Shown: positions 1 through 64,000 of the stretch, in pieces
Layout of the letters: each line of letters opens with the position of its first letter
Position numbering within the stretch: the stretch's first letter is position 1
Program-made: the position numbers and the translations under genes
Notes under the pieces: model-generated
What the model saw: the letters and a program-made list of their open reading frames with translations, nothing else
Databases searched by the model: none
What the model was told of the DNA's origin: nothing
NCBI RefSeq assembly: GCF_021534965.1
Contig: NZ_CP091037.1
Coordinates: 3,541,501-3,605,500, forward strand
Direction of reading: 5' to 3'
From: Muricauda sp. SCSIO 65647
GTDB lineage: Bacteria; Bacteroidota; Bacteroidia; Flavobacteriales; Flavobacteriaceae
DNA: 64,000 bases

Positions 1-37
1 CAAAAGCAGAGAAGGGGTTCGATTCCCTTAGGAAAAA
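1..37 (+). tRNA. possible 3' end of a tRNA (or att-site copy), cut by the window edge
   Basis: Bases 13-29 form a T-arm: a 5-bp stem AGGGG/CCCTT around the 7-nt loop TTCGATT. The seven bases that follow (AGGAAAA, 30-36) and one discriminator base could be the 3' acceptor strand. No CCA is encoded and the 5' half lies outside the window, so acceptor pairing cannot be tested. A short tRNA 3' end next to an AT-rich RT island would also fit an attachment-site duplicate left by an integrating element. Confidence 0.3.
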
Positions 38-229
38 CAACTACCTATTTATTAGGAGTCAACATACTTAAGTAACAATGTCTTATCATCACTCTTTTTA
101 CTCTTCTTACCTGGTGTCAGTATTCTTAAAAAATATGGCAGTAAAAAACTGACAAAGAGTCATTTAAAATTAATCTATCTAAGGAATTTTCCCCTTTTTC
201 AATTTGGGTATGGTTTATGTTCAATAAAA

Positions 230-501
230 AGCATTATGGCTGGGACAAGACCAGCAGATACGTTTTATGCTAAGTGCACATTTGTGTTCCACGCGCAGAA
301 TTTCGGCTGACGCGTGAAGTGTGATTCCAATTTCACAAATCTGCAACCATGTTCTTACAAGTTTCATGGCCAGTAGAATAGTGAAGGGAGTTACCTTAAG
401 TTCAACTTCTGTTATTGCTGTCATATTGCACGGTTCTATCAAAGTTACGAACTTCATTCTATCAAAGAGTGGCGTTGTGTATTGCGAAAGCAAGAAGCAA
501 C
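230..501 (+). ncRNA. candidate structured ncRNA leader upstream of the reverse transcriptase
   Basis: This gene-free stretch folds convincingly by eye. One hairpin is GCTGG/CCAGC (239-243/251-255). A long hairpin domain has an outer stem 275-286/334-345 with one mismatch, stacked on a GC-rich inner stem 287-298/307-318 with one or two bulges and loop AATTTCGG. A final hairpin has a GAAA tetraloop closed by TTGC/GCAA (482-485/490-493) inside GTTG/CAAC (474-477/498-501). An 11-nt direct repeat, TTCTATCAAAG, occurs at 434-444 and 457-467, 23 nt apart. Known DRT2 and DRT9 systems carry an ncRNA template in exactly this place. That this RNA is the template is inference; its ends are not known. Confidence 0.45.
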
Positions 502-556
502 ATCAGGATTGTATCTGCCAATTAAGGTAAGCCACGACCAGCCATATTTTTTTACT

Positions 557-2275
557 ATGGTTGAAGATTGGTTGAAATTTAAAAAATATCCCCACATTGG
601 ACGTCCCTTAACAAAAAGGAGGGACAGTGGTTGGATAATTAATTATGTTACCAATCCAGACAAAATCACCAATCATAAATTTGTACCTCTCCTTCACAGA
701 ACATTAAATCAACGCAAGTATAGACCTGCTAAAAATGCTTTAAAAAACGAATATGGCAAGAGGCAGCGGACGGTAGGTGAAAAAAAGCAACGTCACATAT
801 TTTTTTCATCTCATTTGGATTCCATTATTTATAGTTACTACAGTCATTTGCTTACCATTGCCTATGAAGATTACTTAAAAGACAAACCTTACTCTTCTGT
901 TGCTGTCGCATACCGAAAAATCCCTATTAAAAATGGAAAAAGTGGAAATAAGTCCAACATAGAATTTGCATTCGAAGCTCTAAATTTTATTGAAGAAAAT
1001 AAACACCGAAAGCTTTCTATAATCGTGGCGGATGTCACTTCCTTTTTTGACAATTTAGACCATCGCTTATTACACGCTCAATGGAAGCGAGTTTTAAGAG
1101 TCAATAATATGCCGGAAGATCATTATGCAGTTTATAAAAATTTGATTGCAAAGAATTATGTCAATGAAAACGAACTTTTTAATCGTTTCCAGCACAAACT
1201 AATGATAGAACGATTTAAGCCACATGATACTTCACAAACAGAACTAAAAAGAAAAAAGGTCAGCAAAATCTACAACATGCGGCACGAAAAAGTGGTTGCA
1301 TTCTGCACTACTGAAGAATTTTTTGATGAAGCCACTGATCTTATTCGCTATGACAAGCCTCTAAGTTCTAGAAGTAGGAGTGAACTCGGAAAAACTAAAC
1401 TCAAAGGTATTCCACAAGGTACTCCAATAAGTGCTACTTTGGCTAACATCTACATGTTAGATTTTGACGAAAAGGTTAATAACGCCGTAATTGACTCTTC
1501 AAAAAAAGCTTACTACCAAAGGTACAGTGATGATCTTATCATAATTTGTAATCGAGAGGATGAAGAATACTTTTACAGTTTGATACAAAATGAAATTGAA
1601 GTTAAAGCGAAGCTCGACATTCAACGTAAAAAGACCAACATATACCATTATGAGTTAAATGAGACTGGCGAATTTATGGGCGGGATAGTTGAAAACGGAA
1701 AATTGAACCAAAACAAGCAATTGGAATATTTGGGTTTCAGCTATGATGGAGAAAAAGTCAGGGTTAAAACCGCTGGTTTTTCTAAATTTTATCGCACAAT
1801 GAAAAGGTCTTTTAGACGTGGTGCTCATTTTGCCAAAAAAGCCCATATTCCATCAAATTCATTATTTGAAACACGTTTGTATAAAAGATTTACCCATGTC
1901 GGTTCAAAACGTCGTCTAAAGTGGATGCCTGATCCCGGTAGTCCTACAGGATATAGCCGTTCTGTACATTATGACTGGGGTAATTTCATCAGTTATTTAA
2001 GTAAAGCAAACGAAGTAATGAAAGAAATCAATGGAGATGATACAATTAAAAGGCAATTCCGCAAAGTATGGTCGAAATTCCATGAGGTAAAGGAAAATAC
2101 TTATCAAGAATTGGGTAAAGTCAAGGTTTCGAAAAAGCAGGACAGAAGAAAATGCCAACCTACACTGCCTATGGCAGTTTCGGCAGGTAAACGGGCCGGT
2201 TGGGGAGTGAACCTGCCTGCCGCTGGCAGGTTTGTGGTTAACACGGCAGCACCATTGCCCTGGGCTTTGTGTTAG
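557..2275 (+). CDS. reverse transcriptase of the unknown-group/defence-associated type (DRT2/DRT9-like)
   Basis: Encodes an RNA-directed DNA polymerase of about 572 residues from the ATG at 557, chosen because the conserved block (WLKFKKYPHIGRPL) starts right after it; the frame is open upstream to 482. Palm motifs are intact: the first catalytic Asp in VADVTSFFDNLDH (about residue 159), GIPQGTPIS (about 284-292), and YSDD (about 323-326). The N-terminal pattern YVTNP..(I/V)..HKF and the block HLDSIIYSYY..YE..L....AYRK...SNIEFA match my memory of defence RTs of the UG2/UG28 groups, not group II introns (no maturase or HNH) nor DGRs. The last 45 or so residues are encoded by the palindromic 3' RNA region and look like read-through. 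The gene is clearly AT-richer than the rest of the window, suggesting transfer. RT is near certain; the defence subgroup is an inference. Confidence 0.85.
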   Translation: MVEDWLKFKKYPHIGRPLTKRRDSGWIINYVTNPDKITNHKFVPLLHRTLNQRKYRPAKNALKNEYGKRQRTVGEKKQRHIFFSSHLDSIIYSYYSHLLTIAYEDYLKDKPYSSVAVAYRKIPIKNGKSGNKSNIEFAFEALNFIEENKHRKLSIIVADVTSFFDNLDHRLLHAQWKRVLRVNNMPEDHYAVYKNLIAKNYVNENELFNRFQHKLMIERFKPHDTSQTELKRKKVSKIYNMRHEKVVAFCTTEEFFDEATDLIRYDKPLSSRSRSELGKTKLKGIPQGTPISATLANIYMLDFDEKVNNAVIDSSKKAYYQRYSDDLIIICNREDEEYFYSLIQNEIEVKAKLDIQRKKTNIYHYELNETGEFMGGIVENGKLNQNKQLEYLGFSYDGEKVRVKTAGFSKFYRTMKRSFRRGAHFAKKAHIPSNSLFETRLYKRFTHVGSKRRLKWMPDPGSPTGYSRSVHYDWGNFISYLSKANEVMKEINGDDTIKRQFRKVWSKFHEVKENTYQELGKVKVSKKQDRRKCQPTLPMAVSAGKRAGWGVNLPAAGRFVVNTAAPLPWALC

Positions 2276-2410
2276 GGCGTGAAACGCTCAAATAGCGAAG
2301 CTATTAAGACACAAAGGCACGAGAAATAGTAATTAGCCGGTGGCTGATTACTATTTTCGGTGAGATGGAGCGGAGGAGAAGCATGGCCATACACCAGCTG
2401 GCCCCTCACT
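2130..2410 (+). ncRNA. candidate structured RNA overlapping and following the RT 3' end
   Basis: A dense run of stems begins inside the last RT codons. It includes CTGCC/GGCAG, CCTGCC/GGCAGG, then a TTTGTGT/ACACAAA closing pair around two short GAA-loop hairpins (GCGT/ACGC and AATAGC/GCTATT). A 15-bp hairpin follows at 2324-2338/2342-2356 with loop GGT and one G-T pair. Next is GTGAG/CTCAC (2360-2364/2405-2409) enclosing GGCCA/TGGCC (2385-2389/2399-2403). Base use is GC-richer than the RT gene. The run ends at an intrinsic terminator, so RT and RNA are likely on one transcript. No group II domain V is seen. I do not recognise the RNA family. Confidence 0.45.
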
Positions 2411-2411
2411 A

Positions 2412-2435
2412 AAAAGGTCTACCAGACCTTTTATT
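2412..2435 (+). terminator. intrinsic terminator of the RT transcript
   Basis: A 9-bp stem AAAAGGTCT/AGACCTTTT (2412-2420/2424-2432) with loop ACC runs into TTTTATT. This is a typical rho-independent terminator and closes the RT plus 3' RNA unit. Confidence 0.75.
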
Positions 2436-2640
2436 AACGTTCGGCCCTCTTCTTGATTTTAATGGGAGGGAGGCTCTTTTTACGCAGTATAGGCGAAGTT
2501 TTTGTTAATAATTTTCGAAGCCTTGGAGAAAATTTAGAAAACTGAGACGGTTTTAGCTGCGCTAAAAATACCTCGTAAAAAGGGTCTTTTCTTTTGGTTC
2601 GTTTTCTTTGGACAAGCAAAGAAAATGAACAACCTTAACC
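2436..2640. repeat. AT-rich gene-free sequence resembling a dispersed flavobacterial intergenic element
   Basis: No credible gene. The reverse strand reads open for 61 codons, very rich in Lys and Arg, which I reject as a protein. It contains a 9-bp hairpin TTTTCTTTG/CAAAGAAAA (2602-2610/2617-2625) within a stretch resembling a sequence I recall as recurring between genes in Flavobacteriaceae. Copy number in this genome cannot be checked here. Confidence 0.3.
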
Positions 2641-2894
2641 ATTAAACTTAAAAGAAAAAACAACACGTAGGTTTCAATCCTATTTGACATAATATTTATA
2701 GGATTCGAAATATAAAGCTTCTATCAGGAGAGTATGTGAGCAAGTGCTTAGAAATTTGCTCGCTTTTCCAACGTACTATTAGAAATACTACCATAAGGTT
2801 TTGCGACAAGCGGACGAGAAGTTGCTAATAATTTTTTTCAGCTCGATGATTTTATTTGATAACTAGGTTGTGATAGTTGTAGGATGTACATAAT
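2641..2894. other. gene-free stretch with isolated hairpins
   Basis: No gene seen. Two hairpins stand out: TTTC-AATCCTAT pairing with ATAGGATT-c-GAAA (2672-2683/2698-2710), and GAGCAA/TTGCTC (2738-2743/2756-2761) followed by GCTTTT. Otherwise AT-rich. Confidence 0.35.
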
Positions 2895-2992
2895 TCCAAA
2901 TTCCCTTGTCATAATCATGAACGTTATACTGCCAAGGCACTATAACTTGATTATGTCAAATAGCGATAAAACCGCTATTACAGGAATTTGGA
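2895..2992 (+). ncRNA. predicted three-way-junction RNA of unknown class
   Basis: A 10-bp closing stem TCCAAATTCC/GGAATTTGGA (2895-2904/2983-2992) encloses two arms. Arm one is CATAATCA/TGATTATG (2910-2917/2948-2955) topped by GTTATA-c-TGCC-AA-GGCA-c-TATAAC (2923-2946). Arm two is AATAGCG/CGCTATT (2959-2965/2973-2979). Nearly every base is paired. The strand is not known, since inverted repeats fold on both. It could be a small RNA, an RNA thermosensor-like leader or a MITE-like inverted-repeat element. No gene lies within it. Confidence 0.4.
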
Positions 2993-3064
2993 GAATTGCT
3001 CCATAATTTATATTATGTAAAATAGATAATTAAGGGGTTAGTGAATGCCGACTGAAAATGGCCC

Positions 3065-3622
3065 CTATGCCACTACCTCTCTTTTTGTTTTGTCAGTGGT
3101 TGTAATATGCAGTGGTACTTCACATTGATGGGCAAGCTCGGCAATGCGCAATACTTTTGATTCCGATCCCACAAAGAAATCGCTTTTGACGGTACACTGA
3201 CCTTCATCATCAACGATCAGCACATTGGTATGCTGTTTGGATAGCCATTGGGTCAAGCCGTCGCCCATGAACGGAAATTGATTGCCCTTGCGCAACCCCA
3301 ATACGATCAGTGCGGGTCGTGATTCTTTGATCTTCTCCTGCACGATGTTTTTGATATGGCCATACCGCACCTCTACCGAACAATTGTTCTTGGGCAATAC
3401 GCCCGTCAGTTCTTCCATTTGCCTCGTCGTTGTTCGGTAATCTTCATAAAGGGCCCGTTTGGCACTGAATTGGTTGTCGCCGGCCACTACCTTCGATGGT
3501 TTTTTCACGTGCATTATTTCAAGTGCCGCATTCAAGTTATGGGCCAGTTTGTGTGCATTGATCAAGTTTTTTTGTGCTGTGTTTTTGAGGTCGTGCAAGA
3601 AGAGCACCCGATGTGATACCAT
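3065..3622 (-). CDS. universal stress protein (UspA-like), single domain
   Basis: A cytosolic protein of 185 residues with the Usp layout: N-terminal strand RVLFLHDLKNTAQKNLINA, a middle HVKK strand, and the core VRYGHIKNIVQEKIKESRPALIVLGLRKG. The nucleotide-binding G-2x-G-9x-G(S/T) loop is only partly kept, so ATP binding is uncertain. Length is a little over one Usp domain, whereas many Bacteroidota Usps are tandem. It stands alone, with its own -7 box at 3645-3652. A role in stress adaptation follows from the family only. Confidence 0.75.
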   Translation of the reverse strand: MVSHRVLFLHDLKNTAQKNLINAHKLAHNLNAALEIMHVKKPSKVVAGDNQFSAKRALYEDYRTTTRQMEELTGVLPKNNCSVEVRYGHIKNIVQEKIKESRPALIVLGLRKGNQFPFMGDGLTQWLSKQHTNVLIVDDEGQCTVKSDFFVGSESKVLRIAELAHQCEVPLHITTTDKTKREVVA

Positions 3623-3644
3623 AGCAGTTCTATTTTCTTTGGGG

Positions 3645-3652
3645 CAAATATA
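3645..3652 (-). promoter_or_regulatory. -7 box (TATATTTG) of the UspA-like gene
   Basis: Reads TATATTTG on the reverse strand, a match to the Bacteroidota sigma-A -7 consensus TAnnTTTG, 22 bases before the ATG. Confidence 0.55.
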
Positions 3653-3772
3653 ACGGCCAAAACGGGTATTGAGGGCGATACGCCCATTTATAATAGTAAT
3701 GCTTTATATAAACAGAATTTATATATTTATGATTTACCTTAAATAATACCTAATGAAATTAGCGGACCTGTA

Positions 3773-4105
3773 TCAGTAATAGCTGTTGGTGTCCAGCAAA
3801 TAAGCCTCCATTTCCGCTTGTAGTTCTTGAAAGCGGTTCAAGCAAGCCGTTATTTGCCCTTGTAGTTTTTGTTTGGCGATTTTGCGGGCGTTCAAAATGA
3901 GGTCTTGTTGCTCGGCGGCCAATTCCTTAAAGCCATGTTTTAATTGTCCGACTTTGACAAAACATCTATAGTCGGTGGGTTCGCAACGGTATGAGTTCAA
4001 CTTTTTCAAAAATTTGAACACAATACTTTGGTTGCGCTCGACCTTCATCAAAAGGTGGTCCACATTCGTATATTTCTTAAAGGTTGAGCCTTCCATGGCG
4101 ACCAT
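3773..4105 (-). CDS. hypothetical protein, 110 aa, probably helical
   Basis: Not recognised. It is a basic cytosolic protein with no signal peptide or membrane segment. The C-terminal half (QQDLILNARKIAKQKLQ...RFQELQAEMEAY) has the heptad pattern of a coiled coil, so an oligomeric regulator or adaptor is possible. The start may be residue 4 (ATG at 4096) instead of residue 1. It lies alone, divergent from hpf, with an AT-rich spacer of about 170 bases. Confidence 0.5.
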   Translation of the reverse strand: MVAMEGSTFKKYTNVDHLLMKVERNQSIVFKFLKKLNSYRCEPTDYRCFVKVGQLKHGFKELAAEQQDLILNARKIAKQKLQGQITACLNRFQELQAEMEAYLLDTNSYY

Positions 4106-4281
4106 AATTTTGTTTACGTCTCTATTTCGTATTTAAATTACGGATTTTTCTTATTCCACAGATTATGACAGCTGTCATCTTTTATAACTTTAACATTATT
4201 TAAATTTACTTTGATACAATCTTAATCTAGTGATTCGTAGTTTTCTCCAAGAATATAAATAATCGTAAAATAACGTTTGAT

Positions 4282-4587
4282 ATGGATATCATTTTTGAGT
4301 ACGACAACGTAAAATCAAGTACCCGTTTAGAAGAATTGGCCACTGAAAAGTTAAACAAACTGGGTGAAAAGTATGAGTTTATAGTAAGGGCCTCTATCTT
4401 TTTCCGCACAGAAAACAGCTCCTCTTCCGAGACCGGAAAAATTTGTGGTATCCGTATCAGTGTGCCCGGACCCCAATTGTTTGCGCAGTCAAACAGTGAG
4501 TCGTTTGAGAGTTCCCTTAAAAAAACCCTTCAAGAATTGGAGCATCAATTGGCAAAGAAGAAAACAAAATTGAAAGCGCATCGATGA
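4282..4587 (+). CDS. hpf: ribosome hibernation-promoting factor, short form (HPF/RaiA family)
   Basis: A protein of 101 residues with the S30AE (sigma-54 modulation) fold: opening strand MDIIFEYDNVKSSTRLEELATEKLNKL and helix SNSESFESSLKKTLQELEHQLAKKKTKLKAHR with its basic tail. The family binds the decoding centre of the 30S subunit and silences ribosomes in stationary phase. The central strand (GIRISVPGPQLFAQ) is typical of the HPF/YfiA core. It lacks the C-terminal dimerisation domain of long HPF, so it is the short type. Single gene. Confidence 0.8.
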   Translation: MDIIFEYDNVKSSTRLEELATEKLNKLGEKYEFIVRASIFFRTENSSSSETGKICGIRISVPGPQLFAQSNSESFESSLKKTLQELEHQLAKKKTKLKAHR

Positions 4588-4594
4588 ACGGCAG

Positions 4595-4969
4595 TTACGG
4601 GCATACATAATACCCCCTAGCGTCACTACAATCGTCACAACCCTGATCCACGCTCCATCTTTCGGCTTCGTAAGTGACCAGACCTGTGCTGGCCTTGAAA
4701 GAGATACGTGATGGGCAAATCTGGTTTTGCTGCACGGTCGGCGGCCAACCTGTACAACACTCAATGCACACTTTGTCGCCATTGTTGAAGTAGCGACCCG
4801 CTTCGGGCGTCGCTTTTGTAATCTTGTATTGGCAATAGGTCTGGCCCGTCACATGTTGGGAGACCGTCAATCGCCCCAAGTCTTGCCGCTCTTGCGCTGC
4901 GAACATGAAAAAAAACGCAAGCAGCATGATCAAGGTGCCCAAAATAATTAAAATCGTTTTTCTGCTCAT
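4595..4969 (-). CDS. membrane-anchored cysteine-rich hypothetical protein
   Basis: Residues 1-26 are a hydrophobic signal or anchor (ILIILGTLIMLLAFFFMFA). The exported part of about 95 residues has ten cysteines (CQY, CIECC, CPS, CDDC, YYVCP), enough for several disulfides or a metal site. No family recognised. It converges on hpf, 7 bases apart. The Cys pattern ending in a C-terminal VCP is unusual for a small flavobacterial envelope protein. Confidence 0.55.
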   Translation of the reverse strand: MSRKTILIILGTLIMLLAFFFMFAAQERQDLGRLTVSQHVTGQTYCQYKITKATPEAGRYFNNGDKVCIECCTGWPPTVQQNQICPSRISFKASTGLVTYEAERWSVDQGCDDCSDARGYYVCP

Positions 4970-5129
4970 GGGACATCAAAATTTATAGTATTGAATATGA
5001 GATAATTACATGAAATCTGCAAGCTTGTATGTACAAACGGTGGCCAGCACTGTACAAATGGTCGTTCGTAAAATGTGAAGTAAAAAGTATCGACTGCCCA
5101 GTGCAGTGGGTTCATGAGCTAGTGGTACA

Positions 5130-5459
5130 TTATTCATGCGCTGTGGTAGCCACCACCCTGAGCACTTTTTCTGAAAAAGGATTTTTTTGAAGCATCGATA
5201 ACAGTCTTTGTTTTCGTTTTTCTGAAATGTCCAACGTATCCAAAGCCTGTGTTATGGCCATAATACGGGCTTTGTGCTTCTGTTTTAGACTATCCCTTGC
5301 TTCTTCTGATAAGTCGATGGCCCATTCGAACTGGGCGACCTGGGTACGGGGTACCCCATCGCTGTACTTTTTTATTTCCTTTTGTGCATTTTGCCCAAAC
5401 GAAAGTTGTGCAAAAAGCAGAAACAGGCCAAACCATAAAAGAGGGTGGTTCCGCTTCAT
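5130..5459 (-). CDS. secreted hypothetical protein, 109 aa
   Basis: A Sec signal peptide (residues 1-22, cleavage near SFGQ-NAQ) precedes about 85 charged, helical residues (LSEEARDSLKQKHKARIMAITQALDTLDISEKRKQRLLSMLQ). No family recognised. The pattern of short helices with regular Leu spacing is like small periplasmic stress proteins, but that is only a resemblance. It is divergent from the yceI-like gene with about 135 bases of shared promoter region. Confidence 0.5.
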   Translation of the reverse strand: MKRNHPLLWFGLFLLFAQLSFGQNAQKEIKKYSDGVPRTQVAQFEWAIDLSEEARDSLKQKHKARIMAITQALDTLDISEKRKQRLLSMLQKNPFSEKVLRVVATTAHE

Positions 5460-5594
5460 TATACTAGTGTTCGTCGGGCGACAAGGTATTGATTTTGGTT
5501 GAATTGTGCTTGATTTTTGGATATTCGGTAAGTTTTATCGGTATTTTTGAACCAATTGGCCGTATGGCATTCATTTTGCCCCTATCTCAATACC

Positions 5595-6113
5595 ATGAAT
5601 CATTTTTTTCACGCTTTTCTGATCATTGCCCTTCTGCTCCCCCATAAAGGTTTGGCGCAGCAAGAGGTCCGTATCGCATCCGCTGCCATCACCTTTGAGT
5701 TTCCCTCAAAAAAGGTAAAAGGCAGTATCGAAGGCTTCCAATCCAATGCAATCATCGACCGACAGCAGCCCGGTAACTCTGTCTTTGAGGGCTCGGTGGC
5801 CGTCAAAACGTTAGATACCGGCATCGGTTTTAGGAATTGGGTCTTGAGGGGTAGAAAGTACTTTGATGAAGATAACCACCCCCAAATACACTTCAAGAGC
5901 AACGAGGTGGTCGAACAGAACGGAGCATTTATCGTAAAAGGCACTTTGACCCTCAAAGGAATTTCAAAACCCCTTACCATTACTTTTAACGAACAAGGAA
6001 ACCGATTGGTGGGCAACGCCTCCCTCTACTCCATCGACCACGACATTAAGATCAAGAAAAAGCGTGAAGACAATCTGGTAAACATAAACTTCGTGTTTGT
6101 CTTGGCGGAATAG
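5595..6113 (+). CDS. YceI-family lipid-binding-like periplasmic protein
   Basis: The ATG at 5595 is chosen because it begins a clear Sec signal peptide (MNHFFHAFLIIALLLPHKGLA). The mature part has the YceI lipocalin-like pattern: strands ending in FEGSVAVKTLDTGIGFRNWVLRG, then KYFDEDNHPQIHFKS and FIVKGTLTLKGISKPLTI. YceI proteins hold isoprenoid-like lipids in an extended beta barrel in the periplasm. About 172 residues, the usual size. Convergent with the polyketide operon. Confidence 0.75.
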   Translation: MNHFFHAFLIIALLLPHKGLAQQEVRIASAAITFEFPSKKVKGSIEGFQSNAIIDRQQPGNSVFEGSVAVKTLDTGIGFRNWVLRGRKYFDEDNHPQIHFKSNEVVEQNGAFIVKGTLTLKGISKPLTITFNEQGNRLVGNASLYSIDHDIKIKKKREDNLVNINFVFVLAE

Positions 6114-6114
6114 A

Positions 6115-6132
6115 CCGATTCAGAACAATCGG
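6115..6132. terminator. hairpin between convergent genes, possible bidirectional terminator
   Basis: A 6-bp stem CCGATT/AATCGG with loop CAGAAC sits between the yceI-like stop and the end of the polyketide operon. The nearest T-run lies about 7 bases after the stem on the + strand, so this is weak as a terminator. Confidence 0.3.
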
Positions 6133-6134
6133 AT

Positions 6135-6563
6135 TTACCTTTTTTTGAACAGTGCCGTGTAGATTCGCCCTACGGCCCAATTGCCCAAGGGAAAATAAAG
6201 GGCAAAAAACAAGGCCATCGCCAAACTAAAATTACGTTCGGTAAAAAACTGGTCCACCAAGTTATTGGGATAGGCATAGGAAGTGCCCAGGGCATAGCCC
6301 CCGAACTCTAACAGTCCCATGGCAATGAGGCCGTAGGCGTATTGCTGATGAAATGGTAGTCCACGCAACAATAGTGAAATGGGCACCATATAGAGAATAT
6401 AGCAGGTAATGACCTGCCACCAAAAGGTAAAACGTGCAATTTCCATCTCGGTACCGAACCAGTTCATGCCCAGGCCCCAAAGGAAATAGACCACACAGTA
6501 TATCAGCAGCAATCGACGGTCGACGTCTAGCTTTTGTTTGGCCCATTTGATAAAAGCTTCCAT
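6135..6563 (-). CDS. small polytopic membrane protein, last gene of the type III PKS operon
   Basis: A protein of 142 residues with about four hydrophobic segments (LLLIYCVVYFLWGLGMNWF, FWWQVITCYILYMVPISLLL, YGLIAMGLLEFGGYAL, FSLAMALFFALYFPLGNWAV). I do not recognise the family. Its ATG overlaps the ACP stop by one base (TAATG), so it is translationally coupled. A role in moving or placing the lipid-like product in the membrane is an inference from position alone. Confidence 0.6.
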   Translation of the reverse strand: MEAFIKWAKQKLDVDRRLLLIYCVVYFLWGLGMNWFGTEMEIARFTFWWQVITCYILYMVPISLLLRGLPFHQQYAYGLIAMGLLEFGGYALGTSYAYPNNLVDQFFTERNFSLAMALFFALYFPLGNWAVGRIYTALFKKR

Positions 6564-6817
6564 TATTTTTCCACTATTTTTTTATCGATAATGGCCAGGG
6601 CGTCCTGTACGGTCTGCATGCCATCCATATCATCATTTTCGAGCATGATGTCAAAAGCGTCCTCCACATCCAATACGATATCGACCAGATTGGCCGAGTT
6701 GATGTTCAGTTCACTGGTAAAATTGCTCTCAGGTCTGATCTCGTCGACCGAGACGTCGTCGGGCAGGTAGGTCTTGACAATCTCCTTGAGCTTGTCGTAC
6801 CGATTTTCTTTTTCCAT
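6563..6817 (-). CDS. acyl carrier protein of the type III PKS operon
   Basis: An acidic protein of 84 residues with the ACP four-helix layout. The phosphopantetheine serine is in LNINSANLVDIVLDVEDAF, a diverged form of the usual DSL motif (NSA), suggesting a dedicated carrier. Helix three is typical (MQTVQDALAIID). The ATG at 6817 fits ACP length and lies 7 bases after the ketosynthase stop. It likely shuttles the acyl starter made by the neighbouring FabI/FabZ/KAS enzymes. Confidence 0.8.
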   Translation of the reverse strand: MEKENRYDKLKEIVKTYLPDDVSVDEIRPESNFTSELNINSANLVDIVLDVEDAFDIMLENDDMDGMQTVQDALAIIDKKIVEK

Positions 6818-6824
6818 AGTTGTT

Positions 6825-8096
6825 TTAGTAGTCGCTAAACCTGCTAAAAATAACACAGGTGTTCACATCGCCAAAACCAAAACTGGCTTTTGCCACAATT
6901 TTTGGGGAAATGTTGATCGTTTTCTTCGGAATTTTGGATTCCCCTACCCTTTTGGCAATCTCAGGATGCACATCTTCACCATTCACATTACCATAAATGG
7001 TACCGTGGTGCAGCTGTAACACGGCCCCTACCGACTCAATACTGCCCGCAGCCGCCAAACAGTGCCCCACATGCCCCTTAAACGAATTCACATAGGGGAA
7101 ATCTTCGCCATGGCGGTCCAAGGCCTGGCACCAGTTCTCGATCTCGATCGGGTCTTTGGCCGTTGCGGTCAAGTGGCCGTTGATGGTATCGATGGCCGAG
7201 CTTGATACCTTGGTGTTTTCAAGGGCCATTTTGACGCACCGTTGTACCGCTTCGCTGTTAGGTGCGGTCATACTGCCGCCATTTCGTTGCCCGCCGCTGT
7301 TCACGGCACCCCCAAGCAGCTCTGCATAAATGGTGGCCCCACGTTGTTGCGCGCTTTCAAGTGATTCCAATACCAAGGCCCCTGCCCCACTTCCGGGCAC
7401 GAACCCCGCTGCCGAGGCACTCATGGGCCTACTGGCCTTTTCAGGGGTATCGTTAAAATTTCTGGGAAGAATGCGCATGGCGTCAAATCCGCCCCATACA
7501 TACGGACCACTATCACTGCAACTGCCCACCAACATTTTGCTTGCCTGCCCTGAAGCAATGCGTTCAAAGCCCATTAGAAGAGCCTCGGTGCCCGTGCTAC
7601 AGGCCGAAGAGTTGGTCGTCACCTGATTGCCTGCCCCGATCATACCGCCCAAAAAGGCACTGATGCCACTGGCCATGGTCTGCACCACCGCTGTACTGCC
7701 TAAGCGACGTACGTTGCCCTCATCGACCAGATAGATCGAATCGCGAAATTTGTCGACCCCGAGTATTCCCGTACCAAAGATGACACCTGTTTCCCAATCT
7801 GTGTTGTTAGATGCATCTAATCGTGCATCGCGCCAGGCATCCATGCCGGCCATCACCCCATAGACAAGTCCGCTGGCATTCAATCCCTTTAGCTGAACAT
7901 TGGTAAAGTATTGGTTCAAGTCAATGTGGTCAATAAATGGTTTTCCAGCAATTTGACATCCAAATTTTAGTTTTTCCAATTCTGGGAAGAAGGTAATGCC
8001 GCTTTTTCCTTCAGAAAGCATTTTTTCAAACTGCCTGAGTCCGACCCCACCGGGCGCACAGACTCCCAAACCCGTGACCACTACCCTATTCTGCAT
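6825..8096 (-). CDS. beta-ketoacyl-ACP synthase (FabF-like)
   Basis: A thiolase-fold condensing enzyme of 423 residues. The catalytic triad is visible: Cys166 in SSACSTG, His308 in NGHLTATAKDP, His345 in KGHVGH. The second motif has NGHLT where housekeeping FabF usually has (E)AHGTGT, so it belongs to a diverged, pathway-specific group, like ketosynthases of aryl-polyene or resorcinol clusters. Overlaps the dehydratase start by 11 bases. It probably extends an ACP-bound acyl chain that primes the polyketide synthase. Confidence 0.85.
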   Translation of the reverse strand: MQNRVVVTGLGVCAPGGVGLRQFEKMLSEGKSGITFFPELEKLKFGCQIAGKPFIDHIDLNQYFTNVQLKGLNASGLVYGVMAGMDAWRDARLDASNNTDWETGVIFGTGILGVDKFRDSIYLVDEGNVRRLGSTAVVQTMASGISAFLGGMIGAGNQVTTNSSACSTGTEALLMGFERIASGQASKMLVGSCSDSGPYVWGGFDAMRILPRNFNDTPEKASRPMSASAAGFVPGSGAGALVLESLESAQQRGATIYAELLGGAVNSGGQRNGGSMTAPNSEAVQRCVKMALENTKVSSSAIDTINGHLTATAKDPIEIENWCQALDRHGEDFPYVNSFKGHVGHCLAAAGSIESVGAVLQLHHGTIYGNVNGEDVHPEIAKRVGESKIPKKTINISPKIVAKASFGFGDVNTCVIFSRFSDY

Positions 8097-8565
8097 CCAT
8101 TCTTTTTATTAACATGCCCGATAGCGTACCGCGACAGACCAATTCGTTTTTTTCATTGAACATCTTGACCTTGCACTTCAATTTCTGGAAACGGTAATAT
8201 ACCTTTTCGGAGACCACGGTCACCGTCTCGTTGGGAAATACCGGTAACAAGAATTCCATTTCACTGCTTGAAAGGGCGATTTGTAGCCTTTCGGCTATTG
8301 TAGCACTGCTTTCCTGCCCCAAAAGATAGCTGCCCAAGCACACCAGGCCAATCTGTGCGCAGCATTCGGTCAACAATACGCCCGGCGTAACGGGATGGTC
8401 TTTGAAATGCCCTTTGTAGCAGTCCATTTCTTGTGAAAAGGTAAATAGTCCCTTGGCACCGTTTTCGTCGACATAAAGTAGTTCATCTACAAATAGAAAC
8501 GGTTTTGCATAGGGCAGGTTCTGTAAAATTTCCTCTGGTTTCATAGTATTGCTTATACCTGACAT
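8086..8565 (-). CDS. 3-hydroxyacyl-ACP dehydratase, FabZ-like hotdog protein
   Basis: A single hotdog domain with the FabZ catalytic stretch GHFKDHPVTPGVLLTECCAQIG, where His and a downstream Glu (LTE) form the usual pair. The start is set at the ATG three bases after the upstream stop; an ATG at 8544 (MKPEEILQNLPYAKPF) is equally possible because it begins the conserved N-terminus. It overlaps the ketosynthase by 11 bases. It removes water from a beta-hydroxyacyl-ACP within the operon's own small fatty-acid-like cycle. Confidence 0.85.
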   Translation of the reverse strand: MSGISNTMKPEEILQNLPYAKPFLFVDELLYVDENGAKGLFTFSQEMDCYKGHFKDHPVTPGVLLTECCAQIGLVCLGSYLLGQESSATIAERLQIALSSSEMEFLLPVFPNETVTVVSEKVYYRFQKLKCKVKMFNEKNELVCRGTLSGMLIKRMDAE

Positions 8566-8568
8566 CAA

Positions 8569-9354
8569 TCACCTCAGACTTTCGCCCCCATCCACTTTTA
8601 TGACCGTTCCGGTAATCCATTGTGCTTCTGGCAGGGTCAACAGATATACTGCATCGGCCACATCTTCGGGGGTGGTCAAGCGATTATTGGGATTTCGCTT
8701 CAATGCATTTTTTATCAAGGCCCCACTATTGGGGATCATTCGAAACGATGGGGTGTCGGTCAGTCCGGCCTGAATGCAATTTGCTTTTATACCAAGCGGT
8801 GCAAATTCCAAAGCCATATTGCGAACAATGGCCTCAAGACTGGCCTTGGCCGCTGAAACGGCTCCATAGCCCTGCAAGGCCTTTACATTGCCCTCACTGG
8901 TAAAGGCAATGATTCGGGTATCACTGGCAAATAGTCCTTGTTTGACCAGATCGCCGGTCCACTCATACAGACTGGTGGCCATGGCATTGATGGTCAACGC
9001 AAAATCTTGCCCCCGCAAGACGGCTTCGGTGTTGGAATGCATGGGCTTTAAGTTGCCCTTGGCGATACTGTGCACAAGTACCTTTATTTTCTGATCATGC
9101 AAAAGTTCAGAAATGGCCAAGATCAACGCTTTGCGTTTCGCTTCATTGGTCGCATCTTCATTGAAGCTATGCAACGCTTGACCATGCTCCCTGATTTTTT
9201 GAAAGTGTCGGTCGATACTGTTCTGATCGGTCTTTCGGTCACGATGCACAACGATAAGGCCATACCCTTCTTTTGCCAGTCTTTGGGCCGTTGCAAGGCC
9301 CAAGCCACTGCTTCCGCCCAATATCAGAGCCCATTTCTCATTTTCTAAAATCAT
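8569..9354 (-). CDS. short-chain reductase, enoyl-ACP reductase (FabI)-like
   Basis: A Rossmann SDR of 261 residues starting with LILGGSSGLGLATAQRLA (NAD(P) loop) and ending ITGTVIKVDGGESL. The active site reads YGAVSAAK, i.e. Tyr-x6-Lys, the spacing of enoyl-ACP reductases and not the Tyr-x3-Lys of FabG; LEAIVRNMALEFAPLGIKANCIQAG also follows FabI. It would saturate the enoyl intermediate made by the dehydratase. A 3-oxoacyl reductase partner is not seen in the operon and may be shared with primary FAS. Confidence 0.75.
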   Translation of the reverse strand: MILENEKWALILGGSSGLGLATAQRLAKEGYGLIVVHRDRKTDQNSIDRHFQKIREHGQALHSFNEDATNEAKRKALILAISELLHDQKIKVLVHSIAKGNLKPMHSNTEAVLRGQDFALTINAMATSLYEWTGDLVKQGLFASDTRIIAFTSEGNVKALQGYGAVSAAKASLEAIVRNMALEFAPLGIKANCIQAGLTDTPSFRMIPNSGALIKNALKRNPNNRLTTPEDVADAVYLLTLPEAQWITGTVIKVDGGESLR

Positions 9355-9395
9355 ATACGATTTTTTCTATCGTCAATTTCCGATCTCGTTTCCAA

Positions 9396-10451
9396 TTACC
9401 ACTCCAACAGCACCCTTTGGGCCGAAAAACCGGGTCCAAAACTCAATATAAGGCCCTGCTCTCCCCTTTTCAGTTGTTTTTCCATAAACCGCTCGAGTAC
9501 ATACAGCACGGTAACACTGCTCATATTGCCATAGGCACGCAGTACTTCTCGGGTCTCTTCAATCGACTTCCCCAATTTACCAAACAATTCATCAACGGTC
9601 TGTACGATCTTACGCCCGCCCGGATGAAAAATCAGGTGGTCTACTTTTTCAATGGAGGTACCGTGCTTTTTCAAGAAAGGATGCACGATGGCCTCAAAGT
9701 GTGCCGCGATTACCTCGGGCACAGCGGGATCTAAAATCATTTTGAGTCCCGTATTGGTCAAATCGAAGCCCATCATATGGGTCGCCTCGTAAAAATGGTA
9801 CATTTCTTCACCGATGATGGCCGGGCCTTCTATATTTTCTTCTGATGACAGTAGCACACAGGCCGCCCCATCACCAAAAATAGCGGCACTGACCATATTG
9901 GCCATCGAGAAATCTTGGAGTTGAAAAGTAGCGGTCGGACTCTCAACGGCCACAACAGCGGCTCTTTTGCCCGAAGCGCCCCGTAAGAAGTTTGCCGCAT
10001 AGATCAATCCAGATACCCCGGCCGCGCAGCCCATTTCGGTCACAGGGAGCCTGACCACATCTTGTCGTAGCCCCAAATCGTTGACGAGATAGGCATCGAG
10101 TGACGGAATCATGATGCCCGTACAACTGACGGTGATGATATAATCTAACGAATCAGCGCTCCACCCTTGGTTTTCCAATGCCTTTTTTAAGACATTTTTG
10201 CCCAAGCGTTTCATTTCTCGTACATAAATGGCGTTTTTTTCTTCGAATGAGGTGGCCGTGAAGACCTCGTCGATGTCCATGATGCCATAGCGGCAGTCTA
10301 CCCCTGCCCCTTCAAATATTTTGAGCACTTTTCGACGAAAACGTTCTTCTTGATCGGCCAACCAATGTTGCACGTACGGCAATATCGCCTGTGTATCGCG
10401 GCTGAAAGGGGGCAGTTCTTTGGCTACATTGACAATTCGGGCCATGGTCAT
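9396..10451 (-). CDS. type III polyketide synthase (chalcone/stilbene synthase family)
   Basis: About 350 residues with the complete Cys-His-Asn triad: Cys in TEMGCAAG, His in IFHPGG, Asn in YGNMSS, plus the C-terminal GFGPG-like LSFGPGFSAQ. The family condenses malonyl-CoA onto a CoA or ACP-linked starter and cyclises to pyrones or resorcinols. The start is the ATG just after the methyltransferase stop; ATG 10445 is an alternative. A dedicated ACP, KAS, FabZ and FabI next door suggest a long-chain acyl starter delivered from ACP, as for alkylresorcinol and alkylpyrone synthases. The product is not known. Confidence 0.9.
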   Translation of the reverse strand: MTMARIVNVAKELPPFSRDTQAILPYVQHWLADQEERFRRKVLKIFEGAGVDCRYGIMDIDEVFTATSFEEKNAIYVREMKRLGKNVLKKALENQGWSADSLDYIITVSCTGIMIPSLDAYLVNDLGLRQDVVRLPVTEMGCAAGVSGLIYAANFLRGASGKRAAVVAVESPTATFQLQDFSMANMVSAAIFGDGAACVLLSSEENIEGPAIIGEEMYHFYEATHMMGFDLTNTGLKMILDPAVPEVIAAHFEAIVHPFLKKHGTSIEKVDHLIFHPGGRKIVQTVDELFGKLGKSIEETREVLRAYGNMSSVTVLYVLERFMEKQLKRGEQGLILSFGPGFSAQRVLLEW

Positions 10452-10453
10452 GA

Positions 10454-11167
10454 TCAAATGGGTCGTTTGGTTCGCAAGGTCCATACAAATCGAAAGGCCC
10501 ATTGCCATTTGATTGTATGGTTTGCATTGGTGACTTGTTCGGACAGTGCATCCAGTTCCGCTTTTTTGAAACCACGCCGTATGGAGACCAGTCCGTCATT
10601 TCTGGCAATGGCAGTTTTTAGAAAAAGGAAGCCAAAAAGCATAAAAAGATAGTAGGCGAAGCGATGGCGGTGCAGGTCGTTGATGACCACGCCGATTTTG
10701 GCCAGTCTCGAAAAGTTGTTCAGCAACCCTGGAAGCCGTTCATCACCAAAATGATGAAGGGTCAACGTGCAGAGCACTATATCACAAGCATGTTTTTCGT
10801 CATTCAGGTGCAAAATATCTCCCTGAACATATTCTATTTCGGGAAAATCCCTTGAAGAGCTGCGGGCGATCATGGCCACATCTTCCCGCAACTCTAACCC
10901 TATCAATTTGGCCTGAATCCCTTTTTTTCTTAGGGAAATGGCGAGTTCACGAAGCATTTGGCCATCACCGCAACCTAAGTCCAAAATCGTATACGATTTT
11001 TTTTGCACTGTTTTGATGAGCTCGTGCACCGCTTTTATCGTAATACGGTTGCCGCCCAGCCATGCGTTGGCACGATTGATGTCTCGAAAGACCTTTTCAA
11101 GGGTGAATAGCTCCAAATCTGGAGCATCCATCCATTCTGTTTCATGACTTCTCAGCGCTAAATCCAT
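10454..11167 (-). CDS. class I SAM-dependent methyltransferase
   Basis: A Rossmann methyltransferase of about 237 residues: motif I LDLGCGDGQML, acidic loop LIGLELR, motif II QGDILHL, motif IV CDIVLCTLTLHHF. The ATG at 11167 overlaps the oxidoreductase stop by one base (TGATG). A hydrophobic stretch (YYLFMLFGFLFL) suggests membrane contact, as expected for a lipid-like substrate. In type III PKS operons of other bacteria an adjacent methyltransferase O-methylates the phenolic or pyrone product, and I infer the same role. Confidence 0.8.
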   Translation of the reverse strand: MDLALRSHETEWMDAPDLELFTLEKVFRDINRANAWLGGNRITIKAVHELIKTVQKKSYTILDLGCGDGQMLRELAISLRKKGIQAKLIGLELREDVAMIARSSSRDFPEIEYVQGDILHLNDEKHACDIVLCTLTLHHFGDERLPGLLNNFSRLAKIGVVINDLHRHRFAYYLFMLFGFLFLKTAIARNDGLVSIRRGFKKAELDALSEQVTNANHTIKWQWAFRFVWTLRTKRPI

Positions 11168-12312
11168 CAATTCAAAATTGGTTTCCCATGGGTTCTTGAA
11201 ATAAGGGTCTGCACTATTTTCTGTGATCGCGCCACCGTACCAATGGCCAATTCAGAAAAGGTCTTATGGAGCAAGATGTGCTGTAGGTACCTTCCCATCA
11301 CTATTCGTTGTTGAAAATGGTGTTGCCAAAGCGAGGCGTATCGTTTTTCTAAACTTGAAATGGGTGCATGGGGATTTTTCAGGTGCCCCAATACGCTCTC
11401 CACAGCGATCTTGGCGCTATGTATAGCCATGGCCATGCCGTTTCCGCACAGTGGATGGAGCATTCCCGCACTATCGCCCAATAGCAATATATGGTTCTCG
11501 ATCGGGGATTTTCTTCGGAACGAAATTTGGGCAATGGTCAATGGTTTTTCAAAAAGCGGGGTCGCTTTTTCGAGAAAACTTCCTAAAAACGGATTGCTTC
11601 CCACTACATTATTGGTAAAAGCGTTCAGGTCTTTTTCCTTTTTGAAACTTTTATATGAGGCCAGGTAGCAGAAATTGACACTGCCTTTCTCGGTTTTTGA
11701 AAGTCCGGCATATCCCCCGGTAAAGCTATGCAATCCCACCAAGTGACTAGGATGCCCATCGTACTCGTAATGACATTTGACCCCCAACCAAGGTGAGTTT
11801 TTTTTGATGAATGCACGATTCAGTTGCGCATCGAGGTTGCTGCGTTTTCCGAAGGCCCCCAGAACCACTTGTGCGGTTAGGGTACCATTATTTTGCGTGG
11901 TGATGGTGAAGATGCCATTTCTATGGACCACGTCGCTCGCCGTATCAAAAAGAAAATCTGCCCCTGCAGCCTGGGCGCAGTCATATAGGTGTTTGTCAAA
12001 AGCATAACGGCTTAGGCCGAAGCCACCCAGTGGTAAAGGCGTCTGGATTGATTTACCGGTCTGTGTGCTGAGCTGCAAGGCAGCTATTTCAGCCGGTCTC
12101 AAAACATTGATATCGACCCCCAATTGCGACAAGTAGGGCCTTACTTCGTTCGAGACATATTCGCCACAGACCTTGTGCTTGGGATAGCGGTATTTTTCAA
12201 TGACCAATACCTTTTTTTCTGCCTTGGCCAAATGCAGCACGGCCGTCAGGCCTGCCAGTCCCCCTCCCAAAATAATCACCTCATAGTCGTACACGATATG
12301 AAGATAGGCCAT
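11167..12312 (-). CDS. FAD-dependent oxidoreductase, geranylgeranyl-reductase/hydroxylase-like
   Basis: About 381 residues. FAD-binding GGGLAGLTAVLHLAKAEKKVLVIEK is at the N-terminus (dinucleotide loop, Glu for ribose), then KHKVCGEYVS (GR motif area), and the second FAD motif LLGDSAGMLHPLCGNGMAMAI. This is the p-hydroxybenzoate hydroxylase/geranylgeranyl reductase superfamily. The ATG at 12312 is preferred; an ATG at 12348 would place codons across the upstream terminator. First gene of the operon; likely oxidises or reduces the polyketide product. Hydroxylase versus reductase cannot be decided from sequence alone. Confidence 0.8.
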   Translation of the reverse strand: MAYLHIVYDYEVIILGGGLAGLTAVLHLAKAEKKVLVIEKYRYPKHKVCGEYVSNEVRPYLSQLGVDINVLRPAEIAALQLSTQTGKSIQTPLPLGGFGLSRYAFDKHLYDCAQAAGADFLFDTASDVVHRNGIFTITTQNNGTLTAQVVLGAFGKRSNLDAQLNRAFIKKNSPWLGVKCHYEYDGHPSHLVGLHSFTGGYAGLSKTEKGSVNFCYLASYKSFKKEKDLNAFTNNVVGSNPFLGSFLEKATPLFEKPLTIAQISFRRKSPIENHILLLGDSAGMLHPLCGNGMAMAIHSAKIAVESVLGHLKNPHAPISSLEKRYASLWQHHFQQRIVMGRYLQHILLHKTFSELAIGTVARSQKIVQTLISRTHGKPILN

Positions 12313-12347
12313 AAAAAGAAAAATCCCGACCTCTGAGCCGGGATTCA
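12311..12347 (-). terminator. intrinsic terminator after the OmpA-like gene, abutting the polyketide operon
   Basis: On the reverse strand, AATCCCG/CGGGATT (12345-12339 with 12328-12322) is followed by TTTTTCTTTTT. It terminates the OmpA-like transcript, and the T-run ends exactly at the next ATG, leaving no room for a separate promoter downstream of it. Confidence 0.75.
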
Positions 12348-12368
12348 CATAATTTTCACAGCAACAGC

Positions 12369-13061
12369 TTATCCCTTGGTCTCGCGATATGCTTCTTGTT
12401 TAAGTTCATCACTGGCGACAATGGCCAACTCTACCCTTCTGTTTTGGGCTTTGCCCTCAGCGGTATCGTTCGTTGCCTTGGGCTGGGTCTCACCGTACCA
12501 TTTTGTGGAAAAACGACCGTTTTCGATACCCTTTGCCACCAAGTAATTGGTCACCGATTCGGCTCTACGCTGTGAGAGGTCCCAGTTATAATCTTCTGGC
12601 CCTGCACTATCGGTATGGCCTTCGACCAAGATATTGGTCTTGGGGTATTCTTTCAATATATTGGCCAGTTTGTCGAGTGTCTCGGCAGAAGTGCCCTTGA
12701 CATTCGACTTGTTGGTATCGAAATACACTCCGGCATCTTCATTGAAGGTAACGTTGATGCCCTCACCTACCCTGGTGACCTCTGCACCCGGAATCTCTTC
12801 TTCGATACGTTCAGCCTGCCTGTCCATACGGTCGCCGATATAACCACCTGCTGCACCGCCGACCACGGCGCCTATAATCGCACCGAGGGCGGTATTGCCC
12901 TTGCCCACGTTGTTTCCGATCACGCCGCCGATCACGGCACCGCCCGCTGCGCCGATGACGGCCCCTTTCTGTTTGTTATTGGCGTTCTTAACGGTACTGC
13001 ACCCTACGAATAGGCTAAAAACGACCAATAACGCTGTACTTTTTATTACATATCCCTTCAT
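12369..13061 (-). CDS. OmpA-family lipoprotein with glycine-zipper segment
   Basis: A lipoprotein signal (LLVVFSLFVGC-STV) gives a mature N-terminal Cys. A glycine-zipper region follows (AVIGAAGGAVIGGVIGNNVGKGNTALGAIIGAVVGGAAGGYIGD), then an OmpA/MotB peptidoglycan-binding domain (NILVEGHTDSAGPEDYNWDLSQRRAESVTNYL... AQNRRVEL). It anchors the outer membrane to peptidoglycan. 230 residues, usual for this YiaD-like type. The upstream lipoprotein ends 7 bases before, so the two likely share one transcript. Confidence 0.85.
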   Translation of the reverse strand: MKGYVIKSTALLVVFSLFVGCSTVKNANNKQKGAVIGAAGGAVIGGVIGNNVGKGNTALGAIIGAVVGGAAGGYIGDRMDRQAERIEEEIPGAEVTRVGEGINVTFNEDAGVYFDTNKSNVKGTSAETLDKLANILKEYPKTNILVEGHTDSAGPEDYNWDLSQRRAESVTNYLVAKGIENGRFSTKWYGETQPKATNDTAEGKAQNRRVELAIVASDELKQEAYRETKG

Positions 13062-13067
13062 GTCTGA

Positions 13068-13550
13068 TTATTTTTTTGAAAATTCATAAACAATGGTCAC
13101 AAGCTCGCCATCTACCGTAACATTCGACTTCAGGGTCATCTGCTGTTCGGTCAGGTTGGCAATATCTAGACGGTATCCGGTTCCACCCGAAATATCCTTC
13201 CGGTTTTCATCGATATACTTGAACTGTAACTGGCTTAAACGATTGGCCGGCTCTACCACTGACCATCTGAAAAAGCGATCACCTCCTTGACAAAGGCTTC
13301 CGCCCTTTATAGTGTACCGACCGGTACTGTTGTTGTCCCTAAAAAACCAGTCACTTCCCTCAAAGCATATATCGCGTGAGTCACCAAAAATGACGGACTG
13401 AAAGTTACCGCTGTTGTTTTCGTAGGAAATATTGTCTAACGACCAGCTACCGCTGAATAAATTTCGCTGTGTTCTTGCCGATTTGCTGACAGAGCAACCC
13501 GTTGCAAGAAATCCGGCCGCCAATACCACCAAAAATACTTTTTTTACCAT
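13068..13550 (-). CDS. lipocalin-like lipoprotein
   Basis: A lipoprotein signal peptide (VVLAAGFLATGC-SVS) precedes about 140 residues of alternating strands starting LFSGSWSLDNISYENNSG, as in flavobacterial lipocalin-family lipoproteins. Two Cys (ICFEGSDWFF and GGSLCQGGDRFF) could pair. It is followed by the OmpA-like gene, so an envelope role is likely. The function is not known. Confidence 0.65.
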   Translation of the reverse strand: MVKKVFLVVLAAGFLATGCSVSKSARTQRNLFSGSWSLDNISYENNSGNFQSVIFGDSRDICFEGSDWFFRDNNSTGRYTIKGGSLCQGGDRFFRWSVVEPANRLSQLQFKYIDENRKDISGGTGYRLDIANLTEQQMTLKSNVTVDGELVTIVYEFSKK

Positions 13551-13673
13551 ATGATTTTATTTAGTTCTGAACTATATACGGTTAAGACACATAAAATGCC
13601 TTTGAAGGTCGTTAAGGTAATGTTAAAATAGACAAAATGAAGAATGCTCTCGATTCCCATCTGCACTATAGTT

Positions 13674-15650
13674 CTAATAATCAAGTAATTCGAGCAAAGC
13701 TGTTTCAAAACGTTTTTTTGGCAGGAAATGCTCTTCAAGGTTTTTGGCAAAAGGTACCGGGGTCTCTAAGCTGCCGACACGCCTTATGGGTCCGTCGAGA
13801 TGTTCGAAGCAGTTTTCGGTGACCAGGGCAGAAATATCGCTGGCAATACCGCTGAACAATGTGTCTTCATGCAGTATGATAAGTTTGCCCGTCTTTTTTA
13901 CCGAGCTGAAAATACTTTCGGTATCCAATGGCTGCAACGTACGAAGGTCTAAAAGGTCTGCCTCGATCTCGGGATATTTGTCAAGGGTCTGTAGCGCCCA
14001 ATGTACGCCCGCACCATAACTGACGATGGTGATCTGACCGCCCTCACGTAGCAGGTTTGCCTTGCCGAACGGAAGCGTATAGTACCCCGTGGGCACATCA
14101 CCATATATGCTTCGGTACAGCCCTTTGTGTTCAAAGAACAGTACGGGATTGGGATCGTTGATGGCGGTGGCCAATAGCCCCTTCGCATCTGCCGGAAAAG
14201 CGGGGTACACCACTTTCAATCCCGGAGTCTTGGTAAACCATGCCTCGTTGGTCTGCGAATGGAAGGGTCCGGCTCCCACTCCGCCTCCACAGGGCATTCT
14301 TATGACCACATCGGCATTTTGGCCCCAACGATAATGCACCTTCGCCAAATAATTCACGATCGGATTGAAACCAGAGCTCACGAAATCGGCAAACTGCATC
14401 TCGACCACCGATTTCATGCCATTGATGGAAAGCCCCATAGCAGCTGAAACGATGCCCGATTCACAAATGGGGGTGTTACGCACTCTTTTACGGCCAAATT
14501 CTTTTACAAATCCCTCCGTGATCTTGAAGACGCCCCCGTATTCTGCAATATCCTGCCCCATGATGATCAGCTCTTCGTGTTGTTGCATCGATTGACGGAG
14601 CCCTTCTGAAATGGCATCGACCAAGCGAATATTGTTTACTTTATTGTTAGGACTAATTTCTTGATAATTATACTCTTTATATACATCATTTAATTCTTTT
14701 GTTTCATTAAAAGATGTCGGTGTTTCATCGAAGGCCAGTTTGAGGTTATCGTCTATTTCGTGAATGATTTTCTTTTTGATGGCTACCTCTCTTTCTTCGG
14801 TCAGAAGGTTTTCGTTGCGAAGAAATTCCAAATAATTTTCCAAGGGGTCTTTGGCGGCCCATTTTTCCATAAGATCGCGGGGCACGTATTTGGTGCCACT
14901 GGCCTCTTCGTGACCGCGCATTCGAAAGGTTTTGAACTCGAGCAATACTGGCCTGGGGCGTCTTCTCATGGCCTTGCACAATTCATTGACCTTGGTGTAG
15001 ACCTCCAAAATGTTGTTGCCATCGATAATTCGCGACTCCATGCCATAGCCCTTGGCCTTATCGGCCAAATGTTCACAATTGTACTGTTCGTCGGTCGGGG
15101 TCGAAAGACCATAGCCATTGTTCTCGATACAGAAAAGCACAGGAAGGTTCCATACAGAGGCCACATTCAGCGCCTCGTGAAAATCACCCTCACTGGTGGC
15201 CCCTTCACCTGTGAAAACAGCCGTTACCCGTTTCTTTTTGCGTAGCTTATCGGCCAAGGCGATACCATCGGCCACGCCCAATTGTGGGCCCAAATGTGAG
15301 ATCATGCCCACTATTTTATGCTCTTGGGCGCCGAAATGAAAGCTGCGGTCACGGCCATTGGTAAAACCGTTGGGCTTGCCCTGCCATTGCGAGAACAGGC
15401 GGTTCAACGGAACGTTTCGTGTAGTGAAAACCCCTAGGTTTCGATGCATGGGCAAAATATACTCTTGGTCTTTCAGGGCACTGGTCACGCCAACAGAAAT
15501 GGCTTCTTGTCCGATGCCGCTGAACCACTTTGAAATTTTGCCCTGACGAAGCAAGATCAGCATTTTTTCTTCTATCATTCGGGGTTTCAGCATCTTGGTG
15601 TAAAGCGAAACCAAGGTTTCCGGATCTAGATGGCCAATGTGGTATCTCAT
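13674..15650 (-). CDS. 2-oxoacid dehydrogenase E1, fused alpha and beta subunits (branched-chain type)
   Basis: A 658-residue fusion. The alpha half (to about 300) has the thiamine diphosphate motif GEGATSEGDFHEALNVASVWNLP..ENNGYG. The beta half (from about 335) has EYGGVFKITEGF, ESGIVSAAMGLSINGMKSVVEMQFADF and C-terminal transketolase-C strands (GGQITIVSYGAGVHWALQ). E1 decarboxylates a 2-oxoacid and passes the acyl group to lipoyl-E2. Fused E1 of this kind is common in Bacteroidota as branched-chain ketoacid dehydrogenase; E2 and E3 are not in the window. Substrate is inferred. Confidence 0.85.
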   Translation of the reverse strand: MRYHIGHLDPETLVSLYTKMLKPRMIEEKMLILLRQGKISKWFSGIGQEAISVGVTSALKDQEYILPMHRNLGVFTTRNVPLNRLFSQWQGKPNGFTNGRDRSFHFGAQEHKIVGMISHLGPQLGVADGIALADKLRKKKRVTAVFTGEGATSEGDFHEALNVASVWNLPVLFCIENNGYGLSTPTDEQYNCEHLADKAKGYGMESRIIDGNNILEVYTKVNELCKAMRRRPRPVLLEFKTFRMRGHEEASGTKYVPRDLMEKWAAKDPLENYLEFLRNENLLTEEREVAIKKKIIHEIDDNLKLAFDETPTSFNETKELNDVYKEYNYQEISPNNKVNNIRLVDAISEGLRQSMQQHEELIIMGQDIAEYGGVFKITEGFVKEFGRKRVRNTPICESGIVSAAMGLSINGMKSVVEMQFADFVSSGFNPIVNYLAKVHYRWGQNADVVIRMPCGGGVGAGPFHSQTNEAWFTKTPGLKVVYPAFPADAKGLLATAINDPNPVLFFEHKGLYRSIYGDVPTGYYTLPFGKANLLREGGQITIVSYGAGVHWALQTLDKYPEIEADLLDLRTLQPLDTESIFSSVKKTGKLIILHEDTLFSGIASDISALVTENCFEHLDGPIRRVGSLETPVPFAKNLEEHFLPKKRFETALLELLDY

Positions 15651-15724
15651 GTGGTCTGATAAGCGGATGTAAAAGTAGTAAAAACGGCACTACTAAGAGC
15701 AGCAAAAGGTTATGCAAGATTATG

Positions 15725-15732
15725 TACCTTTG
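15725..15732 (+). promoter_or_regulatory. -7 box (TACCTTTG) of the oxygenase gene
   Basis: A match to TAnnTTTG; the expected start of transcription is only a few bases before ATG 15744, so the mRNA would have almost no leader, or translation starts at ATG 15753. Confidence 0.55.
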
Positions 15733-15743
15733 AGCGAACAAAA

Positions 15744-16703
15744 ATGCAAGCCATGAGTGCCATTCCCAGTGTAGATTTACGTGATTTTGTGTCGGGCGAC
15801 CCCCAACGCAAAGAAAAATTCATCAAAGAAATCGGTGCTGCATTCGAAGAAATCGGATTTGTCGCCCTTGGCGGACATTTTCTTTCAGATGAACTGGTCG
15901 ATAAACTGTATGCCGAGATCAAAAAGTTCTTTGCCCTGCCCCAAGAGGTGAAAGACAAGTATGAAATTGAGGGTATCGGTGGGCAAAGGGGCTATACTTC
16001 CTTTGGAAAAGAATCGGCCAAGGGCCGAAAAGTAGGTGACCTGAAAGAGTTCTGGCATTTTGGGCAATATGTGCAGAACAATCCCAAACTGGAAGCGGAG
16101 TATCCTGACAATGTACATGTCGAAGAGCTGCCCAATTTCAATGAGGTCGGCAAAGAAACCTACCAAATGCTCGAAAAAACCGCCCAGTATGTACTTCGTG
16201 CCTTGGCCCTTCATCTCGATCTCGATGAGAATTATTTTGACGAGTACATAAAGAATGGAAATTCTATCTTACGCCCCATCCATTATCCACCCATTACGGA
16301 GGAGCCCAAAAATGCGGTACGGGCGGCGGCCCATGGTGATATTAACCTTATCACCTTGCTGATGGGAGCCCATGGCAAGGGGCTGCAGGTACAGAACCAT
16401 GAGGGCGAATGGGTCGATGCCATAGCGAAGCCCGACCAGTTGATGATCAATGTGGGCGATATGCTCTCACGGTTGAGCAACAACAGATTGAAATCGACCA
16501 TACACCAAGTGGTGAATCCACCGCGGGAGCTTTGGGGCACTTCGCGTTATTCGATTCCTTTCTTTATGCACCCGATCAGTGAAATGCCATTGAATTGTTT
16601 GGAGAACTGTATCGATGGCGACCATCCAAAACTGTTCCCTGACACGACAGCAGGTGAGTTCTTGCATGAGCGCTTGATCGAACTGGGATTGATCAAAAAA
16701 TAG
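15744..16703 (+). CDS. isopenicillin N synthase-family Fe(II) dioxygenase
   Basis: 319 residues: N-terminal IPSVDLRDF and the C-terminal jelly-roll. Iron ligands are visible as HGD (AAHGDINLITLL) and a distal His (STIHQVVNPP), and the 2-oxoglutarate-type RxS is at SRYSIPFF. These enzymes oxidise small molecules with Fe(II), and most use 2-oxoglutarate. The substrate is unknown. Start 15744 or 15753 cannot be decided. It is followed 5 bases later by the SUI1-like gene, so they likely share a transcript, divergent from the E1 gene. Confidence 0.8.
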   Translation: MQAMSAIPSVDLRDFVSGDPQRKEKFIKEIGAAFEEIGFVALGGHFLSDELVDKLYAEIKKFFALPQEVKDKYEIEGIGGQRGYTSFGKESAKGRKVGDLKEFWHFGQYVQNNPKLEAEYPDNVHVEELPNFNEVGKETYQMLEKTAQYVLRALALHLDLDENYFDEYIKNGNSILRPIHYPPITEEPKNAVRAAAHGDINLITLLMGAHGKGLQVQNHEGEWVDAIAKPDQLMINVGDMLSRLSNNRLKSTIHQVVNPPRELWGTSRYSIPFFMHPISEMPLNCLENCIDGDHPKLFPDTTAGEFLHERLIELGLIKK

Positions 16704-16708
16704 CGTAT

Positions 16709-17038
16709 ATGGACCTTCAAGACCAGCTAAGGAATCTTTTCCCCGACCACGTTCCAGAAGAAAATCCCTCTGAAACTCCCCAAAAATCAGAATTTTGGTT
16801 ACAAGACGACCCGATCATCTGCAAGTATGAAAAACGAAAGGGCAAACCGGTGACCATTTTGGAAGGTTACAACGGGGCCGATGACGATTTCAAGAAATTG
16901 GCAAGGGCCCTGAAGTCTTATTTAAGCGTTGGGGGCAGTCACAAAAATGAGAAAATCATCATTCAGGGCGATTACCGAGATAAGATCATGGCCTTTTTGA
17001 CCGAGCACGGTTTTAAGGTAAAACGCGTCGGCGGTTGA
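16709..17038 (+). CDS. SUI1/eIF1-like translation factor (YciH family)
   Basis: A protein of 109 residues. After an acidic N-terminal tail it has the SUI1 domain: KGKPVTILEGYNGADDDFKKLARALKSYLSVGGSHKNEKIIIQGDYRDKIMAFLTEHGFKVKRVGG. The invariant GG and KR ends are kept. The family is related to eukaryotic initiation factor 1; the bacterial role (translation start fidelity or stress) is not settled. Co-directional with the oxygenase gene, 5 bases downstream of it. Confidence 0.8.
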   Translation: MDLQDQLRNLFPDHVPEENPSETPQKSEFWLQDDPIICKYEKRKGKPVTILEGYNGADDDFKKLARALKSYLSVGGSHKNEKIIIQGDYRDKIMAFLTEHGFKVKRVGG

Positions 17039-17185
17039 GGGTTTGTGATACCTTCAATTCAAGAAGGTTGCGTGCGATAGTGTTAAATTATGGACTGAGC
17101 ATCAATGTTTTAGAAAAATTATTTTCATTTTTTTTCCGTAAACACTACATTTATCAATTCTAACCAACGAAAACTACTACCGAAA

Positions 17186-18121
17186 ATGAAATCGCTGTTG
17201 CACATTACCAACGGAGACAGTTTCACAAGTAGATTACAATCCCTACCCCTGAAGGGAGACATCATCACCTGGCGCGAGATGCTTTGCGAGGGTAAGACCC
17301 TGAGCAATGTGGGAAGTGAATCTTTTTGGAAAACCCGTTTCGAATTTTTGAACAAGAACTACAAGATCTCAAAGTCTTGGTTTGTAGAAAAGACGCTGAA
17401 AGAATACCGTTCTCTCTGTAACCACAAACAACAAGATAAGATTGTGCTTTGGTTTGAGTACGATCTTTTCTGTCAAATCAATATGTTGGCCGTGCTAAGT
17501 TGGTTAAAGACGCACCGTCGACATGCCGAGATATCTTTGGTCTGCAGCGGAAAAGTCGAAGGATCGGATGAGTTGCACGGACTCGGTGAACTGAGCGATG
17601 ACCAACTGATGGAGCTTTATGAAAGTAGGATAGAGTTGACCCAAGACGATATCGAGTATGCAGACTATGTCTGGCAACTATACTGTAGCGACAACCCGAT
17701 CAGGCTTGAAAACCTTTTGGATTTTGATGACGATTTTCAGTTCGACTATCTGCCCGACGCCATCAGGGCGCACCTTAAACGTTTCCCTGCCATTAAAAAT
17801 GGGCTCAACGCACTGGAAAACAAAGTGCTCGATACGGCCCATAATGGTAAGTTCTCCACTCGCCGTGAGCTGCTTGGGGGGGTGCTGCAACAAAATGATA
17901 TGTACGGTTATGGCGATACCCAATATGACCGTATCATTACTTCGTTGCGACCGCTTTTTTCGTCTTTCAATCCTGTAAAACTGACCAAAAAAGGCAAAGA
18001 AGTACTGCAGGCACAAACCAATTTTTATGCCCAATTGCGCAACAATGACGCCTATCTCGGCGGGGCCCTTAAATACAGTTTTCTTTACAACACCGCAAAC
18101 GACCGTATTCTAAAATTATAA
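17186..18121 (+). CDS. DUF1835 domain-containing protein
   Basis: 311 residues. The N-terminus LLHITNGDSFTSRLQSLPLKGDIITWREMLCEGKT is the DUF1835 signature, and VLWFEYDLFCQINMLAVLSWL a second conserved block. No signal peptide or membrane segment, so cytosolic. The C-terminal part (GKFSTRRELLGGVLQQNDMYGYGDTQYDRII) looks like a winged-helix pattern. No biochemical role is established for the family as far as I know. It ends one base before the nucleoside phosphorylase gene starts. Confidence 0.7.
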   Translation: MKSLLHITNGDSFTSRLQSLPLKGDIITWREMLCEGKTLSNVGSESFWKTRFEFLNKNYKISKSWFVEKTLKEYRSLCNHKQQDKIVLWFEYDLFCQINMLAVLSWLKTHRRHAEISLVCSGKVEGSDELHGLGELSDDQLMELYESRIELTQDDIEYADYVWQLYCSDNPIRLENLLDFDDDFQFDYLPDAIRAHLKRFPAIKNGLNALENKVLDTAHNGKFSTRRELLGGVLQQNDMYGYGDTQYDRIITSLRPLFSSFNPVKLTKKGKEVLQAQTNFYAQLRNNDAYLGGALKYSFLYNTANDRILKL

Positions 18122-18122
18122 T

Positions 18123-18995
18123 ATGGCGTTCAGCCCTTCTGAGTTGATACTGAATGCCGATGGCAGCATTTATCACTTAAACCTACATCCTGAAGACATT
18201 GCCGAGACCATTTTCGTCGTTGGCGACCCCAATAGGGTTCCGGCCATTTCAAAATACTTTGATACCCTAGAGGTTCAAAAGACCAAACGTGAATTCGTCA
18301 CCCATACCGGTTACTTGGGCGGAAAACGCTTTAGCGTGCTTTCAACGGGAATAGGCACCGGCAATATCGATATTGTCATGAATGAATTGGACGCCCTGGC
18401 CAATATTGATTTGAGCACCAGTGAGGTCAAAGAAGCCAAAAAGGCGCTGAACATCATTAGAATCGGTACCTGTGGAGGGCTTCAAAAAGACATACCCGTA
18501 GATACCATCTTGTTGAGCGAAACGGGTATCGGTCTGGACGGACTGTTGCATTTTTACGATTCTGGTCATGTGCAAAATTTGGAATTGAGAGATCAACTCG
18601 AAGCGAAATTTGATTTCGGCACCGGAGGTATACGTCCGTATGCGTTCGATGCAAGCGAAAATTTGATGAAAAGGTTTGATAAAAATCGTATACGATTTGG
18701 AACGACCCTTACCAACATCGGATTTTACGGTCCGCAGGGCAGAAATCTTCGAATACCGCCCCGGTTTCAAGACTTGATCAAATCACTGGCCCAACTCGAC
18801 TTAGACGGACGAAAGATCACGAATCTTGAGATGGAAACCGCAGCCATTTATGGTCTGGCCCTTTTACTTGGCCACAACGCCCTTTCGTTGAACGTGGTTT
18901 TGGCCAACCGAACAAGGGGCGAGTTTTCAAGCAACCCACAACAGTCGATTGATACGCTCATCAAATACGGTCTGGAACATTTAACGGCATCGTAA
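18123..18995 (+). CDS. nucleoside phosphorylase (uridine/purine phosphorylase family)
   Basis: 290 residues with the PNP/UDP fold: FVVGDPNRVPAISKYFD (phosphate loop), RIGTCGGLQKDIPVDTILLSE, and the substrate Glu in TNLEMETAAIYGLALLLGH. It splits ribonucleosides with phosphate to base and ribose-1-phosphate. Longer than E. coli Udp (253). Packed tightly between the DUF1835 gene and the binding-protein gene (no intergenic gap), so probably one operon. Base specificity not decided. Confidence 0.85.
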   Translation: MAFSPSELILNADGSIYHLNLHPEDIAETIFVVGDPNRVPAISKYFDTLEVQKTKREFVTHTGYLGGKRFSVLSTGIGTGNIDIVMNELDALANIDLSTSEVKEAKKALNIIRIGTCGGLQKDIPVDTILLSETGIGLDGLLHFYDSGHVQNLELRDQLEAKFDFGTGGIRPYAFDASENLMKRFDKNRIRFGTTLTNIGFYGPQGRNLRIPPRFQDLIKSLAQLDLDGRKITNLEMETAAIYGLALLLGHNALSLNVVLANRTRGEFSSNPQQSIDTLIKYGLEHLTAS

Positions 18996-19844
18996 ATGAA
19001 ACACGTGCGTATCGTTGGTGTGCCCGAGCACTTCAATCTGCCATGGCATTTAGCCATTGAGGAAGGAGCCTTTGAAGAAAGGGGAATTGTATTGGAATGG
19101 ACCGACATTCCCGAGGGTACGGGGCGTATGGCACAACTATTGGCCGACCACGAGACCGACTTGGCCATTATCTTGACCGAGGGCATCGTAAAGAGCATTT
19201 CGGAAGGCAATCCGTCCATGATCGTACAAGAGTATGTGGGTTCTCCCCTGCTTTGGGGCATCCATGTTGCCTCACAGCGCCATTTTAAGAGCGTTTCAGA
19301 GCTTAAAAACACAAAGGCGGCAATCAGTAGGTTTGGCAGTGGAAGTCATCTCATGGCCTTCGTAAACGCGCAAAAAGAGGGTTGGGATACTTCCCGACTG
19401 CAATTTGAGGTCATCGATAATTTAGAGGGTGCCGTAGCGGCCCTTGCCCATGGCACTGCCGATTATTTCATGTGGGAGCATTTTACAACGAAGCCTTTGG
19501 TCGACAGTGGTGTTTTTAGACGTTTGGGTGACTGCCCTACCCCATGGCCCTGTTTTGTCATAGCGGCCAATAAGCACTTTTTGGCGAGAAATGAAAACGT
19601 GCTTCGACATGTTTTGCAGTGCATCAACCTGTACACCAAAGAATTCAAGTCCATTCCCAGTATCAACCGTACCTTGGCCAATCGTTACGAACAAAAATTG
19701 GAAGATATCGATACATGGCTGTCACTGACGGAATGGAGCCAGAAACAGCTTACCGAAGAAACATTCAAATCGGTTCAGCAAACCCTTTTGAACCTTCATC
19801 TCGTGGCGACGGAAAAGAACTTCACCGATATGGTTTGGGGGTAG
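18996..19844 (+). CDS. cytosolic substrate-binding-protein-like protein (NMT1/Ca3427-like fold)
   Basis: 282 residues with a periplasmic-binding-protein fold: IVGVPEHFNLPWHLAIEEGAFEERGI, DLAIILTEG, and AAISRFGSGSHLMAF (ligand loop with RFGSGS). It has no signal peptide or lipobox, and no ABC permease or ATPase is near, so it is not a normal uptake protein. Homologues in fungi (Ca3427 type) are also soluble and unpartnered. It starts directly after the phosphorylase stop. A sensor or an enzyme of pyrimidine or thiamine type is possible; function unknown. Confidence 0.65.
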   Translation: MKHVRIVGVPEHFNLPWHLAIEEGAFEERGIVLEWTDIPEGTGRMAQLLADHETDLAIILTEGIVKSISEGNPSMIVQEYVGSPLLWGIHVASQRHFKSVSELKNTKAAISRFGSGSHLMAFVNAQKEGWDTSRLQFEVIDNLEGAVAALAHGTADYFMWEHFTTKPLVDSGVFRRLGDCPTPWPCFVIAANKHFLARNENVLRHVLQCINLYTKEFKSIPSINRTLANRYEQKLEDIDTWLSLTEWSQKQLTEETFKSVQQTLLNLHLVATEKNFTDMVWG

Positions 19845-19846
19845 TT

Positions 19847-20293
19847 TCAATCAACACTTACATGTTCTAAAAAACCCGGGAAATGTCTATTGATCACCTT
19901 TTGAAAATGCGCGTCGGAAAGCGGCTTTGCCAACACCTCGGTCACCGAGGGATATTGGGCCGCCCTTTTCGCGATCTCATCATTGCTATGGATTGACAGT
20001 ACGGCCACCGTGACCTTGCTTCTTTGGGCCTCACTGAATTCTTCTTCATAGGCCCTCAAAAATTGCCAACCGTCCATAATCGGCATTTCGATGTCGAGTA
20101 CCAATAGGCAATGCCCAAATTCAGGGTCATCGAGATGCGCCCTAAGAAAATCAAGGGCCTCTTCCCCATTTTCAGCGGTATTGATCTCAAGTTCAGGGGT
20201 CAGGTTTTGCAAAAAAAGTTTATTCAAGAAGATGGTAGTTTCGTCATCGTCTACCATCAAAGCGGAGTTTAATGTAGTTTCGGCCATAATCAT
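19847..20293 (-). CDS. stand-alone response regulator receiver protein
   Basis: One CheY-like domain of about 145 residues with no output domain: acidic pair in LMVDDDETTIF, phosphoacceptor Asp in LLVLDIEMPIMDGW, switch Ser in AVLSIHSN, Lys in LAKPLS. Such regulators act by protein contact. Convergent with the binding-protein gene and 3 bases from it; no histidine kinase in the window. The start could be the second Met (20287). Confidence 0.85.
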   Translation of the reverse strand: MIMAETTLNSALMVDDDETTIFLNKLFLQNLTPELEINTAENGEEALDFLRAHLDDPEFGHCLLVLDIEMPIMDGWQFLRAYEEEFSEAQRSKVTVAVLSIHSNDEIAKRAAQYPSVTEVLAKPLSDAHFQKVINRHFPGFLEHVSVD

Positions 20294-20309
20294 TCAGTCA
20301 TTTCTAAAA

Positions 20310-20317
20310 CAAACGTA
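20310..20317 (-). promoter_or_regulatory. -7 box (TACGTTTG) of the response-regulator gene
   Basis: Reads TACGTTTG on the reverse strand, 16 bases before the ATG at 20293. Confidence 0.45.
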
Positions 20318-20342
20318 GTTATTTTCTGAATATTTTGTAGTA

Positions 20343-21008
20343 CTACCAAATGATTATTTCTTTTTCCATCTGTTCGAGCAATTTGTTGGTCTTGCTGAAG
20401 TGTTGGTTGCCGAACCAAAGTCCTCGATTGGCACTTAGTGGTGATGGGTGGCCAGAGGTGAGTATGTGATGTTTGTTTCGGTCGATGAGGCTTGCCTTTT
20501 TCTTGGCAAATCCGCCCCAGAGCAAAAACACCAGCCCATCAAGCTTGTTGGAAATCGTTCTGATGACGGCGTCCGTAAAAATTTCCCAACCTTTGTTCTG
20601 GTGGCTCCCCGCTTGATAGGCCCGCACCGTCAGTGTGGCGTTGAGCAATAGCACCCCTTGATCGGCCCAGCGTTCTAGGTTGCCACTTTTTGGGTAGGGC
20701 ACGCCCATATCTACCTTGATCTCTTTGAAAATGTTGACCAGTGAAGGCGGGTGCGGAATGCCATCCTTCACCGAAAAACAGAGTCCGTTCGCTTGATTGG
20801 GACCATGATAGGGATCTTGCCCGATGACAACGACTTTGGTTTCTTGAAAGGGGCAATGGTCAAAGGCCGAAAAGATGTCCCTTCCCTTCGGATAGCAGGT
20901 GTGGTTCCCATATTCCTGCTTTACGAAGGTGACGAGTTCTTGAAAATAGGGTTGTTCGAATTCGGCTTGCAAATGGGGTTTCCAAGTAGGATGTATGCTT
21001 ACTTCCAT
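20343..21008 (-). CDS. ung: uracil-DNA glycosylase, family 1
   Basis: 221 residues. The water-activating loop VVIGQDPYHGPNQANGLCFSV (catalytic Asp), the uracil pocket (LLLNATLTVRAYQAGSHQNKGWE) and the leucine loop LTSGHPSPLSANRGLWFG (catalytic His) are all intact. Removes uracil from DNA at the start of base-excision repair. Preceded, 14 bases upstream, by a 34-codon membrane ORF on the same strand. Confidence 0.95.
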   Translation of the reverse strand: MEVSIHPTWKPHLQAEFEQPYFQELVTFVKQEYGNHTCYPKGRDIFSAFDHCPFQETKVVVIGQDPYHGPNQANGLCFSVKDGIPHPPSLVNIFKEIKVDMGVPYPKSGNLERWADQGVLLLNATLTVRAYQAGSHQNKGWEIFTDAVIRTISNKLDGLVFLLWGGFAKKKASLIDRNKHHILTSGHPSPLSANRGLWFGNQHFSKTNKLLEQMEKEIIIW

Positions 21009-21022
21009 GATAAATTTTACGG

Positions 21023-21127
21023 TTACTTCTTTTTGCCCATTTTGTAGATCAGGTAAATGAAACCCACTATGAAATGCAATAGCACAATGCCTGCAATTAG
21101 GTATATAAAGGTGTTGTCATCTCTCAA
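21023..21127 (-). CDS. small single-pass membrane protein, 34 aa, upstream of ung
   Basis: From a TTG at 21127 the reverse strand encodes a 34-residue peptide: a polar start (RDDNTFI), one hydrophobic helix (YLIAGIVLLHFIVGFIYLIY) and a basic end KMGKKK. This is the layout of a genuine small membrane protein with its Lys end inside. No ATG is available and a stop lies about 19 codons upstream of the TTG, so the start codon is uncertain. A TAnnTTTG box lies at 21166-21173. It appears to be co-transcribed with ung. Function unknown. Confidence 0.5.
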   Translation of the reverse strand: MRDDNTFIYLIAGIVLLHFIVGFIYLIYKMGKKK

Positions 21128-21165
21128 GGCCCAAAAATTGTTCGAATTACGAAAATTATACTATC

Positions 21166-21173
21166 CAAATTTA
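21166..21173 (-). promoter_or_regulatory. -7 box (TAAATTTG) before the small ORF and ung
   Basis: TAAATTTG on the reverse strand, about 40 bases before the TTG at 21127; no convincing -33 element is seen. Confidence 0.4.
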
Positions 21174-21217
21174 ACAATACCACCTATATTTACCACGCCT
21201 AACCATCTTAATTTGCT

Positions 21218-22261
21218 ATGGAAATCGAATATCGAATTGTTTATCTCAAAAAACTGTTTCCGCTTCGGATAAGCCGTGGTGTTCGTGACGGTCAGTACAA
21301 TCTGTTTGTTTCCGTTAGCGATGGCGGCCATACGGGTTGGGGTGAAACCTCCCCCGGTGCCAGTGAGGGTGCCGAGACGGCTGAAGAGGCCAAGTCACAG
21401 CTGGAAACCTTTTTGAAAGAGGACATCAACCTGCAATCGGTCTTTGAAACCCATGATGCCGCACTGAGGGCCAATGTCGCCCCCTGTGCTTTGGCCGCTT
21501 TAGATATGGCCCTTTGGGACCTAAAGGCAAAAAAGGCATCCATGCCACTGTACCGTATACTGGGGTTTCCAAAACCTTCGAAACCCACTTCGATCACCTT
21601 GGGCATCATGCCCCCCGAAGAGGCTAGGGAACGCCTTCCCTTGATTTTGGAAAAAAAGGGCATCAAGACCCTAAAGGTGAAATTGGGCAGTAATGAAGGG
21701 CTTGAGGCCGACAAGGCCATGTACCATGAAGTGTTGGAATACAGCAAAAGGTACCCTATATCGATTCGGGTCGATGCCAATGGGGGATGGAATGTCGATG
21801 AGGCCCTGCACATGATGAAATGGTTGGCCGATCGCGACTGCGGATATGTAGAACAACCCCTTGAAGAAGGGCGTGAGGAAGAATTATCCATTTTATTTAA
21901 AAACAGACCTTTACCTATTTTTGTGGATGAATCGTGCCGCTTTGCGACCGATATTCCGAAATGGGCCGGCAATGTCGATGGGGTAAACATGAAATTGATG
22001 AAATGTGGGGGCCTAACGGGGGCATTGCGCATCATTGCCACTGCCCATTCGTTCGGACTCAAAACGATGATCGGCTGCATGGGAGAAACCTCCATATCGA
22101 TTGCGGCAGGGGCAGCTGTCTCAGGGGCACTTGACCATATCGATCTCGATTCGCACTATAATTTGAATCCGGATCCTTGCGAGGGCGCTCCCTTGATCGA
22201 CGAGATCACCATGCCACTCGATGTGCCCGGACATGGCGGAAAATTTAAAACCGAAGCCTAA
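21218..22261 (+). CDS. dgcA: dipeptide epimerase / N-acetyl-D-Glu epimerase (enolase superfamily)
   Basis: 347 residues. Enolase-superfamily barrel with the KxK acid-base pair (TLKVKLG), metal ligands in RVDANGGW, EQPL and VDESC, and the second-face Lys in NMKLMKCGG. This pattern is that of L-Ala-D/L-Glu epimerases. The gene next to it is DUF1611, a pairing described for D-glutamate use in marine bacteria, where DgcA epimerises N-acetyl-D-Glu. Epimerase is near certain; N-acetyl-Glu versus a murein dipeptide as substrate is inferred from the neighbour. Confidence 0.85.
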   Translation: MEIEYRIVYLKKLFPLRISRGVRDGQYNLFVSVSDGGHTGWGETSPGASEGAETAEEAKSQLETFLKEDINLQSVFETHDAALRANVAPCALAALDMALWDLKAKKASMPLYRILGFPKPSKPTSITLGIMPPEEARERLPLILEKKGIKTLKVKLGSNEGLEADKAMYHEVLEYSKRYPISIRVDANGGWNVDEALHMMKWLADRDCGYVEQPLEEGREEELSILFKNRPLPIFVDESCRFATDIPKWAGNVDGVNMKLMKCGGLTGALRIIATAHSFGLKTMIGCMGETSISIAAGAAVSGALDHIDLDSHYNLNPDPCEGAPLIDEITMPLDVPGHGGKFKTEA

Positions 22262-23296
22262 ATGTTCGATTCCAGCCAAAAAATATGTATTTACATGGAG
22301 GGTGCCCTTGACAACGATTCGGGCAAAATGGGTTTTGGGCTGATGCGTTTCTCAAAACACCCGATCGTGTGCGTGATCGACTCCAATTATGCGGGCAAAA
22401 CGGTTCAAGAAGCAGTGGGATTATCGTATACGATTCCAGTTGTACAAACTGTAGATGAGGCAATTACGTTGCAAGCTGAAATTTTGGTGCTGGGCATCGC
22501 CCCCAGCGGTGGCCGTTTTCCGGCCGAATGGGATGCGCCCATTGCCCACGCCCTAAAAAACGGTCTTTCGTTGATCAATGGACTGCACGACGACCTGAAT
22601 TCACGCTTCGGGCACTTGCTCAAAAGCAATATGATCTGGGACGTTCGCAAACCCCAGCACTCTTACCCCATCGCCACGGGCAAGGCGGCACAATTGAACA
22701 ACAAGCGCATTCTGATGGTGGGTACCGACATGGCCTCGGGTAAAATGACCGCGGGCCTCGAGCTCTATGCCGCCCTCAAAAAGCAAGGCGTAAAAGTGGG
22801 TTTTGTGCCCACGGGGCAGATTGGCATCACCCTAATGGGCAATGGCATTCCCTTAGATGCCGTAAAGGTTGACCAAGCGGCCGGCGCCGTTGAACAGGCC
22901 GTGTTGGAACAGGGCGACAACGATATCATCATCATCGAAGGCCAAGGGTCTTTGGCCCACCCCGGCAGTACCGCTACCCTGCCCCTGATTCGTGGCTCAC
23001 AGGCCACCCACTTTATACTTTGCCATAAGGCTTTCCATGACCATCTGCGCTATCCGGTATCGCATGTGCCGGTTCCCCCGCTCGATAAATTTATTGCGCT
23101 CAATGAGGCCGTGGCCCATGCCTGTGGGTCGTTGCAATCTGCCAAGACCATTGGCATTGCCCTGAACACCTATGGTATGGAAGAGACTACTGCCCAGGCC
23201 AAAATTCAAGAGACCCAAAGTGTGACCGGACTGCCTACCACCGATGTGGTACGGTACGGGGTCGATGTACTGGTCAAAGCGGTATTCGGGAATTGA
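22262..23296 (+). CDS. dgcN: DUF1611 protein, probable D-glutamate N-acetyltransferase
   Basis: 344 residues. An N-terminal Rossmann-like part (PIVCVIDSNYAGKTVQEAVG) precedes a P-loop-like C-terminal domain (LMVGTDMASGKMTAGLELYAALKKQGVKVGFVPTGQIG, IIIIEGQGSLAHPGS). DUF1611 members paired with a dipeptide epimerase were shown to be D-Glu N-acetyltransferases (DgcN). It starts directly after the epimerase stop, so coupled. Catalytic residues are not assigned here. An older naming as NAD-dependent epimerase is not supported by the motifs. Confidence 0.75.
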   Translation: MFDSSQKICIYMEGALDNDSGKMGFGLMRFSKHPIVCVIDSNYAGKTVQEAVGLSYTIPVVQTVDEAITLQAEILVLGIAPSGGRFPAEWDAPIAHALKNGLSLINGLHDDLNSRFGHLLKSNMIWDVRKPQHSYPIATGKAAQLNNKRILMVGTDMASGKMTAGLELYAALKKQGVKVGFVPTGQIGITLMGNGIPLDAVKVDQAAGAVEQAVLEQGDNDIIIIEGQGSLAHPGSTATLPLIRGSQATHFILCHKAFHDHLRYPVSHVPVPPLDKFIALNEAVAHACGSLQSAKTIGIALNTYGMEETTAQAKIQETQSVTGLPTTDVVRYGVDVLVKAVFGN

Positions 23297-23473
23297 ATGC
23301 CTTGAATAAATTTTGCGGCTTGCCATATTTCCTTCTATTTCGATTGGTTGTGAAGAATTTGTCTTTTTATAAAAGAATGTTCCAATGGCCCGTTTTAACA
23401 GCCCCTCTTTACCATTTTAAGGTTTCGTTTGATTATCTTCATGGCTTATCTAGATTCTAACGATGAAATACTA

Positions 23474-24376
23474 ATGAAAGTTGGTCCATTGCTTTTTTCG
23501 GTTCTTTTTTTGGTTGCTTGTTCGCAATCAGATGGGGAATCTCCCCCAGAAATTGAACTTCCACCGACCGAGGAGGTCGAGAAGTCTGTATTATTTGATC
23601 CCGAATTTAGCGACTTGCATAATTTGCCTGCCGATCAAGGTGGTGAGCATAGATCGTATCCTTTGACGCTTGATTCTGACTTTCGTCGTCTTGGTTATTT
23701 TGCCTACATCCCTGGTGGATATGATGATAATGAATATGAATATCCTTTGCTTTTGTTTCTACACGGTTCTGGTCAAAAGGGCAATAGTCTCGGCTTTCCT
23801 CCTGGCCAACTTGACCGTGTTCTGGAGCACGGCCCTCCCAAACTGATTGAATCTGGTGATTGGAACCCTCCTTTTCCATTTTTGGTGGTTTCCCCACAGA
23901 CAGAGGGGGATTGGTTTCCCGATACGGTTCATCGTTTCATAGAGTTCTTGATTGAAGAGTATAGGGTCAATACCAAAAGAATATACTTGACAGGCCTTAG
24001 TATGGGCGGGCGGGGGTGTTGGTTTTATGAGGGAACAAAAGGTAGTGAAAGTTATGCTGCGGCATTGGTGCCCATTTGCGGCAGGGGGCCTACACCAAAA
24101 GAAAATCTTATTCACGCGCCTATTTGGGCCTTTCATGGCGAAGAAGACAATGTTGTTCCGGCATTTGAAAACAATGGTTCGGTTCAGATGGTCACCCAGT
24201 TGAATGCGAACGATCCTAGACCCAAGTTCGATGCAAAATTGACCCTTTTTCCAAATGTAGGCCATGATTCTTGGGAAAGAACTTATGATGATTCGGGTAT
24301 GGGAACAGAAAATTCGGAGTATGATGCATTTGATATATCCATTTACGATTGGATGCTTCAATACAGAATCGAATGA
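23474..24376 (+). CDS. lipoprotein alpha/beta hydrolase (esterase/PHB-depolymerase-like)
   Basis: The ATG at 23474 begins a lipoprotein signal (GPLLFSVLFLVAC-SQS). The hydrolase body shows the oxyanion stretch PLLLFLHGSGQKG, nucleophile GLSMGG and the C-terminal His in NVGHDSWERTYDD; Asp in GEEDNVVP. About 300 residues on the outer side of a membrane. It resembles feruloyl- or acetyl-ester hydrolases of carbohydrate degradation; substrate unknown. The same VVPxF..H(D/W) pattern recurs in the large hydrolase at 54-56 kb. It lies alone, ending 75 bases before the SatD operator array. Confidence 0.75.
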   Translation: MKVGPLLFSVLFLVACSQSDGESPPEIELPPTEEVEKSVLFDPEFSDLHNLPADQGGEHRSYPLTLDSDFRRLGYFAYIPGGYDDNEYEYPLLLFLHGSGQKGNSLGFPPGQLDRVLEHGPPKLIESGDWNPPFPFLVVSPQTEGDWFPDTVHRFIEFLIEEYRVNTKRIYLTGLSMGGRGCWFYEGTKGSESYAAALVPICGRGPTPKENLIHAPIWAFHGEEDNVVPAFENNGSVQMVTQLNANDPRPKFDAKLTLFPNVGHDSWERTYDDSGMGTENSEYDAFDISIYDWMLQYRIE

Positions 24377-24450
24377 TCCTTTTTATTCATTTGAGAAACC
24401 TCATCAATGAACCTCCCTTTATTCCTCCTTTATTTTAAAGCTTGATCAAG

Positions 24451-24528
24451 TATAAGTTTTCAAACTTATATTCGTTATATATAAGCTTTAAGGCTTATAA
24501 TTATTATTTATAAGTTTTTAAACTTATA
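24451..24528. promoter_or_regulatory. three 20-bp palindromes at exact 29-bp spacing (operator array)
   Basis: Copies lie at 24451-24470, 24480-24499 and 24509-24528. Copies 1 and 3 are perfect 9-bp arms TATAAGTTT/AAACTTATA around 2 centre bases; copy 2 is TATAAGCTT/AGGCTTATA with one mismatch. They end 5 bases before the -7 box of the SatD gene. Equal size, spacing and position point to a cooperatively bound repressor or activator. Confidence 0.7.
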
Positions 24529-24533
24529 TTTTA

Positions 24534-24541
24534 TATATTTG
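24534..24541 (+). promoter_or_regulatory. -7 box (TATATTTG) of the satD-DUF3307 operon
   Basis: It lies 4 bases before ATG 24546, so transcription should begin at or next to the start codon (leaderless mRNA). Confidence 0.6.
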
Positions 24542-24545
24542 TATC

Positions 24546-25226
24546 ATGAACTATGCGGTCATATCTGGTGATGTAGTGGCGTTTACCAGCCTTTCGAACC
24601 CCCAAAAGGAGGCGTTAGAGGCCCGTTTACGGGCCCTGAACATTACCTTGGCCATGCAATTCGACACCTATTCAAGGCTGGTCAAGGGCGATTACTGGGA
24701 GTGTGTGGTGCCCCAGCCCGCTGATGCCCTTACCGTGGCGCTATTGGCCAAAAGCTGGGTAAAGGCCTTTACCGTGAATCCTGAAAGAAACCAGGCACGT
24801 CTAAAGAGTTTTGAGACCTATGGCATTCGCCTTGCCATTGGGTACGGTACCTTGCAGCGTTTAGATCCCGAGCGGGGCATCATCGATGGTGAGGCCATTT
24901 ACCTTTCAGGTCGTAAAATGGGTGAAGAGAGCACCCATGGCAAAGAACGTGTGGTCATCAAAAACACCTTGTTCTTCATATCGGGCAACCCCCTACTCGA
25001 CCAAGCGCTGGAACCGTTGATGGCCCTGATCGACCATACCATTAACAAGGCCACCGAAAAACAGAGCCTTATTCTCTATCACAAACTGCTGGGCAAGAGC
25101 GAGAACGAAATCGCCGACGAACTGGGCATTTCACAATCGTCTGTCAACCAACATTCGACCAGTCTGGGGTGGAACGCCATCGAAAAAGCCGTAACTTACT
25201 TCCGTCAAAAAATGAAGTCCCCATAA
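24546..25226 (+). CDS. SatD-family protein with C-terminal helix-turn-helix
   Basis: 226 residues. The N-terminal domain starts YAVISGDVVAFTSLS, typical for SatD, and the C-terminus carries an HTH: SENEIADELGISQSSVNQHSTSLGWNAIEKAV. The family name comes from the Streptococcus mutans sat locus; the role is unknown, a DNA-binding regulator is likely. It is followed after one base by DUF3307, a common pair. The three palindromes immediately upstream are good candidates for its own binding sites. The nucleotidyl-cyclase-like look of the N-terminal half is a weak impression only. Confidence 0.75.
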   Translation: MNYAVISGDVVAFTSLSNPQKEALEARLRALNITLAMQFDTYSRLVKGDYWECVVPQPADALTVALLAKSWVKAFTVNPERNQARLKSFETYGIRLAIGYGTLQRLDPERGIIDGEAIYLSGRKMGEESTHGKERVVIKNTLFFISGNPLLDQALEPLMALIDHTINKATEKQSLILYHKLLGKSENEIADELGISQSSVNQHSTSLGWNAIEKAVTYFRQKMKSP

Positions 25227-25227
25227 A

Positions 25228-25959
25228 ATGAGCTTTGTACAACTATTGCTACTGCAACTGCTGGCACACATCTTGACCGATTTTACCTTTCAGTCGTACA
25301 AACAGGCCAAAGACAAGAACGAAAAGGGTTTTAAGAGCAAATTCTTGAAGTGGCACATCTTGATTATGTTTTTGAGTTCGTGGGTGCTGTCTTTACAATG
25401 GCAATTTGTATTTGCCTCGCTCTTCATCGCCCTGACCCACTGGTTGGTCGATGGCTTTAAGCCCTATTTGAACCAGAGCAAATGGGTGGGCAGGTATGCC
25501 TTTTTCATCGACCAGGGCCTACATCTTTTCTTTTTGTTGATTGCCGTGGTGGTGTATTCGAATTGGTTTTCGATGGATGTCATCATCGATATGCCCCTTT
25601 CCGAAAAATGGCTGGCCATACTATTGGCCTTTGTCTTCTGTGGCAAAGCGGTCAATATTTTCATCAAGGAAATCTTTCGATTTTTTGATATCAGAGTCGG
25701 CAACACTGAAGACCTGCCGAATGCCGGGCGCTTGATCGGCCTGACGGAACGCTATCTGATATTGGTCTTTGTCTTCGTCAATCAGTTCGCCGCTGTGGGC
25801 TTTCTATTGGCTTCAAAGTCCATTCTCCGGTATAAGAGCGAGCAAGAAGAAGGTTTCAACAAAACCGAATATGTGCTTATCGGCACATTGTTGAGCTTTG
25901 GCTTTGCCATTGGATCAGCGATTTTGGTGCAGTTGATTTTTATGGGCGAAGCGGCCTAA
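25228..25959 (+). CDS. DUF3307 polytopic membrane protein
   Basis: 243 residues and about six membrane segments. The first helix holds LLAHILTDFTFQSYKQAKDKN, and a second conserved point is THWLVDGFKPYL, both with charged residues and a His in the membrane, the DUF3307 signature. Paired with SatD. The conserved His/Asp suggest metal binding or a membrane hydrolase, but no activity is known. Translation is probably coupled, one base after the satD-like stop. Confidence 0.75.
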   Translation: MSFVQLLLLQLLAHILTDFTFQSYKQAKDKNEKGFKSKFLKWHILIMFLSSWVLSLQWQFVFASLFIALTHWLVDGFKPYLNQSKWVGRYAFFIDQGLHLFFLLIAVVVYSNWFSMDVIIDMPLSEKWLAILLAFVFCGKAVNIFIKEIFRFFDIRVGNTEDLPNAGRLIGLTERYLILVFVFVNQFAAVGFLLASKSILRYKSEQEEGFNKTEYVLIGTLLSFGFAIGSAILVQLIFMGEAA

Positions 25960-25963
25960 TACT

Positions 25964-25971
25964 TACCTTTG
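25964..25971 (+). promoter_or_regulatory. -7 box (TACCTTTG) of mutS2
   Basis: TAnnTTTG match, 20 bases before the mutS2 ATG. Confidence 0.5.
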
Positions 25972-25991
25972 CAGCATCTTTTCGATAAGTA

Positions 25992-28163
25992 ATGTCGCAA
26001 ATACATCAAAAAACACTTCAAGATCTTGAGTTTCCAGCGGTATTGGCCCAACTGTCGGCGCGATGCAATACCGATCTGGGCAAAGAGACCGTCATCACCA
26101 TAAAGCCTTATACCGACAAAGAGGCACTTTTAACCATCTTGGGGCAGACCTCTGAATACCTTTCTTCGTTCACCAACGAAAACCGAATACCGAATCATGG
26201 TTTTGATGCCATCAATGGCGAATTGAAATTGTTGAATATTGAAAATACCCTTCTTGAGGTCTCTGGGTTTAGGCGGATAGTTTCCCTGTGTGATACGGTG
26301 CTTGTTCACAAGAAATTCCTGAAAAAGTTCAAAGAATACTATCCCTTGCTTTTTGAGCTATCGGATACCCTTGAGGAGAACAAATCCATTTCCATGGAAA
26401 TCGGTACCATCATTGACAAGTTTGGGGAAATCAAAGATGACGCCTCAGCTGAATTGAAACACATCCGCCAGCAAATCAATGAGGTGCGGACCAAAATCAA
26501 CTCCAGTTTCAATGGTGCCCTGCAACGGTGCCAGACTGCCGATTTTTTAGATGAGATCCGTGAGTCTGTCGTTGAGAACCGACGGGTGTTGGCGGTCAAG
26601 GCCATGCACCGCAAAAAGGTGAAGGGTACCGTGATGGGCCATTCGAAAACGGGAAGCATTGTGTATATCATTCCCGAAGCCACCTTAGGCCATACCCGGG
26701 CGCTGAACAATCTCGAATATGACGAAAAGGAAGAGATTCAGCGTATTCTCCGTTCACTGACGGATTTCATAAGGCCGTTTTCCGGATTGCTTGTCGAATA
26801 TCAAGATTACCTGATCCATATCGATATCACGGCGGCCAAGGCAAAATATGCCGATGAGATGAATGCCACCCTTCCTAAAATCAACAAAGAAAGAGCGTTA
26901 TATCTGCGCAATGCCTACCATCCCCTGCTCTATTTGACGAACAAAAGAAAGAAAGAAAAGACATGGCCACAGACCATTGAATTGCATGCAGAGAACCGTA
27001 TCATAGTGATTTCGGGACCCAATGCTGGAGGAAAAAGTATCACCCTTAAGACCGTAGGCTTACTTCAAGTAATGCTTCAATCAGGACTTCTAATTCCCGT
27101 TCATGAAAGAAGTTCGGTTTGTTTTTTTGATAAGATATTGACCGATATCGGTGACAACCAGAGTATCGAAAACCATTTGAGCACCTATAGTTATCGACTA
27201 AAGAATATGCAGCGGTTTTTGAAGAAATGTGATAGCAAGACCCTATTCTTGATCGATGAGTTCGGCACAGGCTCAGACCCTGAATTGGGGGGTGCCCTCG
27301 CCGAGGCTTTTCTAGAGGTCTTTTATGAGCGTGGTTCATATGGGGCCATTACCACCCACTATGCCAATCTGAAACTGTTGGCCAATGAGCTACCCCATAT
27401 GACCAATGCCAACATGCAGTTCGACAACCATACCTTAGAGCCCATTTTCAAATTGGTCATGGGCGAGGCCGGCAGTTCGTTCACCTTTGAGGTGGCCCAA
27501 AAGAACGGCATTCCCTATAACCTCATCAATAAGGCGAAGAAAAAAATAGACCGTGGCAAGGTGCGGTTCGATGCCACGATATCAAAATTGCAGAAACAGC
27601 GCAATCAAATGGAGCGAACGGGCTCACGACTTCAAGAAGAGGAAAGCAAGGCCCGTGAAGAAGCCCAGCGATTGGAAAAACTGAATGCCAAGATCAAGTC
27701 GAAACTTGAAAACTATCAAGAACTGTACGACCACAACCAGCGAATGATCTATTTGGGCAACAAAGTCAACGATGCTGCGGAGCGCTATTTTTTAGACAAT
27801 AAGAAACGGCCGTTAATCTCTGAACTGCTGCGCATCGTCGAAACCGAAAATAGCAAGCGGAAGAAAACCAGCGCCAAAGAGGCCAAGACAAAAAGGGTCG
27901 AAAAAAAACAGCTCTCACAAGAATTGCAACAGAAAATCGTCAAGGTCAGGGAGCAGAAAAAAGTGGCCAAGAAGAAAGCTGCCGAGAAAGAAAGGAACAA
28001 GCCCAAACCTGTCTTCAAAATTGGAGACCGTGTTCGATTGCACGATGGTAAAGCGGTGGGCAGCATCGACATTCTTGAAAAAGGAAAAGCCGTGGTGAAC
28101 TACGGCCTGTTCACCACCAATGTGAGTGTGGACCAATTGGAGTTGGTCGAAGCAAAAAAATGA
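25992..28163 (+). CDS. mutS2: MutS2-type ATPase, lacking the C-terminal Smr domain
   Basis: 723 residues. MutS core and clamp, then Walker A GPNAGGKSITLK (about residue 343), Walker B LFLIDEFGTGSDPELG and TTHYANLK. After a long charged coiled coil (KLQKQRNQMERTGSRLQEEESK to KVAKKKAAEKERNKPKP) it ends in a KOW-like strand domain (FKIGDRVRLHDGKAVGSID). The Smr nuclease domain of Bacillus MutS2 (about 785 residues) is missing, so a ribosome-rescue or anti-recombination role would rest on the ATPase alone. The same short form is usual in Flavobacteriaceae as I recall. Single gene. Confidence 0.85.
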   Translation: MSQIHQKTLQDLEFPAVLAQLSARCNTDLGKETVITIKPYTDKEALLTILGQTSEYLSSFTNENRIPNHGFDAINGELKLLNIENTLLEVSGFRRIVSLCDTVLVHKKFLKKFKEYYPLLFELSDTLEENKSISMEIGTIIDKFGEIKDDASAELKHIRQQINEVRTKINSSFNGALQRCQTADFLDEIRESVVENRRVLAVKAMHRKKVKGTVMGHSKTGSIVYIIPEATLGHTRALNNLEYDEKEEIQRILRSLTDFIRPFSGLLVEYQDYLIHIDITAAKAKYADEMNATLPKINKERALYLRNAYHPLLYLTNKRKKEKTWPQTIELHAENRIIVISGPNAGGKSITLKTVGLLQVMLQSGLLIPVHERSSVCFFDKILTDIGDNQSIENHLSTYSYRLKNMQRFLKKCDSKTLFLIDEFGTGSDPELGGALAEAFLEVFYERGSYGAITTHYANLKLLANELPHMTNANMQFDNHTLEPIFKLVMGEAGSSFTFEVAQKNGIPYNLINKAKKKIDRGKVRFDATISKLQKQRNQMERTGSRLQEEESKAREEAQRLEKLNAKIKSKLENYQELYDHNQRMIYLGNKVNDAAERYFLDNKKRPLISELLRIVETENSKRKKTSAKEAKTKRVEKKQLSQELQQKIVKVREQKKVAKKKAAEKERNKPKPVFKIGDRVRLHDGKAVGSIDILEKGKAVVNYGLFTTNVSVDQLELVEAKK

Positions 28164-28232
28164 CAGTGGCACCAAGTTGTTGGATTCATGACCTGGGCGG
28201 CCGACCTTGAACCCTAAATTGCAAATCAATCA

Positions 28233-28763
28233 ATGAAACCATTTGAATCTTTAAATACGTCTAGAACCAGAATTCGAAAATTTCTTCCCAAAGACAGGGA
28301 TAGGCTTATCGAGTTGCTCTGCGATAGGTCGGTAACCCAGCATATGGCTTTTCCTGAAGAAATGTTGACGGAAAAAGGTGTTTCAGGCCTGCTTGAAACC
28401 ACTATCGCTTTTTATGAATCGGAAACGCCCCTATTATCTTATGCCATCACCCACAAGAAAGATGATTGCCTTATAGGGGTGACCGGTTATACAATACTGA
28501 CGAATAATGAAATTGAGGTGTTCTATGCCTTGCTGCCAGCGTATTGGGGAAAAGGACTTGCCACAGAGATATTGGTGACACTTACCGATCATGTATTTTC
28601 AAGTGAAGACTTTGATGCGGTCGTAGCACCGATCACAAAAGCCAACAAAGCTTCGATCAGGGTTGCTGAGAAAGCAGGTTTTACCAATCACGGTCTGCAA
28701 GAACATCCAGACTATAACGATTTGGTGTTCATGCTCAAAAAAGAAAAATTATCAAGTATATGA
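28233..28763 (+). CDS. GNAT N-acetyltransferase (RimJ-like)
   Basis: 176 residues with the GNAT fold: SRTRIRKFLPKDRDRLIELLCD, then CLIGVTGYTILTNNEIEVFYALLPAYWGKGLATEIL, where YWGKGLATE is the acetyl-CoA loop, and KANKASIRVAEKAGFTNHG the C-terminal motif. Acts on an amino group of an unknown substrate. Single gene. Confidence 0.8.
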   Translation: MKPFESLNTSRTRIRKFLPKDRDRLIELLCDRSVTQHMAFPEEMLTEKGVSGLLETTIAFYESETPLLSYAITHKKDDCLIGVTGYTILTNNEIEVFYALLPAYWGKGLATEILVTLTDHVFSSEDFDAVVAPITKANKASIRVAEKAGFTNHGLQEHPDYNDLVFMLKKEKLSSI

Positions 28764-28845
28764 CCGCGTTCAACACTGATGTTTCTACAAGACCGCGAAC
28801 GGAACCCGAAGGTTTAGTGAACTAGGCTTTCACCTCTGGGGTTCG

Positions 28846-28853
28846 TATCTTTG
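28846..28853 (+). promoter_or_regulatory. -7 box (TATCTTTG) of the DCC gene
   Basis: Ends 4 bases before the GTG start at 28858; transcription probably begins on or beside the start codon. Confidence 0.55.
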
Positions 28854-28857
28854 TACC

Positions 28858-29265
28858 GTGAAAGAGGAAAAAAAAATAATCCTGTTTGATGGCGTTTGCA
28901 ACCTTTGCAATGGCGCCATTCAATTTATCATCAAAAGGGACAAAAAGGATGTTTTTCGATATGCCGCCCTGCAAAGTGATCTGGGGGCACAGTTGGTCAA
29001 AGAACGGGGAATAGACACGTCGACGGTAGATTCGTTCGTGCTCATTGAACCCGGAATGGCCTACTACATCAAGTCAGACGCCGCATTAGAGATTGCTAGA
29101 AGCTTTGGCGGTGTTTGGAAGTTATTACAAATCTTTAAATGGATACCCTCTTCTTTTAGAAACGTCATCTATGACTTTGTGGCCCGGAACCGCTACCGCT
29201 GGTTTGGCAAAAAAGACCAATGCATGGTGCCCACCCCTGAGTTGCAGGCCAAGTTTTTGGGCTGA
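28858..29265 (+). CDS. thiol-disulfide oxidoreductase-like DCC family protein (DUF393)
   Basis: 135 residues from a GTG. N-terminal LFDGVCNLCNGAIQFIIKRDKK carries the DxxCxxC signature that names the DCC family; AALQSDLGAQL and a C-terminal YRWFGKKDQCMVPTPEL follow as expected. Thioredoxin-like fold predicted, redox role not proven. Single gene with a leaderless-type promoter. Confidence 0.85.
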   Translation: MKEEKKIILFDGVCNLCNGAIQFIIKRDKKDVFRYAALQSDLGAQLVKERGIDTSTVDSFVLIEPGMAYYIKSDAALEIARSFGGVWKLLQIFKWIPSSFRNVIYDFVARNRYRWFGKKDQCMVPTPELQAKFLG

Positions 29266-29368
29266 CCCTAAAGGTGGTTGGCCATTCACCCCAAACGCTC
29301 TTAAATCATTTCAGTTTTTGTCAATAAAAAACACGAAAATGCTTAATTTACCAAGCAAAACTTAGGCA

Positions 29369-30487
29369 ATGAAACGCATTTTTTTCTTTTTCTTCTTATT
29401 GGGCGCTATTGTCGGCAACGCCCAAGGTTATGAATTTACAACGGTGATCGACCTGCAGGCTTCACCAGTGATCAGTCAGGGCAGAACGGGCACCTGCTGG
29501 AGTTTCAGCAGCACGTCCTTTTTGGAATCGGAAATCATTCGCCTCACCGGCAAGGATATCGATTTGTCTGAACTGTACACCGTCAAAAAAACGTATCCCG
29601 CTAAAATGGAAAACTATATCATGCGGCAAGGCAAGGCGCAATTGAGTGAAGGTGGTCTTGCCCATGATGTGCTGAATGCCGTTAGACTACATGGGTTGGT
29701 ACCTACCGAGGCCTATTCGGGTCTGGTCGATGTTGGTACCGATCGACATGACCATAGCGAGTTGATAGCGGTGCTCAGATCGGTGGCCGAAACCTATGTC
29801 GATAACCCCTCTGGACGCTTGAGCCAGAAATGGAGACAAGTGACCGGAAAGATACTTGATGTCTACCTAGGCGAAGATGTGCCCGAGTTCACCTACAATG
29901 GTGAATCGTACACCCCGCAATCATTTTTAAAGATGACCCAAATCAATCCGGATGATTATGTGAATTTGACCTCTTTTGCACATCAGCCCTTTTATGCAAA
30001 CTTCATCTTGAACATACCCGACAACTGGAGCAACGGCAGTTTTTACAACATTCCGTTGGATGAATTTGTCGCGGTGATCAATGGCGCCCTCGACAAAGGT
30101 TTTACGGTAGAACTGGACTGTGATGTGAGTGAGAAGACCTTTTCGAGTAAACACGGCGTCGCCGTAGTGCCAAAATCAAAAGAAGATACCAAGAAATCAT
30201 TGTCAGAACCTGTACCTGAAAAGGCCATTGACCAAGCGTATAGGCAGCAAGAGTTTGAAAGCTATGCCACCACTGACGATCATTTGATGCATATAACGGG
30301 CACTTTGAAAGACCAAAATGGAAAAACCTATTACAAGGTAAAGAACAGTTGGGGCACTGACAAAAGGCGTACCACTTATGATGGTTACGTGTACTTCAGC
30401 GAAAGTTACCTGCGTTTGAAATCGATAAGCATAACCGTGCACAAGGATGCCCTTTCAAAAGAGCTGGGCAAAAAATTGGGCCTGTAA
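29369..30487 (+). CDS. secreted C1 (papain-family) cysteine peptidase, bleomycin-hydrolase-like
   Basis: A signal peptide (FFFFFLLGAIVGNAQG) precedes 355 residues. Catalytic Cys in QGRTGTCWSFSSTSFLESE, His in DDHLMHITG, Asn in YYKVKNSWGTD. The order and the SELYTVKKTYPAK block match aminopeptidase C/bleomycin hydrolase, but this one is exported and shorter than the usual 440-450 residues. It likely digests peptides outside the cytoplasm. Single gene. Confidence 0.85.
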   Translation: MKRIFFFFFLLGAIVGNAQGYEFTTVIDLQASPVISQGRTGTCWSFSSTSFLESEIIRLTGKDIDLSELYTVKKTYPAKMENYIMRQGKAQLSEGGLAHDVLNAVRLHGLVPTEAYSGLVDVGTDRHDHSELIAVLRSVAETYVDNPSGRLSQKWRQVTGKILDVYLGEDVPEFTYNGESYTPQSFLKMTQINPDDYVNLTSFAHQPFYANFILNIPDNWSNGSFYNIPLDEFVAVINGALDKGFTVELDCDVSEKTFSSKHGVAVVPKSKEDTKKSLSEPVPEKAIDQAYRQQEFESYATTDDHLMHITGTLKDQNGKTYYKVKNSWGTDKRRTTYDGYVYFSESYLRLKSISITVHKDALSKELGKKLGL

Positions 30488-30521
30488 AAGAGAAAGACTG
30501 TTTTTGGTTTGAACAGAGATT

Positions 30522-31694
30522 CTATTTCAGGTTGTTCAAAATAAAGTCCAACGTACTGTTGGTATTGTTCTTCTGATCGAAAGAGCGGCTTTTGTGGGTG
30601 ATTTTTTGCACCAATCCCAGTTGTTTTAAGTATTTGATGTTCTCGAGATCATCCAATGAGACCTTTCCCATGAAAAGGACCTCCATATTTTCTTCCCGTT
30701 TGTAACGCTTGAAGATTTTTCGGAGTCCGCTGAGATATAATCGGTCTTTGGTGAACCCTCCACCCCTATGCGCCCGCAATGTAATGGAAAAAGCTTCTTC
30801 GCGATCCAATTTGTACTTATTGTGGATCAGGTCAAAGGTGTCGGCAAAACTATAGCCCTTTATCAAACTATCAGATGCCATTACCCTATGTGCCAATTCT
30901 TTTAGGCGCTTAAGGGTAAGTGCCCCACCCATATATTCACTTAAAACGGCGAGTCCTTCTTGGGTCTCGACATTTTTGGGCATTCCGTTCGAGAATATCT
31001 TCAAGGGCTGTTCGAGTCCGTTGTAAGTGGTAACCAAATGCACGCCAATCTCATGATTGGCCAAGGTCAACAATTGGTTTTTGCTGAATTTTGTATTCTT
31101 TTTGATGATCAAGGTCTTCGCACTATTACTCACCATGGCATCGGCAGCAATATGGGTAGAAAAGCGTACCTCTAAGGGAAAATCATACTGTTTTGAAAAC
31201 TCCATGAAGTACTCCTCGGCTTCGAAAGGTGTGAATATCTTCTCCATATCCATTGAAGACGGTTCGTCTTCATAGTGCAAGATAAACTGTGCATTCTGTA
31301 CATCTTTTTCTGTTGGCGTACCGTACACGCTCAGGGAATTGTAATAGAAGTGTTTTCCCTTGCCAATGGTCTCAATGCATTGGATCATGTTTGAATAGTA
31401 GTTGATGACATCGGTGTACATCTTTCTGATGGTGTCATCTTGTATCCGTTCTAATCGTTGGGCAAAGAAAAGTCGTTGTAGTTTAAAGGGATTGAACTTG
31501 ACCTTGGGATACTTGAATTCAGGCTCAATGCTATATTTAGAGGCAAAGAATCTGTGCTTTTCTTTTTCAATGTTCTGCGGATTCACATAATTCAGCAGTT
31601 CGATACGCTTGATCAACCGGTCAAGATTGGCGTCGATTTCGAAAAGGTCAGCATATTTTTGTTGCAGCTCTTGTCGCTTTTTTTCTTCTATCAT
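30522..31694 (-). CDS. QEGLA-motif DUF1704 protein, MATCAP-like metallocarboxypeptidase
   Basis: 390 residues. HEIGVH at 214-219 is the HExxxH zinc motif, and QEGLAVLSEY at 245-254 holds the name-giving QEGLA with a Glu likely to bind zinc. Eukaryotic members (MATCAP) remove C-terminal tyrosine from tubulin; bacterial members are described as flavohemoglobin-expression modulators. The ATG overlaps the stop of the amidohydrolase by 4 bases (ATGA). With a peptide-bond-forming ATP-grasp and an amidohydrolase next to it, I infer a pathway that makes or trims a small peptide. No substrate known. Confidence 0.75.
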   Translation of the reverse strand: MIEEKKRQELQQKYADLFEIDANLDRLIKRIELLNYVNPQNIEKEKHRFFASKYSIEPEFKYPKVKFNPFKLQRLFFAQRLERIQDDTIRKMYTDVINYYSNMIQCIETIGKGKHFYYNSLSVYGTPTEKDVQNAQFILHYEDEPSSMDMEKIFTPFEAEEYFMEFSKQYDFPLEVRFSTHIAADAMVSNSAKTLIIKKNTKFSKNQLLTLANHEIGVHLVTTYNGLEQPLKIFSNGMPKNVETQEGLAVLSEYMGGALTLKRLKELAHRVMASDSLIKGYSFADTFDLIHNKYKLDREEAFSITLRAHRGGGFTKDRLYLSGLRKIFKRYKREENMEVLFMGKVSLDDLENIKYLKQLGLVQKITHKSRSFDQKNNTNSTLDFILNNLK

Positions 31695-32515
31695 GGGGTG
31701 TTCATGAATTCTTTAGCCTGCAAAGGTATCAAATCTCTCAAATGGTTCTCAACAGATCGTACCACTTCAGGATAAATGGTGCCAGAGAGCTCATCGCAGT
31801 ATACCTTGCTGATCTCAGTGGCAAATACCAAGGTGTTGGCAAAGGTCTTGGTGATGTACTTGAGAAAGTGGCCGTTGCCCTGAAAAGTGTCGTTGATGCC
31901 CGTGGTCGGCCTGATGCCATTGGGCAATGCCATGGACCCTAATTTTTCGCGCCAACTATCGACCATGTGCCCAAACCGTTCGTTGTCTATATTGCTGGTG
32001 CCCAAATTCCAGGTGGGTACTTCCCTATCCCATCGTCTCCAATTGTAACTGTGCATATCAAAGACCAATACTTTCGGGTGCAGGGCTTCCAATTTGGCCA
32101 TTAGGGCATGGGTGATACTATAAAAATTAGTATGTTTTTGAAGACTGTGCTGCCTTTCTTTTTCCTTAAGTGGTTTTCTCCAGAGTTGTTTTCCCCAGGC
32201 GGTATCAAAAATTGCGGTCTCGGGCGGGCGGTTCAGATCATATTCAAAACGGCTGTCACAACCCGCGATGACAATCGGATGTGATTGTACCATCTGCTTG
32301 GTGCAGGGGTCTTCTTCGTACCAACGTTCGTATTCGGTATGCAGACAGTTTTCCCAAAGAGATTTCCTGAATTGATGTCCGTCATGCACGGCCCCACAGA
32401 CATAGGGAACATAGTCATCGATTTTTATGGTAAGGGAATAATTTTCAGCTACTGCCTCGAAAACCACTCCATTATTGATGTTCGAAATGATTTCTGCTAT
32501 GGAAAGCCTATGCAT
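31691..32515 (-). CDS. N-formylglutamate amidohydrolase-family protein
   Basis: About 274 residues from ATG 32515 (MHRLSIAEIISNIN); earlier codons would run deep into the ATP-grasp gene. FGase motifs: VCGAVHDGHQFRKSLWE, CDSRFEYDLNRPPETAIF and VLVFDMHSYNWRR, with His and Asp/Glu for metal. No hut genes are near, so histidine degradation is unlikely; in this trio it may act on an N-acyl peptide or glutamyl compound. Overlaps both neighbours, so coupled on both sides. Confidence 0.75.
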   Translation of the reverse strand: MHRLSIAEIISNINNGVVFEAVAENYSLTIKIDDYVPYVCGAVHDGHQFRKSLWENCLHTEYERWYEEDPCTKQMVQSHPIVIAGCDSRFEYDLNRPPETAIFDTAWGKQLWRKPLKEKERQHSLQKHTNFYSITHALMAKLEALHPKVLVFDMHSYNWRRWDREVPTWNLGTSNIDNERFGHMVDSWREKLGSMALPNGIRPTTGINDTFQGNGHFLKYITKTFANTLVFATEISKVYCDELSGTIYPEVVRSVENHLRDLIPLQAKEFMNTP

Positions 32516-33539
32516 CTTGCACCTCTTTTCGCAAGCGTGAGCGCCTGTCAAATGCTTGTAGCTTATCCAACACCTTGCTCTCGATAAAATCAATGACCTG
32601 GCATTGGATCTTTGTTTTATAGACCTTGTTCATATAGGTAACGCCACCGGGCGACATCACGTTCACTTCGACCAATTTACCACCGATGACATCGATGCCC
32701 ACAAAATAGAGTCCGTCTTTCACCAATTTGGGTCCGATTTGCTTGCAAAGGGCCTTTTCATGTTTTGTCAAAGTGTGTTTGGCCACCGAACCGCCTGCAG
32801 AGACATTTGAACGATGGTCATCGCTACCGGGCACACGTCTCATGGCACCAATGGGCTCCCCGTTCAATAAAAGTATGCGCACATCGCCTTGGTCAGCACC
32901 TTCAATGTATTCTTGAAGTATGACATAGTTAGATGTTCCGTCTGAATTGGTTACATAAAAATCCAACAACGATTTTATATTGCTCATCGCAGATTTTTCA
33001 ATAAGGATGACCCCTGAGCCCCCAAAACCGTTCAACGGCTTCAAAATCATCTTGTCAGCTGTTGATTCTTTGATTTGCTGTACCAAATATTTCTTGTTTT
33101 TTGAAACATGGGTCACAGGAATGATATTGCTGTGGCTATCACCGAAAGCAGCTGTATAAAGCTTGTTGTTGGCTTCCCTAAGTCCTTGAAGGGAGTTCAC
33201 GATGAACACATCATCTTTCACTGAATCCAAAAAATTCAACATCAGGGGATCCAATGGTGGATTGGCCCTCATAAAAATGACATCGAACCCGGCCAAAGGC
33301 AGCATTTCTTCCCGTATGGATGCCTGCTTGTAGAATGATTTCAGGCTACTGGGCACTTTTTCCATTTTGTTGACCACCGTGCAGAACGCAGAGGTCACGC
33401 TATTTCGAATGGTCAAATTTGCCGGAGTGCAAATGGCGACTCCGTGCTTTCGCTTTACACACTCTTGAATCAACGCTAGACTGGTATCGTTCTCAGCATC
33501 GATTTCTTCCCATGGGTACATTAAAAAACAGATGTTCAT
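32508..33539 (-). CDS. glutathione-synthetase-like ATP-grasp ligase
   Basis: 343 residues with the GshB layout: MNICFLMYPWEEIDAENDTSLALIQE, MILKPLNGFGGSGVILIE (ATP-grasp glycine loop), GDVRILLLNGEPIGAMRRVPG, and FVGIDVIGGKLVEVNVMSPGG (Mg ligands ExN). It joins an amino acid to a gamma-glutamyl peptide or related acid at the cost of ATP. No gshA is near. First gene of the trio with FGase and the MATCAP-like peptidase. Whether the product is glutathione is open, as most Bacteroidota lack it. Confidence 0.75.
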   Translation of the reverse strand: MNICFLMYPWEEIDAENDTSLALIQECVKRKHGVAICTPANLTIRNSVTSAFCTVVNKMEKVPSSLKSFYKQASIREEMLPLAGFDVIFMRANPPLDPLMLNFLDSVKDDVFIVNSLQGLREANNKLYTAAFGDSHSNIIPVTHVSKNKKYLVQQIKESTADKMILKPLNGFGGSGVILIEKSAMSNIKSLLDFYVTNSDGTSNYVILQEYIEGADQGDVRILLLNGEPIGAMRRVPGSDDHRSNVSAGGSVAKHTLTKHEKALCKQIGPKLVKDGLYFVGIDVIGGKLVEVNVMSPGGVTYMNKVYKTKIQCQVIDFIESKVLDKLQAFDRRSRLRKEVQDA

Positions 33540-33693
33540 TTTGGGTTCAGAGTTTAGTTGTTTATACGCTTATTGTTTTTGCACCTTAAAAAGTTACGGC
33601 AAATACTTTAAATTTCAACGAGGCATAAAAAAGGTTTTTCTCGATCTTAATTTATGCTGGTGCCGATAGCCAAGAACACCAAACCCATAAACC

Positions 33694-35019
33694 CTACTTC
33701 ACCTCATCGTAATGGTCATCCCACTCTTTTACCTTCGGCTCACCCAATTTGCCCACAGATTTGGCCACCATCATCGATACGGTGGCATCTCCTGTTACAT
33801 TGACAACGGTACGGCACATATCCAAAGGTCTATCAACCGCAAAAATCAAGGCCAGGCCAATGGCGAGCTTATCGGGCGGGAACCCTATCGACTCCAATAC
33901 GATGACCAACATCACCATACCGGCCCCAGGTACGGCAGCAGACCCGATAGAAGCCAGTAAAGCGGTCAACACAATGGTCAACTGCCCTGAGAAATCCAAC
34001 GGAAAACCCAATGCCTGCGCGATAAAAACCGCCGCTACCCCTTGATAGAGACTGGTGCCGTCCATATTGATCGTGGCACCCACAGGAAGCACAAAACTGG
34101 AGACCTCTTTGTCAACGCCAATGTGTTCTTCTACCCTTTCCATGGTCACAGGTAGGGTCGCCGCGCTCGAACTGGTCGAAAAGGCCAACAATTGCGCCGG
34201 ACTTATCTTGCTCAAAAATGCAAAGGGGTTATAGCCGGTAAAGGTCGAAACGACAATGCTGTAGAAAACGATCATCAAGAGAAGCCCCAAGACAACCACA
34301 CCAGAGTACTTCAGCAAGGCCAACAATAGTTCGGGGTCACTTGAGGAGACGACCACGCCCGCTAGCAGTGCAAAAACTGCATAAGGTGCCGTCAGCATAA
34401 TAAGATCGACCATTTTTAGCACCACCTCGTTCAGGGAATCGAAGAAATTCTTTAGGGGCTTGGCATCTTTTTCACCTATCAACAGCATCGAGATGCCCAA
34501 GAAAATGGCAAAGAATATGACCTGGAGCATCAAACTGTTTTCTGACATGGCGTTCAAGGCATTGTCGGGCACCATATCGACCAAAAACTGCAAAGGGCCA
34601 CTTTCCTTTTGCCGAGAGGCTTCCTCTAGTTTTGAGGTGACACCTGCATCAGAAGCGTATGTGGAAGTGAGTTTATCAATAGTATCTTGTGAGATGCCCT
34701 TTCCGGGAACAAGGGTGTTGACCAACAATAGTCCGACCGTGATGGCCACCACTGTTGTACAGACATAGATGATAATGGTTCGCACCCCAATGTTCCTGAA
34801 TTTTGAAATATCCTTCAAATCGGAAATGCCCTTGACGAGCGATGCCAAGATCAACGGAATGGCAATCAGTTTCAACAGTTTCACAAATATGGTCCCGAAG
34901 GGATTGATCCAATCTGCAACAAAGTCACGACCCCAATCTGGATAGGTCATTACAAATCCGAAGAGAATGCCGAGTAGCATTCCGATAAGAATTTTCCAAT
35001 GCAATTGCAGTTTTCGCAT
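33694..35019 (-). CDS. dicarboxylate/amino-acid:cation symporter (DAACS family)
   Basis: 441 residues, about eight membrane helices and two re-entrant loops. Signatures SSSAATLPVTMERVEE (HP1 serine-rich), GATINMDGTSLYQGVAAVF (TM7 NMDGT) and the HP2 region LLASIGSAAVPGAG, then VDRPLDMCRTVVNVTGDA with the substrate Asp and Arg. Imports glutamate, aspartate or C4-dicarboxylates with Na+ or H+. Single gene; its promoter side faces the heptanucleotide repeat. Confidence 0.9.
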   Translation of the reverse strand: MRKLQLHWKILIGMLLGILFGFVMTYPDWGRDFVADWINPFGTIFVKLLKLIAIPLILASLVKGISDLKDISKFRNIGVRTIIIYVCTTVVAITVGLLLVNTLVPGKGISQDTIDKLTSTYASDAGVTSKLEEASRQKESGPLQFLVDMVPDNALNAMSENSLMLQVIFFAIFLGISMLLIGEKDAKPLKNFFDSLNEVVLKMVDLIMLTAPYAVFALLAGVVVSSSDPELLLALLKYSGVVVLGLLLMIVFYSIVVSTFTGYNPFAFLSKISPAQLLAFSTSSSAATLPVTMERVEEHIGVDKEVSSFVLPVGATINMDGTSLYQGVAAVFIAQALGFPLDFSGQLTIVLTALLASIGSAAVPGAGMVMLVIVLESIGFPPDKLAIGLALIFAVDRPLDMCRTVVNVTGDATVSMMVAKSVGKLGEPKVKEWDDHYDEVK

Positions 35020-35053
35020 AGTCTATATTTTGATGGGTAAGATACCATTTTAA

Positions 35054-35522
35054 GTAGGAAGTACGAAATGGGAAGTGTGAAGTGCGAGGTGTGAAGTAAG
35101 AAGTAGGAAGTACGAAATGCGAAGTGGGAAGTGGGAAGTGTGAAGTAAGAAGTAGGAAGTACGAAATGCGAAATGCGAAGTGGGAAGTGGGAAGTGTGAA
35201 GTAAGAAGTAGGAAGTACGAAATGCGAAGTAGGAAGTACGAAATGCGAAGTGTGAGGTAAGAAGTGAAAAGTGCGAAATGCGAGCTGTTAAGTAAGAAAT
35301 AGGAAGTACGAAATAGGAAGTGTGAAGTAAGAAGTGGGAAATACGAAATGCGAGGTGTGAAGGAAGAAGTGGGGAATGAGAAGTGGGAAGTGCGAAATAC
35401 GAAGTGGGAGGTGTGAAGTAAGAAGTGGGGAATGAGAAGTGGGAAGTACGAAATACGAAGTGGGAGGTGTGAAGTAAGAAGTACGAAGTGTGAAGTACGA
35501 AATGTGAAGTGTGAAGTTAAAA
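35054..35522. repeat. uninterrupted heptanucleotide tandem array, 67 units, with higher-order repeats
   Basis: I read 67 consecutive 7-mers with no indel, consensus GTRNGAA (variants ATGNGAA, GTGNGAG). Runs of units recur: a seven-unit block (units 11-17 and 19-25) and an eight-unit block (units 46-53 and 54-61). The reverse strand is open in several frames because 7 is not a multiple of 3 and the unit has no stop on that strand; it encodes a repeated TSHF/ISYF pattern that I do not accept as protein. Confidence 0.9.
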
Positions 35523-35582
35523 GAAGAGCATGTAATTTTAAACATTCAACAGGCAATGTGCCCCTTCACCTTGGCAACAGCG

Positions 35583-36647
35583 TCACAATTTATTGGTCCG
35601 CGCCAACAACCAGTGATCGGCCAGCACCAAGGCGGTCATGGCTTCTACAATAGGCACGGCTCGTGGTACCACACAAGGGTCATGGCGACCTTTTCCTTGG
35701 GCCGCTACCTTTTCACCCTTTTTGTTGATCGTATCGTAACCTTGCAGTATGGTGGCCACGGGCTTAAAGGCCACATTGAAATAGATGTCCATTCCGTTGC
35801 TGATACCACCTTGAATACCACCGCTGCGGTTTGTTTTCGTGGTGCCATCTTCATTGTACTGGTCGTTATGTTCGCTACCCTTCATGGTCACACCTGAAAA
35901 TCCGCTGCCATATTCAAATCCCTTGACGGCATTTATCGAAAGCATGGCCTTGCCCAGATCGGCATGCAACTTGTCGAAAACAGGTTCGCCCAAGCCGACC
36001 GGTACATTTTGGGCCACGCAGGTAATGACCCCACCGATGGTGTCGCCCTGTTTTTTTATGGATTTGATGTATTCTTCCATTTTCGATGCCATTTCAGGGT
36101 CTGGGCAACGTACCGGATTCTCTTCTATGTTTGAGAAATCGAGTTCTTGATAGGCCTTGTTGAGTTTCATTTCCCCTACCTGCGATACGAAGGCGGTTAC
36201 CCGTACTTCTTTCAACAATTGTTTGGCAATGGCACCGGCCACTACCCTACTGGCTGTTTCGCGGGCCGAGCTTCGGCCGCCACCGCGATAATCACGCAAT
36301 CCATATTTCTGGTCATAAACGTAATCGGCATGTGACGGGCGGTACGAATCTTTGATATGGGAGTAGTCTTTTGATTTCTGGTTGGTATTGTGAATGGCGA
36401 ACCCAATTGGGGTTCCCGTGGTCTTCCCTTCAAAGATTCCGGAGTAGAACTCAACGGTGTCTGGCTCTTTTCGTTGGGTCACAATGGCCGATTGCCCTGG
36501 TCTGCGCCTGTCCAAGTCGTTTTGTACGGCATCTAGATCCAATTCCAATCCTGCAGGGCATCCATCAATAATGCCACCAATGGCTTTGCCGTGCGATTCG
36601 CCAAAGGTGGTCAATTTGAAAAGGTTGCCAAAGGTGTTTCCTGCCAT
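35583..36647 (-). CDS. aroC: chorismate synthase
   Basis: 354 residues. Starts [33 protein letters not shown] (FMN/EPSP-binding signature), then [20 protein letters not shown] and [14 protein letters not shown]. It forms chorismate from EPSP using reduced FMN, the last step of the shikimate pathway. The -7 box lies at 36668-36675. The 3' end faces the heptanucleotide array. Confidence 0.95.
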
Positions 36648-36667
36648 TGAATTGCGAATAAGAAAAC

Positions 36668-36675
36668 CAAAGGTA
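36668..36675 (-). promoter_or_regulatory. -7 box (TACCTTTG) of aroC
   Basis: TACCTTTG on the reverse strand, 20 bases before the ATG. Confidence 0.5.
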
Positions 36676-36828
36676 CTTTTTAAAAATCTTATACAAAAAC
36701 TTGAACTTCCTTAATGTTTACCTAACATACAAAGCGCCCACATCACAATAGTTTAACACTTTTCTGATAGATACTTGATATGAATTTGATTATCAGTTCA
36801 TGGCCGCATCGTTACTTTGCAGCTAAAC

Positions 36829-36836
36829 TATCTTTG
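36829..36836 (+). promoter_or_regulatory. -7 box (TATCTTTG) of the LpxH-like gene
   Basis: Only 2 bases before the TTG at 36839, so either the mRNA is leaderless or the true start codon is a few codons in. Confidence 0.5.
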
Positions 36837-36838
36837 TA

Positions 36839-37756
36839 TTGAAAAAAAGAAAACTGGAATTGGCCGTAATTTCTGACGTTCATTTGGGTACATATGGTTG
36901 TCATGCAGATGAACTGATAGCGTATCTCAATAGCATTGATCCCAAAAAGTTGATATTGAACGGCGATATCATCGATATATGGCAGTTCAGCAAACGATAT
37001 TTTCCAGCCTCACACCTTAAAGTCTTAAAAAAACTGATCGGTATGGCCGCCAAAGGCACTGAGGTCATTTATATTACCGGCAACCATGATGAAATGCTCC
37101 GTAAGTTTGCCGATACCACTATGGGCAATGTCACCATTACCAACAAATTGGTTTTGAACCTTGATGGTAAAAAAGCGTGGATTTTTCATGGTGATGTTTT
37201 TGACATCTCGATACAAAATGCCAAGTGGCTGGCCAAACTAGGTGGGTATGGATATGATATGCTCATTCTTCTGAACCGTTCGGCGAACTGGTTTTTGAAG
37301 GGGATGGGAAAAGAAAAATACTCCCTCTCAAAGCGCATAAAAAATAGTGTCAAGAGTGCTGTCAAGTACATCAATAATTTCGAAAAAACAGCCGGCGACC
37401 TCGCTATCGAGAATGGCTATGATTATGTTGTATGTGGGCACATCCACCAGCCCAAAAAAGAGAGGTACGAGAACAAAATAGGTCGCTGTACCTATCTTAA
37501 TTCAGGTGATTGGGTCGAAAATCTGACGGCTCTGGAATATTCATTCAAAAGGTGGAAAGTCTACTACTACAGCCAAGATAAGCTGTCGCCATTCTTTGTC
37601 GATGATGATGTCAAGGAAATGGATATCAATCAACTTATCGCCTCGATCACTTCTGCACAGGCCGAAAAGACCAAAAAGGAAAAAGAACCGATTGCAGGGG
37701 CAGATGATGACATTTTAGACGATCAGGGCTTCCCGCAAGATGGTGACGGGGTGTAG
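36839..37756 (+). CDS. UDP-2,3-diacylglucosamine diphosphatase-like metallophosphoesterase (LpxH-like)
   Basis: About 305 residues. Metal motifs: VISDVHLG, LNGDIIDIW, ITGNHDEM, HGDVFD, CGHIHQPKKE. The layout fits LpxH/LpxG-type phosphoesterases that cleave UDP-diacylglucosamine in lipid A synthesis; an acidic tail of about 60 residues is extra. No ATG is available before DVHLG, so a TTG start (36839) is taken, with weak support. The last 42 bases overlap, tail to tail, the end of the FAD/FeS gene. Confidence 0.75.
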   Translation: MKKRKLELAVISDVHLGTYGCHADELIAYLNSIDPKKLILNGDIIDIWQFSKRYFPASHLKVLKKLIGMAAKGTEVIYITGNHDEMLRKFADTTMGNVTITNKLVLNLDGKKAWIFHGDVFDISIQNAKWLAKLGGYGYDMLILLNRSANWFLKGMGKEKYSLSKRIKNSVKSAVKYINNFEKTAGDLAIENGYDYVVCGHIHQPKKERYENKIGRCTYLNSGDWVENLTALEYSFKRWKVYYYSQDKLSPFFVDDDVKEMDINQLIASITSAQAEKTKKEKEPIAGADDDILDDQGFPQDGDGV

Positions 37757-40651
37757 CGCCGTTCTGCCCGTACCGTCCATTATTTGATGACGGCAACTGG
37801 TGCCATTGGCCGCTATGAGGGTATCTGAACCACTTTTTCTTACGGATGGAAAAAGCTTGAGCTCACCTATTGCCATACTGGTATTGTAATGTTCTTTCTC
37901 GTAACCGAAAGAGCCCGCCATACCACAACAGCCCGAAGTGATTATGGAAACCTCATAGTTTTTGGGAAGATTGAGAATGTCAAAAGTCACTTTTTGGTTT
38001 GAAAGCGCTTTTTGATGGCAGTGATTGTGGATTTTCACCTTTTTTTGGGCATCGGTGAACCGCTCGGCACCGATGACACCATTGGTCACCTCATTGGCAA
38101 GAAATTCTTCGATCAAAAATGACTGCGCACCCAAACGTTCAACCTGCTCTTGGTCATCGACCAGTCTTTTATACTCATCGCGGAAGGTCAAAATGGCCGA
38201 AGGTTCCAAGCCGACAATGGGGGTGCCCGATTCAAGTATAGGTTTGATTTGTGAAAGGTTTTCCTTTGCCAATTGTTGGGCTTGTCTCAAGAACCCCTTT
38301 GAAAGGTAGGTCCTTCCGCTCTCTGCATATAGCAGCTCGACATCGTACCCCAAACGGGTCAAAAGTTCGATGGCATCCTTACCTACTTCAATATCGAGGT
38401 AGCGGGTAAACTCATCAATGTACAAAACAACTTTTGAAGAATGTCTATTATATTGATTTTTAAAATGTTGTAAGTACTTATCGAAATTTTCACTATAGAC
38501 TTTTGGAAAAGTTCTTTCTACCGCTACCCCGACCGATTTCTTCAGGGTATTCGACAACAACCGAGAGCTGTATACCCAATTGGTAAGTCCACTGATCTTA
38601 CTGGCCAAACGATTTATTTTGGTGTTGTGAGCGAATAGCTTGCTACGCAATGAATACCCATTGGCCTCTTGGTATTGATACTGGAATTCGGCCTTGAGGG
38701 CCGCCACATCCACATTACTGGGGCATTCACTTGAACAAGCCTTGCAGCTGAGGCACAGGTCAAAGACTTCTTTCAACTCTTTGTGGTCAAAACGATTGCT
38801 TTTTTCTGTATTGGTCAAAAATTCCCGTAACGCATTTGCCCTGCCACGTGTGGTATCCTTCTCATTCTTGGTGGCATGGTAGCTGGGGCACATAGCACCC
38901 GACACATGGTGCGTCTTGCGGCAGTCCCCACTGCCGTTGCACTTTTCAGCGGCGCGCAAAATTCCTTGGCTATCTGAAAAGTCCATAAGGGTTTTTATTT
39001 CGGGCTCTTCCCTGTTGATTTTGTAGCGCAATGAAGCATCCATGGGGTAGGCTTCCACTATTTTTCCCGGATTCAAAATGCCTTCGGGGTCGAAGTAGCT
39101 TTTGATTCGTCTTAATAGTTCATAGTTCTTTTGCCCGATCATCATGGGAATGAACTCTGCGCGTACAATGCCATCGCCATGTTCGCCACTAAAGCTTCCC
39201 CTATATTTTTTGGTCAATTGCGCCACATTTGTAGTAATCTGGCGAAAGAGTGCGACATCATTACTTTTTTTAAGGTTTAGAATAGGCCGTAAATGTAGTT
39301 CCCCTGCCCCGGCATGGGCATAGTACACCGCTTCTTGGCCATAACCCTTCATGATTTCAGTAAACTCGAGAATGAAATCTTTCAAATCTTCCAAGGCCAC
39401 CGCTGTATCTTCTATACAGGCCACTGCTTTGCGGTCGCCCACCATGTTGCCCAGCAGCCCAAGGCCGGCTTTTCTAAGTTCAATTGCCTTATTAATATCA
39501 TTGCCCCGAAGTGTGGGGGCCGCATAGCTCAAACCTGATCTTTTGATGGTCTGCTGCAGTGCGCTGAGCTGTTCTTGCAACTCCTTCTCGGTATGTGCCC
39601 TGAGCTCGAGCATCAGAATCGCGGCCGGATCCCGCTCTACAAAAAAGCGGTTTGCCAATTGTTGACGATTGTTCTTCGTGCAGTCGAGAATCACCTTATC
39701 CATCATCTCACAGGTGAACAGGTTGTGGGCCATTACCGGCGCTACATCACCAAGACAATCTTCGAGTGTCTCATAATGGGTGGCCACCATTGCAGAAAGT
39801 GGTGGTGGCAAGTCATCTAATTGTAAGGTGATTTCAGTGGTAAAGGCCAAGGTACCCTCGCTACCGCAAAGCAATTTGCAGAAGTTGAATGTTCGATCAT
39901 TAGTGCCGAAAAGATTGTTCTTGAGCAGTTCATCAACTGCATAGCCCGTATTTCTGCGGTGTATCTCCGGTTTGGGGAATTCTTTGATGATTTCTTTTTG
40001 GATGACCGGATCTGACAGTTCGTTCGCAACGGCCGCATACAGATTTCCCTCGAAACTATTCTCCTTGGCTTTTTTATGATATTCTTCTTTCTCGACCGAC
40101 CCAAAAACGGCAATGCTGCCATCAGAGAGAACAGTATTGAGCGACACTACTTTATCTCGGGTAACGCCATATTGGATCGATGTGGTGCCTGAGGAGTTGT
40201 TCCCTACCATCCCCCCTATCATACAGCGGTTCGAGGTTGAGGTATTCGGACCAAAAAACAGTCCGTAAGACTTTAGATATTGATTGAGCTCATCACGAAT
40301 TACCCCTGGCTCAACCCTGACCTGTTTCTTTTCTTGGTCGAGGTGGAGAATTTTTGTAAAATGCTTCGAAGTATCGACGATTATGCCATCGCCCACACAT
40401 TGCCCGGCCAACGAAGTACCTGCTGTACGGGGTACCAATCCGATTTTGTTTTTTCTAGCAAAGTGCACCAAAACCTGAATGTCCCTTTCGGATTTGGGGT
40501 AGGCCACGGCCGCAGGAAGCTTGCGATATACAGAGGCATCCGTGGCATATAGTGCCTTGGTCAGTTCATCGGTGTGCAAAGTGCCTTCAAGTTGTGTAGA
40601 AAGTGGATCCAGCAAAGATTTATTCAATTCGGAACAATTTTTGAGCAACAA
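37715..40651 (-). CDS. FAD-linked oxidase with FeS and CCG domains (YdiJ/D-2-hydroxyacid dehydrogenase-like)
   Basis: 978 residues. The FAD-binding PCMH domain at the N-terminus (GLVPRTAGTSLAGQCVGDGIIVDTSKHF, MIGGMVGNNSSGTTSIQYG) is followed by the FAD-oxidase C domain (YAHAGAGELHLRPILNLK). A 4Fe-4S ferredoxin stretch (CLSCKACSSECPSNVDVAALKAEF) and a C-terminal Cys-rich part (HNHCHQKAL..TSGCCGMAGSFGYEKEH) complete it. It oxidises a 2-hydroxyacid, D-lactate or D-2-hydroxyglutarate, and passes electrons to the membrane chain; the substrate is not decided. Overlaps its convergent neighbour by 42 bases. Confidence 0.85.
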   Translation of the reverse strand: MLLKNCSELNKSLLDPLSTQLEGTLHTDELTKALYATDASVYRKLPAAVAYPKSERDIQVLVHFARKNKIGLVPRTAGTSLAGQCVGDGIIVDTSKHFTKILHLDQEKKQVRVEPGVIRDELNQYLKSYGLFFGPNTSTSNRCMIGGMVGNNSSGTTSIQYGVTRDKVVSLNTVLSDGSIAVFGSVEKEEYHKKAKENSFEGNLYAAVANELSDPVIQKEIIKEFPKPEIHRRNTGYAVDELLKNNLFGTNDRTFNFCKLLCGSEGTLAFTTEITLQLDDLPPPLSAMVATHYETLEDCLGDVAPVMAHNLFTCEMMDKVILDCTKNNRQQLANRFFVERDPAAILMLELRAHTEKELQEQLSALQQTIKRSGLSYAAPTLRGNDINKAIELRKAGLGLLGNMVGDRKAVACIEDTAVALEDLKDFILEFTEIMKGYGQEAVYYAHAGAGELHLRPILNLKKSNDVALFRQITTNVAQLTKKYRGSFSGEHGDGIVRAEFIPMMIGQKNYELLRRIKSYFDPEGILNPGKIVEAYPMDASLRYKINREEPEIKTLMDFSDSQGILRAAEKCNGSGDCRKTHHVSGAMCPSYHATKNEKDTTRGRANALREFLTNTEKSNRFDHKELKEVFDLCLSCKACSSECPSNVDVAALKAEFQYQYQEANGYSLRSKLFAHNTKINRLASKISGLTNWVYSSRLLSNTLKKSVGVAVERTFPKVYSENFDKYLQHFKNQYNRHSSKVVLYIDEFTRYLDIEVGKDAIELLTRLGYDVELLYAESGRTYLSKGFLRQAQQLAKENLSQIKPILESGTPIVGLEPSAILTFRDEYKRLVDDQEQVERLGAQSFLIEEFLANEVTNGVIGAERFTDAQKKVKIHNHCHQKALSNQKVTFDILNLPKNYEVSIITSGCCGMAGSFGYEKEHYNTSMAIGELKLFPSVRKSGSDTLIAANGTSCRHQIMDGTGRTALHPVTILREALIV

Positions 40652-40713
40652 AACGAGTTATAGCAAACAGTTGAACAAAGCTATCCTTAATTTTTTAACT
40701 AAAAGAGAAACTT

Positions 40714-41208
40714 ATGAAGATTACCACAATTTTTATGGTGCTATTTGCATTTGCAACGGTATCGCTGCAGGCGCAGAGCATTTCTGACCACGCCTTGGGG
40801 CTTCGCCTTGGCGATAGTGACGGGTTTGGTGCCGAAATCTCGTACCAAAAGTCAATCGGGCGTTTCAATCGCGCAGAATTCAACTTGGGCTGGCGTGACA
40901 GTCGCAACTTTGATGCGTTCAAGTTGGCCGGGGTCTATCAATGGGTACATAACCTAGATGGTGGTTTCAATTGGTACTATGGTGTTGGTGGTGGACTTGG
41001 AAGTGTAGATTTTGCCCCTGTGCCCGATGGTGACGATGATGACGGACTCTTTGTCTTTGCCGCAGGAAATATCGGTGTCGAATACGATTTTGACATACCA
41101 TTGTTGCTGTCGCTTGATTTTCGCCCCGAAATAGGAATTTTGGGCTACGATGGCTTTAGCGACAATTTTGATTTCGATATAGCCCTGGGCATACGCTACC
41201 AATTCTGA
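40714..41208 (+). CDS. outer-membrane beta-barrel-like secreted protein, 164 aa
   Basis: A signal peptide (TIFMVLFAFATVSLQAQ) precedes about 145 residues of alternating amphipathic strands (ALGLRLGDSDGFGAEISYQKSIG..RAEFNLGWRD..FKLAGVYQWVH..FNWYYGVGGGLG) ending in an aromatic residue (GIRYQF), as for small eight-strand barrels. An acidic turn (DGDDDD) may bind a cation. No characterised family recognised. An intrinsic terminator follows. Confidence 0.7.
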   Translation: MKITTIFMVLFAFATVSLQAQSISDHALGLRLGDSDGFGAEISYQKSIGRFNRAEFNLGWRDSRNFDAFKLAGVYQWVHNLDGGFNWYYGVGGGLGSVDFAPVPDGDDDDGLFVFAAGNIGVEYDFDIPLLLSLDFRPEIGILGYDGFSDNFDFDIALGIRYQF

Positions 41209-41235
41209 CCACAAAAAGATTATCGATCATGCTTT

Positions 41236-41267
41236 AGCCCTTAACCTGATGTTAAGGGCTTTTTTTA
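41236..41267 (+). terminator. intrinsic terminator of the barrel gene
   Basis: A 10-bp stem AGCCCTTAAC/GTTAAGGGCT with loop CTGAT, then a run of seven T. Confidence 0.85.
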
Positions 41268-41283
41268 TACCCATGGTATTCAA

Positions 41284-41291
41284 TACCTTTG
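41284..41291 (+). promoter_or_regulatory. -7 box (TACCTTTG) of the TlpA-like gene
   Basis: 18 bases before the ATG at 41310, just downstream of the terminator above. Confidence 0.55.
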
Positions 41292-41309
41292 CGGTTCAAA
41301 ATTTTATTT

Positions 41310-42425
41310 ATGAAGAAAACAGTATTTGCCCTATCAATAACCTTATTGTTTATTGCCTGCAATATTGAAAAGACCGGTTATGCCCTTAAAGCCACTGTCG
41401 ATGGTGAGGTTGAAGACAGCACAAAAGTATATTTGAGAACGACCGACAGCCTGAACCAATTGGTCGAAATCGATACAGCTCAGATCACTGAAGGAAGTTT
41501 TGAGTTCGAAGGAAACCAAGAAATACCACAACTACATTATATTTTCATAGAGGGACTTATGGGAAATGTGCCCGTGATTTTGGAAAACGGTTCCATAAGC
41601 GTGAAATTTCAAAGAGACAGTCTTTCTTTTGCCAAAGTTGGTGGTACCCCACAGAACGAGTTTTTTGCGGATTTCATGGAAGGCTCACGTTCGTTCATTG
41701 AGATGGGCCGTTCTTTTAACGATGATATGCGCAAGGCCGCTGCTGCAAGAGATACAGCAATGATAGAGTCTTTAAGGGAAGAGTCCCTTGAGCTTCAAGA
41801 AAAGATGAAGAACTTCAACATTGATTTCATTAAAGAAAATCCAAATGCATTGGTCTCTGCCCTCATACTTGAGAATCTGATGAGAACACGGATATTGCAA
41901 ACAAAAGAAGTCGATTCATTGTTCCAGAATTTTACTCCAGAAATCAAGGCGACAAAACCTGGCAAAAATCTTGAAAAACAGTTAGAAAGAACCAAAGCTA
42001 CCGATATAGGTGAAGTGGCGCCTGATTTTTCGGGTCCTACACCTGATGGTACTGTTTTGGCCTTGAATGAAGTAACGGTAAAGGGAAAGGTGACCTTGAT
42101 AGACTTTTGGGCCGCTTGGTGCCGCCCCTGCCGTGTTGAAAACCCAAATATTGTCAACGTTTACAATAAATACAAAGATAAGGGACTGAACATTGTGGGT
42201 GTTTCATTGGATGCTCGGGAAGAGCAATGGAAGCAGGCCATTGCGCAAGACGGACTTGAGTGGCACCATGTGTCACACCTTAAGCGCTTTCAAGACCCTG
42301 TGGCACAGCTCTACAATGTGAATGCCATACCCGCTGCCTTTCTGTTGGATGAAAATGGGGTCATCGTGGCCAAAAATCTTCGCGGTCCGGCGTTGGAGAA
42401 AAAAGTGGCAGAATTACTGAACTAG
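41310..42425 (+). CDS. TlpA-family thioredoxin-like lipoprotein with DUF4369 domain
   Basis: The ATG at 41310 begins a lipoprotein signal (ALSITLLFIAC-NIE). Residues about 30-130 are a DUF4369-like beta domain (GYALKATVDGEVEDSTKVYLRTTD), followed by a helical linker, and a thioredoxin domain with active site WAAWCRPCR (CxxC) and cis-Pro in NAIPAAFLL. It reduces disulfides of exported proteins, as in Bacteroidota TlpA-like proteins. About 371 residues. Convergent with the LVIVD gene through a shared terminator. Confidence 0.85.
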   Translation: MKKTVFALSITLLFIACNIEKTGYALKATVDGEVEDSTKVYLRTTDSLNQLVEIDTAQITEGSFEFEGNQEIPQLHYIFIEGLMGNVPVILENGSISVKFQRDSLSFAKVGGTPQNEFFADFMEGSRSFIEMGRSFNDDMRKAAAARDTAMIESLREESLELQEKMKNFNIDFIKENPNALVSALILENLMRTRILQTKEVDSLFQNFTPEIKATKPGKNLEKQLERTKATDIGEVAPDFSGPTPDGTVLALNEVTVKGKVTLIDFWAAWCRPCRVENPNIVNVYNKYKDKGLNIVGVSLDAREEQWKQAIAQDGLEWHHVSHLKRFQDPVAQLYNVNAIPAAFLLDENGVIVAKNLRGPALEKKVAELLN

Positions 42426-42440
42426 ATACTTTAAAAAGAA

Positions 42441-42470
42441 AAAGCCCCGATTGTTCATCGGGGCTTTTTT
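42441..42470. terminator. bidirectional intrinsic terminator
   Basis: An 11-bp stem AAAGCCCCGAT/ATCGGGGCTTT with loop TGTTC, T-run on the + strand and A-run (AAAAAGAAAAA) on the left, so it also works for the reverse strand gene ending at 42488. Confidence 0.85.
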
Positions 42471-42487
42471 TGTTGATCGTTTGCTTG

Positions 42488-44125
42488 TTAGAATTTGTTC
42501 TGTATGTCTTCAAAGTCACCGGTAACGGTGGCATTCTCATCGATCTCAACATCTCCCAAAATATTAACTCTTGAACCACTGCCCAAGAACTCAAGTGTAG
42601 CGCCTTCTTCAAGGATCAAGTCGCCATAGACCGTTAAGTCACCCTCTACCCTAAAAGTGGCGCCTTCGTCTACGGTAAGATTCCTTCTTCTGTTGTTTCG
42701 GGCCACAATAAATGTGCCCCTCATTTCAAAAAGACCGTTTTCCTCAATGTCCACTGCCTCTCTTACCGTCCAAGTGCCACAAAGCAAGAGTGACCCTGAA
42801 ATATTTATTTCCCTAAAACGTCTCGATCCGCTAAAGGCCAATTCTTGATCGGCCCCAACATTTAGCCTTGAGCTGCCATTGTAACTTGGTGAATCGGCGC
42901 ATCTGGCCTCTAGACTCGCTGAGGGTTTATTCATTTTGATGATCTGCAGCCCTGATTTTCCCGAGGCGGCAAAAATGTAATCCCCTTTCGACTCCACATA
43001 GTTTATAGATCCGTTCAATTCGATGATGCCCACGACATTGGCTCCTTTTGAAACGTCTTCGGAAAGACACAGTCCCGCACCGCCATTGGCCATCAACAGC
43101 ACATCTTCGTTCATGGTAACGGCATTGGTAACAATATCTGATTGTGCCACCCCATCAGGATCGATAATGATTGGAACGTGCTCTAGAAAGTTGCCCGAGG
43201 CATAGTCGTAAATTCCGGCCCCGGCCTCTCCTTCGGCGACCACAATTTTATCAGATGAAAAATCAAGGGTACGTTTATCGGCAATCCTGAAATCGGCATC
43301 GATGGCAATGCCATTGATCTGTGCAAGGTTTTGATCTAGAATACGTACGCCAAAGTCGGCATCCAATACCCCTATATTATCATTTTTCATCCTTACAGAT
43401 CGTAAATCTGAGAATGGGGTATCGTCAAAAGCCTCAAGAGTGTTCTTGTTGTACAATGTCACATAGCCCTCTTTTCCACTGGTTACGATGACCGAATTGG
43501 CATTGGTCTCAACATCGGTGGCCACGAAGCCTTCTTGAAATCCGTAGAGAATTCCTGCATTGAGGTTAAAACGGCCGTTATCTACCTTTATCTTGGCCAC
43601 GAAAGAGTTAGCGGTGGCCCGCACAGATTTCTCTGAATCCACCCCACCGGCGGCATATACATAACCATTGTCATATTTTACCGAACTGATATCTGCATTG
43701 ATATAATAAAGTCTCGAGGTTATTCTCGGATTGTTGGGATCGGCCACATACACGATATCGATTCCGCCAACATAAGGCTCACCAACGGTATTGTAGCCCA
43801 CATAGGCATAATTGCCCTCAACATGCACATGTGAAGCGGTCAGGTTATCACCACCGCTGAATTTGGGCGGTGCGATCTGTGCCACCAAGGTAAGGGGGTA
43901 ATTGCCGGCCTGTTCGTCTGCAAATCTCGAGAGTTTACCGGTTAGCTGATCTTCACTGAAGATATCGAGCACCCCGGCCTCATCGAGTGAGACACTATTC
44001 TTTAAAACTGTCTCGCTTGTTTCAAGAGATACGGCATCTTGTTGGTCTTCAAAGATGGTCGTTTCGTCAGAGCAAGATAAAACCAATAATAGGGAAGCAG
44101 CTAGATAGGGTATCGTTTTTCTCAT
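42488..44125 (-). CDS. lipoprotein with LVIVD-type beta-propeller and C-terminal beta-helix-like part
   Basis: A lipoprotein signal (YLAASLLLVLSC-SDE) precedes a propeller of repeats like GIDIVYVADPNNPRITSRLYYINADISSVKYDNGYVYAAGG. Residues from about 435 to the end are a ladder of short strands (NISGSLLLCGTWTVREAVDIEENGLFEMRGTFIV..DEGATFRVEGDLTVYGDLILEEGATLEFLG) as in right-handed beta-helix or polymer-forming cytoskeletal-like proteins. 545 residues. Surface-exposed binding or adhesion is inferred; no enzyme motif. Confidence 0.65.
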   Translation of the reverse strand: MRKTIPYLAASLLLVLSCSDETTIFEDQQDAVSLETSETVLKNSVSLDEAGVLDIFSEDQLTGKLSRFADEQAGNYPLTLVAQIAPPKFSGGDNLTASHVHVEGNYAYVGYNTVGEPYVGGIDIVYVADPNNPRITSRLYYINADISSVKYDNGYVYAAGGVDSEKSVRATANSFVAKIKVDNGRFNLNAGILYGFQEGFVATDVETNANSVIVTSGKEGYVTLYNKNTLEAFDDTPFSDLRSVRMKNDNIGVLDADFGVRILDQNLAQINGIAIDADFRIADKRTLDFSSDKIVVAEGEAGAGIYDYASGNFLEHVPIIIDPDGVAQSDIVTNAVTMNEDVLLMANGGAGLCLSEDVSKGANVVGIIELNGSINYVESKGDYIFAASGKSGLQIIKMNKPSASLEARCADSPSYNGSSRLNVGADQELAFSGSRRFREINISGSLLLCGTWTVREAVDIEENGLFEMRGTFIVARNNRRRNLTVDEGATFRVEGDLTVYGDLILEEGATLEFLGSGSRVNILGDVEIDENATVTGDFEDIQNKF

Positions 44126-44260
44126 AGAGTAGGTGGTTTGTTTTGGTGACCTACTAACGGACCTATGCTGCTTTATTGTACGAAATACACTGTTTTTTCG
44201 ATGAAATGCACAGTTGGGATCATCATCATTTCAAATAAATAAGAATATTCTTACAGCTTA

Positions 44261-44911
44261 TTAAATTTTGCCCATTTTTTCGAGAACAAAAAGAATGATA
44301 ATGGGTATGGCCAGCAAGAAAACCATTAGCGTTTCAGTGACCAAAAGACTGGGCATGAAGATGAGCGTCATGGCATAACCCCCTATGGCACCCCCAAAAT
44401 GTGCCGTGTGCCCAATGTTTCCCAGTCGACTTTTCATACCGTAAATAGAGTAAAGGAGGTAGGCGATTCCCAGAACATAGGCCGGCAACGGTATTGGAAT
44501 GAACATAATGCCCAATTGCATGTCTGGCTGCAGCAAAATGGCCGCATACAGCACACCGGTCACGGCGCCACTTGCCCCCACGGCACTGTAATAGGGTTCA
44601 TTTTTATGGAAGAACAGGGCCAAAAGACTGCCCGCCAACAAACTCACCGCATAAATGATCAAAAATTTGAGGGCCCCGAACCAAACAATGACCACATTGG
44701 CAAAAAAGAAAAGGGTGAACATATTGAAAAAGAGATGGGCAATATCGACATGAAGAAAGCCTGAAGTGATGGCACGTTCTCGCTGACCGCCCTGAATGGC
44801 AGCGATGTTGAACTTATACCGCTCAAAAAACGCTTGATCGTTAAACCCTCTTAACGTTACCAAAATGTTGACGATAATGATGCCAACGGTTGCCAAGTGC
44901 AAATCGTACAT
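44261..44911 (-). CDS. rhomboid-family intramembrane serine protease
   Basis: 216 residues, six membrane segments. Catalytic Ser in GASGAVTGVLYA, His in GHTAHFGGAIGG, and the HLFFNMFTLFFF loop of the family. Cuts membrane proteins within the lipid phase; the substrate is not known. Divergent from the acyltransferase gene with a 53-base shared promoter region. Confidence 0.9.
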   Translation of the reverse strand: MYDLHLATVGIIIVNILVTLRGFNDQAFFERYKFNIAAIQGGQRERAITSGFLHVDIAHLFFNMFTLFFFANVVIVWFGALKFLIIYAVSLLAGSLLALFFHKNEPYYSAVGASGAVTGVLYAAILLQPDMQLGIMFIPIPLPAYVLGIAYLLYSIYGMKSRLGNIGHTAHFGGAIGGYAMTLIFMPSLLVTETLMVFLLAIPIIILFVLEKMGKI

Positions 44912-44940
44912 GGGCGATAATTTTTGGGATCAAATATAGC

Positions 44941-44963
44941 TATATTTGTACACACTATTTTTG
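44941..44963 (+). promoter_or_regulatory. two -7-like boxes (TATATTTG 44941-44948, TATTTTTG 44956-44963)
   Basis: Both match TAnnTTTG ahead of ATG 44965; the second ends one base before it, so the first is the likelier one. Confidence 0.45.
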
Positions 44964-44964
44964 T

Positions 44965-45852
44965 ATGCAGTTCATCGTTTTTGTTATTGCCTACCCCCTG
45001 CTCTGGTTGGTTTCACGGCTTCCTTTTCGACTTCTCTACGGCCTCTCGAACATTGTATATCAGTTGGTCTACCATGTGTTTGGCTACCGCAAGAAAGTAG
45101 TGCGTAAAAACTTGCGATTGGTATTTCCCGATAAATCAGAAAATGAGATCATCACCATAGAGAAAGCCTTTTATCGCCATATGTGTGATATGTTTTTGGA
45201 AATGGTCAAGACCTTGGGCATTTCGAACGAGCAGTTACAGAAACGTTTCACCTTCACCAATCTAGAGGTACTGCATGGGTTGGAGAACAAGAATAAGAGC
45301 ATCATGTTACTATTTCCACACTACGGTAGTTGGGAATGGGTCATTGCCCTTGATGCGCACATCAAATCAAAAGGCTATGCCATCTATCAAAAAATCAACA
45401 ACAGATATTTTGATAAATTGATTCGAGATATCAGGGAAAAATTTGGTACCACCCTTATTTCTACCAAAGAGACCAAAGAAATTGTCGCCAAGAACCGTCG
45501 TGAGGGCAGGTTGAGCATGTACGGCATCTTGAGCGACCAATCGCCCATGGTCAGCAAGGCCCAATATTGGGCCCCCTTCATGGATATTGTGGTGCCAGTA
45601 CATGTGGGTGCAGAGGGACTTTGCAAAAATCTCGATCTGCCCGCGGTTTACCTAAAGGTCAGAAAATTGAAAAGGGGACATTACGAAGGATCGTTCAAGG
45701 TATTGGCTGAAAACCCCAAAGAATTTGTGAACTATCAAATCACCGATGCCTTTTTACGGGAAGTTGAAAAATCGATTCGGGAAGCCCCACAATATTATTT
45801 CTGGACCCATAAACGGTGGAAACACCGCGGTAAAGCACCTAAGGAGACCTAG
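44965..45852 (+). CDS. lysophospholipid/lipid A acyltransferase (LpxL/HtrB-like)
   Basis: 295 residues from ATG 44965. N-terminal membrane anchor (FIVFVIAYPLLWLVSRLPFRLLYGLS), then NLRLVFPDKSENE, the active-site block LLFPHYGSWEWVIALD (HxxxxD/E type: here H-Y-G-S-W-E), and a C-terminal YYFWTHKRWKHRG. It transfers a secondary acyl chain to lipid A precursors at the inner membrane. An earlier start is unlikely because it would overlap the divergent rhomboid gene. Confidence 0.85.
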   Translation: MQFIVFVIAYPLLWLVSRLPFRLLYGLSNIVYQLVYHVFGYRKKVVRKNLRLVFPDKSENEIITIEKAFYRHMCDMFLEMVKTLGISNEQLQKRFTFTNLEVLHGLENKNKSIMLLFPHYGSWEWVIALDAHIKSKGYAIYQKINNRYFDKLIRDIREKFGTTLISTKETKEIVAKNRREGRLSMYGILSDQSPMVSKAQYWAPFMDIVVPVHVGAEGLCKNLDLPAVYLKVRKLKRGHYEGSFKVLAENPKEFVNYQITDAFLREVEKSIREAPQYYFWTHKRWKHRGKAPKET

Positions 45853-46112
45853 CGGCATATGATATGACAATGCAAACGATGACATGCCATCATGTGAGGT
45901 TTGAAATTATGGCAAGGGCATTACCCCTTGATTTCAATTGCAAGGGAATGTCATCTTGATCTTGTTGCCACCAACACACCCGACAGCACTTGTGATAATT
46001 GATTATGAGGGTATTGCCGATGTAGGTTTCTAAACTTTTAATCGTAAAAAGACTGTTAAAACAGTTCGACTTAGTTTACTTTTTTTGTAATTTGTTGGGA
46101 AAATTGCTACCG

Positions 46113-48464
46113 ATGATGTTACAACGTTTTTCGCTTCATTTTCTTGTTGCCCTTATTTTTTCGACCTCCATTTTTGCACAACTACCTAGAGAAAAGGTAT
46201 ATCTCCATTTCAATAAAAACTCATATCATGTTGGGGAAACCGTGCAGTTTAGCACCTATTTGATAGATGCCGTTACGCAAATGCCAGAAACCCCGAGCAA
46301 TGTGGTATATGTCGATTTGATCGCCCCAAATGACAGCATTCTGTCATCTACGACACTGTTGGTGGATCGCCCCGGGGCCAGTGGAAGTTTTCTCTTGCCC
46401 AAAGATACGACAGTACCGGGCCACTATAGTGTTCGTGCCTATACCCACTACATGCGCAATTTTGATGCTTCGCTATTTTACCAGAAAGATATTCAAGTCA
46501 AGCATCCTGATAAGTCGCATATTTCTTCTGTTGATGATTTACAGGTGACCTTTCAACCAGAAAGTGGCGAGCTGTTGGCCAACCATCTCAACCGGGTCGG
46601 TGTTCGGGTGCTCGATGCCCATGGCGACCCCATAGCGGTTTCAGGTGAGATCTATGATACATCGGGCAACCAGGTGACCACTTTTACCACGTATTTTCAC
46701 GGCACCGGCATCATACAGTTCATACCGGAAATAGGAAAACAATATAGGGCGGTCTTGAACCTTCAAGAAGGCAGGCAGACCTATGAATTGCCCTTGGTGA
46801 GGGTAGAGGGCTTTTTGATGCAATTGAATGAGTGGCCCGACCACTATCGTATATCGTTAAGATCGAACTCATCACAAAAACTGAACGGATATACCTTGTC
46901 GGCGTATCAACGCAGTGGCATGGCCTATCGTGCAAAACTTCTACAAAACAACGATGGGATATTGGTGAAAATACCAAAAGACGCTTTTGAAACAGGGCCT
47001 ATTCAATGGCTGTTCGCCGATGAAAAAGGGCAAGTTTTGGCAAGTAGGGCGAATTTTCATGGCAACATCAATGACAGTCAGGGCATTTACCTTGATGCTT
47101 TTCGAAAAGGCGACGATGCGCAACTCTCCATAAAGGCCGATAGAATACAAAAGGGCCATTATTCGCTTTCAATTAGGGAAAGTACCCATGTTCAAAGGGG
47201 TTGGCAAGGAATCTTCCCTTATCTGCAATTGCAGTCTGATTATCGTGAAGCGGAAAATATATTATCGCATTTTCCCCATTATTCAAATCCAAACTGGAAA
47301 CGCGATTTAAACTATTTGATGTTGTCATTGGATGCCCAGAAGCTGGTATACCATATTTCGTCTATGTCTGACCGAGGCAATATTCAGATTACCTATCAGC
47401 CTGAAAAAGGGCTGTCGCTCTATGGTACCGTATTTGGGCCTGATGGCCAAGGCGTAGTGGCCCAGGTATCTTTGGCCTATAAAAATGAAAATGAAGTAGG
47501 CCAAATAACCGAACAGACCGATGCTTCGGGCCGTTTCGTGTTTAGAGATTGTGATTTTGTAGGTTTGACAGATGTCGTGCTTACCGCCAAAAGTTTGAAT
47601 GGCGATATCAAATCGTCAGAATTACGGTTGCAAACAGAGCCTTACGCTTTACCTGAAATTTCTAATTTAACCCCGGTAAAAGCGAAAAAAGTCAACACCC
47701 TGGGCAGTGCAAGTGCCACTTATGTCACCAGAAAAACAGCCTACGATTCAAACATCTCGGAATATGACGAAACCAAAGAGCTTCAAGAGGTGACCGTGAC
47801 CGGCCAAAAACTTATGAGCAGTGAAGAAAGAATCAAAAGAATTGAAATGGCAAAGAGAAAACGGCGAATGCTCTATAAGACCCCTACCCGTCATCTTGAT
47901 TTTGCCGAGACGACCATCAACCCCAATGAAAATATATTGCAGGCTTTGGTCGCAAGGGTTCCCGGTATTCAGAGCAAACTTGGTGACAGTGGTATCACCT
48001 TGGTCATCAGGGGCAATAACTCCTTTAATGGCGATAGCGACCCCTTGGTCTTGTTGAACAACACCCCTGTAAGCATGAGTGCCATTTCACAGATTCTTCC
48101 TGAAGAAGTAGATTTCATCGATGTTCTCATCGGCCCCAAAGCAGCCATCTATGGTGCACGGGCTGGTAATGGAATAGTTGCGGTATATACCAAAACCGGC
48201 CCTTCAAGATCGAAGAAATCGTATGAAGTCACCAACACCATAAATTTTGTACATCCGGGCTTTATTACTTCCACTGAAGATGTTGTCATTGAGCATACTG
48301 CTACCGAAATTCCCTATTGGGATCCAAATCTGAGAATCCCCTCTAAGGCAAAGGTTGATATCCCTCTTGAGAACTTGAATAAGTCCAAGACCTATAGGGC
48401 ATCTTTAATAGGGATTTCTTCAAATGGGCAAATCGTTGAAAAGGATGTTCTTTTCAAGATCTAA
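46113..48464 (+). CDS. MG2-like plus TonB-plug domain protein without beta-barrel
   Basis: A signal peptide (LHFLVALIFSTSIFAQ) precedes REKVYLHFNKNSYHVGETVQFSTYLID (MG2 macroglobulin-like strand), a middle of Ig-like parts, a CarboxypepD-regulatory-like stretch (LSLYGTVFGPDGQGVVAQVSLAY), and a TonB plug (NENILQALVARVPGIQ..LVIRGNNS..PLVLLNNTPVSMSAISQILPEEVDFIDVLIGPKAAIYGARAGNGIVAVYTK). It ends soon after, at about 783 residues, with no barrel. The type is recurrent in Bacteroidota; the role is unknown, perhaps a surface or periplasmic ligand-binding protein. Start 46113 or 46116. Confidence 0.75.
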   Translation: MMLQRFSLHFLVALIFSTSIFAQLPREKVYLHFNKNSYHVGETVQFSTYLIDAVTQMPETPSNVVYVDLIAPNDSILSSTTLLVDRPGASGSFLLPKDTTVPGHYSVRAYTHYMRNFDASLFYQKDIQVKHPDKSHISSVDDLQVTFQPESGELLANHLNRVGVRVLDAHGDPIAVSGEIYDTSGNQVTTFTTYFHGTGIIQFIPEIGKQYRAVLNLQEGRQTYELPLVRVEGFLMQLNEWPDHYRISLRSNSSQKLNGYTLSAYQRSGMAYRAKLLQNNDGILVKIPKDAFETGPIQWLFADEKGQVLASRANFHGNINDSQGIYLDAFRKGDDAQLSIKADRIQKGHYSLSIRESTHVQRGWQGIFPYLQLQSDYREAENILSHFPHYSNPNWKRDLNYLMLSLDAQKLVYHISSMSDRGNIQITYQPEKGLSLYGTVFGPDGQGVVAQVSLAYKNENEVGQITEQTDASGRFVFRDCDFVGLTDVVLTAKSLNGDIKSSELRLQTEPYALPEISNLTPVKAKKVNTLGSASATYVTRKTAYDSNISEYDETKELQEVTVTGQKLMSSEERIKRIEMAKRKRRMLYKTPTRHLDFAETTINPNENILQALVARVPGIQSKLGDSGITLVIRGNNSFNGDSDPLVLLNNTPVSMSAISQILPEEVDFIDVLIGPKAAIYGARAGNGIVAVYTKTGPSRSKKSYEVTNTINFVHPGFITSTEDVVIEHTATEIPYWDPNLRIPSKAKVDIPLENLNKSKTYRASLIGISSNGQIVEKDVLFKI

Positions 48465-48504
48465 TAAACCGCTGGCTGTTTCAATTGCTTAGCGTAAGGA
48501 AATA

Positions 48505-49893
48505 TTAGATCCCTGCAATTTCCTTTATTTCCCCGATAATCCTGTCTGCAAGGGTATCGGCTTCTGCTTGGCTCTTGGCTTCTGTATATATGCGTATAAT
48601 GGGTTCGGTGTTTGACTTTCTCAAATGGACCCAGTTTTCAGGAAAATCGATTTTGACCCCATCAATTGTCGATACCTCTTCATTTTGATATTTTTTGTGC
48701 ATGGCATCCAACAGGGCATCCACATTCAAATCGGGTGTCAATTGTATTTTCTTTTTGCTCATGAAATAAGCCGGATAACTTGTCCTGAGCCCAGATACGG
48801 TTCCTCCCCTTTCTGCCATCAACATCAAGAACAAGGCGGTACCGACCAAGGCATCACGGCCATAATGGCTTTCAGGATAGATGATGCCACCATTGCCCTC
48901 ACCTCCGATGATGGCATTGTTGGCCTTCATTTTGATCACCACGTTCACCTCGCCCACCGCAGCGGCTTCATAGGTGCCCCCATGCTTTTCGGTTACATCG
49001 CGCAAAGCACGGGATGAAGATAGGTTTGAAACGGTATTGCCCTTGGTCTTGCCCAACACATAATCGGCACAGGCCACCAAGGTATATTCTTCACCGAACA
49101 TCTCACCATCTTCGCTGATAAAGGCGAGACGGTCAACATCGGGATCCACCACAATACCAAAATCGGCTTTCTCCTCCACTACCCTTTTACAGATGTCGCC
49201 CAAATGCTCTTTTAAAGGTTCGGGATTATGGGGAAAATGTCCCGTTGGTTCACAATAGAGTTCGACTACTTCAACACCCAATGCTCTCAACAATCTTGGA
49301 ATGGCTATTCCTCCGGTCGAGTTCACCCCGTCAACCACAACTTTGAACTTTCTTTTCCTAATGATCGCTGCATCTACCAATCGCAAGTCCAAAACTTGTT
49401 CAATATGTCTATCGATAAAGGTTTCATTTTTGGTGATGGTACCCAAATCATCTACCTGGGCAAAATCAAAATCTTCTTTCTCGGCAAGATCCAAAATCTT
49501 GGCACCTTCCACTGCATCCAAAAATTCGCCTTTTTCGTTCAACAGTTTCAGGGCATTCCACTGCTTCGGATTATGACTGGCGGTCATAATGATGCCACCA
49601 TCGGCGTTCTTTAAGGGCACGGCAATCTCTACCGTCGGCGTGGTAGAAAGTCCCAAGTCAACCACGTCTATTCCTAGTCCAACCAAAGTAGAAACCACCA
49701 AATTCTGGATCATCTCACCTGATAAACGGGCATCACGCCCTATGACAACGGTCAAATTTTCCTTTTTCGAATAGTCTTTAAGCCATGTACCATAGGCAGC
49801 GGCAAACTTTACGGCATCTATGGGAGTCAGGTTGTCTCCGGTGCTTCCGCCAATGGTTCCGCGAATACCTGAAATCGATTTGATGAGTGTCAT
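48505..49893 (-). CDS. glmM: phosphoglucosamine mutase / phosphohexomutase
   Basis: 462 residues. Phosphoserine loop MTASHNPKQWNALKLL, metal loop VVDPDVDRLAF, sugar loop GGEGNGGIIYP, phosphate loop RKSNTEPIIRIYTE. The opening GIRGTIGGSTGDNLTP is typical. It converts glucosamine-6-P to glucosamine-1-P for peptidoglycan; the family in Bacteroidota also includes phosphomannomutase, so substrate is likely but not fully decided. A reverse-strand -7 box lies at 49908-49915. Confidence 0.85.
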   Translation of the reverse strand: MTLIKSISGIRGTIGGSTGDNLTPIDAVKFAAAYGTWLKDYSKKENLTVVIGRDARLSGEMIQNLVVSTLVGLGIDVVDLGLSTTPTVEIAVPLKNADGGIIMTASHNPKQWNALKLLNEKGEFLDAVEGAKILDLAEKEDFDFAQVDDLGTITKNETFIDRHIEQVLDLRLVDAAIIRKRKFKVVVDGVNSTGGIAIPRLLRALGVEVVELYCEPTGHFPHNPEPLKEHLGDICKRVVEEKADFGIVVDPDVDRLAFISEDGEMFGEEYTLVACADYVLGKTKGNTVSNLSSSRALRDVTEKHGGTYEAAAVGEVNVVIKMKANNAIIGGEGNGGIIYPESHYGRDALVGTALFLMLMAERGGTVSGLRTSYPAYFMSKKKIQLTPDLNVDALLDAMHKKYQNEEVSTIDGVKIDFPENWVHLRKSNTEPIIRIYTEAKSQAEADTLADRIIGEIKEIAGI

Positions 49894-49907
49894 ACAAAAA
49901 TTTTGTG

Positions 49908-49915
49908 CAAATATA
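49908..49915 (-). promoter_or_regulatory. -7 box (TATATTTG) of glmM
   Basis: TATATTTG on the reverse strand, 14 bases before the ATG. Confidence 0.5.
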
Positions 49916-49976
49916 TGAGGATGGATGGGATTGCATGTTTCGAATTTGTAAATTCAGACCATCAATACTTGTTAAA

Positions 49977-50495
49977 ATGAAATCATCGTTTACACTCAGG
50001 GTACTTTGTGCATTGCTTTTCTCTTTAACATTGAACGGGTTCGGTCAAGAACAAGATCCCGACAATCTTTACATAAAATACAGCCACGCCTATAAGGCCT
50101 TGAATGCAGATTCGTTGGCAGATTGCTATGTAGAAGGTGCTGTTCTATTGAGCCTATATGACGGTAGCGATCCGATTTCAATAAAGGGTTACGAAAAAAT
50201 CAAGGCCTATTTTGATTCCTTTTTTCAACAATTTAGGGATAATGGGCACCAACTTGACCTCTCTTTCAAAATAACCGACCGACAAAAAATTGGGGAAACG
50301 GTGTATGATAATGGCTACTATAAATTATCGATTTTGTCTGAGGGCAACCCGGTACATATCGGGTACGGTAAACTATCGGCGTTGATCGTAATGGACGATG
50401 TCAATTGGAAGTTCAGCATAGATGCCAATACCAATACCGACGAAGCCGAGTTCGCCAAGGTAGACGCTGTTTCAATTCCACAGTCAAACCGATAG
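49977..50495 (+). CDS. secreted SnoaL/DUF4440-like protein
   Basis: ATG 49977 opens a signal peptide (LRVLCALLFSLTLNGFGQ). The mature 145 residues have the NTF2-like pattern YIKYSHAYKALNADSLADCYVEGAVLLSLYDGSDPISIKGYEKIKAYFDSFFQQF. Such folds bind or convert small ligands; no catalytic set seen. It ends one base before acpH-like starts, so probably one transcript. Confidence 0.65.
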   Translation: MKSSFTLRVLCALLFSLTLNGFGQEQDPDNLYIKYSHAYKALNADSLADCYVEGAVLLSLYDGSDPISIKGYEKIKAYFDSFFQQFRDNGHQLDLSFKITDRQKIGETVYDNGYYKLSILSEGNPVHIGYGKLSALIVMDDVNWKFSIDANTNTDEAEFAKVDAVSIPQSNR

Positions 50496-51089
50496 ATGAA
50501 CTTTTTGGCCCACATCTATCTTTCATTCGATGACCCTGAAATTACATTGGGTAATTTTTTTGCCGATCAGGTAAGGGGCAACAAGTACAAAGAATACCCC
50601 GAAAAAGTACAAAAGGGCATTTTGCTTCACCGTGCCATTGATACGTTTACCGATGCACACCCTATTCCAAGAAAAAGCAGCAAGCGTTTGCACGCCAACT
50701 ATAGCCATTATAGCCGGGTCATCGTTGACATCTTCTATGACCATTTCTTGGCCAAAAATTGGTCAGATTACTCTGCCATACCGCTCAAAAGGTATACTGA
50801 AGATTTTTATGACCTATTGGAAGACAACTATAAATTGCTACCGTTGGGTACCCAACGGATGCTGCCTTATATGATCGCTGACAACTGGCTCTATAACTAT
50901 GCTGGGCTAGAAGGGATTGCCAGGGTATTGAACGGAATGAACCGCCGAACACAGAACCGCTCAAAGATGAACTTTGCCATTGTCGAGCTTAAGGCGCATT
51001 ACCATGATTTTGAAGAAGAGTTTACAGCCTTTTTCACGGAATTGATTACCTTTTCGAAACAAAAATTCATATCCTTATGCGAAGACTGA
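50496..51089 (+). CDS. ACP phosphodiesterase-like protein (AcpH family)
   Basis: 197 residues with the family opening MNFLAHIYLSFDDPEITLGNFFADQVRG, HRAIDTFTDAHP and VVDIFYDHFLAKNW-like helix (here VIVDIFYDHFLAKNW). His and Asp residues of the HD-like metal site are kept. Removes the phosphopantetheine arm from ACP in E. coli AcpH; the same is inferred here. Overlaps the GGT gene by 13 bases. Confidence 0.8.
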   Translation: MNFLAHIYLSFDDPEITLGNFFADQVRGNKYKEYPEKVQKGILLHRAIDTFTDAHPIPRKSSKRLHANYSHYSRVIVDIFYDHFLAKNWSDYSAIPLKRYTEDFYDLLEDNYKLLPLGTQRMLPYMIADNWLYNYAGLEGIARVLNGMNRRTQNRSKMNFAIVELKAHYHDFEEEFTAFFTELITFSKQKFISLCED

Positions 51090-52762
51090 TACTTCTGCTG
51101 CCCCTACTTTTTTTATTATCAAATTGTAGACAGCAGCCCGCTCCGCCTACCGGACTGGTCACTGAAAGGGCAATGGTAGTTTCGGCTCGCGAAGAAGCAT
51201 CAAAGATCGGGGTGGCCATCATGCGGAAAGGCGGCAATGCCTTTGATGCCATGGTGGCTACCGAATTGGCTTTGGCGGTGGCTTACCCATTTGCGGGAAA
51301 CCTAGGTGGCGGGGGTTTTATGGTCTATCGAAAAAACAACGGTGATGTCGGCGGGCTGGACTATCGAGAAAAAGCACCCCTAAGTGCGCATAAAGATGTA
51401 TATCTCGATTCATTGGGAAACGTTATACCCGATATGAGCACCGTGGGCGCAACCGCTGTTGGTGTGCCGGGTACTGTGGCCGGAGTTTTTGAAGTACATG
51501 AAAAATTTGGCTCCCTCCCTATTGAAGCTATTATGAAACCGGTCATTGCTCTTGCCGAACGCGGTGTAGTGGTGACCGAAAAGCAGGCCAAACGTATCGA
51601 AAGCTATCGTGAGCGCTTTATTGATGTCAATGGTGATAGCACCAAGTTTGCCCAAGGTTTTCAGCCCGGTGATACCATAAAATATGCAGAACTGGCCCTA
51701 ACGCTGCAAAAGATAATGGCCAACGGCAAAGATGGTTTTTATAAAGGGGAAGTGGCCCAAAAATTGTCGGGTTTCATTCAAGAACGAGGTGGATTTATCA
51801 CCGAAGAAGATTTGGCAAAATATGAGGCCAAATGGCGGCAACCCATTATTTTCAAGTATAAAGACCTGCGCATTATTTCTATGTGTCCGCCAAGTAGTGG
51901 CGGGGTGACCATCAACCAAATGTTCAAAATGATGGAACCCTACGACATTGGTGATTATGGTCATAATTCTACCAAGGCCATTCAACTGTTCACCGAAACT
52001 GCCCGTAGGGCCTATGCAGACCGCAATTTCTTTTTGGGCGATCCTGATTTTGTGGAAATTCCGCTAGATGTGCTATTGAGCGATGAATACCTGCAGGTTC
52101 GTATGCAAGATTTCTCTTTTGAAAAAGCCACCCCTTCCTCTGTGGTGGCCCATGGTCAAGTCGAAATTTTAGAGCATGCCGAAACCACCCACTATTCGAT
52201 CGTCGACACAGAGGGCAATGCCATTTCGGCCACTACTACCTTGAACGGCGGGTTTGGTTCAAAGCTCTATGTGCCTGAATTGGGTTTCTTTTTGAACAAC
52301 GAGATGGACGATTTCAGCTCCAAACCCGGTGTACCCAATATGTTTGGCCTTATCGGTGCAGAAGCGAACAGTATTGCCCCTGAGAAACGGATGCTCAGTA
52401 GCATGACGCCTACCATTGTTGAGAGGGAGGGGAAGCTCTATATGGTCGTGGGTACCCCTGGTGGCTCAACCATCATCACGGCGGTAGCCCAGACGATTTT
52501 GAATGTACACGAATTCAACTTAAGTATGCAAGATGCGGTAAATGCGCCCCGTTTTCACCATCAATGGATGCCCGACCGTATCAAATTTGAAGAAGAGGGA
52601 TTTTCAGAAGAGCTGAAAACCGAATTGAGATCAAAAGGATACCAGATACAGGAAGGTCGCTCCCCTATCATCGGCAAGGTAGATGCCATTCGGGTGCTAT
52701 CAGATGGAAGATTGGAAGGTGGTGCCGATAGGCGCGGTGATGACAAAGCGGTGGGATTCTGA
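51077..52762 (+). CDS. ggt: gamma-glutamyltransferase/hydrolase, lipoprotein form
   Basis: 561 residues. Lipoprotein signal (LLLPLLFLLSNC-RQQ). The autoprocessing nucleophile Thr is in TTHYSIVDTEGNAISATTTLNGGFGS, with GNLGGGGFMV earlier and the glycine-rich VVGTPGGSTIITAVAQ near the end. Cleaves gamma-glutamyl bonds of glutathione-like peptides at the cell surface. It overlaps AcpH by 13 bases and its TGA overlaps the next ATG by one (TGATG), so a tight operon. Confidence 0.9.
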   Translation: MRRLILLLPLLFLLSNCRQQPAPPTGLVTERAMVVSAREEASKIGVAIMRKGGNAFDAMVATELALAVAYPFAGNLGGGGFMVYRKNNGDVGGLDYREKAPLSAHKDVYLDSLGNVIPDMSTVGATAVGVPGTVAGVFEVHEKFGSLPIEAIMKPVIALAERGVVVTEKQAKRIESYRERFIDVNGDSTKFAQGFQPGDTIKYAELALTLQKIMANGKDGFYKGEVAQKLSGFIQERGGFITEEDLAKYEAKWRQPIIFKYKDLRIISMCPPSSGGVTINQMFKMMEPYDIGDYGHNSTKAIQLFTETARRAYADRNFFLGDPDFVEIPLDVLLSDEYLQVRMQDFSFEKATPSSVVAHGQVEILEHAETTHYSIVDTEGNAISATTTLNGGFGSKLYVPELGFFLNNEMDDFSSKPGVPNMFGLIGAEANSIAPEKRMLSSMTPTIVEREGKLYMVVGTPGGSTIITAVAQTILNVHEFNLSMQDAVNAPRFHHQWMPDRIKFEEEGFSEELKTELRSKGYQIQEGRSPIIGKVDAIRVLSDGRLEGGADRRGDDKAVGF

Positions 52763-53463
52763 TGAAAAAAGCCATAAAACTTATTGGAATCATTTTGGGA
52801 TCACTGCTTTTGGGATCACTCATTTTGCTATGGATAAAACATGAACCGCTGCCCAAAGCCCATACGGGCGCAGATGCAGATGCACTGGCCAAAAAAATGC
52901 TCAGTGCCCTGAACTACGAAGCGTACCAAAACACCCGGTTTTTGGAGTGGTCATACCGTGGTGGTCGAAACCAGTATATATGGGACAAACGGGCGGGAAC
53001 GGTAAATGTGGAGTGGAAAGATTATAAGGTCGAATTAGATTTGGTACATCTAAATCAAAGCAGAGCGCTAAAAAGCGGAGAGCCCCTTACCGGTGAAAAA
53101 GAAGAGAAAATAATTCAAAAGGCGGTAACTAGTTTCAACAACGATTCTTTTTGGTTGGTGGCACCTTATAAACTGTTTGACAAGGGTACCATAAGAAGCA
53201 TTGTCAAATTGGACAATGGTTCAAAAGGTTTGTTGGTGACCTATACTTCTGGAGGTTCAACACCCGGTGATAGCTATCTTTGGTTGCTTGATGAAAATGG
53301 TTTCCCAAATGCTTATAAAATGTGGGTAGATATTATTCCTGTCGGTGGACTCAAAGCTTCATGGGATGATTGGATAGTCACCGAAAGTGGAGCCTTTTTG
53401 CCCAAATCACATAAGCTTGGCCCAATGGTCTTGAGTATGGGAAATGTCAAAGCATATAATTGA
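52762..53463 (+). CDS. hypothetical membrane-anchored protein, 233 aa
   Basis: An N-terminal membrane anchor (LIGIILGSLLLGSLILLWI) is followed by about 205 residues without a known motif. Strands like TRFLEWSYRGGRNQYIWDKRAGTVNVEWKDYKVELDL and GLLVTYTSGGSTPGDSYLWLLDENGFPNAYKMWVDIIPVGGL suggest a beta-rich lipid- or ligand-binding fold. Not recognised. Coupled to ggt by a one-base overlap and followed 5 bases later by an SDR gene. Confidence 0.6.
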   Translation: MKKAIKLIGIILGSLLLGSLILLWIKHEPLPKAHTGADADALAKKMLSALNYEAYQNTRFLEWSYRGGRNQYIWDKRAGTVNVEWKDYKVELDLVHLNQSRALKSGEPLTGEKEEKIIQKAVTSFNNDSFWLVAPYKLFDKGTIRSIVKLDNGSKGLLVTYTSGGSTPGDSYLWLLDENGFPNAYKMWVDIIPVGGLKASWDDWIVTESGAFLPKSHKLGPMVLSMGNVKAYN

Positions 53464-53467
53464 AATT

Positions 53468-54070
53468 ATGGAAATATTGGTAATAGGTGGGCACGGTACC
53501 ATAGGCAAACGTGTGGTGAAAATCTTAATGGAAAAGGCCAAGGTCATCATCGGTGGGCGTACACAAGGAGACGTCGTTGTCGATATGGCCGATAGTACGT
53601 CCATCAAAAACATGTTTGAAGAAATCGGTATGGTTGATGCAGTTGTCTGCATAGCTGGTGAAGCAAAATGGGGTCATTTCGAAGACCTAACGGAAGAAGA
53701 CTATTACATCGGGCTAAAAAGCAAATTAATGGGGCAAGTGAATGTGGTGCGCGTGGGGCAGCAATATGTAAAAGAGGGCGGTTCGTTTACCCTGACCACG
53801 GGTATTTTGGCCGATGACCCAGTGGTCAGAACAGCCAGTGCGGCCATGGTCAATGGGGGTATCCATAGTTTTGTGAAGGCGGCATCCCTCGAACTAAAAA
53901 AAGGGCATCGCCTTAATGCGGTGACGGCGGGTATGGTCGAGGATGCCTATGAAAAGTATAAGGACTATTTTCCGGGGCATAACCCAATTCCCATGAAAAA
54001 AGTGGTCAATGGCTACATTCGAAGCATCTTTGGAAAAGGCAATGGGGAAATCATTCGCATTTATGATTGA
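53468..54070 (+). CDS. short-chain dehydrogenase, small type
   Basis: 200 residues from ATG 53468. Glycine loop VIGGHGTIGKRVVKIL, then GGRTQGDVVVDMAD and AVVCIAGEAKWGHF. The catalytic Tyr-x3-Lys of classical SDRs is not visible: the helix reads ASAAMVNGGIHSFVKAASLEL, so the Tyr is replaced and activity is uncertain. Such short SDRs with substituted Tyr are common and may be non-catalytic. Last gene of the AcpH-GGT set. Confidence 0.7.
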   Translation: MEILVIGGHGTIGKRVVKILMEKAKVIIGGRTQGDVVVDMADSTSIKNMFEEIGMVDAVVCIAGEAKWGHFEDLTEEDYYIGLKSKLMGQVNVVRVGQQYVKEGGSFTLTTGILADDPVVRTASAAMVNGGIHSFVKAASLELKKGHRLNAVTAGMVEDAYEKYKDYFPGHNPIPMKKVVNGYIRSIFGKGNGEIIRIYD

Positions 54071-54082
54071 ACATGATCATCA

Positions 54083-56650
54083 TCACTGCCATTGAAATTC
54101 GCCATTTTTAAAAGACCAGTCATTACCAAAAAAGCCGGCACATTTTACGGCATCGGTACCGTATTGCATCGTGCCACTACTAAAGAGCAGTAAATCGGGA
54201 AAGGTAGTACCGTTCAATAAATAATGGTTTGGGTAAATGGCTTTCATGCCTTCTTTTCCGGTTGCCGAGACCACACCGACGCTCGCGTTATCGCTATCAG
54301 GTCTGGGAACGATAAAATAAAGCCCCCATTGTTTGCCCTGCACTTCCCTACCACCAAGCATGGCCTTGCCATTGCCCACTTGAACCGGAGCGTTCTTCAA
54401 AAGCTTTTTCCAAGCCGCATTATTAGTACTGTTGCCATAGATCACAACGTTTCGATCACTATACTCTTTTGGGTTAAAATCTTTATCGGGCACTAGTTCA
54501 ACAGACCCATTGGCACGGTAATAGAAGGCTTCTGCGTCAGACAATGCTTTGTTGTAATACCATCTGTTTTCTGTTTGGTCGCCTTGTGTGGCATAAACGA
54601 AAACCACATTATTGTTGAATGCATCCTTGAAACCACCATTTCTGTGTGGACCTTTTTCCTTTAAGGAAGGTTTTTCAGAGAATTGCCATGAACCGTTATT
54701 CTTCTTGAAAAAGATTTCACCTTTTTTGGGTATGGCAAAAGACACCCCATCCAAGACCAAGGTATCATTTTCTTTGGCGATTTGGTCAACCTTTATGGCC
54801 ATGGTCTCTACATTTTCGGTGTTGATCGAAAGGCCTTCCTCTGTTGAAAAATCTACGGTACTAATTTCAAGAGGTCTTTGTTGTTGGTAAACTGAGACGA
54901 ACCGAGATTTGGCAGAAACACCTGGGGAGGCCGTATAAAATTCCATTTTGTCGATCAAAGAATCGTGCTTGATCGTGCGTTGTTTGAACATATCAAATAT
55001 TGGGGGCCAATCCATGCTATGGTCACCATACCAATGTGTTCCTCCCGGATACTCGTAATAAGTGAAGTCATTGTGAAACTTTCCGAGCTCTTCACGCATT
55101 TCACGGGCAATGAAGGTCGGCACCACATTGTCTTTTTCGCCATGTAGTATGTAAACGCCCTGCTGCAGGTAATTACGTCTCAGTTTCATGGTGCGGCTCG
55201 GATTGCCAGCTCTTTTGATCATATGGTCCATATCGGTCAATTGGGGCTTCTCTGCCATTTTCTTGAGTGTTTCTTCCGTGATCCCCCACTTTTTCAGTTG
55301 CTCCGGACTGGCCTTTAGGGCCCTTTTTACAAAGCTGTCCCTATAACCCAAAAGATCGGGATACCCTGCGCATGGTGCAATGGCCGCAAACTTGTCTGGA
55401 TAGGTGGCCCCGAGGTACCAGGTTCCGTGCCCTCCCATCGAATGTCCTGTCAGGTAAATTTTGGTGGGATCGGGATCATAGATTCGCTTTCCTTCGGCAA
55501 GTACTTCCAACGCATCTAAACGGCCCCAGTCTTCCCAGGCAAATCCGAAAGGTCTTCGATTCGTAGGGGCCACGACATGGCCCCAATCTTTTTGCTTGTA
55601 GGCATTGGCCTGGTTAACCGCTTCGACAGATGCCCCGTGTACTGACAGAAACAAGGCCCCGTTTTTCAAATCTTTTACAGAAGAGGGAGCCACACTAAAA
55701 TACTGTACACTGCCATCTATTTTGCTGATGAAAGTGCGCTTATGTTTGCCATACTTCGATTTTATATCGATATCGATTTCTTGTGAGTCCATTACGACGT
55801 CCCTGCTGTTTTGCAGTTCGAGCCCCAATTGCGATTTTCCCAACTTTGAATCTTTCCAGACCACCGGAATGTCAAACGGTACCTTACGGACACTCATGGG
55901 GGGCAATGTCAATACTTTTGAAACGAGGTCTTTACCAGCATGGTAAGCCCGAATCTTATAATTTCTTATCCAATTTTCAGAAGCGTTGACGACCCGTACG
56001 GCCCCTTTGTAAGCAATGCTTTCCTCTATCAAAAGATCGGGTAGGGTCATGTCTCTTTTTGTGAAGATAATGGGAGCCCTAGGTGTGATCAATCGGGCGC
56101 GGATACGGGGAAACCTACCTCCTTTGAGCACAAATATATTGGTGCCCCTTTTCAATTTGATGGGAATCAAACTATAGCCAAAATCATAATGGTCGCCCTC
56201 ATGTGGAAGACCATTTATAAGGACCTTTGTATGGCCCGACGCTTCAAAAAGCACCACTTTTTCGTCGTCAGATCGATACGTCAGGTACATATAGCCCCCT
56301 CTTAGCGCCGGGGTTTCGAATGTACTCTTGTCATTTACCTGAACGCTTGTCCACTTTTGTGGATTACCGGAAGGATCGATGTAGGCCACCTCACCTTCTG
56401 AAACCGTTTTATGTGTCATCAAAAAATCTTTAAAGACGACATCGGTCGGAAAAGAAACTGAATTTAAAGATGATGTCCCCGTTGACAGTACAAGTCCTTT
56501 TTTGAAGGTAAATGCCACTTTGCCCTCTTGAACATCATTGATTTTTTCCTTGCCGAAATATTCAACAATATTTTGTGCGGGCAGTGCCGTACAAAAGAAG
56601 ACAATGATCAAGAAACTGGACCACCTACCGAAACTATGTTTTTGCATCAT
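54083..56650 (-). CDS. large secreted alpha/beta hydrolase (S9/esterase-like)
   Basis: 855 residues. Signal peptide (FLIIVFFCTALPAQ), N-terminal beta-rich domain of about 300 residues (VLFEASGHTKVLINGLPHEGDHYDFG..), then a hydrolase: ALFLSVHGASVEAV, GHSMGGHGTWYLGATYPDKFAAIAPCAG (nucleophile Ser), HGEKDNVVP (Asp), YPGGTHWYG (His). The last 200 residues are an extra domain. It resembles bacterial prolyl-oligopeptidase-like or ester hydrolases of polysaccharide use. Substrate unknown. Convergent with the SDR gene; an unusual number of Trp/Tyr lies near the active site. Confidence 0.75.
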   Translation of the reverse strand: MMQKHSFGRWSSFLIIVFFCTALPAQNIVEYFGKEKINDVQEGKVAFTFKKGLVLSTGTSSLNSVSFPTDVVFKDFLMTHKTVSEGEVAYIDPSGNPQKWTSVQVNDKSTFETPALRGGYMYLTYRSDDEKVVLFEASGHTKVLINGLPHEGDHYDFGYSLIPIKLKRGTNIFVLKGGRFPRIRARLITPRAPIIFTKRDMTLPDLLIEESIAYKGAVRVVNASENWIRNYKIRAYHAGKDLVSKVLTLPPMSVRKVPFDIPVVWKDSKLGKSQLGLELQNSRDVVMDSQEIDIDIKSKYGKHKRTFISKIDGSVQYFSVAPSSVKDLKNGALFLSVHGASVEAVNQANAYKQKDWGHVVAPTNRRPFGFAWEDWGRLDALEVLAEGKRIYDPDPTKIYLTGHSMGGHGTWYLGATYPDKFAAIAPCAGYPDLLGYRDSFVKRALKASPEQLKKWGITEETLKKMAEKPQLTDMDHMIKRAGNPSRTMKLRRNYLQQGVYILHGEKDNVVPTFIAREMREELGKFHNDFTYYEYPGGTHWYGDHSMDWPPIFDMFKQRTIKHDSLIDKMEFYTASPGVSAKSRFVSVYQQQRPLEISTVDFSTEEGLSINTENVETMAIKVDQIAKENDTLVLDGVSFAIPKKGEIFFKKNNGSWQFSEKPSLKEKGPHRNGGFKDAFNNNVVFVYATQGDQTENRWYYNKALSDAEAFYYRANGSVELVPDKDFNPKEYSDRNVVIYGNSTNNAAWKKLLKNAPVQVGNGKAMLGGREVQGKQWGLYFIVPRPDSDNASVGVVSATGKEGMKAIYPNHYLLNGTTFPDLLLFSSGTMQYGTDAVKCAGFFGNDWSFKNGEFQWQ

Positions 56651-56753
56651 TCAAACTTTTCTGAGAAGATCGAAGATATTGGCTGCGATGGTTTCCTTAA
56701 AAAAAAATAGCTTAATGACTTTTTTGCTTAGCTAGAGGTAGAGAAATGCGATA

Positions 56754-57824
56754 TCAAAATTCAGAAAGTCCGAACTCGGCCAATATAACTTCCCATTCTT
56801 GGCTCTCGATGATTTCCAAAATTCGTTGTGAAATGGCCTGTTCTAATTCAATGGCGTCTTTTTTGATTCCGAATGCATAGAACTGTGCATCGAACTTCAA
56901 GGGCAGCACTTCAAGTTTTTGCATACTTGAATCTTTTCTGATTCGGTATTTCATGATTGGGGCATCATAAATAAAGGCATCGATCTGATGTTTTTGTAGG
57001 TCTTGAAGCCCGGGCACTACCCCAATATATTCGCGAACATCTTTGAAAAAATGGGCTTTTAAAAAATCATCGGTCTCTGAGCTTTTTACGGTGCCCACCC
57101 TACGTTCCTTAAAATCTTCAAAATCGGTAGTTTCATTGCTTAACCGGTTGACGGTGAGGCTTGAGGCTATACTTGCGGTAAGACCAGAGACAAAAAGGAG
57201 TCCGCAGAACATCAAACCGAGGGCGGTAATCTTTCCCATTCTTGTTTTCGGTGATTTGTCGCCATAACCCACCGTGGTCAAGGTGACCACCGACCACCAC
57301 AGTCCGTCCCACAGCCCTTTGTGGCCAGGGCGAAAATCTTGGGGATTTTTCCTTCTTTCAAAAAGCCAGGCCAAGATTCCGAAGAAAATGAGAATGACCA
57401 GCAAAAGCAGAAATCCCCTTAAAAAGTTTACTTGAAAAAATGAGGTGATGAACTGTTTGATCTTCTGAAGAGATGATTTCTTTGCTACCGCAATGGTCGA
57501 GTGCGATGCATAGAACGAATCGGTAAACTCCATTTCTTTACTGCGGCCACTGGTGATGGTAAGGGGATTGATACTTACATCGATATGCCCCGCCTTAAGC
57601 GAATCGAGCATTTCTGAAAAATTCATGGGAACCAATCGATAGTCTAAACCCAGGTCTTCGGCCACGCGGTTCCACAACCAAATATTGACGCCCTCTAGCC
57701 GACCATCATCTTCAATGACAAAAGGTGCCGCAGAGGTATAGCCCACCAGTAATGTGTCTTTATCTCCCTGAGGAAAAGCAAAAACAGTGAATAGGCACAG
57801 TAAAAGAAAGAGGGGGTTTTTCAT
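56754..57824 (-). CDS. prokaryotic ionotropic glutamate receptor (GluR0-like ligand-gated K+ channel)
   Basis: 356 residues. Signal peptide (1-18), then binding lobe S1 (LLVGYTSAAPFVIEDDGRLEGVNIWLW.., with Arg94 in TSGRSKEMEF for an amino acid carboxylate). TM1 is at about 134-155, a pore loop WWSVVTLTTVGYGDKSP with the potassium filter TVGYGD (184-189), and TM2 at about 199-224. The second lobe has Asp287 in FIYDAPIMKY for the amino group. This S1-M1-P-M2-S2 order is that of GluR0, an ancestor-type of animal glutamate receptors. It should sense an extracellular amino acid and pass K+. Ligand and current are not shown by sequence. Confidence 0.85.
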   Translation of the reverse strand: MKNPLFLLLCLFTVFAFPQGDKDTLLVGYTSAAPFVIEDDGRLEGVNIWLWNRVAEDLGLDYRLVPMNFSEMLDSLKAGHIDVSINPLTITSGRSKEMEFTDSFYASHSTIAVAKKSSLQKIKQFITSFFQVNFLRGFLLLLVILIFFGILAWLFERRKNPQDFRPGHKGLWDGLWWSVVTLTTVGYGDKSPKTRMGKITALGLMFCGLLFVSGLTASIASSLTVNRLSNETTDFEDFKERRVGTVKSSETDDFLKAHFFKDVREYIGVVPGLQDLQKHQIDAFIYDAPIMKYRIRKDSSMQKLEVLPLKFDAQFYAFGIKKDAIELEQAISQRILEIIESQEWEVILAEFGLSEF

Positions 57825-57909
57825 AAAAGGAAAAATCGGTTGATGTTCTAAATATAGCGCAAAACGGTCAAATACTTTGGCCCAAATCTTTCAACAATGA
57901 CCAATATCA

Positions 57910-57940
57910 TTGTAGTGGCGAAACCTTCGCAATACCTTTG
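57910..57940 (+). promoter_or_regulatory. full -33/-7 promoter (TTG, 20 bases, TACCTTTG)
   Basis: TTG at 57910-57912 and TACCTTTG at 57933-57940 with a 20-base spacer, ahead of the 57961 gene. This is the clearest complete promoter on the + strand in the window. Confidence 0.6.
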
Positions 57941-57960
57941 CGATCGCTAAATTGAAAAGA

Positions 57961-58410
57961 ATGGGGTCAACATTAAAAATGCTTGTTCTTGCCAGCATGT
58001 TGGCAGCAATTACAGGCTATGCCCAAAAGGGCATCGGGGAACCAAATGGAGTGACTGAAGAAGCGCTTCCGGTCGCGTTAATTGAACTGAATGGTACTGT
58101 TGAAGAGGTAAAGGAAGGACCATGCACCTACACAGTTGGAGAATCGACTTCTGGGATACACCTATTGGTCATGACTGAAAATGAAGAAGTGGCAAATGTA
58201 CACTTGGGACCTACGTGGGCCATTTCAATCTGGGTCGAAGGCATGGAAAAAGGCCAAAATGTCAGCATGGTCGTCTTTCGCACCAGTAACTTACCAAACA
58301 ACCACTATATCGCCAAGGAATTGGAATGGGATGGACAAAAGGCCCAAATTCGTGACGGATACTTAAAACCATTTTGGGCCGCAGGTCGATATGGTAAAGA
58401 GATTTGGTAG
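57961..58410 (+). CDS. secreted hypothetical protein, about 150 aa
   Basis: Signal peptide from ATG 57961 (TLKMLVLASMLAAITGYAQ); an in-frame TTG lies at 57952. The mature part has one Cys (EGPCTYTV) and beta-rich text (SGIHLLVMTENEEVANVHLGPTWAISIWVEGMEKGQNVSMVVFRTSN), like an OB-fold or copper-site auxiliary domain, but I do not recognise it. Convergent with the S24 repressor gene. Confidence 0.55.
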   Translation: MGSTLKMLVLASMLAAITGYAQKGIGEPNGVTEEALPVALIELNGTVEEVKEGPCTYTVGESTSGIHLLVMTENEEVANVHLGPTWAISIWVEGMEKGQNVSMVVFRTSNLPNNHYIAKELEWDGQKAQIRDGYLKPFWAAGRYGKEIW

Positions 58411-58458
58411 CGTAAAGGCAGGTATTTCGGGTAAAACAACAGCGCTCAGCTTCAAAAA

Positions 58459-59220
58459 TCAATTCTTTACTTGACCTACCTGCTTTTTTAATTCTTCCAT
58501 TGATTCTTGCAATTGTTTCAGCAGACCGCGTTCGGTCGTTGCATTCACATCAAAGGTAAGCTTGCTGCTGACCTCCCATATCTCTTGTATCTGAAAGGGT
58601 TTAATGTTGTAAGGAGGATAGGCCTCGTTCAACGACACCAAGGTCACATTGTTTGAATTGGGCCTCTTTTCGATTTTCTTCACCATCACCGAGTCTTGCA
58701 AGACGACCACATACATTTTATTGGCACTGACATGATCGATATGTTCAATGGCACGGGCCAGTACCCAATCGCCGGGCTTTAGGTTGGGCAGCATACTGTC
58801 TCCCTCGACCTGAAAACCACGATAGGTGGCGTTGCGAAACTCCGGTATCGGCAAATCAAACGCGGGCAATTGTCTATAAAAGCTGGTATCGGAGATATTC
58901 TGTGGATAACCTGCAGCAGCTTTGGCATTGACCAATACCATATTGTCATGTTCTGCGCTATCGACGGTCACCACTTTGGGAATAACGCTTACCCTAGAGG
59001 TGTCTAAATACTGTTGATCACTTTCACCGAACAACCAAAGCGGATTGACCTTGAACTGTCGCAACAATTCGGTCACCACTTTGCCCGATAGTTTCGTACG
59101 GCCACGCTCGATATCGGCAGTCGTATTCGATACGCCCAGTTTCTCGGCAAACTCGGCTTGGGTAAAGCCCAATTCACGGCGAATATCAACAAAGCGTTTT
59201 ATAGTGGTTTCGTTTTCCAT
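58459..59220 (-). CDS. XRE-HTH / S24 LexA-like repressor
   Basis: 253 residues. HTH at about 8-60 (RRELGFTQAEFAEKLGVSNTTADIERGRTKLS). S24 peptidase: nucleophile Ser141 in VEGDSMLP, general base Lys at 180/181 in SVMVKKI. The dipeptide Ala102-Gly103 in AKAAAGYPQN occupies the place of the LexA/CI self-cleavage bond. It is thus able to cleave itself in DNA damage, if RecA contacts it. C-terminal coiled coil LLKQLQESMEELKKQV. The divergent operator array between it and the repair operon fits autoregulated SOS-like control. Confidence 0.85.
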   Translation of the reverse strand: MENETTIKRFVDIRRELGFTQAEFAEKLGVSNTTADIERGRTKLSGKVVTELLRQFKVNPLWLFGESDQQYLDTSRVSVIPKVVTVDSAEHDNMVLVNAKAAAGYPQNISDTSFYRQLPAFDLPIPEFRNATYRGFQVEGDSMLPNLKPGDWVLARAIEHIDHVSANKMYVVVLQDSVMVKKIEKRPNSNNVTLVSLNEAYPPYNIKPFQIQEIWEVSSKLTFDVNATTERGLLKQLQESMEELKKQVGQVKN

Positions 59221-59317
59221 ACAATTACTTTAATGCCCAGCGGGGCGCAGTTGAGACCTGTTAAAATAGGTAAGTGTTTAAAAACCTCTTGACAGCGCTC
59301 GAGGTGGCATGATCAAT

Positions 59318-59410
59318 CAAATATAGCATGATTTGGATTATTTCCAAAAAATATTTTGGATTATTTCCATTTATTGGAATATTTCCATATTTTTGATTGG
59401 AATATTTCCA
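59318..59410. promoter_or_regulatory. operator array: four TGGAWTATTTCCA palindromes over divergent promoters
   Basis: Sites at 59334-59346, 59357-59369, 59375-59387 and 59398-59410, consensus TGGA(A/T)TATTTCCA, separated start to start by 23, 18 and 23 bases. Reverse promoter of the repressor: TTTG at 59345-59348, 19-base spacer, TATATTTG at 59318-59325; site 1 sits on its -33 and spacer. Forward promoter: TATTTTTG at 59388-59395 between sites 3 and 4. Binding at all four would block both genes. The sites are inferred to be bound by the S24 repressor. Confidence 0.75.
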
Positions 59411-59415
59411 AGAAC

Positions 59416-60678
59416 ATGAACTACGAACGCATTAAGGAAAAGCTCAATATTCTCGCTGACGCTGCCAAATATGATGTTTCTTGTGCCAGCAGCGGTAGCG
59501 ATAGGGCCAACAAGAACAATGGTCTGGGCAATGCCGCACGTATGGGCATCTGCCACAGCTTTACCGAAGACGGCCGTTGTGTTTCGCTATTGAAAATACT
59601 TTTGACCAACCACTGCATTTATGACTGCGCCTATTGTGTGACACGTCGTAGCAATGATGTGAAACGGGCGGCTTTCAAGATTCAGGAAGTGGTCGATCTG
59701 ACCATCAATTTTTATCGGCGAAACTATATCGAGGGGCTTTTTCTAAGCTCGGGTATTTTCAAGAGTCCCGACCATACCATGGAGCGTTTGGTGGCCGTGG
59801 CCAAAAAACTACGTGACGAAGAGAATTTCAATGGTTACATCCATCTAAAATCCATTCCAGGGGCCAGTGATGAACTTATGTATGCCGCCGGATTGTATGC
59901 AGACCGTCTGTCGGTAAATATAGAAGTCCCCACCACTTCAGGCCTTAAATTATTGGCCCCCGATAAAAAACAGGAAGATTTCACCAAACCGATGCTAAAG
60001 GTGAAAAACGAAATCGTTCGCTATAGAAATGAACGCAAGATTATCAGAAGTACCCCAAAATATGCACCAGCAGGGCAGAGCACCCAAATGATCGTAGGTG
60101 CCACGGGCGAAACCGATAAAGACATCATGTATTCGGCCACCTATTATTACAAGATCTACAACATGAAACGGGTATATTATTCGGGTTATGTACCAATGGT
60201 CGAAGATAGCCGCCTGCCCTCTATTCGGTCGCAGGTGCCGATGCTTCGCGAAAACCGATTGTACCAAACCGATTGGCTCTTACGGTTTTATGGTTTTGCG
60301 GTGAATGAACTCTTGAATGACACGCATCCCAATTTAGATGCGGATGTAGATCCCAAACTATCATGGGCCCTGCGAAATCTACACCATTTCCCTATGGATG
60401 TGAACAAGGTCGATAAACGTATGCTGGCCCGTGTACCGGGCTTTGGCATGCAATCGGTAGGTAAGATTTTACAGGCCCGAAAATTTCGAAGACTGAACTG
60501 GGACCACCTCAAAAAAATTGGGGTGGCCCTCAACCGTGCCAAATATTTCATCGTCTGTGACTCCTGTAATTGGGAACATCGTGATTTGGAAGCGGAGAAG
60601 ATAAAAGGACTGATTTTACAGAACTCCACCAGCAAGTTTCGGCGGCAGTACAGCAATCAGTTGTCATTGTTTAATTAG
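59416..60678 (+). CDS. radical SAM putative DNA modification/repair protein
   Basis: 420 residues from ATG 59416. Radical-SAM cluster motif CIYDCAYC (CxxxCxxC) in LTNHCIYDCAYCVTRRSND, plus LFLSSGIFKSPDHTMERLV and the C-terminal HhH (ARVPGFGMQSVGKILQARKFR). This is the type described as putative DNA repair radical SAM protein linked to UDG/DUF4130. It probably acts on damaged DNA bases. The next gene encodes the DUF4130 partner. Operator sites overlap its promoter. Reaction unknown. Confidence 0.85.
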   Translation: MNYERIKEKLNILADAAKYDVSCASSGSDRANKNNGLGNAARMGICHSFTEDGRCVSLLKILLTNHCIYDCAYCVTRRSNDVKRAAFKIQEVVDLTINFYRRNYIEGLFLSSGIFKSPDHTMERLVAVAKKLRDEENFNGYIHLKSIPGASDELMYAAGLYADRLSVNIEVPTTSGLKLLAPDKKQEDFTKPMLKVKNEIVRYRNERKIIRSTPKYAPAGQSTQMIVGATGETDKDIMYSATYYYKIYNMKRVYYSGYVPMVEDSRLPSIRSQVPMLRENRLYQTDWLLRFYGFAVNELLNDTHPNLDADVDPKLSWALRNLHHFPMDVNKVDKRMLARVPGFGMQSVGKILQARKFRRLNWDHLKKIGVALNRAKYFIVCDSCNWEHRDLEAEKIKGLILQNSTSKFRRQYSNQLSLFN

Positions 60679-60686
60679 TGTTCATC

Positions 60687-60761
60687 GTCACACTGAGCTT
60701 GTTGAAGTGTGGTTAAAATAGAAGCAAGATGTATCTCAAGCTTTGACAAGCTCAACCTGAC
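60687..60761. repeat. imperfect inverted repeat between rSAM and DUF4130 genes (REP-like)
   Basis: Arms at 60687-60707 and 60741-60761 share GAGCTTGT.(G/A)AAG with its complement ACAAGCTC, and resemble the GTTGAGCTTGTCGAAG motif I recall as common between flavobacterial genes. It could act as a transcription attenuator inside the operon. Confidence 0.5.
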
Positions 60762-60776
60762 AAAAAGAAAAATGTC

Positions 60777-61553
60777 ATGAACCTTTCAAAAACCCTCATC
60801 TACGACGGAAGCTTCAACGGCTTTCTCACTGCGGTCTTCATCGCCTTTGACGAAAGAATCAATGTAGCCGATATTCAAAAGAACGATAAAGGCCAAAACG
60901 TACTCTTCTCAGAGACCGAGACCATTTTTACAAATGTTGAAAAGGCCAAACGTGTCTGGAACGGTATTCGTAACAAGAACTATAACGCCATCACCAACAT
61001 TTACTTTGCCTTTTTGAGCGAAGAAGACGGTGTCGAACTACTGCTCTACACTTACATTCAAAAGCTGATGGCCACCCATAAGGGCCGGTCGGTCGACTAT
61101 TCTGATGGTGTGACCCTGCGCATCAGCCAATTGTCTCGCTCGGTGGGGCGTGAAAAACACCGTATGGAAGCCTTTGTACGCTTTCAACTCACAAAAGACA
61201 ATATCTATTTTGCCAATATCGAACCCGATTTTGATGTATTGCCCTTGATAAGCAAGCACTTTCGCAACCGCTATGCCGACCAGCAATGGTTAATCTATGA
61301 TGTAAAGCGCAGGTATGGTATTTACTATGATTTACAGGGGGTTGAAATTGTCTCGCTCGACTTGAACGAGATTCACTTTAACCGCAACCGAAAGAGCAAG
61401 GTGTTCGCCGAAGGTGAATACGACTACCAAGAACTTTGGAACAACTATTTCAAGAGCACCCATATTAAATCGCGCATCAATCGAAAGCTGCACCGGCAGC
61501 ATGTGCCCAAAAGGTATTGGAAGTATCTTAGCGAAAAAAAGGAAGCGGTTTAA
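60777..61553 (+). CDS. DUF4130 (TIGR03915-type) putative DNA repair protein
   Basis: 258 residues. Opening TLIYDGSFNGFLTAVFIAFDERI and TDEY-like motif (here LLYTYIQKLM); C-terminal HFRNRYADQQWLIYDVKRRYGIYYD and the tail RINRKLHRQHVPKRYWKYLSEKKE fit TIGR03915. Relatives fuse this to a uracil-DNA glycosylase domain; here the UDG part is absent and ung lies 40 kb away. It stands between the radical SAM gene and the alkylation-repair gene, which starts 3 bases after it. Function not known. Confidence 0.8.
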   Translation: MNLSKTLIYDGSFNGFLTAVFIAFDERINVADIQKNDKGQNVLFSETETIFTNVEKAKRVWNGIRNKNYNAITNIYFAFLSEEDGVELLLYTYIQKLMATHKGRSVDYSDGVTLRISQLSRSVGREKHRMEAFVRFQLTKDNIYFANIEPDFDVLPLISKHFRNRYADQQWLIYDVKRRYGIYYDLQGVEIVSLDLNEIHFNRNRKSKVFAEGEYDYQELWNNYFKSTHIKSRINRKLHRQHVPKRYWKYLSEKKEAV

Positions 61554-61556
61554 AAA

Positions 61557-62327
61557 ATGGCCTATAAACAATTGAAGTTATGGTTTGATAAAGACTTGGC
61601 GGTATTATTGGCCGATAAGCTTCTAATGAGCGGTATTCCATTTGACAAAACCGCTTTTGTGCATATTGCCACCCAAGGGCTGGAAGACATGGAACTCAAG
61701 GCCCGTGTAGCGTATATGGCCGATGCCCTTTACCAGCATTTGCCATTTGACTATCCAGAAACCGTTTCAAAACTGCTTGCCATCCTTGGACCCGAAAACG
61801 AAAAGGAAACAGGCATGTTCAAAGAATATTATTGGATAATGCCCATTGCGAAATGTGTGGAGAAATATGGTCTGGCCGACTTTGATACTTCCATGGAAGC
61901 CATTTACGAAATTACCAAACGCAATACAGGCGAATATACCATTCGTCCCTTTTTGAAGAAATACCCTGAAAAGACCTTGGCCATACTATTGCAATGGTCA
62001 AAAGACCCCAACAAACATGTACGCCGTTTGGCCAGTGAAGGGGTACGGCCCCGGTTGCCATGGGCACCCAAACTCGACCAGTTCATTGAACACCCCTCCC
62101 CCATTTTGCCCATTCTTGAAAATCTAAAAGATGACCCCAGCAAGTACGTACAAAAGTCGGTGGCAAACTGCATCAATGATATTTTAAAGGACAATCCCAA
62201 GACGGGAAAAAAATTGATTCAAAGCTGGACACCCCATGCCACCAAACAACGAAAATGGATCATCAAACATGCGCTACGGAATTTGGTGAAATCGGAAGAT
62301 GAATGGGCAATGACAATTGTTATGTAG
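61557..62327 (+). CDS. HEAT-repeat DNA alkylation repair protein (AlkC/AlkD-like)
   Basis: 256 residues with HEAT-like repeats and the family stretch VRRLASEGVRPRLPWAP..HPSPILPILENLKDDPSKYVQKSVANCINDILKDNP. Family members excise N-alkylated bases such as 3-methyladenine or 7-methylguanine; the PSxYVQKSVAN text is closer to AlkC than to AlkD as I recall. It starts 3 bases after the DUF4130 gene, so it is likely under the same S24-controlled promoter. Catalytic residues are not assigned here. Confidence 0.8.
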   Translation: MAYKQLKLWFDKDLAVLLADKLLMSGIPFDKTAFVHIATQGLEDMELKARVAYMADALYQHLPFDYPETVSKLLAILGPENEKETGMFKEYYWIMPIAKCVEKYGLADFDTSMEAIYEITKRNTGEYTIRPFLKKYPEKTLAILLQWSKDPNKHVRRLASEGVRPRLPWAPKLDQFIEHPSPILPILENLKDDPSKYVQKSVANCINDILKDNPKTGKKLIQSWTPHATKQRKWIIKHALRNLVKSEDEWAMTIVM

Positions 62328-62448
62328 CATGTGCACAAATGGTACTTGGAATATTTGTCAGAAAAGAAAGAAGAGGTTTAATGACAAGGTGAACAGTTTA
62401 TCCACTGGGGATGGTAGTAAGGGATGAGCTCTATAGCGTGCATCAATC

Positions 62449-63645
62449 TCATTCAACAGCCGGCAAAATGTACTTTTTTATGATTTTGAATTGTCTTACC
62501 CTTGAGTTGTAGTTGCCTCCTGTTGACACAAAAACCATGTCGTATTCTGGGATAACAACTATTTTCTGTCCTCCCCATCCCAACGCATGGTGTAGATTAA
62601 TCGATTTGCCGTTTACAGAGAATGAATCTACCCACCAAGAATATGAGTAACCACTTTTACCTAAGTCCTCCCCTGGAATTTCGATTCCAGTGTTATTACG
62701 AAATTGAGCGCTAGACTTTTTAATCCAATCATCAGAAACAACCTGTTTTTTGCCCCAGCTTCCATCGTTCAAAAAAGTCAGTCCGATCTTTGCCATTGCA
62801 CGAGGGGTAAGTTCTAAACTTCCCGCAGCTTCATAGATATCATTTTTATATTTGATAGACCAATTGGCGTTTTCAATTCCCAAAGGTTTGAATAAATATT
62901 GTTTTGCAAACACCTCAATACTCATTGACGTGGCATTTTTTAAGATTTCTCCAAGTAATACATGTGAGCCTCCAAAATAACTAAACTTGGTTCCTGGTGT
63001 TGATAGCATTGGGGCTTCCAATATATAGGTAATTGGATTTTTCTCTGAAAACCAAATGCCTATCATTGGGTTATCCTTACTGCTGTAAGGTGCCTCCCAC
63101 TCGTTCCATGCCAGACCGGAAGTCATTGTAAGTAAATGTTCAATTGTTATTTTTTCTTTCTTTTCAGTTTTAAGATGCTGGTGCTTTGGAAGGAAATCAA
63201 AAATTGATTGATGCACACTTTTAATAAAACCCTTTTCTATTGCAATACCAATACAGAGGGCTGTTATGCTTTTGGTCACTGATTTGGTATCGTGTAACAT
63301 GGTACCATCCCAAACTATTGATTCGCCAAGATAATCTGGAGCGTCCCATTGATACTTATGGCCCTCAAAATATTCTTCGAATACCAACTTATTATTTTTG
63401 ATAAGTAGCAAAGAATGAATCTCGCCAAAGCTACCTTTTTGTATTTTTCTGGTAACTTCAGAAATTAAGATTGAGTCCAATCCGACTTCCTCTAAGCTAC
63501 CGACCGTCAAACCATCAGACAACTCCTCTGGAGGTCGATAATGAAATTGACTCGAAGTTTTTGAGATACAACCAATCTGTATCATGGCCAGAAAAAACAG
63601 GAATACAATATTCTTGAATTGTAGAAGATGTATAAAATTTAGCAT
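62449..63645 (-). CDS. serine hydrolase (class C beta-lactamase/penicillin-binding-like)
   Basis: 398 residues. An N-terminal hydrophobic stretch ending in Cys (FLFFLAMIQIGC) suggests a lipoprotein. Catalytic SxxK: DTKSVTKSITALCIG; then HLLTMTSGLAWNEW and YSYSWW (YxN-like). Substrate unknown: such enzymes hydrolyse esters, D-amino acid peptides or beta-lactams. Single gene, AT-richer than its neighbours, so possibly acquired. Confidence 0.8.
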   Translation of the reverse strand: MLNFIHLLQFKNIVFLFFLAMIQIGCISKTSSQFHYRPPEELSDGLTVGSLEEVGLDSILISEVTRKIQKGSFGEIHSLLLIKNNKLVFEEYFEGHKYQWDAPDYLGESIVWDGTMLHDTKSVTKSITALCIGIAIEKGFIKSVHQSIFDFLPKHQHLKTEKKEKITIEHLLTMTSGLAWNEWEAPYSSKDNPMIGIWFSEKNPITYILEAPMLSTPGTKFSYFGGSHVLLGEILKNATSMSIEVFAKQYLFKPLGIENANWSIKYKNDIYEAAGSLELTPRAMAKIGLTFLNDGSWGKKQVVSDDWIKKSSAQFRNNTGIEIPGEDLGKSGYSYSWWVDSFSVNGKSINLHHALGWGGQKIVVIPEYDMVFVSTGGNYNSRVRQFKIIKKYILPAVE

Positions 63646-63788
63646 TTTGACCTAGTATAGACCTTATAAAAATAATACCATCACAGATTTGCAAGAATGA
63701 TACTTGTCAATATTGTGCTAACACAAAAATCCCTTTTAAGAGGTGAGTTAAGTATTTAGCAACTTGGGTCCACAGGTTTTCTTAGTGG

Positions 63789-64000
63789 CTATACAATGGC
63801 TAGTGCCATTTCGGCCATGGCCGTAAAGGAAGATTCCCGGGCCTCATGGCTTAACTGCTCACGGGTGACCAATGAATCTGAAATGGTCAAAATACTCAAT
63901 GCTTCAATACCGTGTTTGGCCGCAAGGGTATAAATGCCTGCTGACTCCATCTCTACACAGAGTACACCATAGTTCGCCCATTGCTTATAATACTCGCTAT
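63789..64000 (-). CDS. deoD: purine-nucleoside phosphorylase (DeoD-type), C-terminal part
   Basis: Only the last 69 codons lie in the window; the gene runs beyond the edge. The reverse strand reads [18 protein letters not shown] (catalytic Glu and Met pair of DeoD) and [14 protein letters not shown] (Asp that sets purine specificity) before ending MALAIV. It cleaves purine (deoxy)nucleosides with phosphate. A second nucleoside phosphorylase of a different group lies at 18 kb. Confidence 0.85.

What the first reader, a model, noticed from the sequence alone, without database searches (positions are those of the whole stretch)
230..2275. Defence-type reverse transcriptase with a structured ncRNA leader
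The RT has intact FFDNLDH, PQGTPIS and YSDD motifs and an N-terminal pattern (YPHIGRPL, YVTNP, SNIEFA) like UG2/DRT2 and UG28/DRT9. The 320 bases before it fold into three stems, including a 71-nt domain (275-345) and a GNRA-capped hairpin. This layout matches RT systems that copy an adjacent ncRNA during phage infection. A subgroup with both a 5' and a 3' RNA would be new. The island is AT-rich and may have been acquired.
Basis: partly seen in the sequence, partly recalled or inferred. Interest (0 to 1): 0.85.

Follow-up and report, generated by a model that had tools for sequence, protein, structure and literature searches.

The report
DRT2 phage-defence gene builder, Bacteroidota version

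Summary
In detail: an intact RT (ATG at 557) follows a structured, conserved ncRNA (about 236-548). The RT is DRT2/UG2, not DRT9, a retron or a group II intron RT. Comparison with homologues shows how the leader probably works. Positions 324-455 (132 nt) form a template bracketed by two identical ATTC motifs. In 26 homologous loci (window included) its length varies (129-141 nt) but is always a multiple of three, and the antisense of the tandemly joined copy has no stop codon, always in the same frame. The junction creates the promoter of the Bacteroidota primary sigma factor, TTTG-N20-TAnnTTTG; its upstream half is absent from the linear chromosome in 26 of 26. A scan of 82 loci finds the full signature in 43; shuffled sequences give 0.3. 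The same scan on E. coli DRT2 returns the published answer (ACA, 117 nt, sigma-70 promoter). So this is a DRT2 lineage whose neo-gene synthesis is adapted to the host's transcription, with another jump motif and a larger template; a sister lineage uses ATACC. The suggested 3' RNA is not conserved and not part of the system. No experiment was done; the mechanism is inferred by analogy with K. pneumoniae DRT2.

The parts
236..548 (+). DRT2-type ncRNA (ends inferred from conservation and from the closing helix)
   Evidence: Alignment of 25-26 loci, covariation
237..243 (+). P1 closing helix, 5' strand; pairs with 538-544
   Evidence: six of its seven pairs have changes on both sides across homologues, 87% of cells paired
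250..262 (+). P2 long-range helix, 5' strand; pairs with 510-528
   Evidence: seven of its twelve pairs have changes on both sides
290..316 (+). 5' handle hairpin
   Evidence: 99% of cells paired, four pairs with two-sided changes
324..455 (+). template region, one repeat unit of the inferred concatemeric cDNA, 132 nt
   Evidence: between the two ATTC motifs; length a multiple of three in 26 of 26 loci
324..327 (+). jump motif 1 (ATTC), counterpart of ACA-1
   Evidence: identical to motif 2; in L030 both copies are TTTC
456..459 (+). jump motif 2 (ATTC), counterpart of ACA-2
336..339 (-). -33 element (TTTG) of the neo promoter, usable only after concatenation
   Evidence: TTTG or TTG exactly 20 nt before the -7 box across the junction; absent in the linear chromosome in 26 of 26
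440..447 (-). -7 element (TAACTTTG) of the neo promoter
   Evidence: consensus in PMC7366714 and PMC9723704
422..424 (-). conserved ATG of the inferred neo frame
   Evidence: conserved in nearly all clade members
326..454 (-). neo reading frame, 44 codons per repeat, no stop across the junction
   Evidence: 0 stops per repeat against 1.9 and 7.0 in the other antisense frames; hydrophobic, GRAVY about +1.0
469..473 (+). pseudoknot strand GTGGC; pairs with GCCAC 531-535
   Evidence: 100% paired; GTAGC/GCTAC in L031; crosses P2
474..501 (+). 3' scaffold hairpin (GNRA loop in this copy)
   Evidence: two pairs with two-sided changes
557..2275 (+). DRT2 reverse transcriptase; homologous part to about 2125, then a C-terminal run-on

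Best explanation
This is a DRT2 (UG2) defence system of a Bacteroidota lineage. The RT holds the ncRNA through the handle, the P1/P2 helices and the pseudoknotted 3' scaffold, and copies the 132-nt template. On reaching ATTC-1 the nascent cDNA end re-pairs with the identical ATTC-2 and a new round starts, giving tandem repeats. After second-strand synthesis the junction of two repeats forms a Bacteroidota sigma-A promoter (TTTG-N20-TAACTTTG), which drives a transcript with an endless stop-free frame (44 codons per repeat) encoding a hydrophobic Neo protein that arrests growth of the infected cell. Shown here: RT identity, ncRNA conservation and structure, template boundaries by comparison, frame and length constraint, split promoter. 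Inferred from K. pneumoniae DRT2: template jumping, second strand, phage trigger, expression and toxicity.
For: RT: PADLOC Drt2 3e-135, best non-Drt2 family 3e-22; predicted fold best to the DRT2 structure 9c0i, E 2e-33 against 1e-10 for the next. ncRNA structure: 20 pairs with two-sided changes, 0/500 shuffles. Template length 129/132/135/138/141, all multiples of three in 26/26, while the 3' scaffold length is mixed modulo three. Stop-free antisense frame in the same register in 26/26. Split promoter: -33 box in place in the concatemer, 0/26 in the chromosome. Scan of 82 loci: 45 with a junction promoter, 43 of them also 3n and open; dinucleotide shuffles mean 0.28, maximum 1 in 25 runs; sense strand 0. 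A second RT clade shows the same with ATACC and 150-159 nt. Three clade-1/2 loci fetched afterwards and absent from the first set (L005, L127, L130) all pass. Positive control: E. coli DRT2 gives ACA, 117 nt, sigma-70 promoter across the junction, open frame, as published (PMC12039810).
Against: No RNA, cDNA or phage data. Protein-level selection on the neo frame is weak: synonymous share 0.31 against 0.25 expected, second codon position least variable. The N20 spacing and the allowed final A were read off the data before the scan; the shuffles were given the same rule. L038 and some outer clades lack the strict promoter, and the later-fetched, more distant L007 and L126 (43% and 37% identity) have no strict match. 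The C-terminal run-on of this copy could impair it. The RT is below NCBIfam's Drt2 equivalog cut-off (318 of 390 bits).
Confidence: 0.88

Rival explanations
1. A conventional small gene on the antisense strand (window ORF 221-493, 90 aa) overlaps the leader, and the frame and length constraint come from that linear gene.
For: The antisense frame is also open beyond the template in the chromosome, 100 nt past its end in the window.
Against: The linear frame ends at different places in homologues (13-100 nt past the template), while the multiple-of-three rule holds exactly between the two repeated motifs; the -33 box is at the right distance only after joining the template ends (0/26 linear); the same junction rule holds in the ATACC clade with unrelated template sequence.
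Confidence: 0.04
2. The RT works like DRT9: the ncRNA templates a homopolymer or short repeat, and the central region is only a spacer.
For: DRT9 is a near neighbour with an upstream ncRNA; weak sequence and fold similarity.
Against: RT far closer to DRT2; no conserved U-run at the start site in the alignment; the central region keeps an open frame and a split promoter.
Confidence: 0.03
3. The system once worked this way but this copy is degenerate, because its 3' end is fused to foreign sequence.
For: The usual stop is missing and about 50 extra residues follow from non-homologous sequence.
Against: All catalytic motifs, the jump motifs, both promoter halves and the open neo frame are intact here; a C-terminal tail need not inactivate the RT.
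Confidence: 0.1

Closest known systems
K. pneumoniae / E. coli DRT2 (UG2) with ACA motifs
   Same: Single RT gene behind a structured, pseudoknotted ncRNA; template of length 3n between two identical short motifs; stop-free antisense frame; promoter split across the repeat junction; hydrophobic Neo. Recovered by the same kind of scan in E. coli.
   Different: About 26% identity in the fold alignment; larger RT (511 against 425 residues); ATTC instead of ACA; 129-141 nt here, mostly 117-120 nt there; ncRNA about 310 instead of 281 nt; Bacteroidota sigma-A promoter instead of sigma-70.
ATACC lineage of Bacteroidota DRT2 (L044-L066)
   Same: Same anatomy and the same junction promoter with N20
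   Different: RT about 45% identical; jump motif ATACC; 150-159 nt repeat
DRT9 (UG28)
   Same: RT with upstream ncRNA, similar gene layout
   Different: Poly-dA product from a U-rich template, no coding role (PMC12483538); low similarity
DRT10
   Same: ncRNA-templated tandem-repeat DNA (abstract of PMC12632851)
   Different: Described as another system, protein-primed; not compared here

Membership tests
DRT2 (UG2) | RT belongs to the UG2/Drt2 sequence family | tested here: met
   PADLOC Drt2 models 3e-135 and 1e-82, best non-Drt2 3e-22; fold best to 9c0i; PDB sequence search best to Drt2
DRT2 (UG2) | NCBIfam NF041746 curated equivalog cut-off | tested here: not met
   318 bits against 390; a naming threshold rather than a biological feature, but it shows the model centres on another lineage
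DRT2 (UG2) | Conserved structured ncRNA directly upstream, with 3' pseudoknotted scaffold | tested here: met
DRT2 (UG2) | Template flanked by two identical short motifs allowing template jumping | tested here: met
   ATTC/ATTC; TTTC/TTTC in L030; that jumping occurs is not tested
DRT2, Klebsiella-type | The motifs are ACA | tested here: not met
   ATTC here, ATACC in a sister clade; a Photobacterium locus annotated Drt2 gives AGAT, so ACA does not define all DRT2
DRT2 (UG2) | Repeat unit divisible by three, antisense frame stop-free across junctions | tested here: met
   26/26
DRT2 (UG2) | Promoter reconstituted across the repeat junction | tested here: met
   in Bacteroidota rather than sigma-70 form; activity not tested
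DRT2 (UG2) | Concatemeric cDNA made, phage-triggered second strand, Neo toxicity, defence | not testable with these tools
   needs bench work
DRT9 (UG28) | RT family | tested here: not met
   50 bits against 450 for Drt2
Group II intron / retron RT | RT family | tested here: not met
   TIGR04416 73 bits against cut-off 300, retron St85 47 against 235

The most novel reading that the evidence does not exclude
DRT2 neo-gene synthesis is general across Bacteroidota and its hidden promoter has been re-tuned to the phylum's own sigma factor, with at least two jump-motif alphabets (ATTC, ATACC); one subclade (L062, L067-L070) may even use a TAnnTTGY-type junction promoter read by another sigma factor, so that neo expression would depend on the physiological state.
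Probability: 0.7. Interest if true: 0.78.

Novelty: new variant of a known kind. Interest (0 to 1): 0.7.

Why it matters
The published survey could find ncRNAs but had difficulty finding Neo proteins in divergent DRT2 clades and left open whether they work differently (PMC11100668). The rule found here (identical short motifs at both ends, length 3n, host-type promoter at a fixed N20 across the junction) assigns neo genes to a large Bacteroidota branch. It also predicts that such systems may fail in E. coli tests because their junction promoter is not a sigma-70 promoter, and it turns the open question into a short list of point-mutation experiments.

Tried and rejected
Rfam at gathering and permissive thresholds: nothing relevant. 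tRNA search for an integration site: none. The 3' structure as a second RNA of the system: no downstream conservation by blastn against 85 loci, single copy in the genome, its distal part matches dispersed intergenic repeats in relatives. Integron attC reading of the cassette-like elements next to homologues: ends do not fit the canonical R boxes, and the elements are not in this window.

Full report
What is there. The window opens with a structured leader of about 313 nt and an RT gene. It starts at the ATG at 557; the earlier TTG is inside the ncRNA. Against curated profiles it is Drt2 by a wide margin (PADLOC 450 bits, best non-Drt2 family 78, Drt9 50); NCBIfam's Drt2 model is also its best hit but below that model's cut-off. 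A predicted structure (mean pLDDT 88) matches the solved DRT2 RT 9c0i at E 2e-33, the next hit being DRT9 at 1e-10. In a tree of 86 RTs it sits with 24 or 25 others in a supported group made up of Bacteroidota from many families, so the gene moves between hosts. The host genome is a single 3.8-Mb contig whose family also holds the Confluentibacter and Pseudozobellia loci, hence Flavobacteriaceae by inference.

The leader is an RNA. The 25-sequence alignment supports a closing helix P1, a second long-range helix P2, a handle hairpin, a scaffold hairpin and a pseudoknot GTGGC/GCCAC that crosses P2; 95.5% of cells pair, 20 pairs show changes on both sides, no shuffle of 500 reaches this, and sliding the partners by one to three columns collapses it. 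The sequence between handle and scaffold is the variable part, as in published DRT2 ncRNAs, where the template is the least conserved region (PMC12039810).

The template and the hidden gene. In published DRT2 the RT copies a template between two identical ACA motifs into tandem repeats whose antisense has a promoter across the junction and no stop codon, and whose length is divisible by three (PMC12039810, PMC11100668). I looked for the same in this lineage. Two ATTC motifs bracket the variable region in nearly all members (TTTC in both places in L030; L029 shares TAATT instead). The distance is 129, 132, 135, 138 or 141 nt: a multiple of three in 26 of 26, whereas the length of the 3' scaffold falls in all three classes modulo three. 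The antisense of the circularised unit is stop-free in the same frame in 26 of 26, with 0 stops per repeat against 1.9 and 7.0 in the other antisense frames; the encoded peptide is hydrophobic (GRAVY about +1.0), as reported for Neo. Chance expectation for that frame is about 4% per sequence, though the sequences are related.

The promoter. Bacteroidota primary sigma factors read TAnnTTTG at -7 and TTTG near -33 (PMC7366714, PMC9723704). Joining the template ends puts TTTG (or TTG) exactly 20 nt before TAnnTTT[GA] in 25 of 26 loci; in L038 the -33 box is kept and the -7 box is TATATTAC. In the chromosome the -33 position reads CACT or similar in all 26, so the promoter does not exist before copying. 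One register slip (L032) is an artefact of the search pattern; one search shows its TTTG at N20.

Specificity. A scan that knows only 'repeated 4-mer, 90-190 nt apart, TTTG-N20-TAnnTTT[GA] across the join' was run on 420 nt upstream of 82 RTs. 45 loci have a join of this kind, and 43 of them also have length 3n and an open antisense frame. Dinucleotide shuffles give on average 2.8, 1.1 and 0.28 loci for the three steps, at most 1 for the last in 25 runs; the sense strand gives 0. About half of the 43 lie outside the clade in which the rule was found, chiefly in an RT clade about 45% identical that uses ATACC with 150-159 nt. Three further loci of these two clades, fetched later and not held before, also pass (L005, L127, L130); L007 and L126, more distant, do not by the strict rule. 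As a positive control the sigma-70 version of the scan on two E. coli DRT2 loci ranks first an ACA pair 117 nt apart with TTGACA or TGGACA-N17-TATAAT and an open frame, matching the literature; a Photobacterium Drt2 gives AGAT, 111 nt, TTGACA-N17-TATAAT. So ACA is not universal even among annotated Drt2, while the architecture is shared.

What is weak. Selection for the Neo amino-acid sequence is slight, as the literature also found low conservation. Some outer clades remain unassigned by the strict rule; one subclade shows ATACC, 144 nt, open, with CTTG or TTTG-N20-TATATTGC, which resembles the TAnnTTGY motif of another Flavobacterium promoter class (PMC9723704); this is a lead only.

The 3' side. 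The RT frame in this genome runs about 50 residues past the point where homologues stop, into sequence with strong folding energy. No homologue has anything similar downstream; about 2386-2632 matches dispersed intergenic repeats of other genomes. I take it as a boundary with foreign or repeat sequence, not as a second RNA.

Context. About 4-7 kb before the window start lies an operon with a QatC-like protein (6e-59), followed by a TacA/GNAT toxin-antitoxin-like pair, so a small defence island is likely.

Comparison with the literature. Among the open papers held, none that mentions DRT2 and neo treats Bacteroidota systems in substance. The 2024 survey states that Neo annotation in divergent DRT2 clades was more challenging and raised the possibility of alternative mechanisms (PMC11100668). 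The final journal version and its supplement could not be read, so priority is not certain.

Noticed in passing
L024:380-485, 3385-3525, 5577-5707, 6685-6812, 8829-8953; also near the RT in L022, L023, L025, L027, L035, L039, L055: In several homologues the ncRNA+RT unit lies next to or between copies of a roughly 140-bp hairpin element (ends like GCACTACACACAACA and CCGTTGTGTGTAATGC), five copies in 9.5 kb of L024: a cassette-array-like layout whose ends do not fit canonical integron attC boxes.
   Followed up: partly
L122:9626-14062 (about 3-7.4 kb before the window start): Operon with a QatC/QueC-like protein next to unassigned genes, then a TacA-like/GNAT pair: possible defence island upstream of the DRT2 locus.
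   Followed up: partly
window 2475-2632 and 2386-2453: Intergenic repeats with about 70-97% identity to many places in related genomes (for example ten places in G056), including the tail TTTTGGTTCGTTTTCTTTGGACAAGCAAAGAAAATGAAC.
   Followed up: no
window 1-40: tRNA T-arm-like sequence GGGGTTCGATTCCC upstream of the island, without a tRNA gene; perhaps an old attachment-site remnant.
   Followed up: no
L062, L067-L070 upstream regions: DRT2 subclade with ATACC motifs, 144-148-nt spacing and a junction promoter ending in TATATTG[CT] (TAnnTTGY type), which could mean a different sigma factor.
   Followed up: partly
L117 (Marivirga plasmid p1): A plasmid-borne close homologue whose RT reads with stops in one frame (tblastn in five pieces), as if frameshifted, although its ncRNA keeps the full neo signature.
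   Followed up: no

Follow-up and report, generated by a model that had tools for sequence, protein, structure and literature searches.

The DRT2 (UG2) antiviral reverse transcriptases (RTs) are encoded with a neo ncRNA (PMC12039810, PMC11100668). The DRT2 system of K. pneumoniae consists of one upstream ncRNA and the RT, and the mechanism as published requires a stop-free frame opposite the ncRNA (PMC12039810). Among mobile systems, the closest described were the attP(+) of CTXphi and IMEX at dif, in which a folded strand with XerC/XerD-like arms lies next to a 28-bp dif with the cargo beside it (PMC4246890), the pdif (Xer) modules of Acinetobacter plasmids, which are single cargo units bounded by 28-bp Xer-type sites in alternating orientation (PMC7399989), and the integron cassettes, which are compact gene units arranged in arrays with 3' ends near a stop codon and adjoining folded DNA (attC). 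In addition, ssDNA phages and proviruses of Bacteroidetes are thought to integrate via XerCD and dif-like sites flank the proviruses (PMC3091885, PMC9719478).

The window analysed here, the whole stretch of 64,000 nucleotides from Muricauda sp. SCSIO 65647, was compared with these systems. Like the described DRT2 systems, its DRT2 locus has an RT of this family, an ncRNA upstream of the RT and, on the strand complementary to the ncRNA region, a frame without stops; the additional codons at the C-terminus and the folded region at the 3' end occurred in no DRT2 seen here. The folded strand, the XerC/XerD-like arms adjoining a 28-bp dif and the cargo beside dif were shared with CTXphi and IMEX; however, no phage genes were recognised, the cargo consisted of defence systems, any recombination is putative and the Xer-like arms were in modules D and E instead of module A (Table 1). 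Like the pdif modules, the locus showed single cargo units with Xer-type sites, but these were chromosomal, at the sole dif site, and their boundaries were folded elements. Compact gene units with 3' ends near a stop codon, adjoining folded DNA and an array arrangement were shared with integron cassettes, whereas no integron integrase was among the genes seen, no RYYYAAC/GTTRRRY core was visible by eye in module A and, in another genome, the same cassette was not followed by the folded element. Overall, it is probable that the folded sequence at the 3' end of the RT gene is the boundary between an inserted DRT2 cassette (ncRNA and RT) and the chromosomal dif.

Table 1. Coordinates of the features at the DRT2-dif locus, given as window positions except for the accessory island.
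Feature	Position	Strand	Remarks
DRT2 upstream ncRNA region	195..556	+	homology to other DRT2 loci begins at 195
DRT2 RT proper	557..2118	+	PADLOC and NCBIfam Drt2 matches; homology to relatives
Read-through ORF tail	2119..2275	+	no DRT2 homology, not conserved as protein, enters module A
Module A, cloverleaf-like folded element	2145..2317	+	left boundary GAAGAAAATGC at 2145
Module B, 15-bp hairpin	2324..2372	+	covarying; five other genomes also have it left of dif
Module C, dispersed palindrome with terminator-like hairpin	2392..2450	+	dozens of copies in the family
Module T, dispersed repeat	2564..2632	+	90-96% identical across many genera
Module D, conserved dif-left element	2674..2763	+	inverted XerD-arm-like sequence 2680-2695
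Module E, hairpin element, ~20 nt to the left of dif	2887..2990	+	second XerD-like arm 2951-2961
Chromosomal dif, 28 bp	2996..3023	+	XerC arm 2996-3006, centre 3007-3012, XerD arm 3013-3023
Accessory island left of dif	L090 7315-18526 (genome 3533315-3544526)		contains DRT2 and other accessory genes

The ORF at 482-2275 was identified as a DRT2 antiviral RT by a PADLOC Drt2 match (E 1e-135), and the NCBIfam Drt2 model matched the window RT with an E value of 1e-94 and 318 bits, under its strict cutoff of 390. The RT most likely starts at the ATG at 557 (MVEDWLKF...), the same start as in relatives. Opposite the ncRNA, a stop-free minus-strand frame at 221-493 was conserved in relatives (e.g. 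TPLIDRIKFVSLLTP...) and is a likely neo template of Flavobacteriia. The DRT2 layout of an upstream ncRNA with a stop-free complementary frame was found at the window locus. A simple ACA search for the template (ACA-bounded, divisible by three in length, no stops in the repeat) produced a single 90-nt candidate in the window, whereas the relatives yielded no candidate. To the left of the DRT2 unit, window 1-30 resembled a tRNA 3' end; no tRNA gene was called there by ARAGORN.

A total of 16 DRT2 relatives, 13 from 397 family genomes and 3 named loci, were compared with the window RT and matched it up to residues 534-552 and not beyond. The first-pass annotation had asked whether the protein normally ends near residue 525-530; the homologues do lack the tail. 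The closest relative terminated in ...YQELGIEK-stop, and the DNA homology with the relatives ceased at 2110-2118 with one alignment straggling to 2154. The folded 3' element was absent from all 16 relatives, so it is not a DRT2 feature; the last 150 nt of their DRT2 genes showed no folding beyond chance, and their 3' flanks were mostly unstructured and unrelated to one another. Since the relatives end at 534-552 and have no folded region at the 3' end, the last ~48 codons of the window ORF are, by homology, read-through and not RT, and they probably have no role in the RT. The frame through module A was not conserved in the other copies of this module. The odd RT tail is explained by the folded region, as had been proposed.

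The region 2130-2435 folded at -118.6 kcal/mol compared to a shuffle mean of -92.9 (z -5.04), and none of 100 shuffles folded as well. The G+C was 0.51 in this region and 0.55 in the tail codons compared to 0.35 in the RT body, and together these values confirmed the earlier description of a strongly folded, GC-richer region at the 3' end of the RT. In a second comparison, the fold signal was carried by 2276-2435 (z -4.5) and by the region taken together (z -4.9), whereas the final 150 nt of the ORF on their own were not better than shuffles (z -0.4). Hence, of the claim that the end codons of the RT are folded, it holds that the ORF enters the region and stops at 2275, but these codons by themselves do not fold beyond chance. 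The 15-bp hairpin was located at 2324-2338/2342-2356 and the two GAA-loop hairpins at 2275-2289 and 2291-2305, all in the region where they had been reported, and both GAA-loop hairpins were enclosed by CTTTGTGT (2265-2272) and ACACAAAG (2309-2316). The hairpin at 2412-2420/2424-2432, which had been read as an intrinsic terminator, was present, but its T run was short, it was not listed by the terminator scan and it is a member of a dispersed palindrome family. Part of the fold consists of ordinary dispersed palindromes because modules B and C lie in the region and C is genome-wide. A search of the region in Rfam gave no family match at the gathering threshold, in line with the statement that it is not an intron domain V; a group II intron end was rejected on the lack of a domain V match at this threshold.

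The fold of module A showed a stem TTTGTG/CACAAA around three hairpins, two of which are the GAA-loop hairpins. The 3' partner arm GCATATTTTCTTC was present in other copies and missing from the window copy. Only eight copies are known, all in one family: the window copy, copies in six other Flavobacteriaceae genomes and one partial second copy in this genome. Comparison of the seven full copies from seven genomes showed that 8 of 31 pairs had changed on both sides, which was above all 500 shuffles and well above the slid controls. Hairpin covariation may also come from DNA-level processes. The stems of the region had been proposed for a covariation analysis; they do covary, though as an element independent of the RT, and a tail conserved as protein without covarying stems, the opposite outcome, was found in neither of its halves. 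In 7/7 other copies, module A started 8-90 nt past the stop codon of a same-strand gene. The genes before it included a CBASS operon, a kinase with a TPR protein which matched a PADLOC candidate, an HNH-STAND protein and a QatC-containing operon, while two copies were preceded by a gene without an evident defence role. In the window, module A starts about 18 nt past the expected DRT2 stop, and the junction is thus of the usual type except that the stop is missing. A dif site was found 0.35-1.6 kb downstream of A in the same orientation in five of the six other genomes and 6.4 kb downstream, beyond a CBASS cassette, in the sixth.

For module B, 4 of 14 pairs had changed on both sides in seven sequences, which was beyond shuffles and slid controls. 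The stems of module C also covaried, and some of its copies adjoined tRNA genes. A GIY-YIG or tRNA-associated source of C was rejected; no GIY-YIG motif was found at 28 loci and a tRNA was present at 7 of the 28, so C is described merely as a dispersed palindrome. Module T was 100% identical over 71 bp in G380. A check for an IMEX-type Xer site showed XerD-like arms in E and D and none visible in A, which has no clear Xer binding site. Module E resembles an Xer attachment site in its folded form, and another two copies of it were found ~5.8 kb upstream. The E-like hairpins at L090 12618-13048, directly after a TacAT pair and ~5.5-5.9 kb upstream of dif, are tandem and partly degraded. RNAalifold on a MAFFT alignment of E found one helix because the stem positions shift, and no covariation score is claimed for E; the single-sequence folds showed a common shape. 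Overall, many genera have B, D and E to the left of dif, always in one orientation, and noncoding sequence was up to 84% identical between genera. In L138, L144 and L151, another conserved sequence type unlike E (ACCCAAGTTC...TTTTACATAATACTA) was observed directly left of dif.

The 22-bp core of dif occurred just once in this genome, and of the 36 relatives with a match 30 likewise had exactly one copy, while the reversed pattern used as a control produced four chance hits in all. The GC skew was +0.048 over 38 kb left of dif and -0.087 in the first 5-kb bin on the right, with a varying sign beyond ~10 kb right of the site. The site showed the 28-bp length, the 11-6-11 arrangement, the single copy, the intergenic position and the nearby GC-skew change that characterise dif.

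The edges of the gene units left of dif were compared between genomes. A CBASS operon was 83% identical over 3.4 kb between G368 and G380 with homology ending 22-24 nt past the stop, and module A followed it in one of the two genomes, the G380 copy being without A. Similarly, a TacA-GNAT toxin-antitoxin pair was 88% identical between this genome and G004 with homology ending exactly at the stop codon, after which came E-like repeats in this genome and a D-like sequence, E and dif in G004. As these two defence cassettes lose homology within 25 nt of the stop, defence-gene cassettes appear to land in the left flank of flavobacterial dif, and judging from these alignments they evidently change independently of the flank. 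A sister genome was without ~11 kb of accessory genes yet kept the right-hand dif neighbours, and its distance from the left-hand marker gene to dif was 2.2 kb compared to 13 kb here. The island in this genome contained an HTH gene, a FokI-like/QatC (restriction-like) operon, the TacA-GNAT pair, a 685-aa protein without a Pfam match and DRT2. Same-species strains with and without a cassette at one point were not seen and no recombination event was observed. No homologues were found in viral contigs and no copies of the folded region in phage and plasmid records. A description of defence cassettes at dif in Bacteroidetes was not found in the open-licence literature.

At 37 of 41 loci, the neighbours left of dif read toward it. 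The noncoding flank had a median of 532 nt on the left compared to 73 nt on the right. A PADLOC search of the dif-left neighbours gave a match at 8/8 module-bearing loci tested and 3/10 others, counts which serve as leads and not as an unbiased enrichment test because many loci were found through the modules and the module-bearing proteins were picked after their ORF starts had been seen. The dif-right neighbours gave just two cross-matches, via a MotB/OmpA domain. Defence genes reading toward dif were observed on the left in L187, L185, L092, L095, L099, L100, L103, L098 and L101; these included a CBASS cyclase, pAgo, NsnA/GmrSD-like, Ppl, DpnII restriction-modification, ThiF/E1-E2, PsyrA/DprA and the kinase-TPR candidate system. 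In addition, the array left of dif in G380 contained a 737-aa frame (L185 2213-4426) with an integrase-type Arm-DNA-binding domain and a C-5 cytosine DNA methylase.

The proposed explanation is that in Flavobacteriaceae the noncoding sequence to the left of dif, on its XerC side, would be built of the folded modules A, B, D and E, and that short gene cassettes, largely defence systems, would enter this flank reading toward dif and ending at the stop codon or a few tens of bases past it. The DRT2 cassette would have been inserted into the folded flank and joined to it immediately upstream of the DRT2 stop codon, with the result that the frame would continue for ~48 codons into A. Of the origins offered by the first-pass annotation, the end of a mobile element captured by the ORF came closest and is supported in this more specific form. 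Modules A and E may work as single-stranded folded DNA at insertion, and by analogy with the folded attP of CTXphi, which the hairpin of E with its XerD-like arms recalls, and with the dif-like sites around ssDNA proviruses of Bacteroidetes, XerC/XerD may act on them and insert the cassettes. The further idea that the host XerC/XerD operate the left flank as an integron-like capture site, with cassettes entering as single strands, is quite unlikely on present evidence. If it were true, the folded ends A, D and E would act like attC or CTXphi attP, and arrays of antiviral systems would build up at the replication terminus.

Several other readings of the folded region were weighed. It begins within the ORF and folds strongly, as would a second RNA component or stability element of DRT2 itself, which had been suggested; this is extremely improbable given its absence in the 16 relatives, whose last 150 nt did not fold beyond chance, the occurrence of the same element behind unrelated genes and the single upstream ncRNA of the K. 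pneumoniae system (PMC12039810). The modules could instead be merely dispersed intergenic palindromes (REP/MITE-like elements and terminators) beside dif without a cassette or Xer link, and C and T, which occur genome-wide in many genera with some copies near tRNA genes, fit this description. However, A, B, D and E are tied to dif in one orientation and A starts at a constant position with respect to stop codons, which makes this reading decidedly improbable.

A role of A as a 3' untranslated RNA element common to the cassettes, either a terminator or a protector of the mRNA end, would account for its covariation, its constant position behind a sense-strand stop codon and the T-rich sequence after several copies. 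It is nonetheless unlikely, as the same CBASS operon is without A in G380, D comes after the TacAT pair in one genome where E copies come after the same pair in another, and no housekeeping gene was clearly seen using A. Finally, the A-E flank may be a decayed noncoding remnant of a dif-integrated ssDNA phage or satellite. The Bacteroidetes ssDNA phages and proviruses with dif-like sites (PMC3091885, PMC9719478), the inverted Xer-like arms of E which recall CTXphi attP (PMC4246890) and the between-genera identity of the noncoding sequence argue for such an origin, but beside the modules in the loci examined nothing was recognised as a phage gene for replication or for a capsid, and we regard it as somewhat unlikely.

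With the DRT2 cassette boundary as the preferred reading, the second RNA for DRT2 is removed as a false lead. In Flavobacteriaceae, antiviral cassettes with folded boundaries appear to land at the chromosome-dimer-resolution site. If this is true, reading the genes left of dif would be a simple route to new defence systems, and there would be a testable link among Xer recombination, ssDNA phages and integron-like cassette capture.
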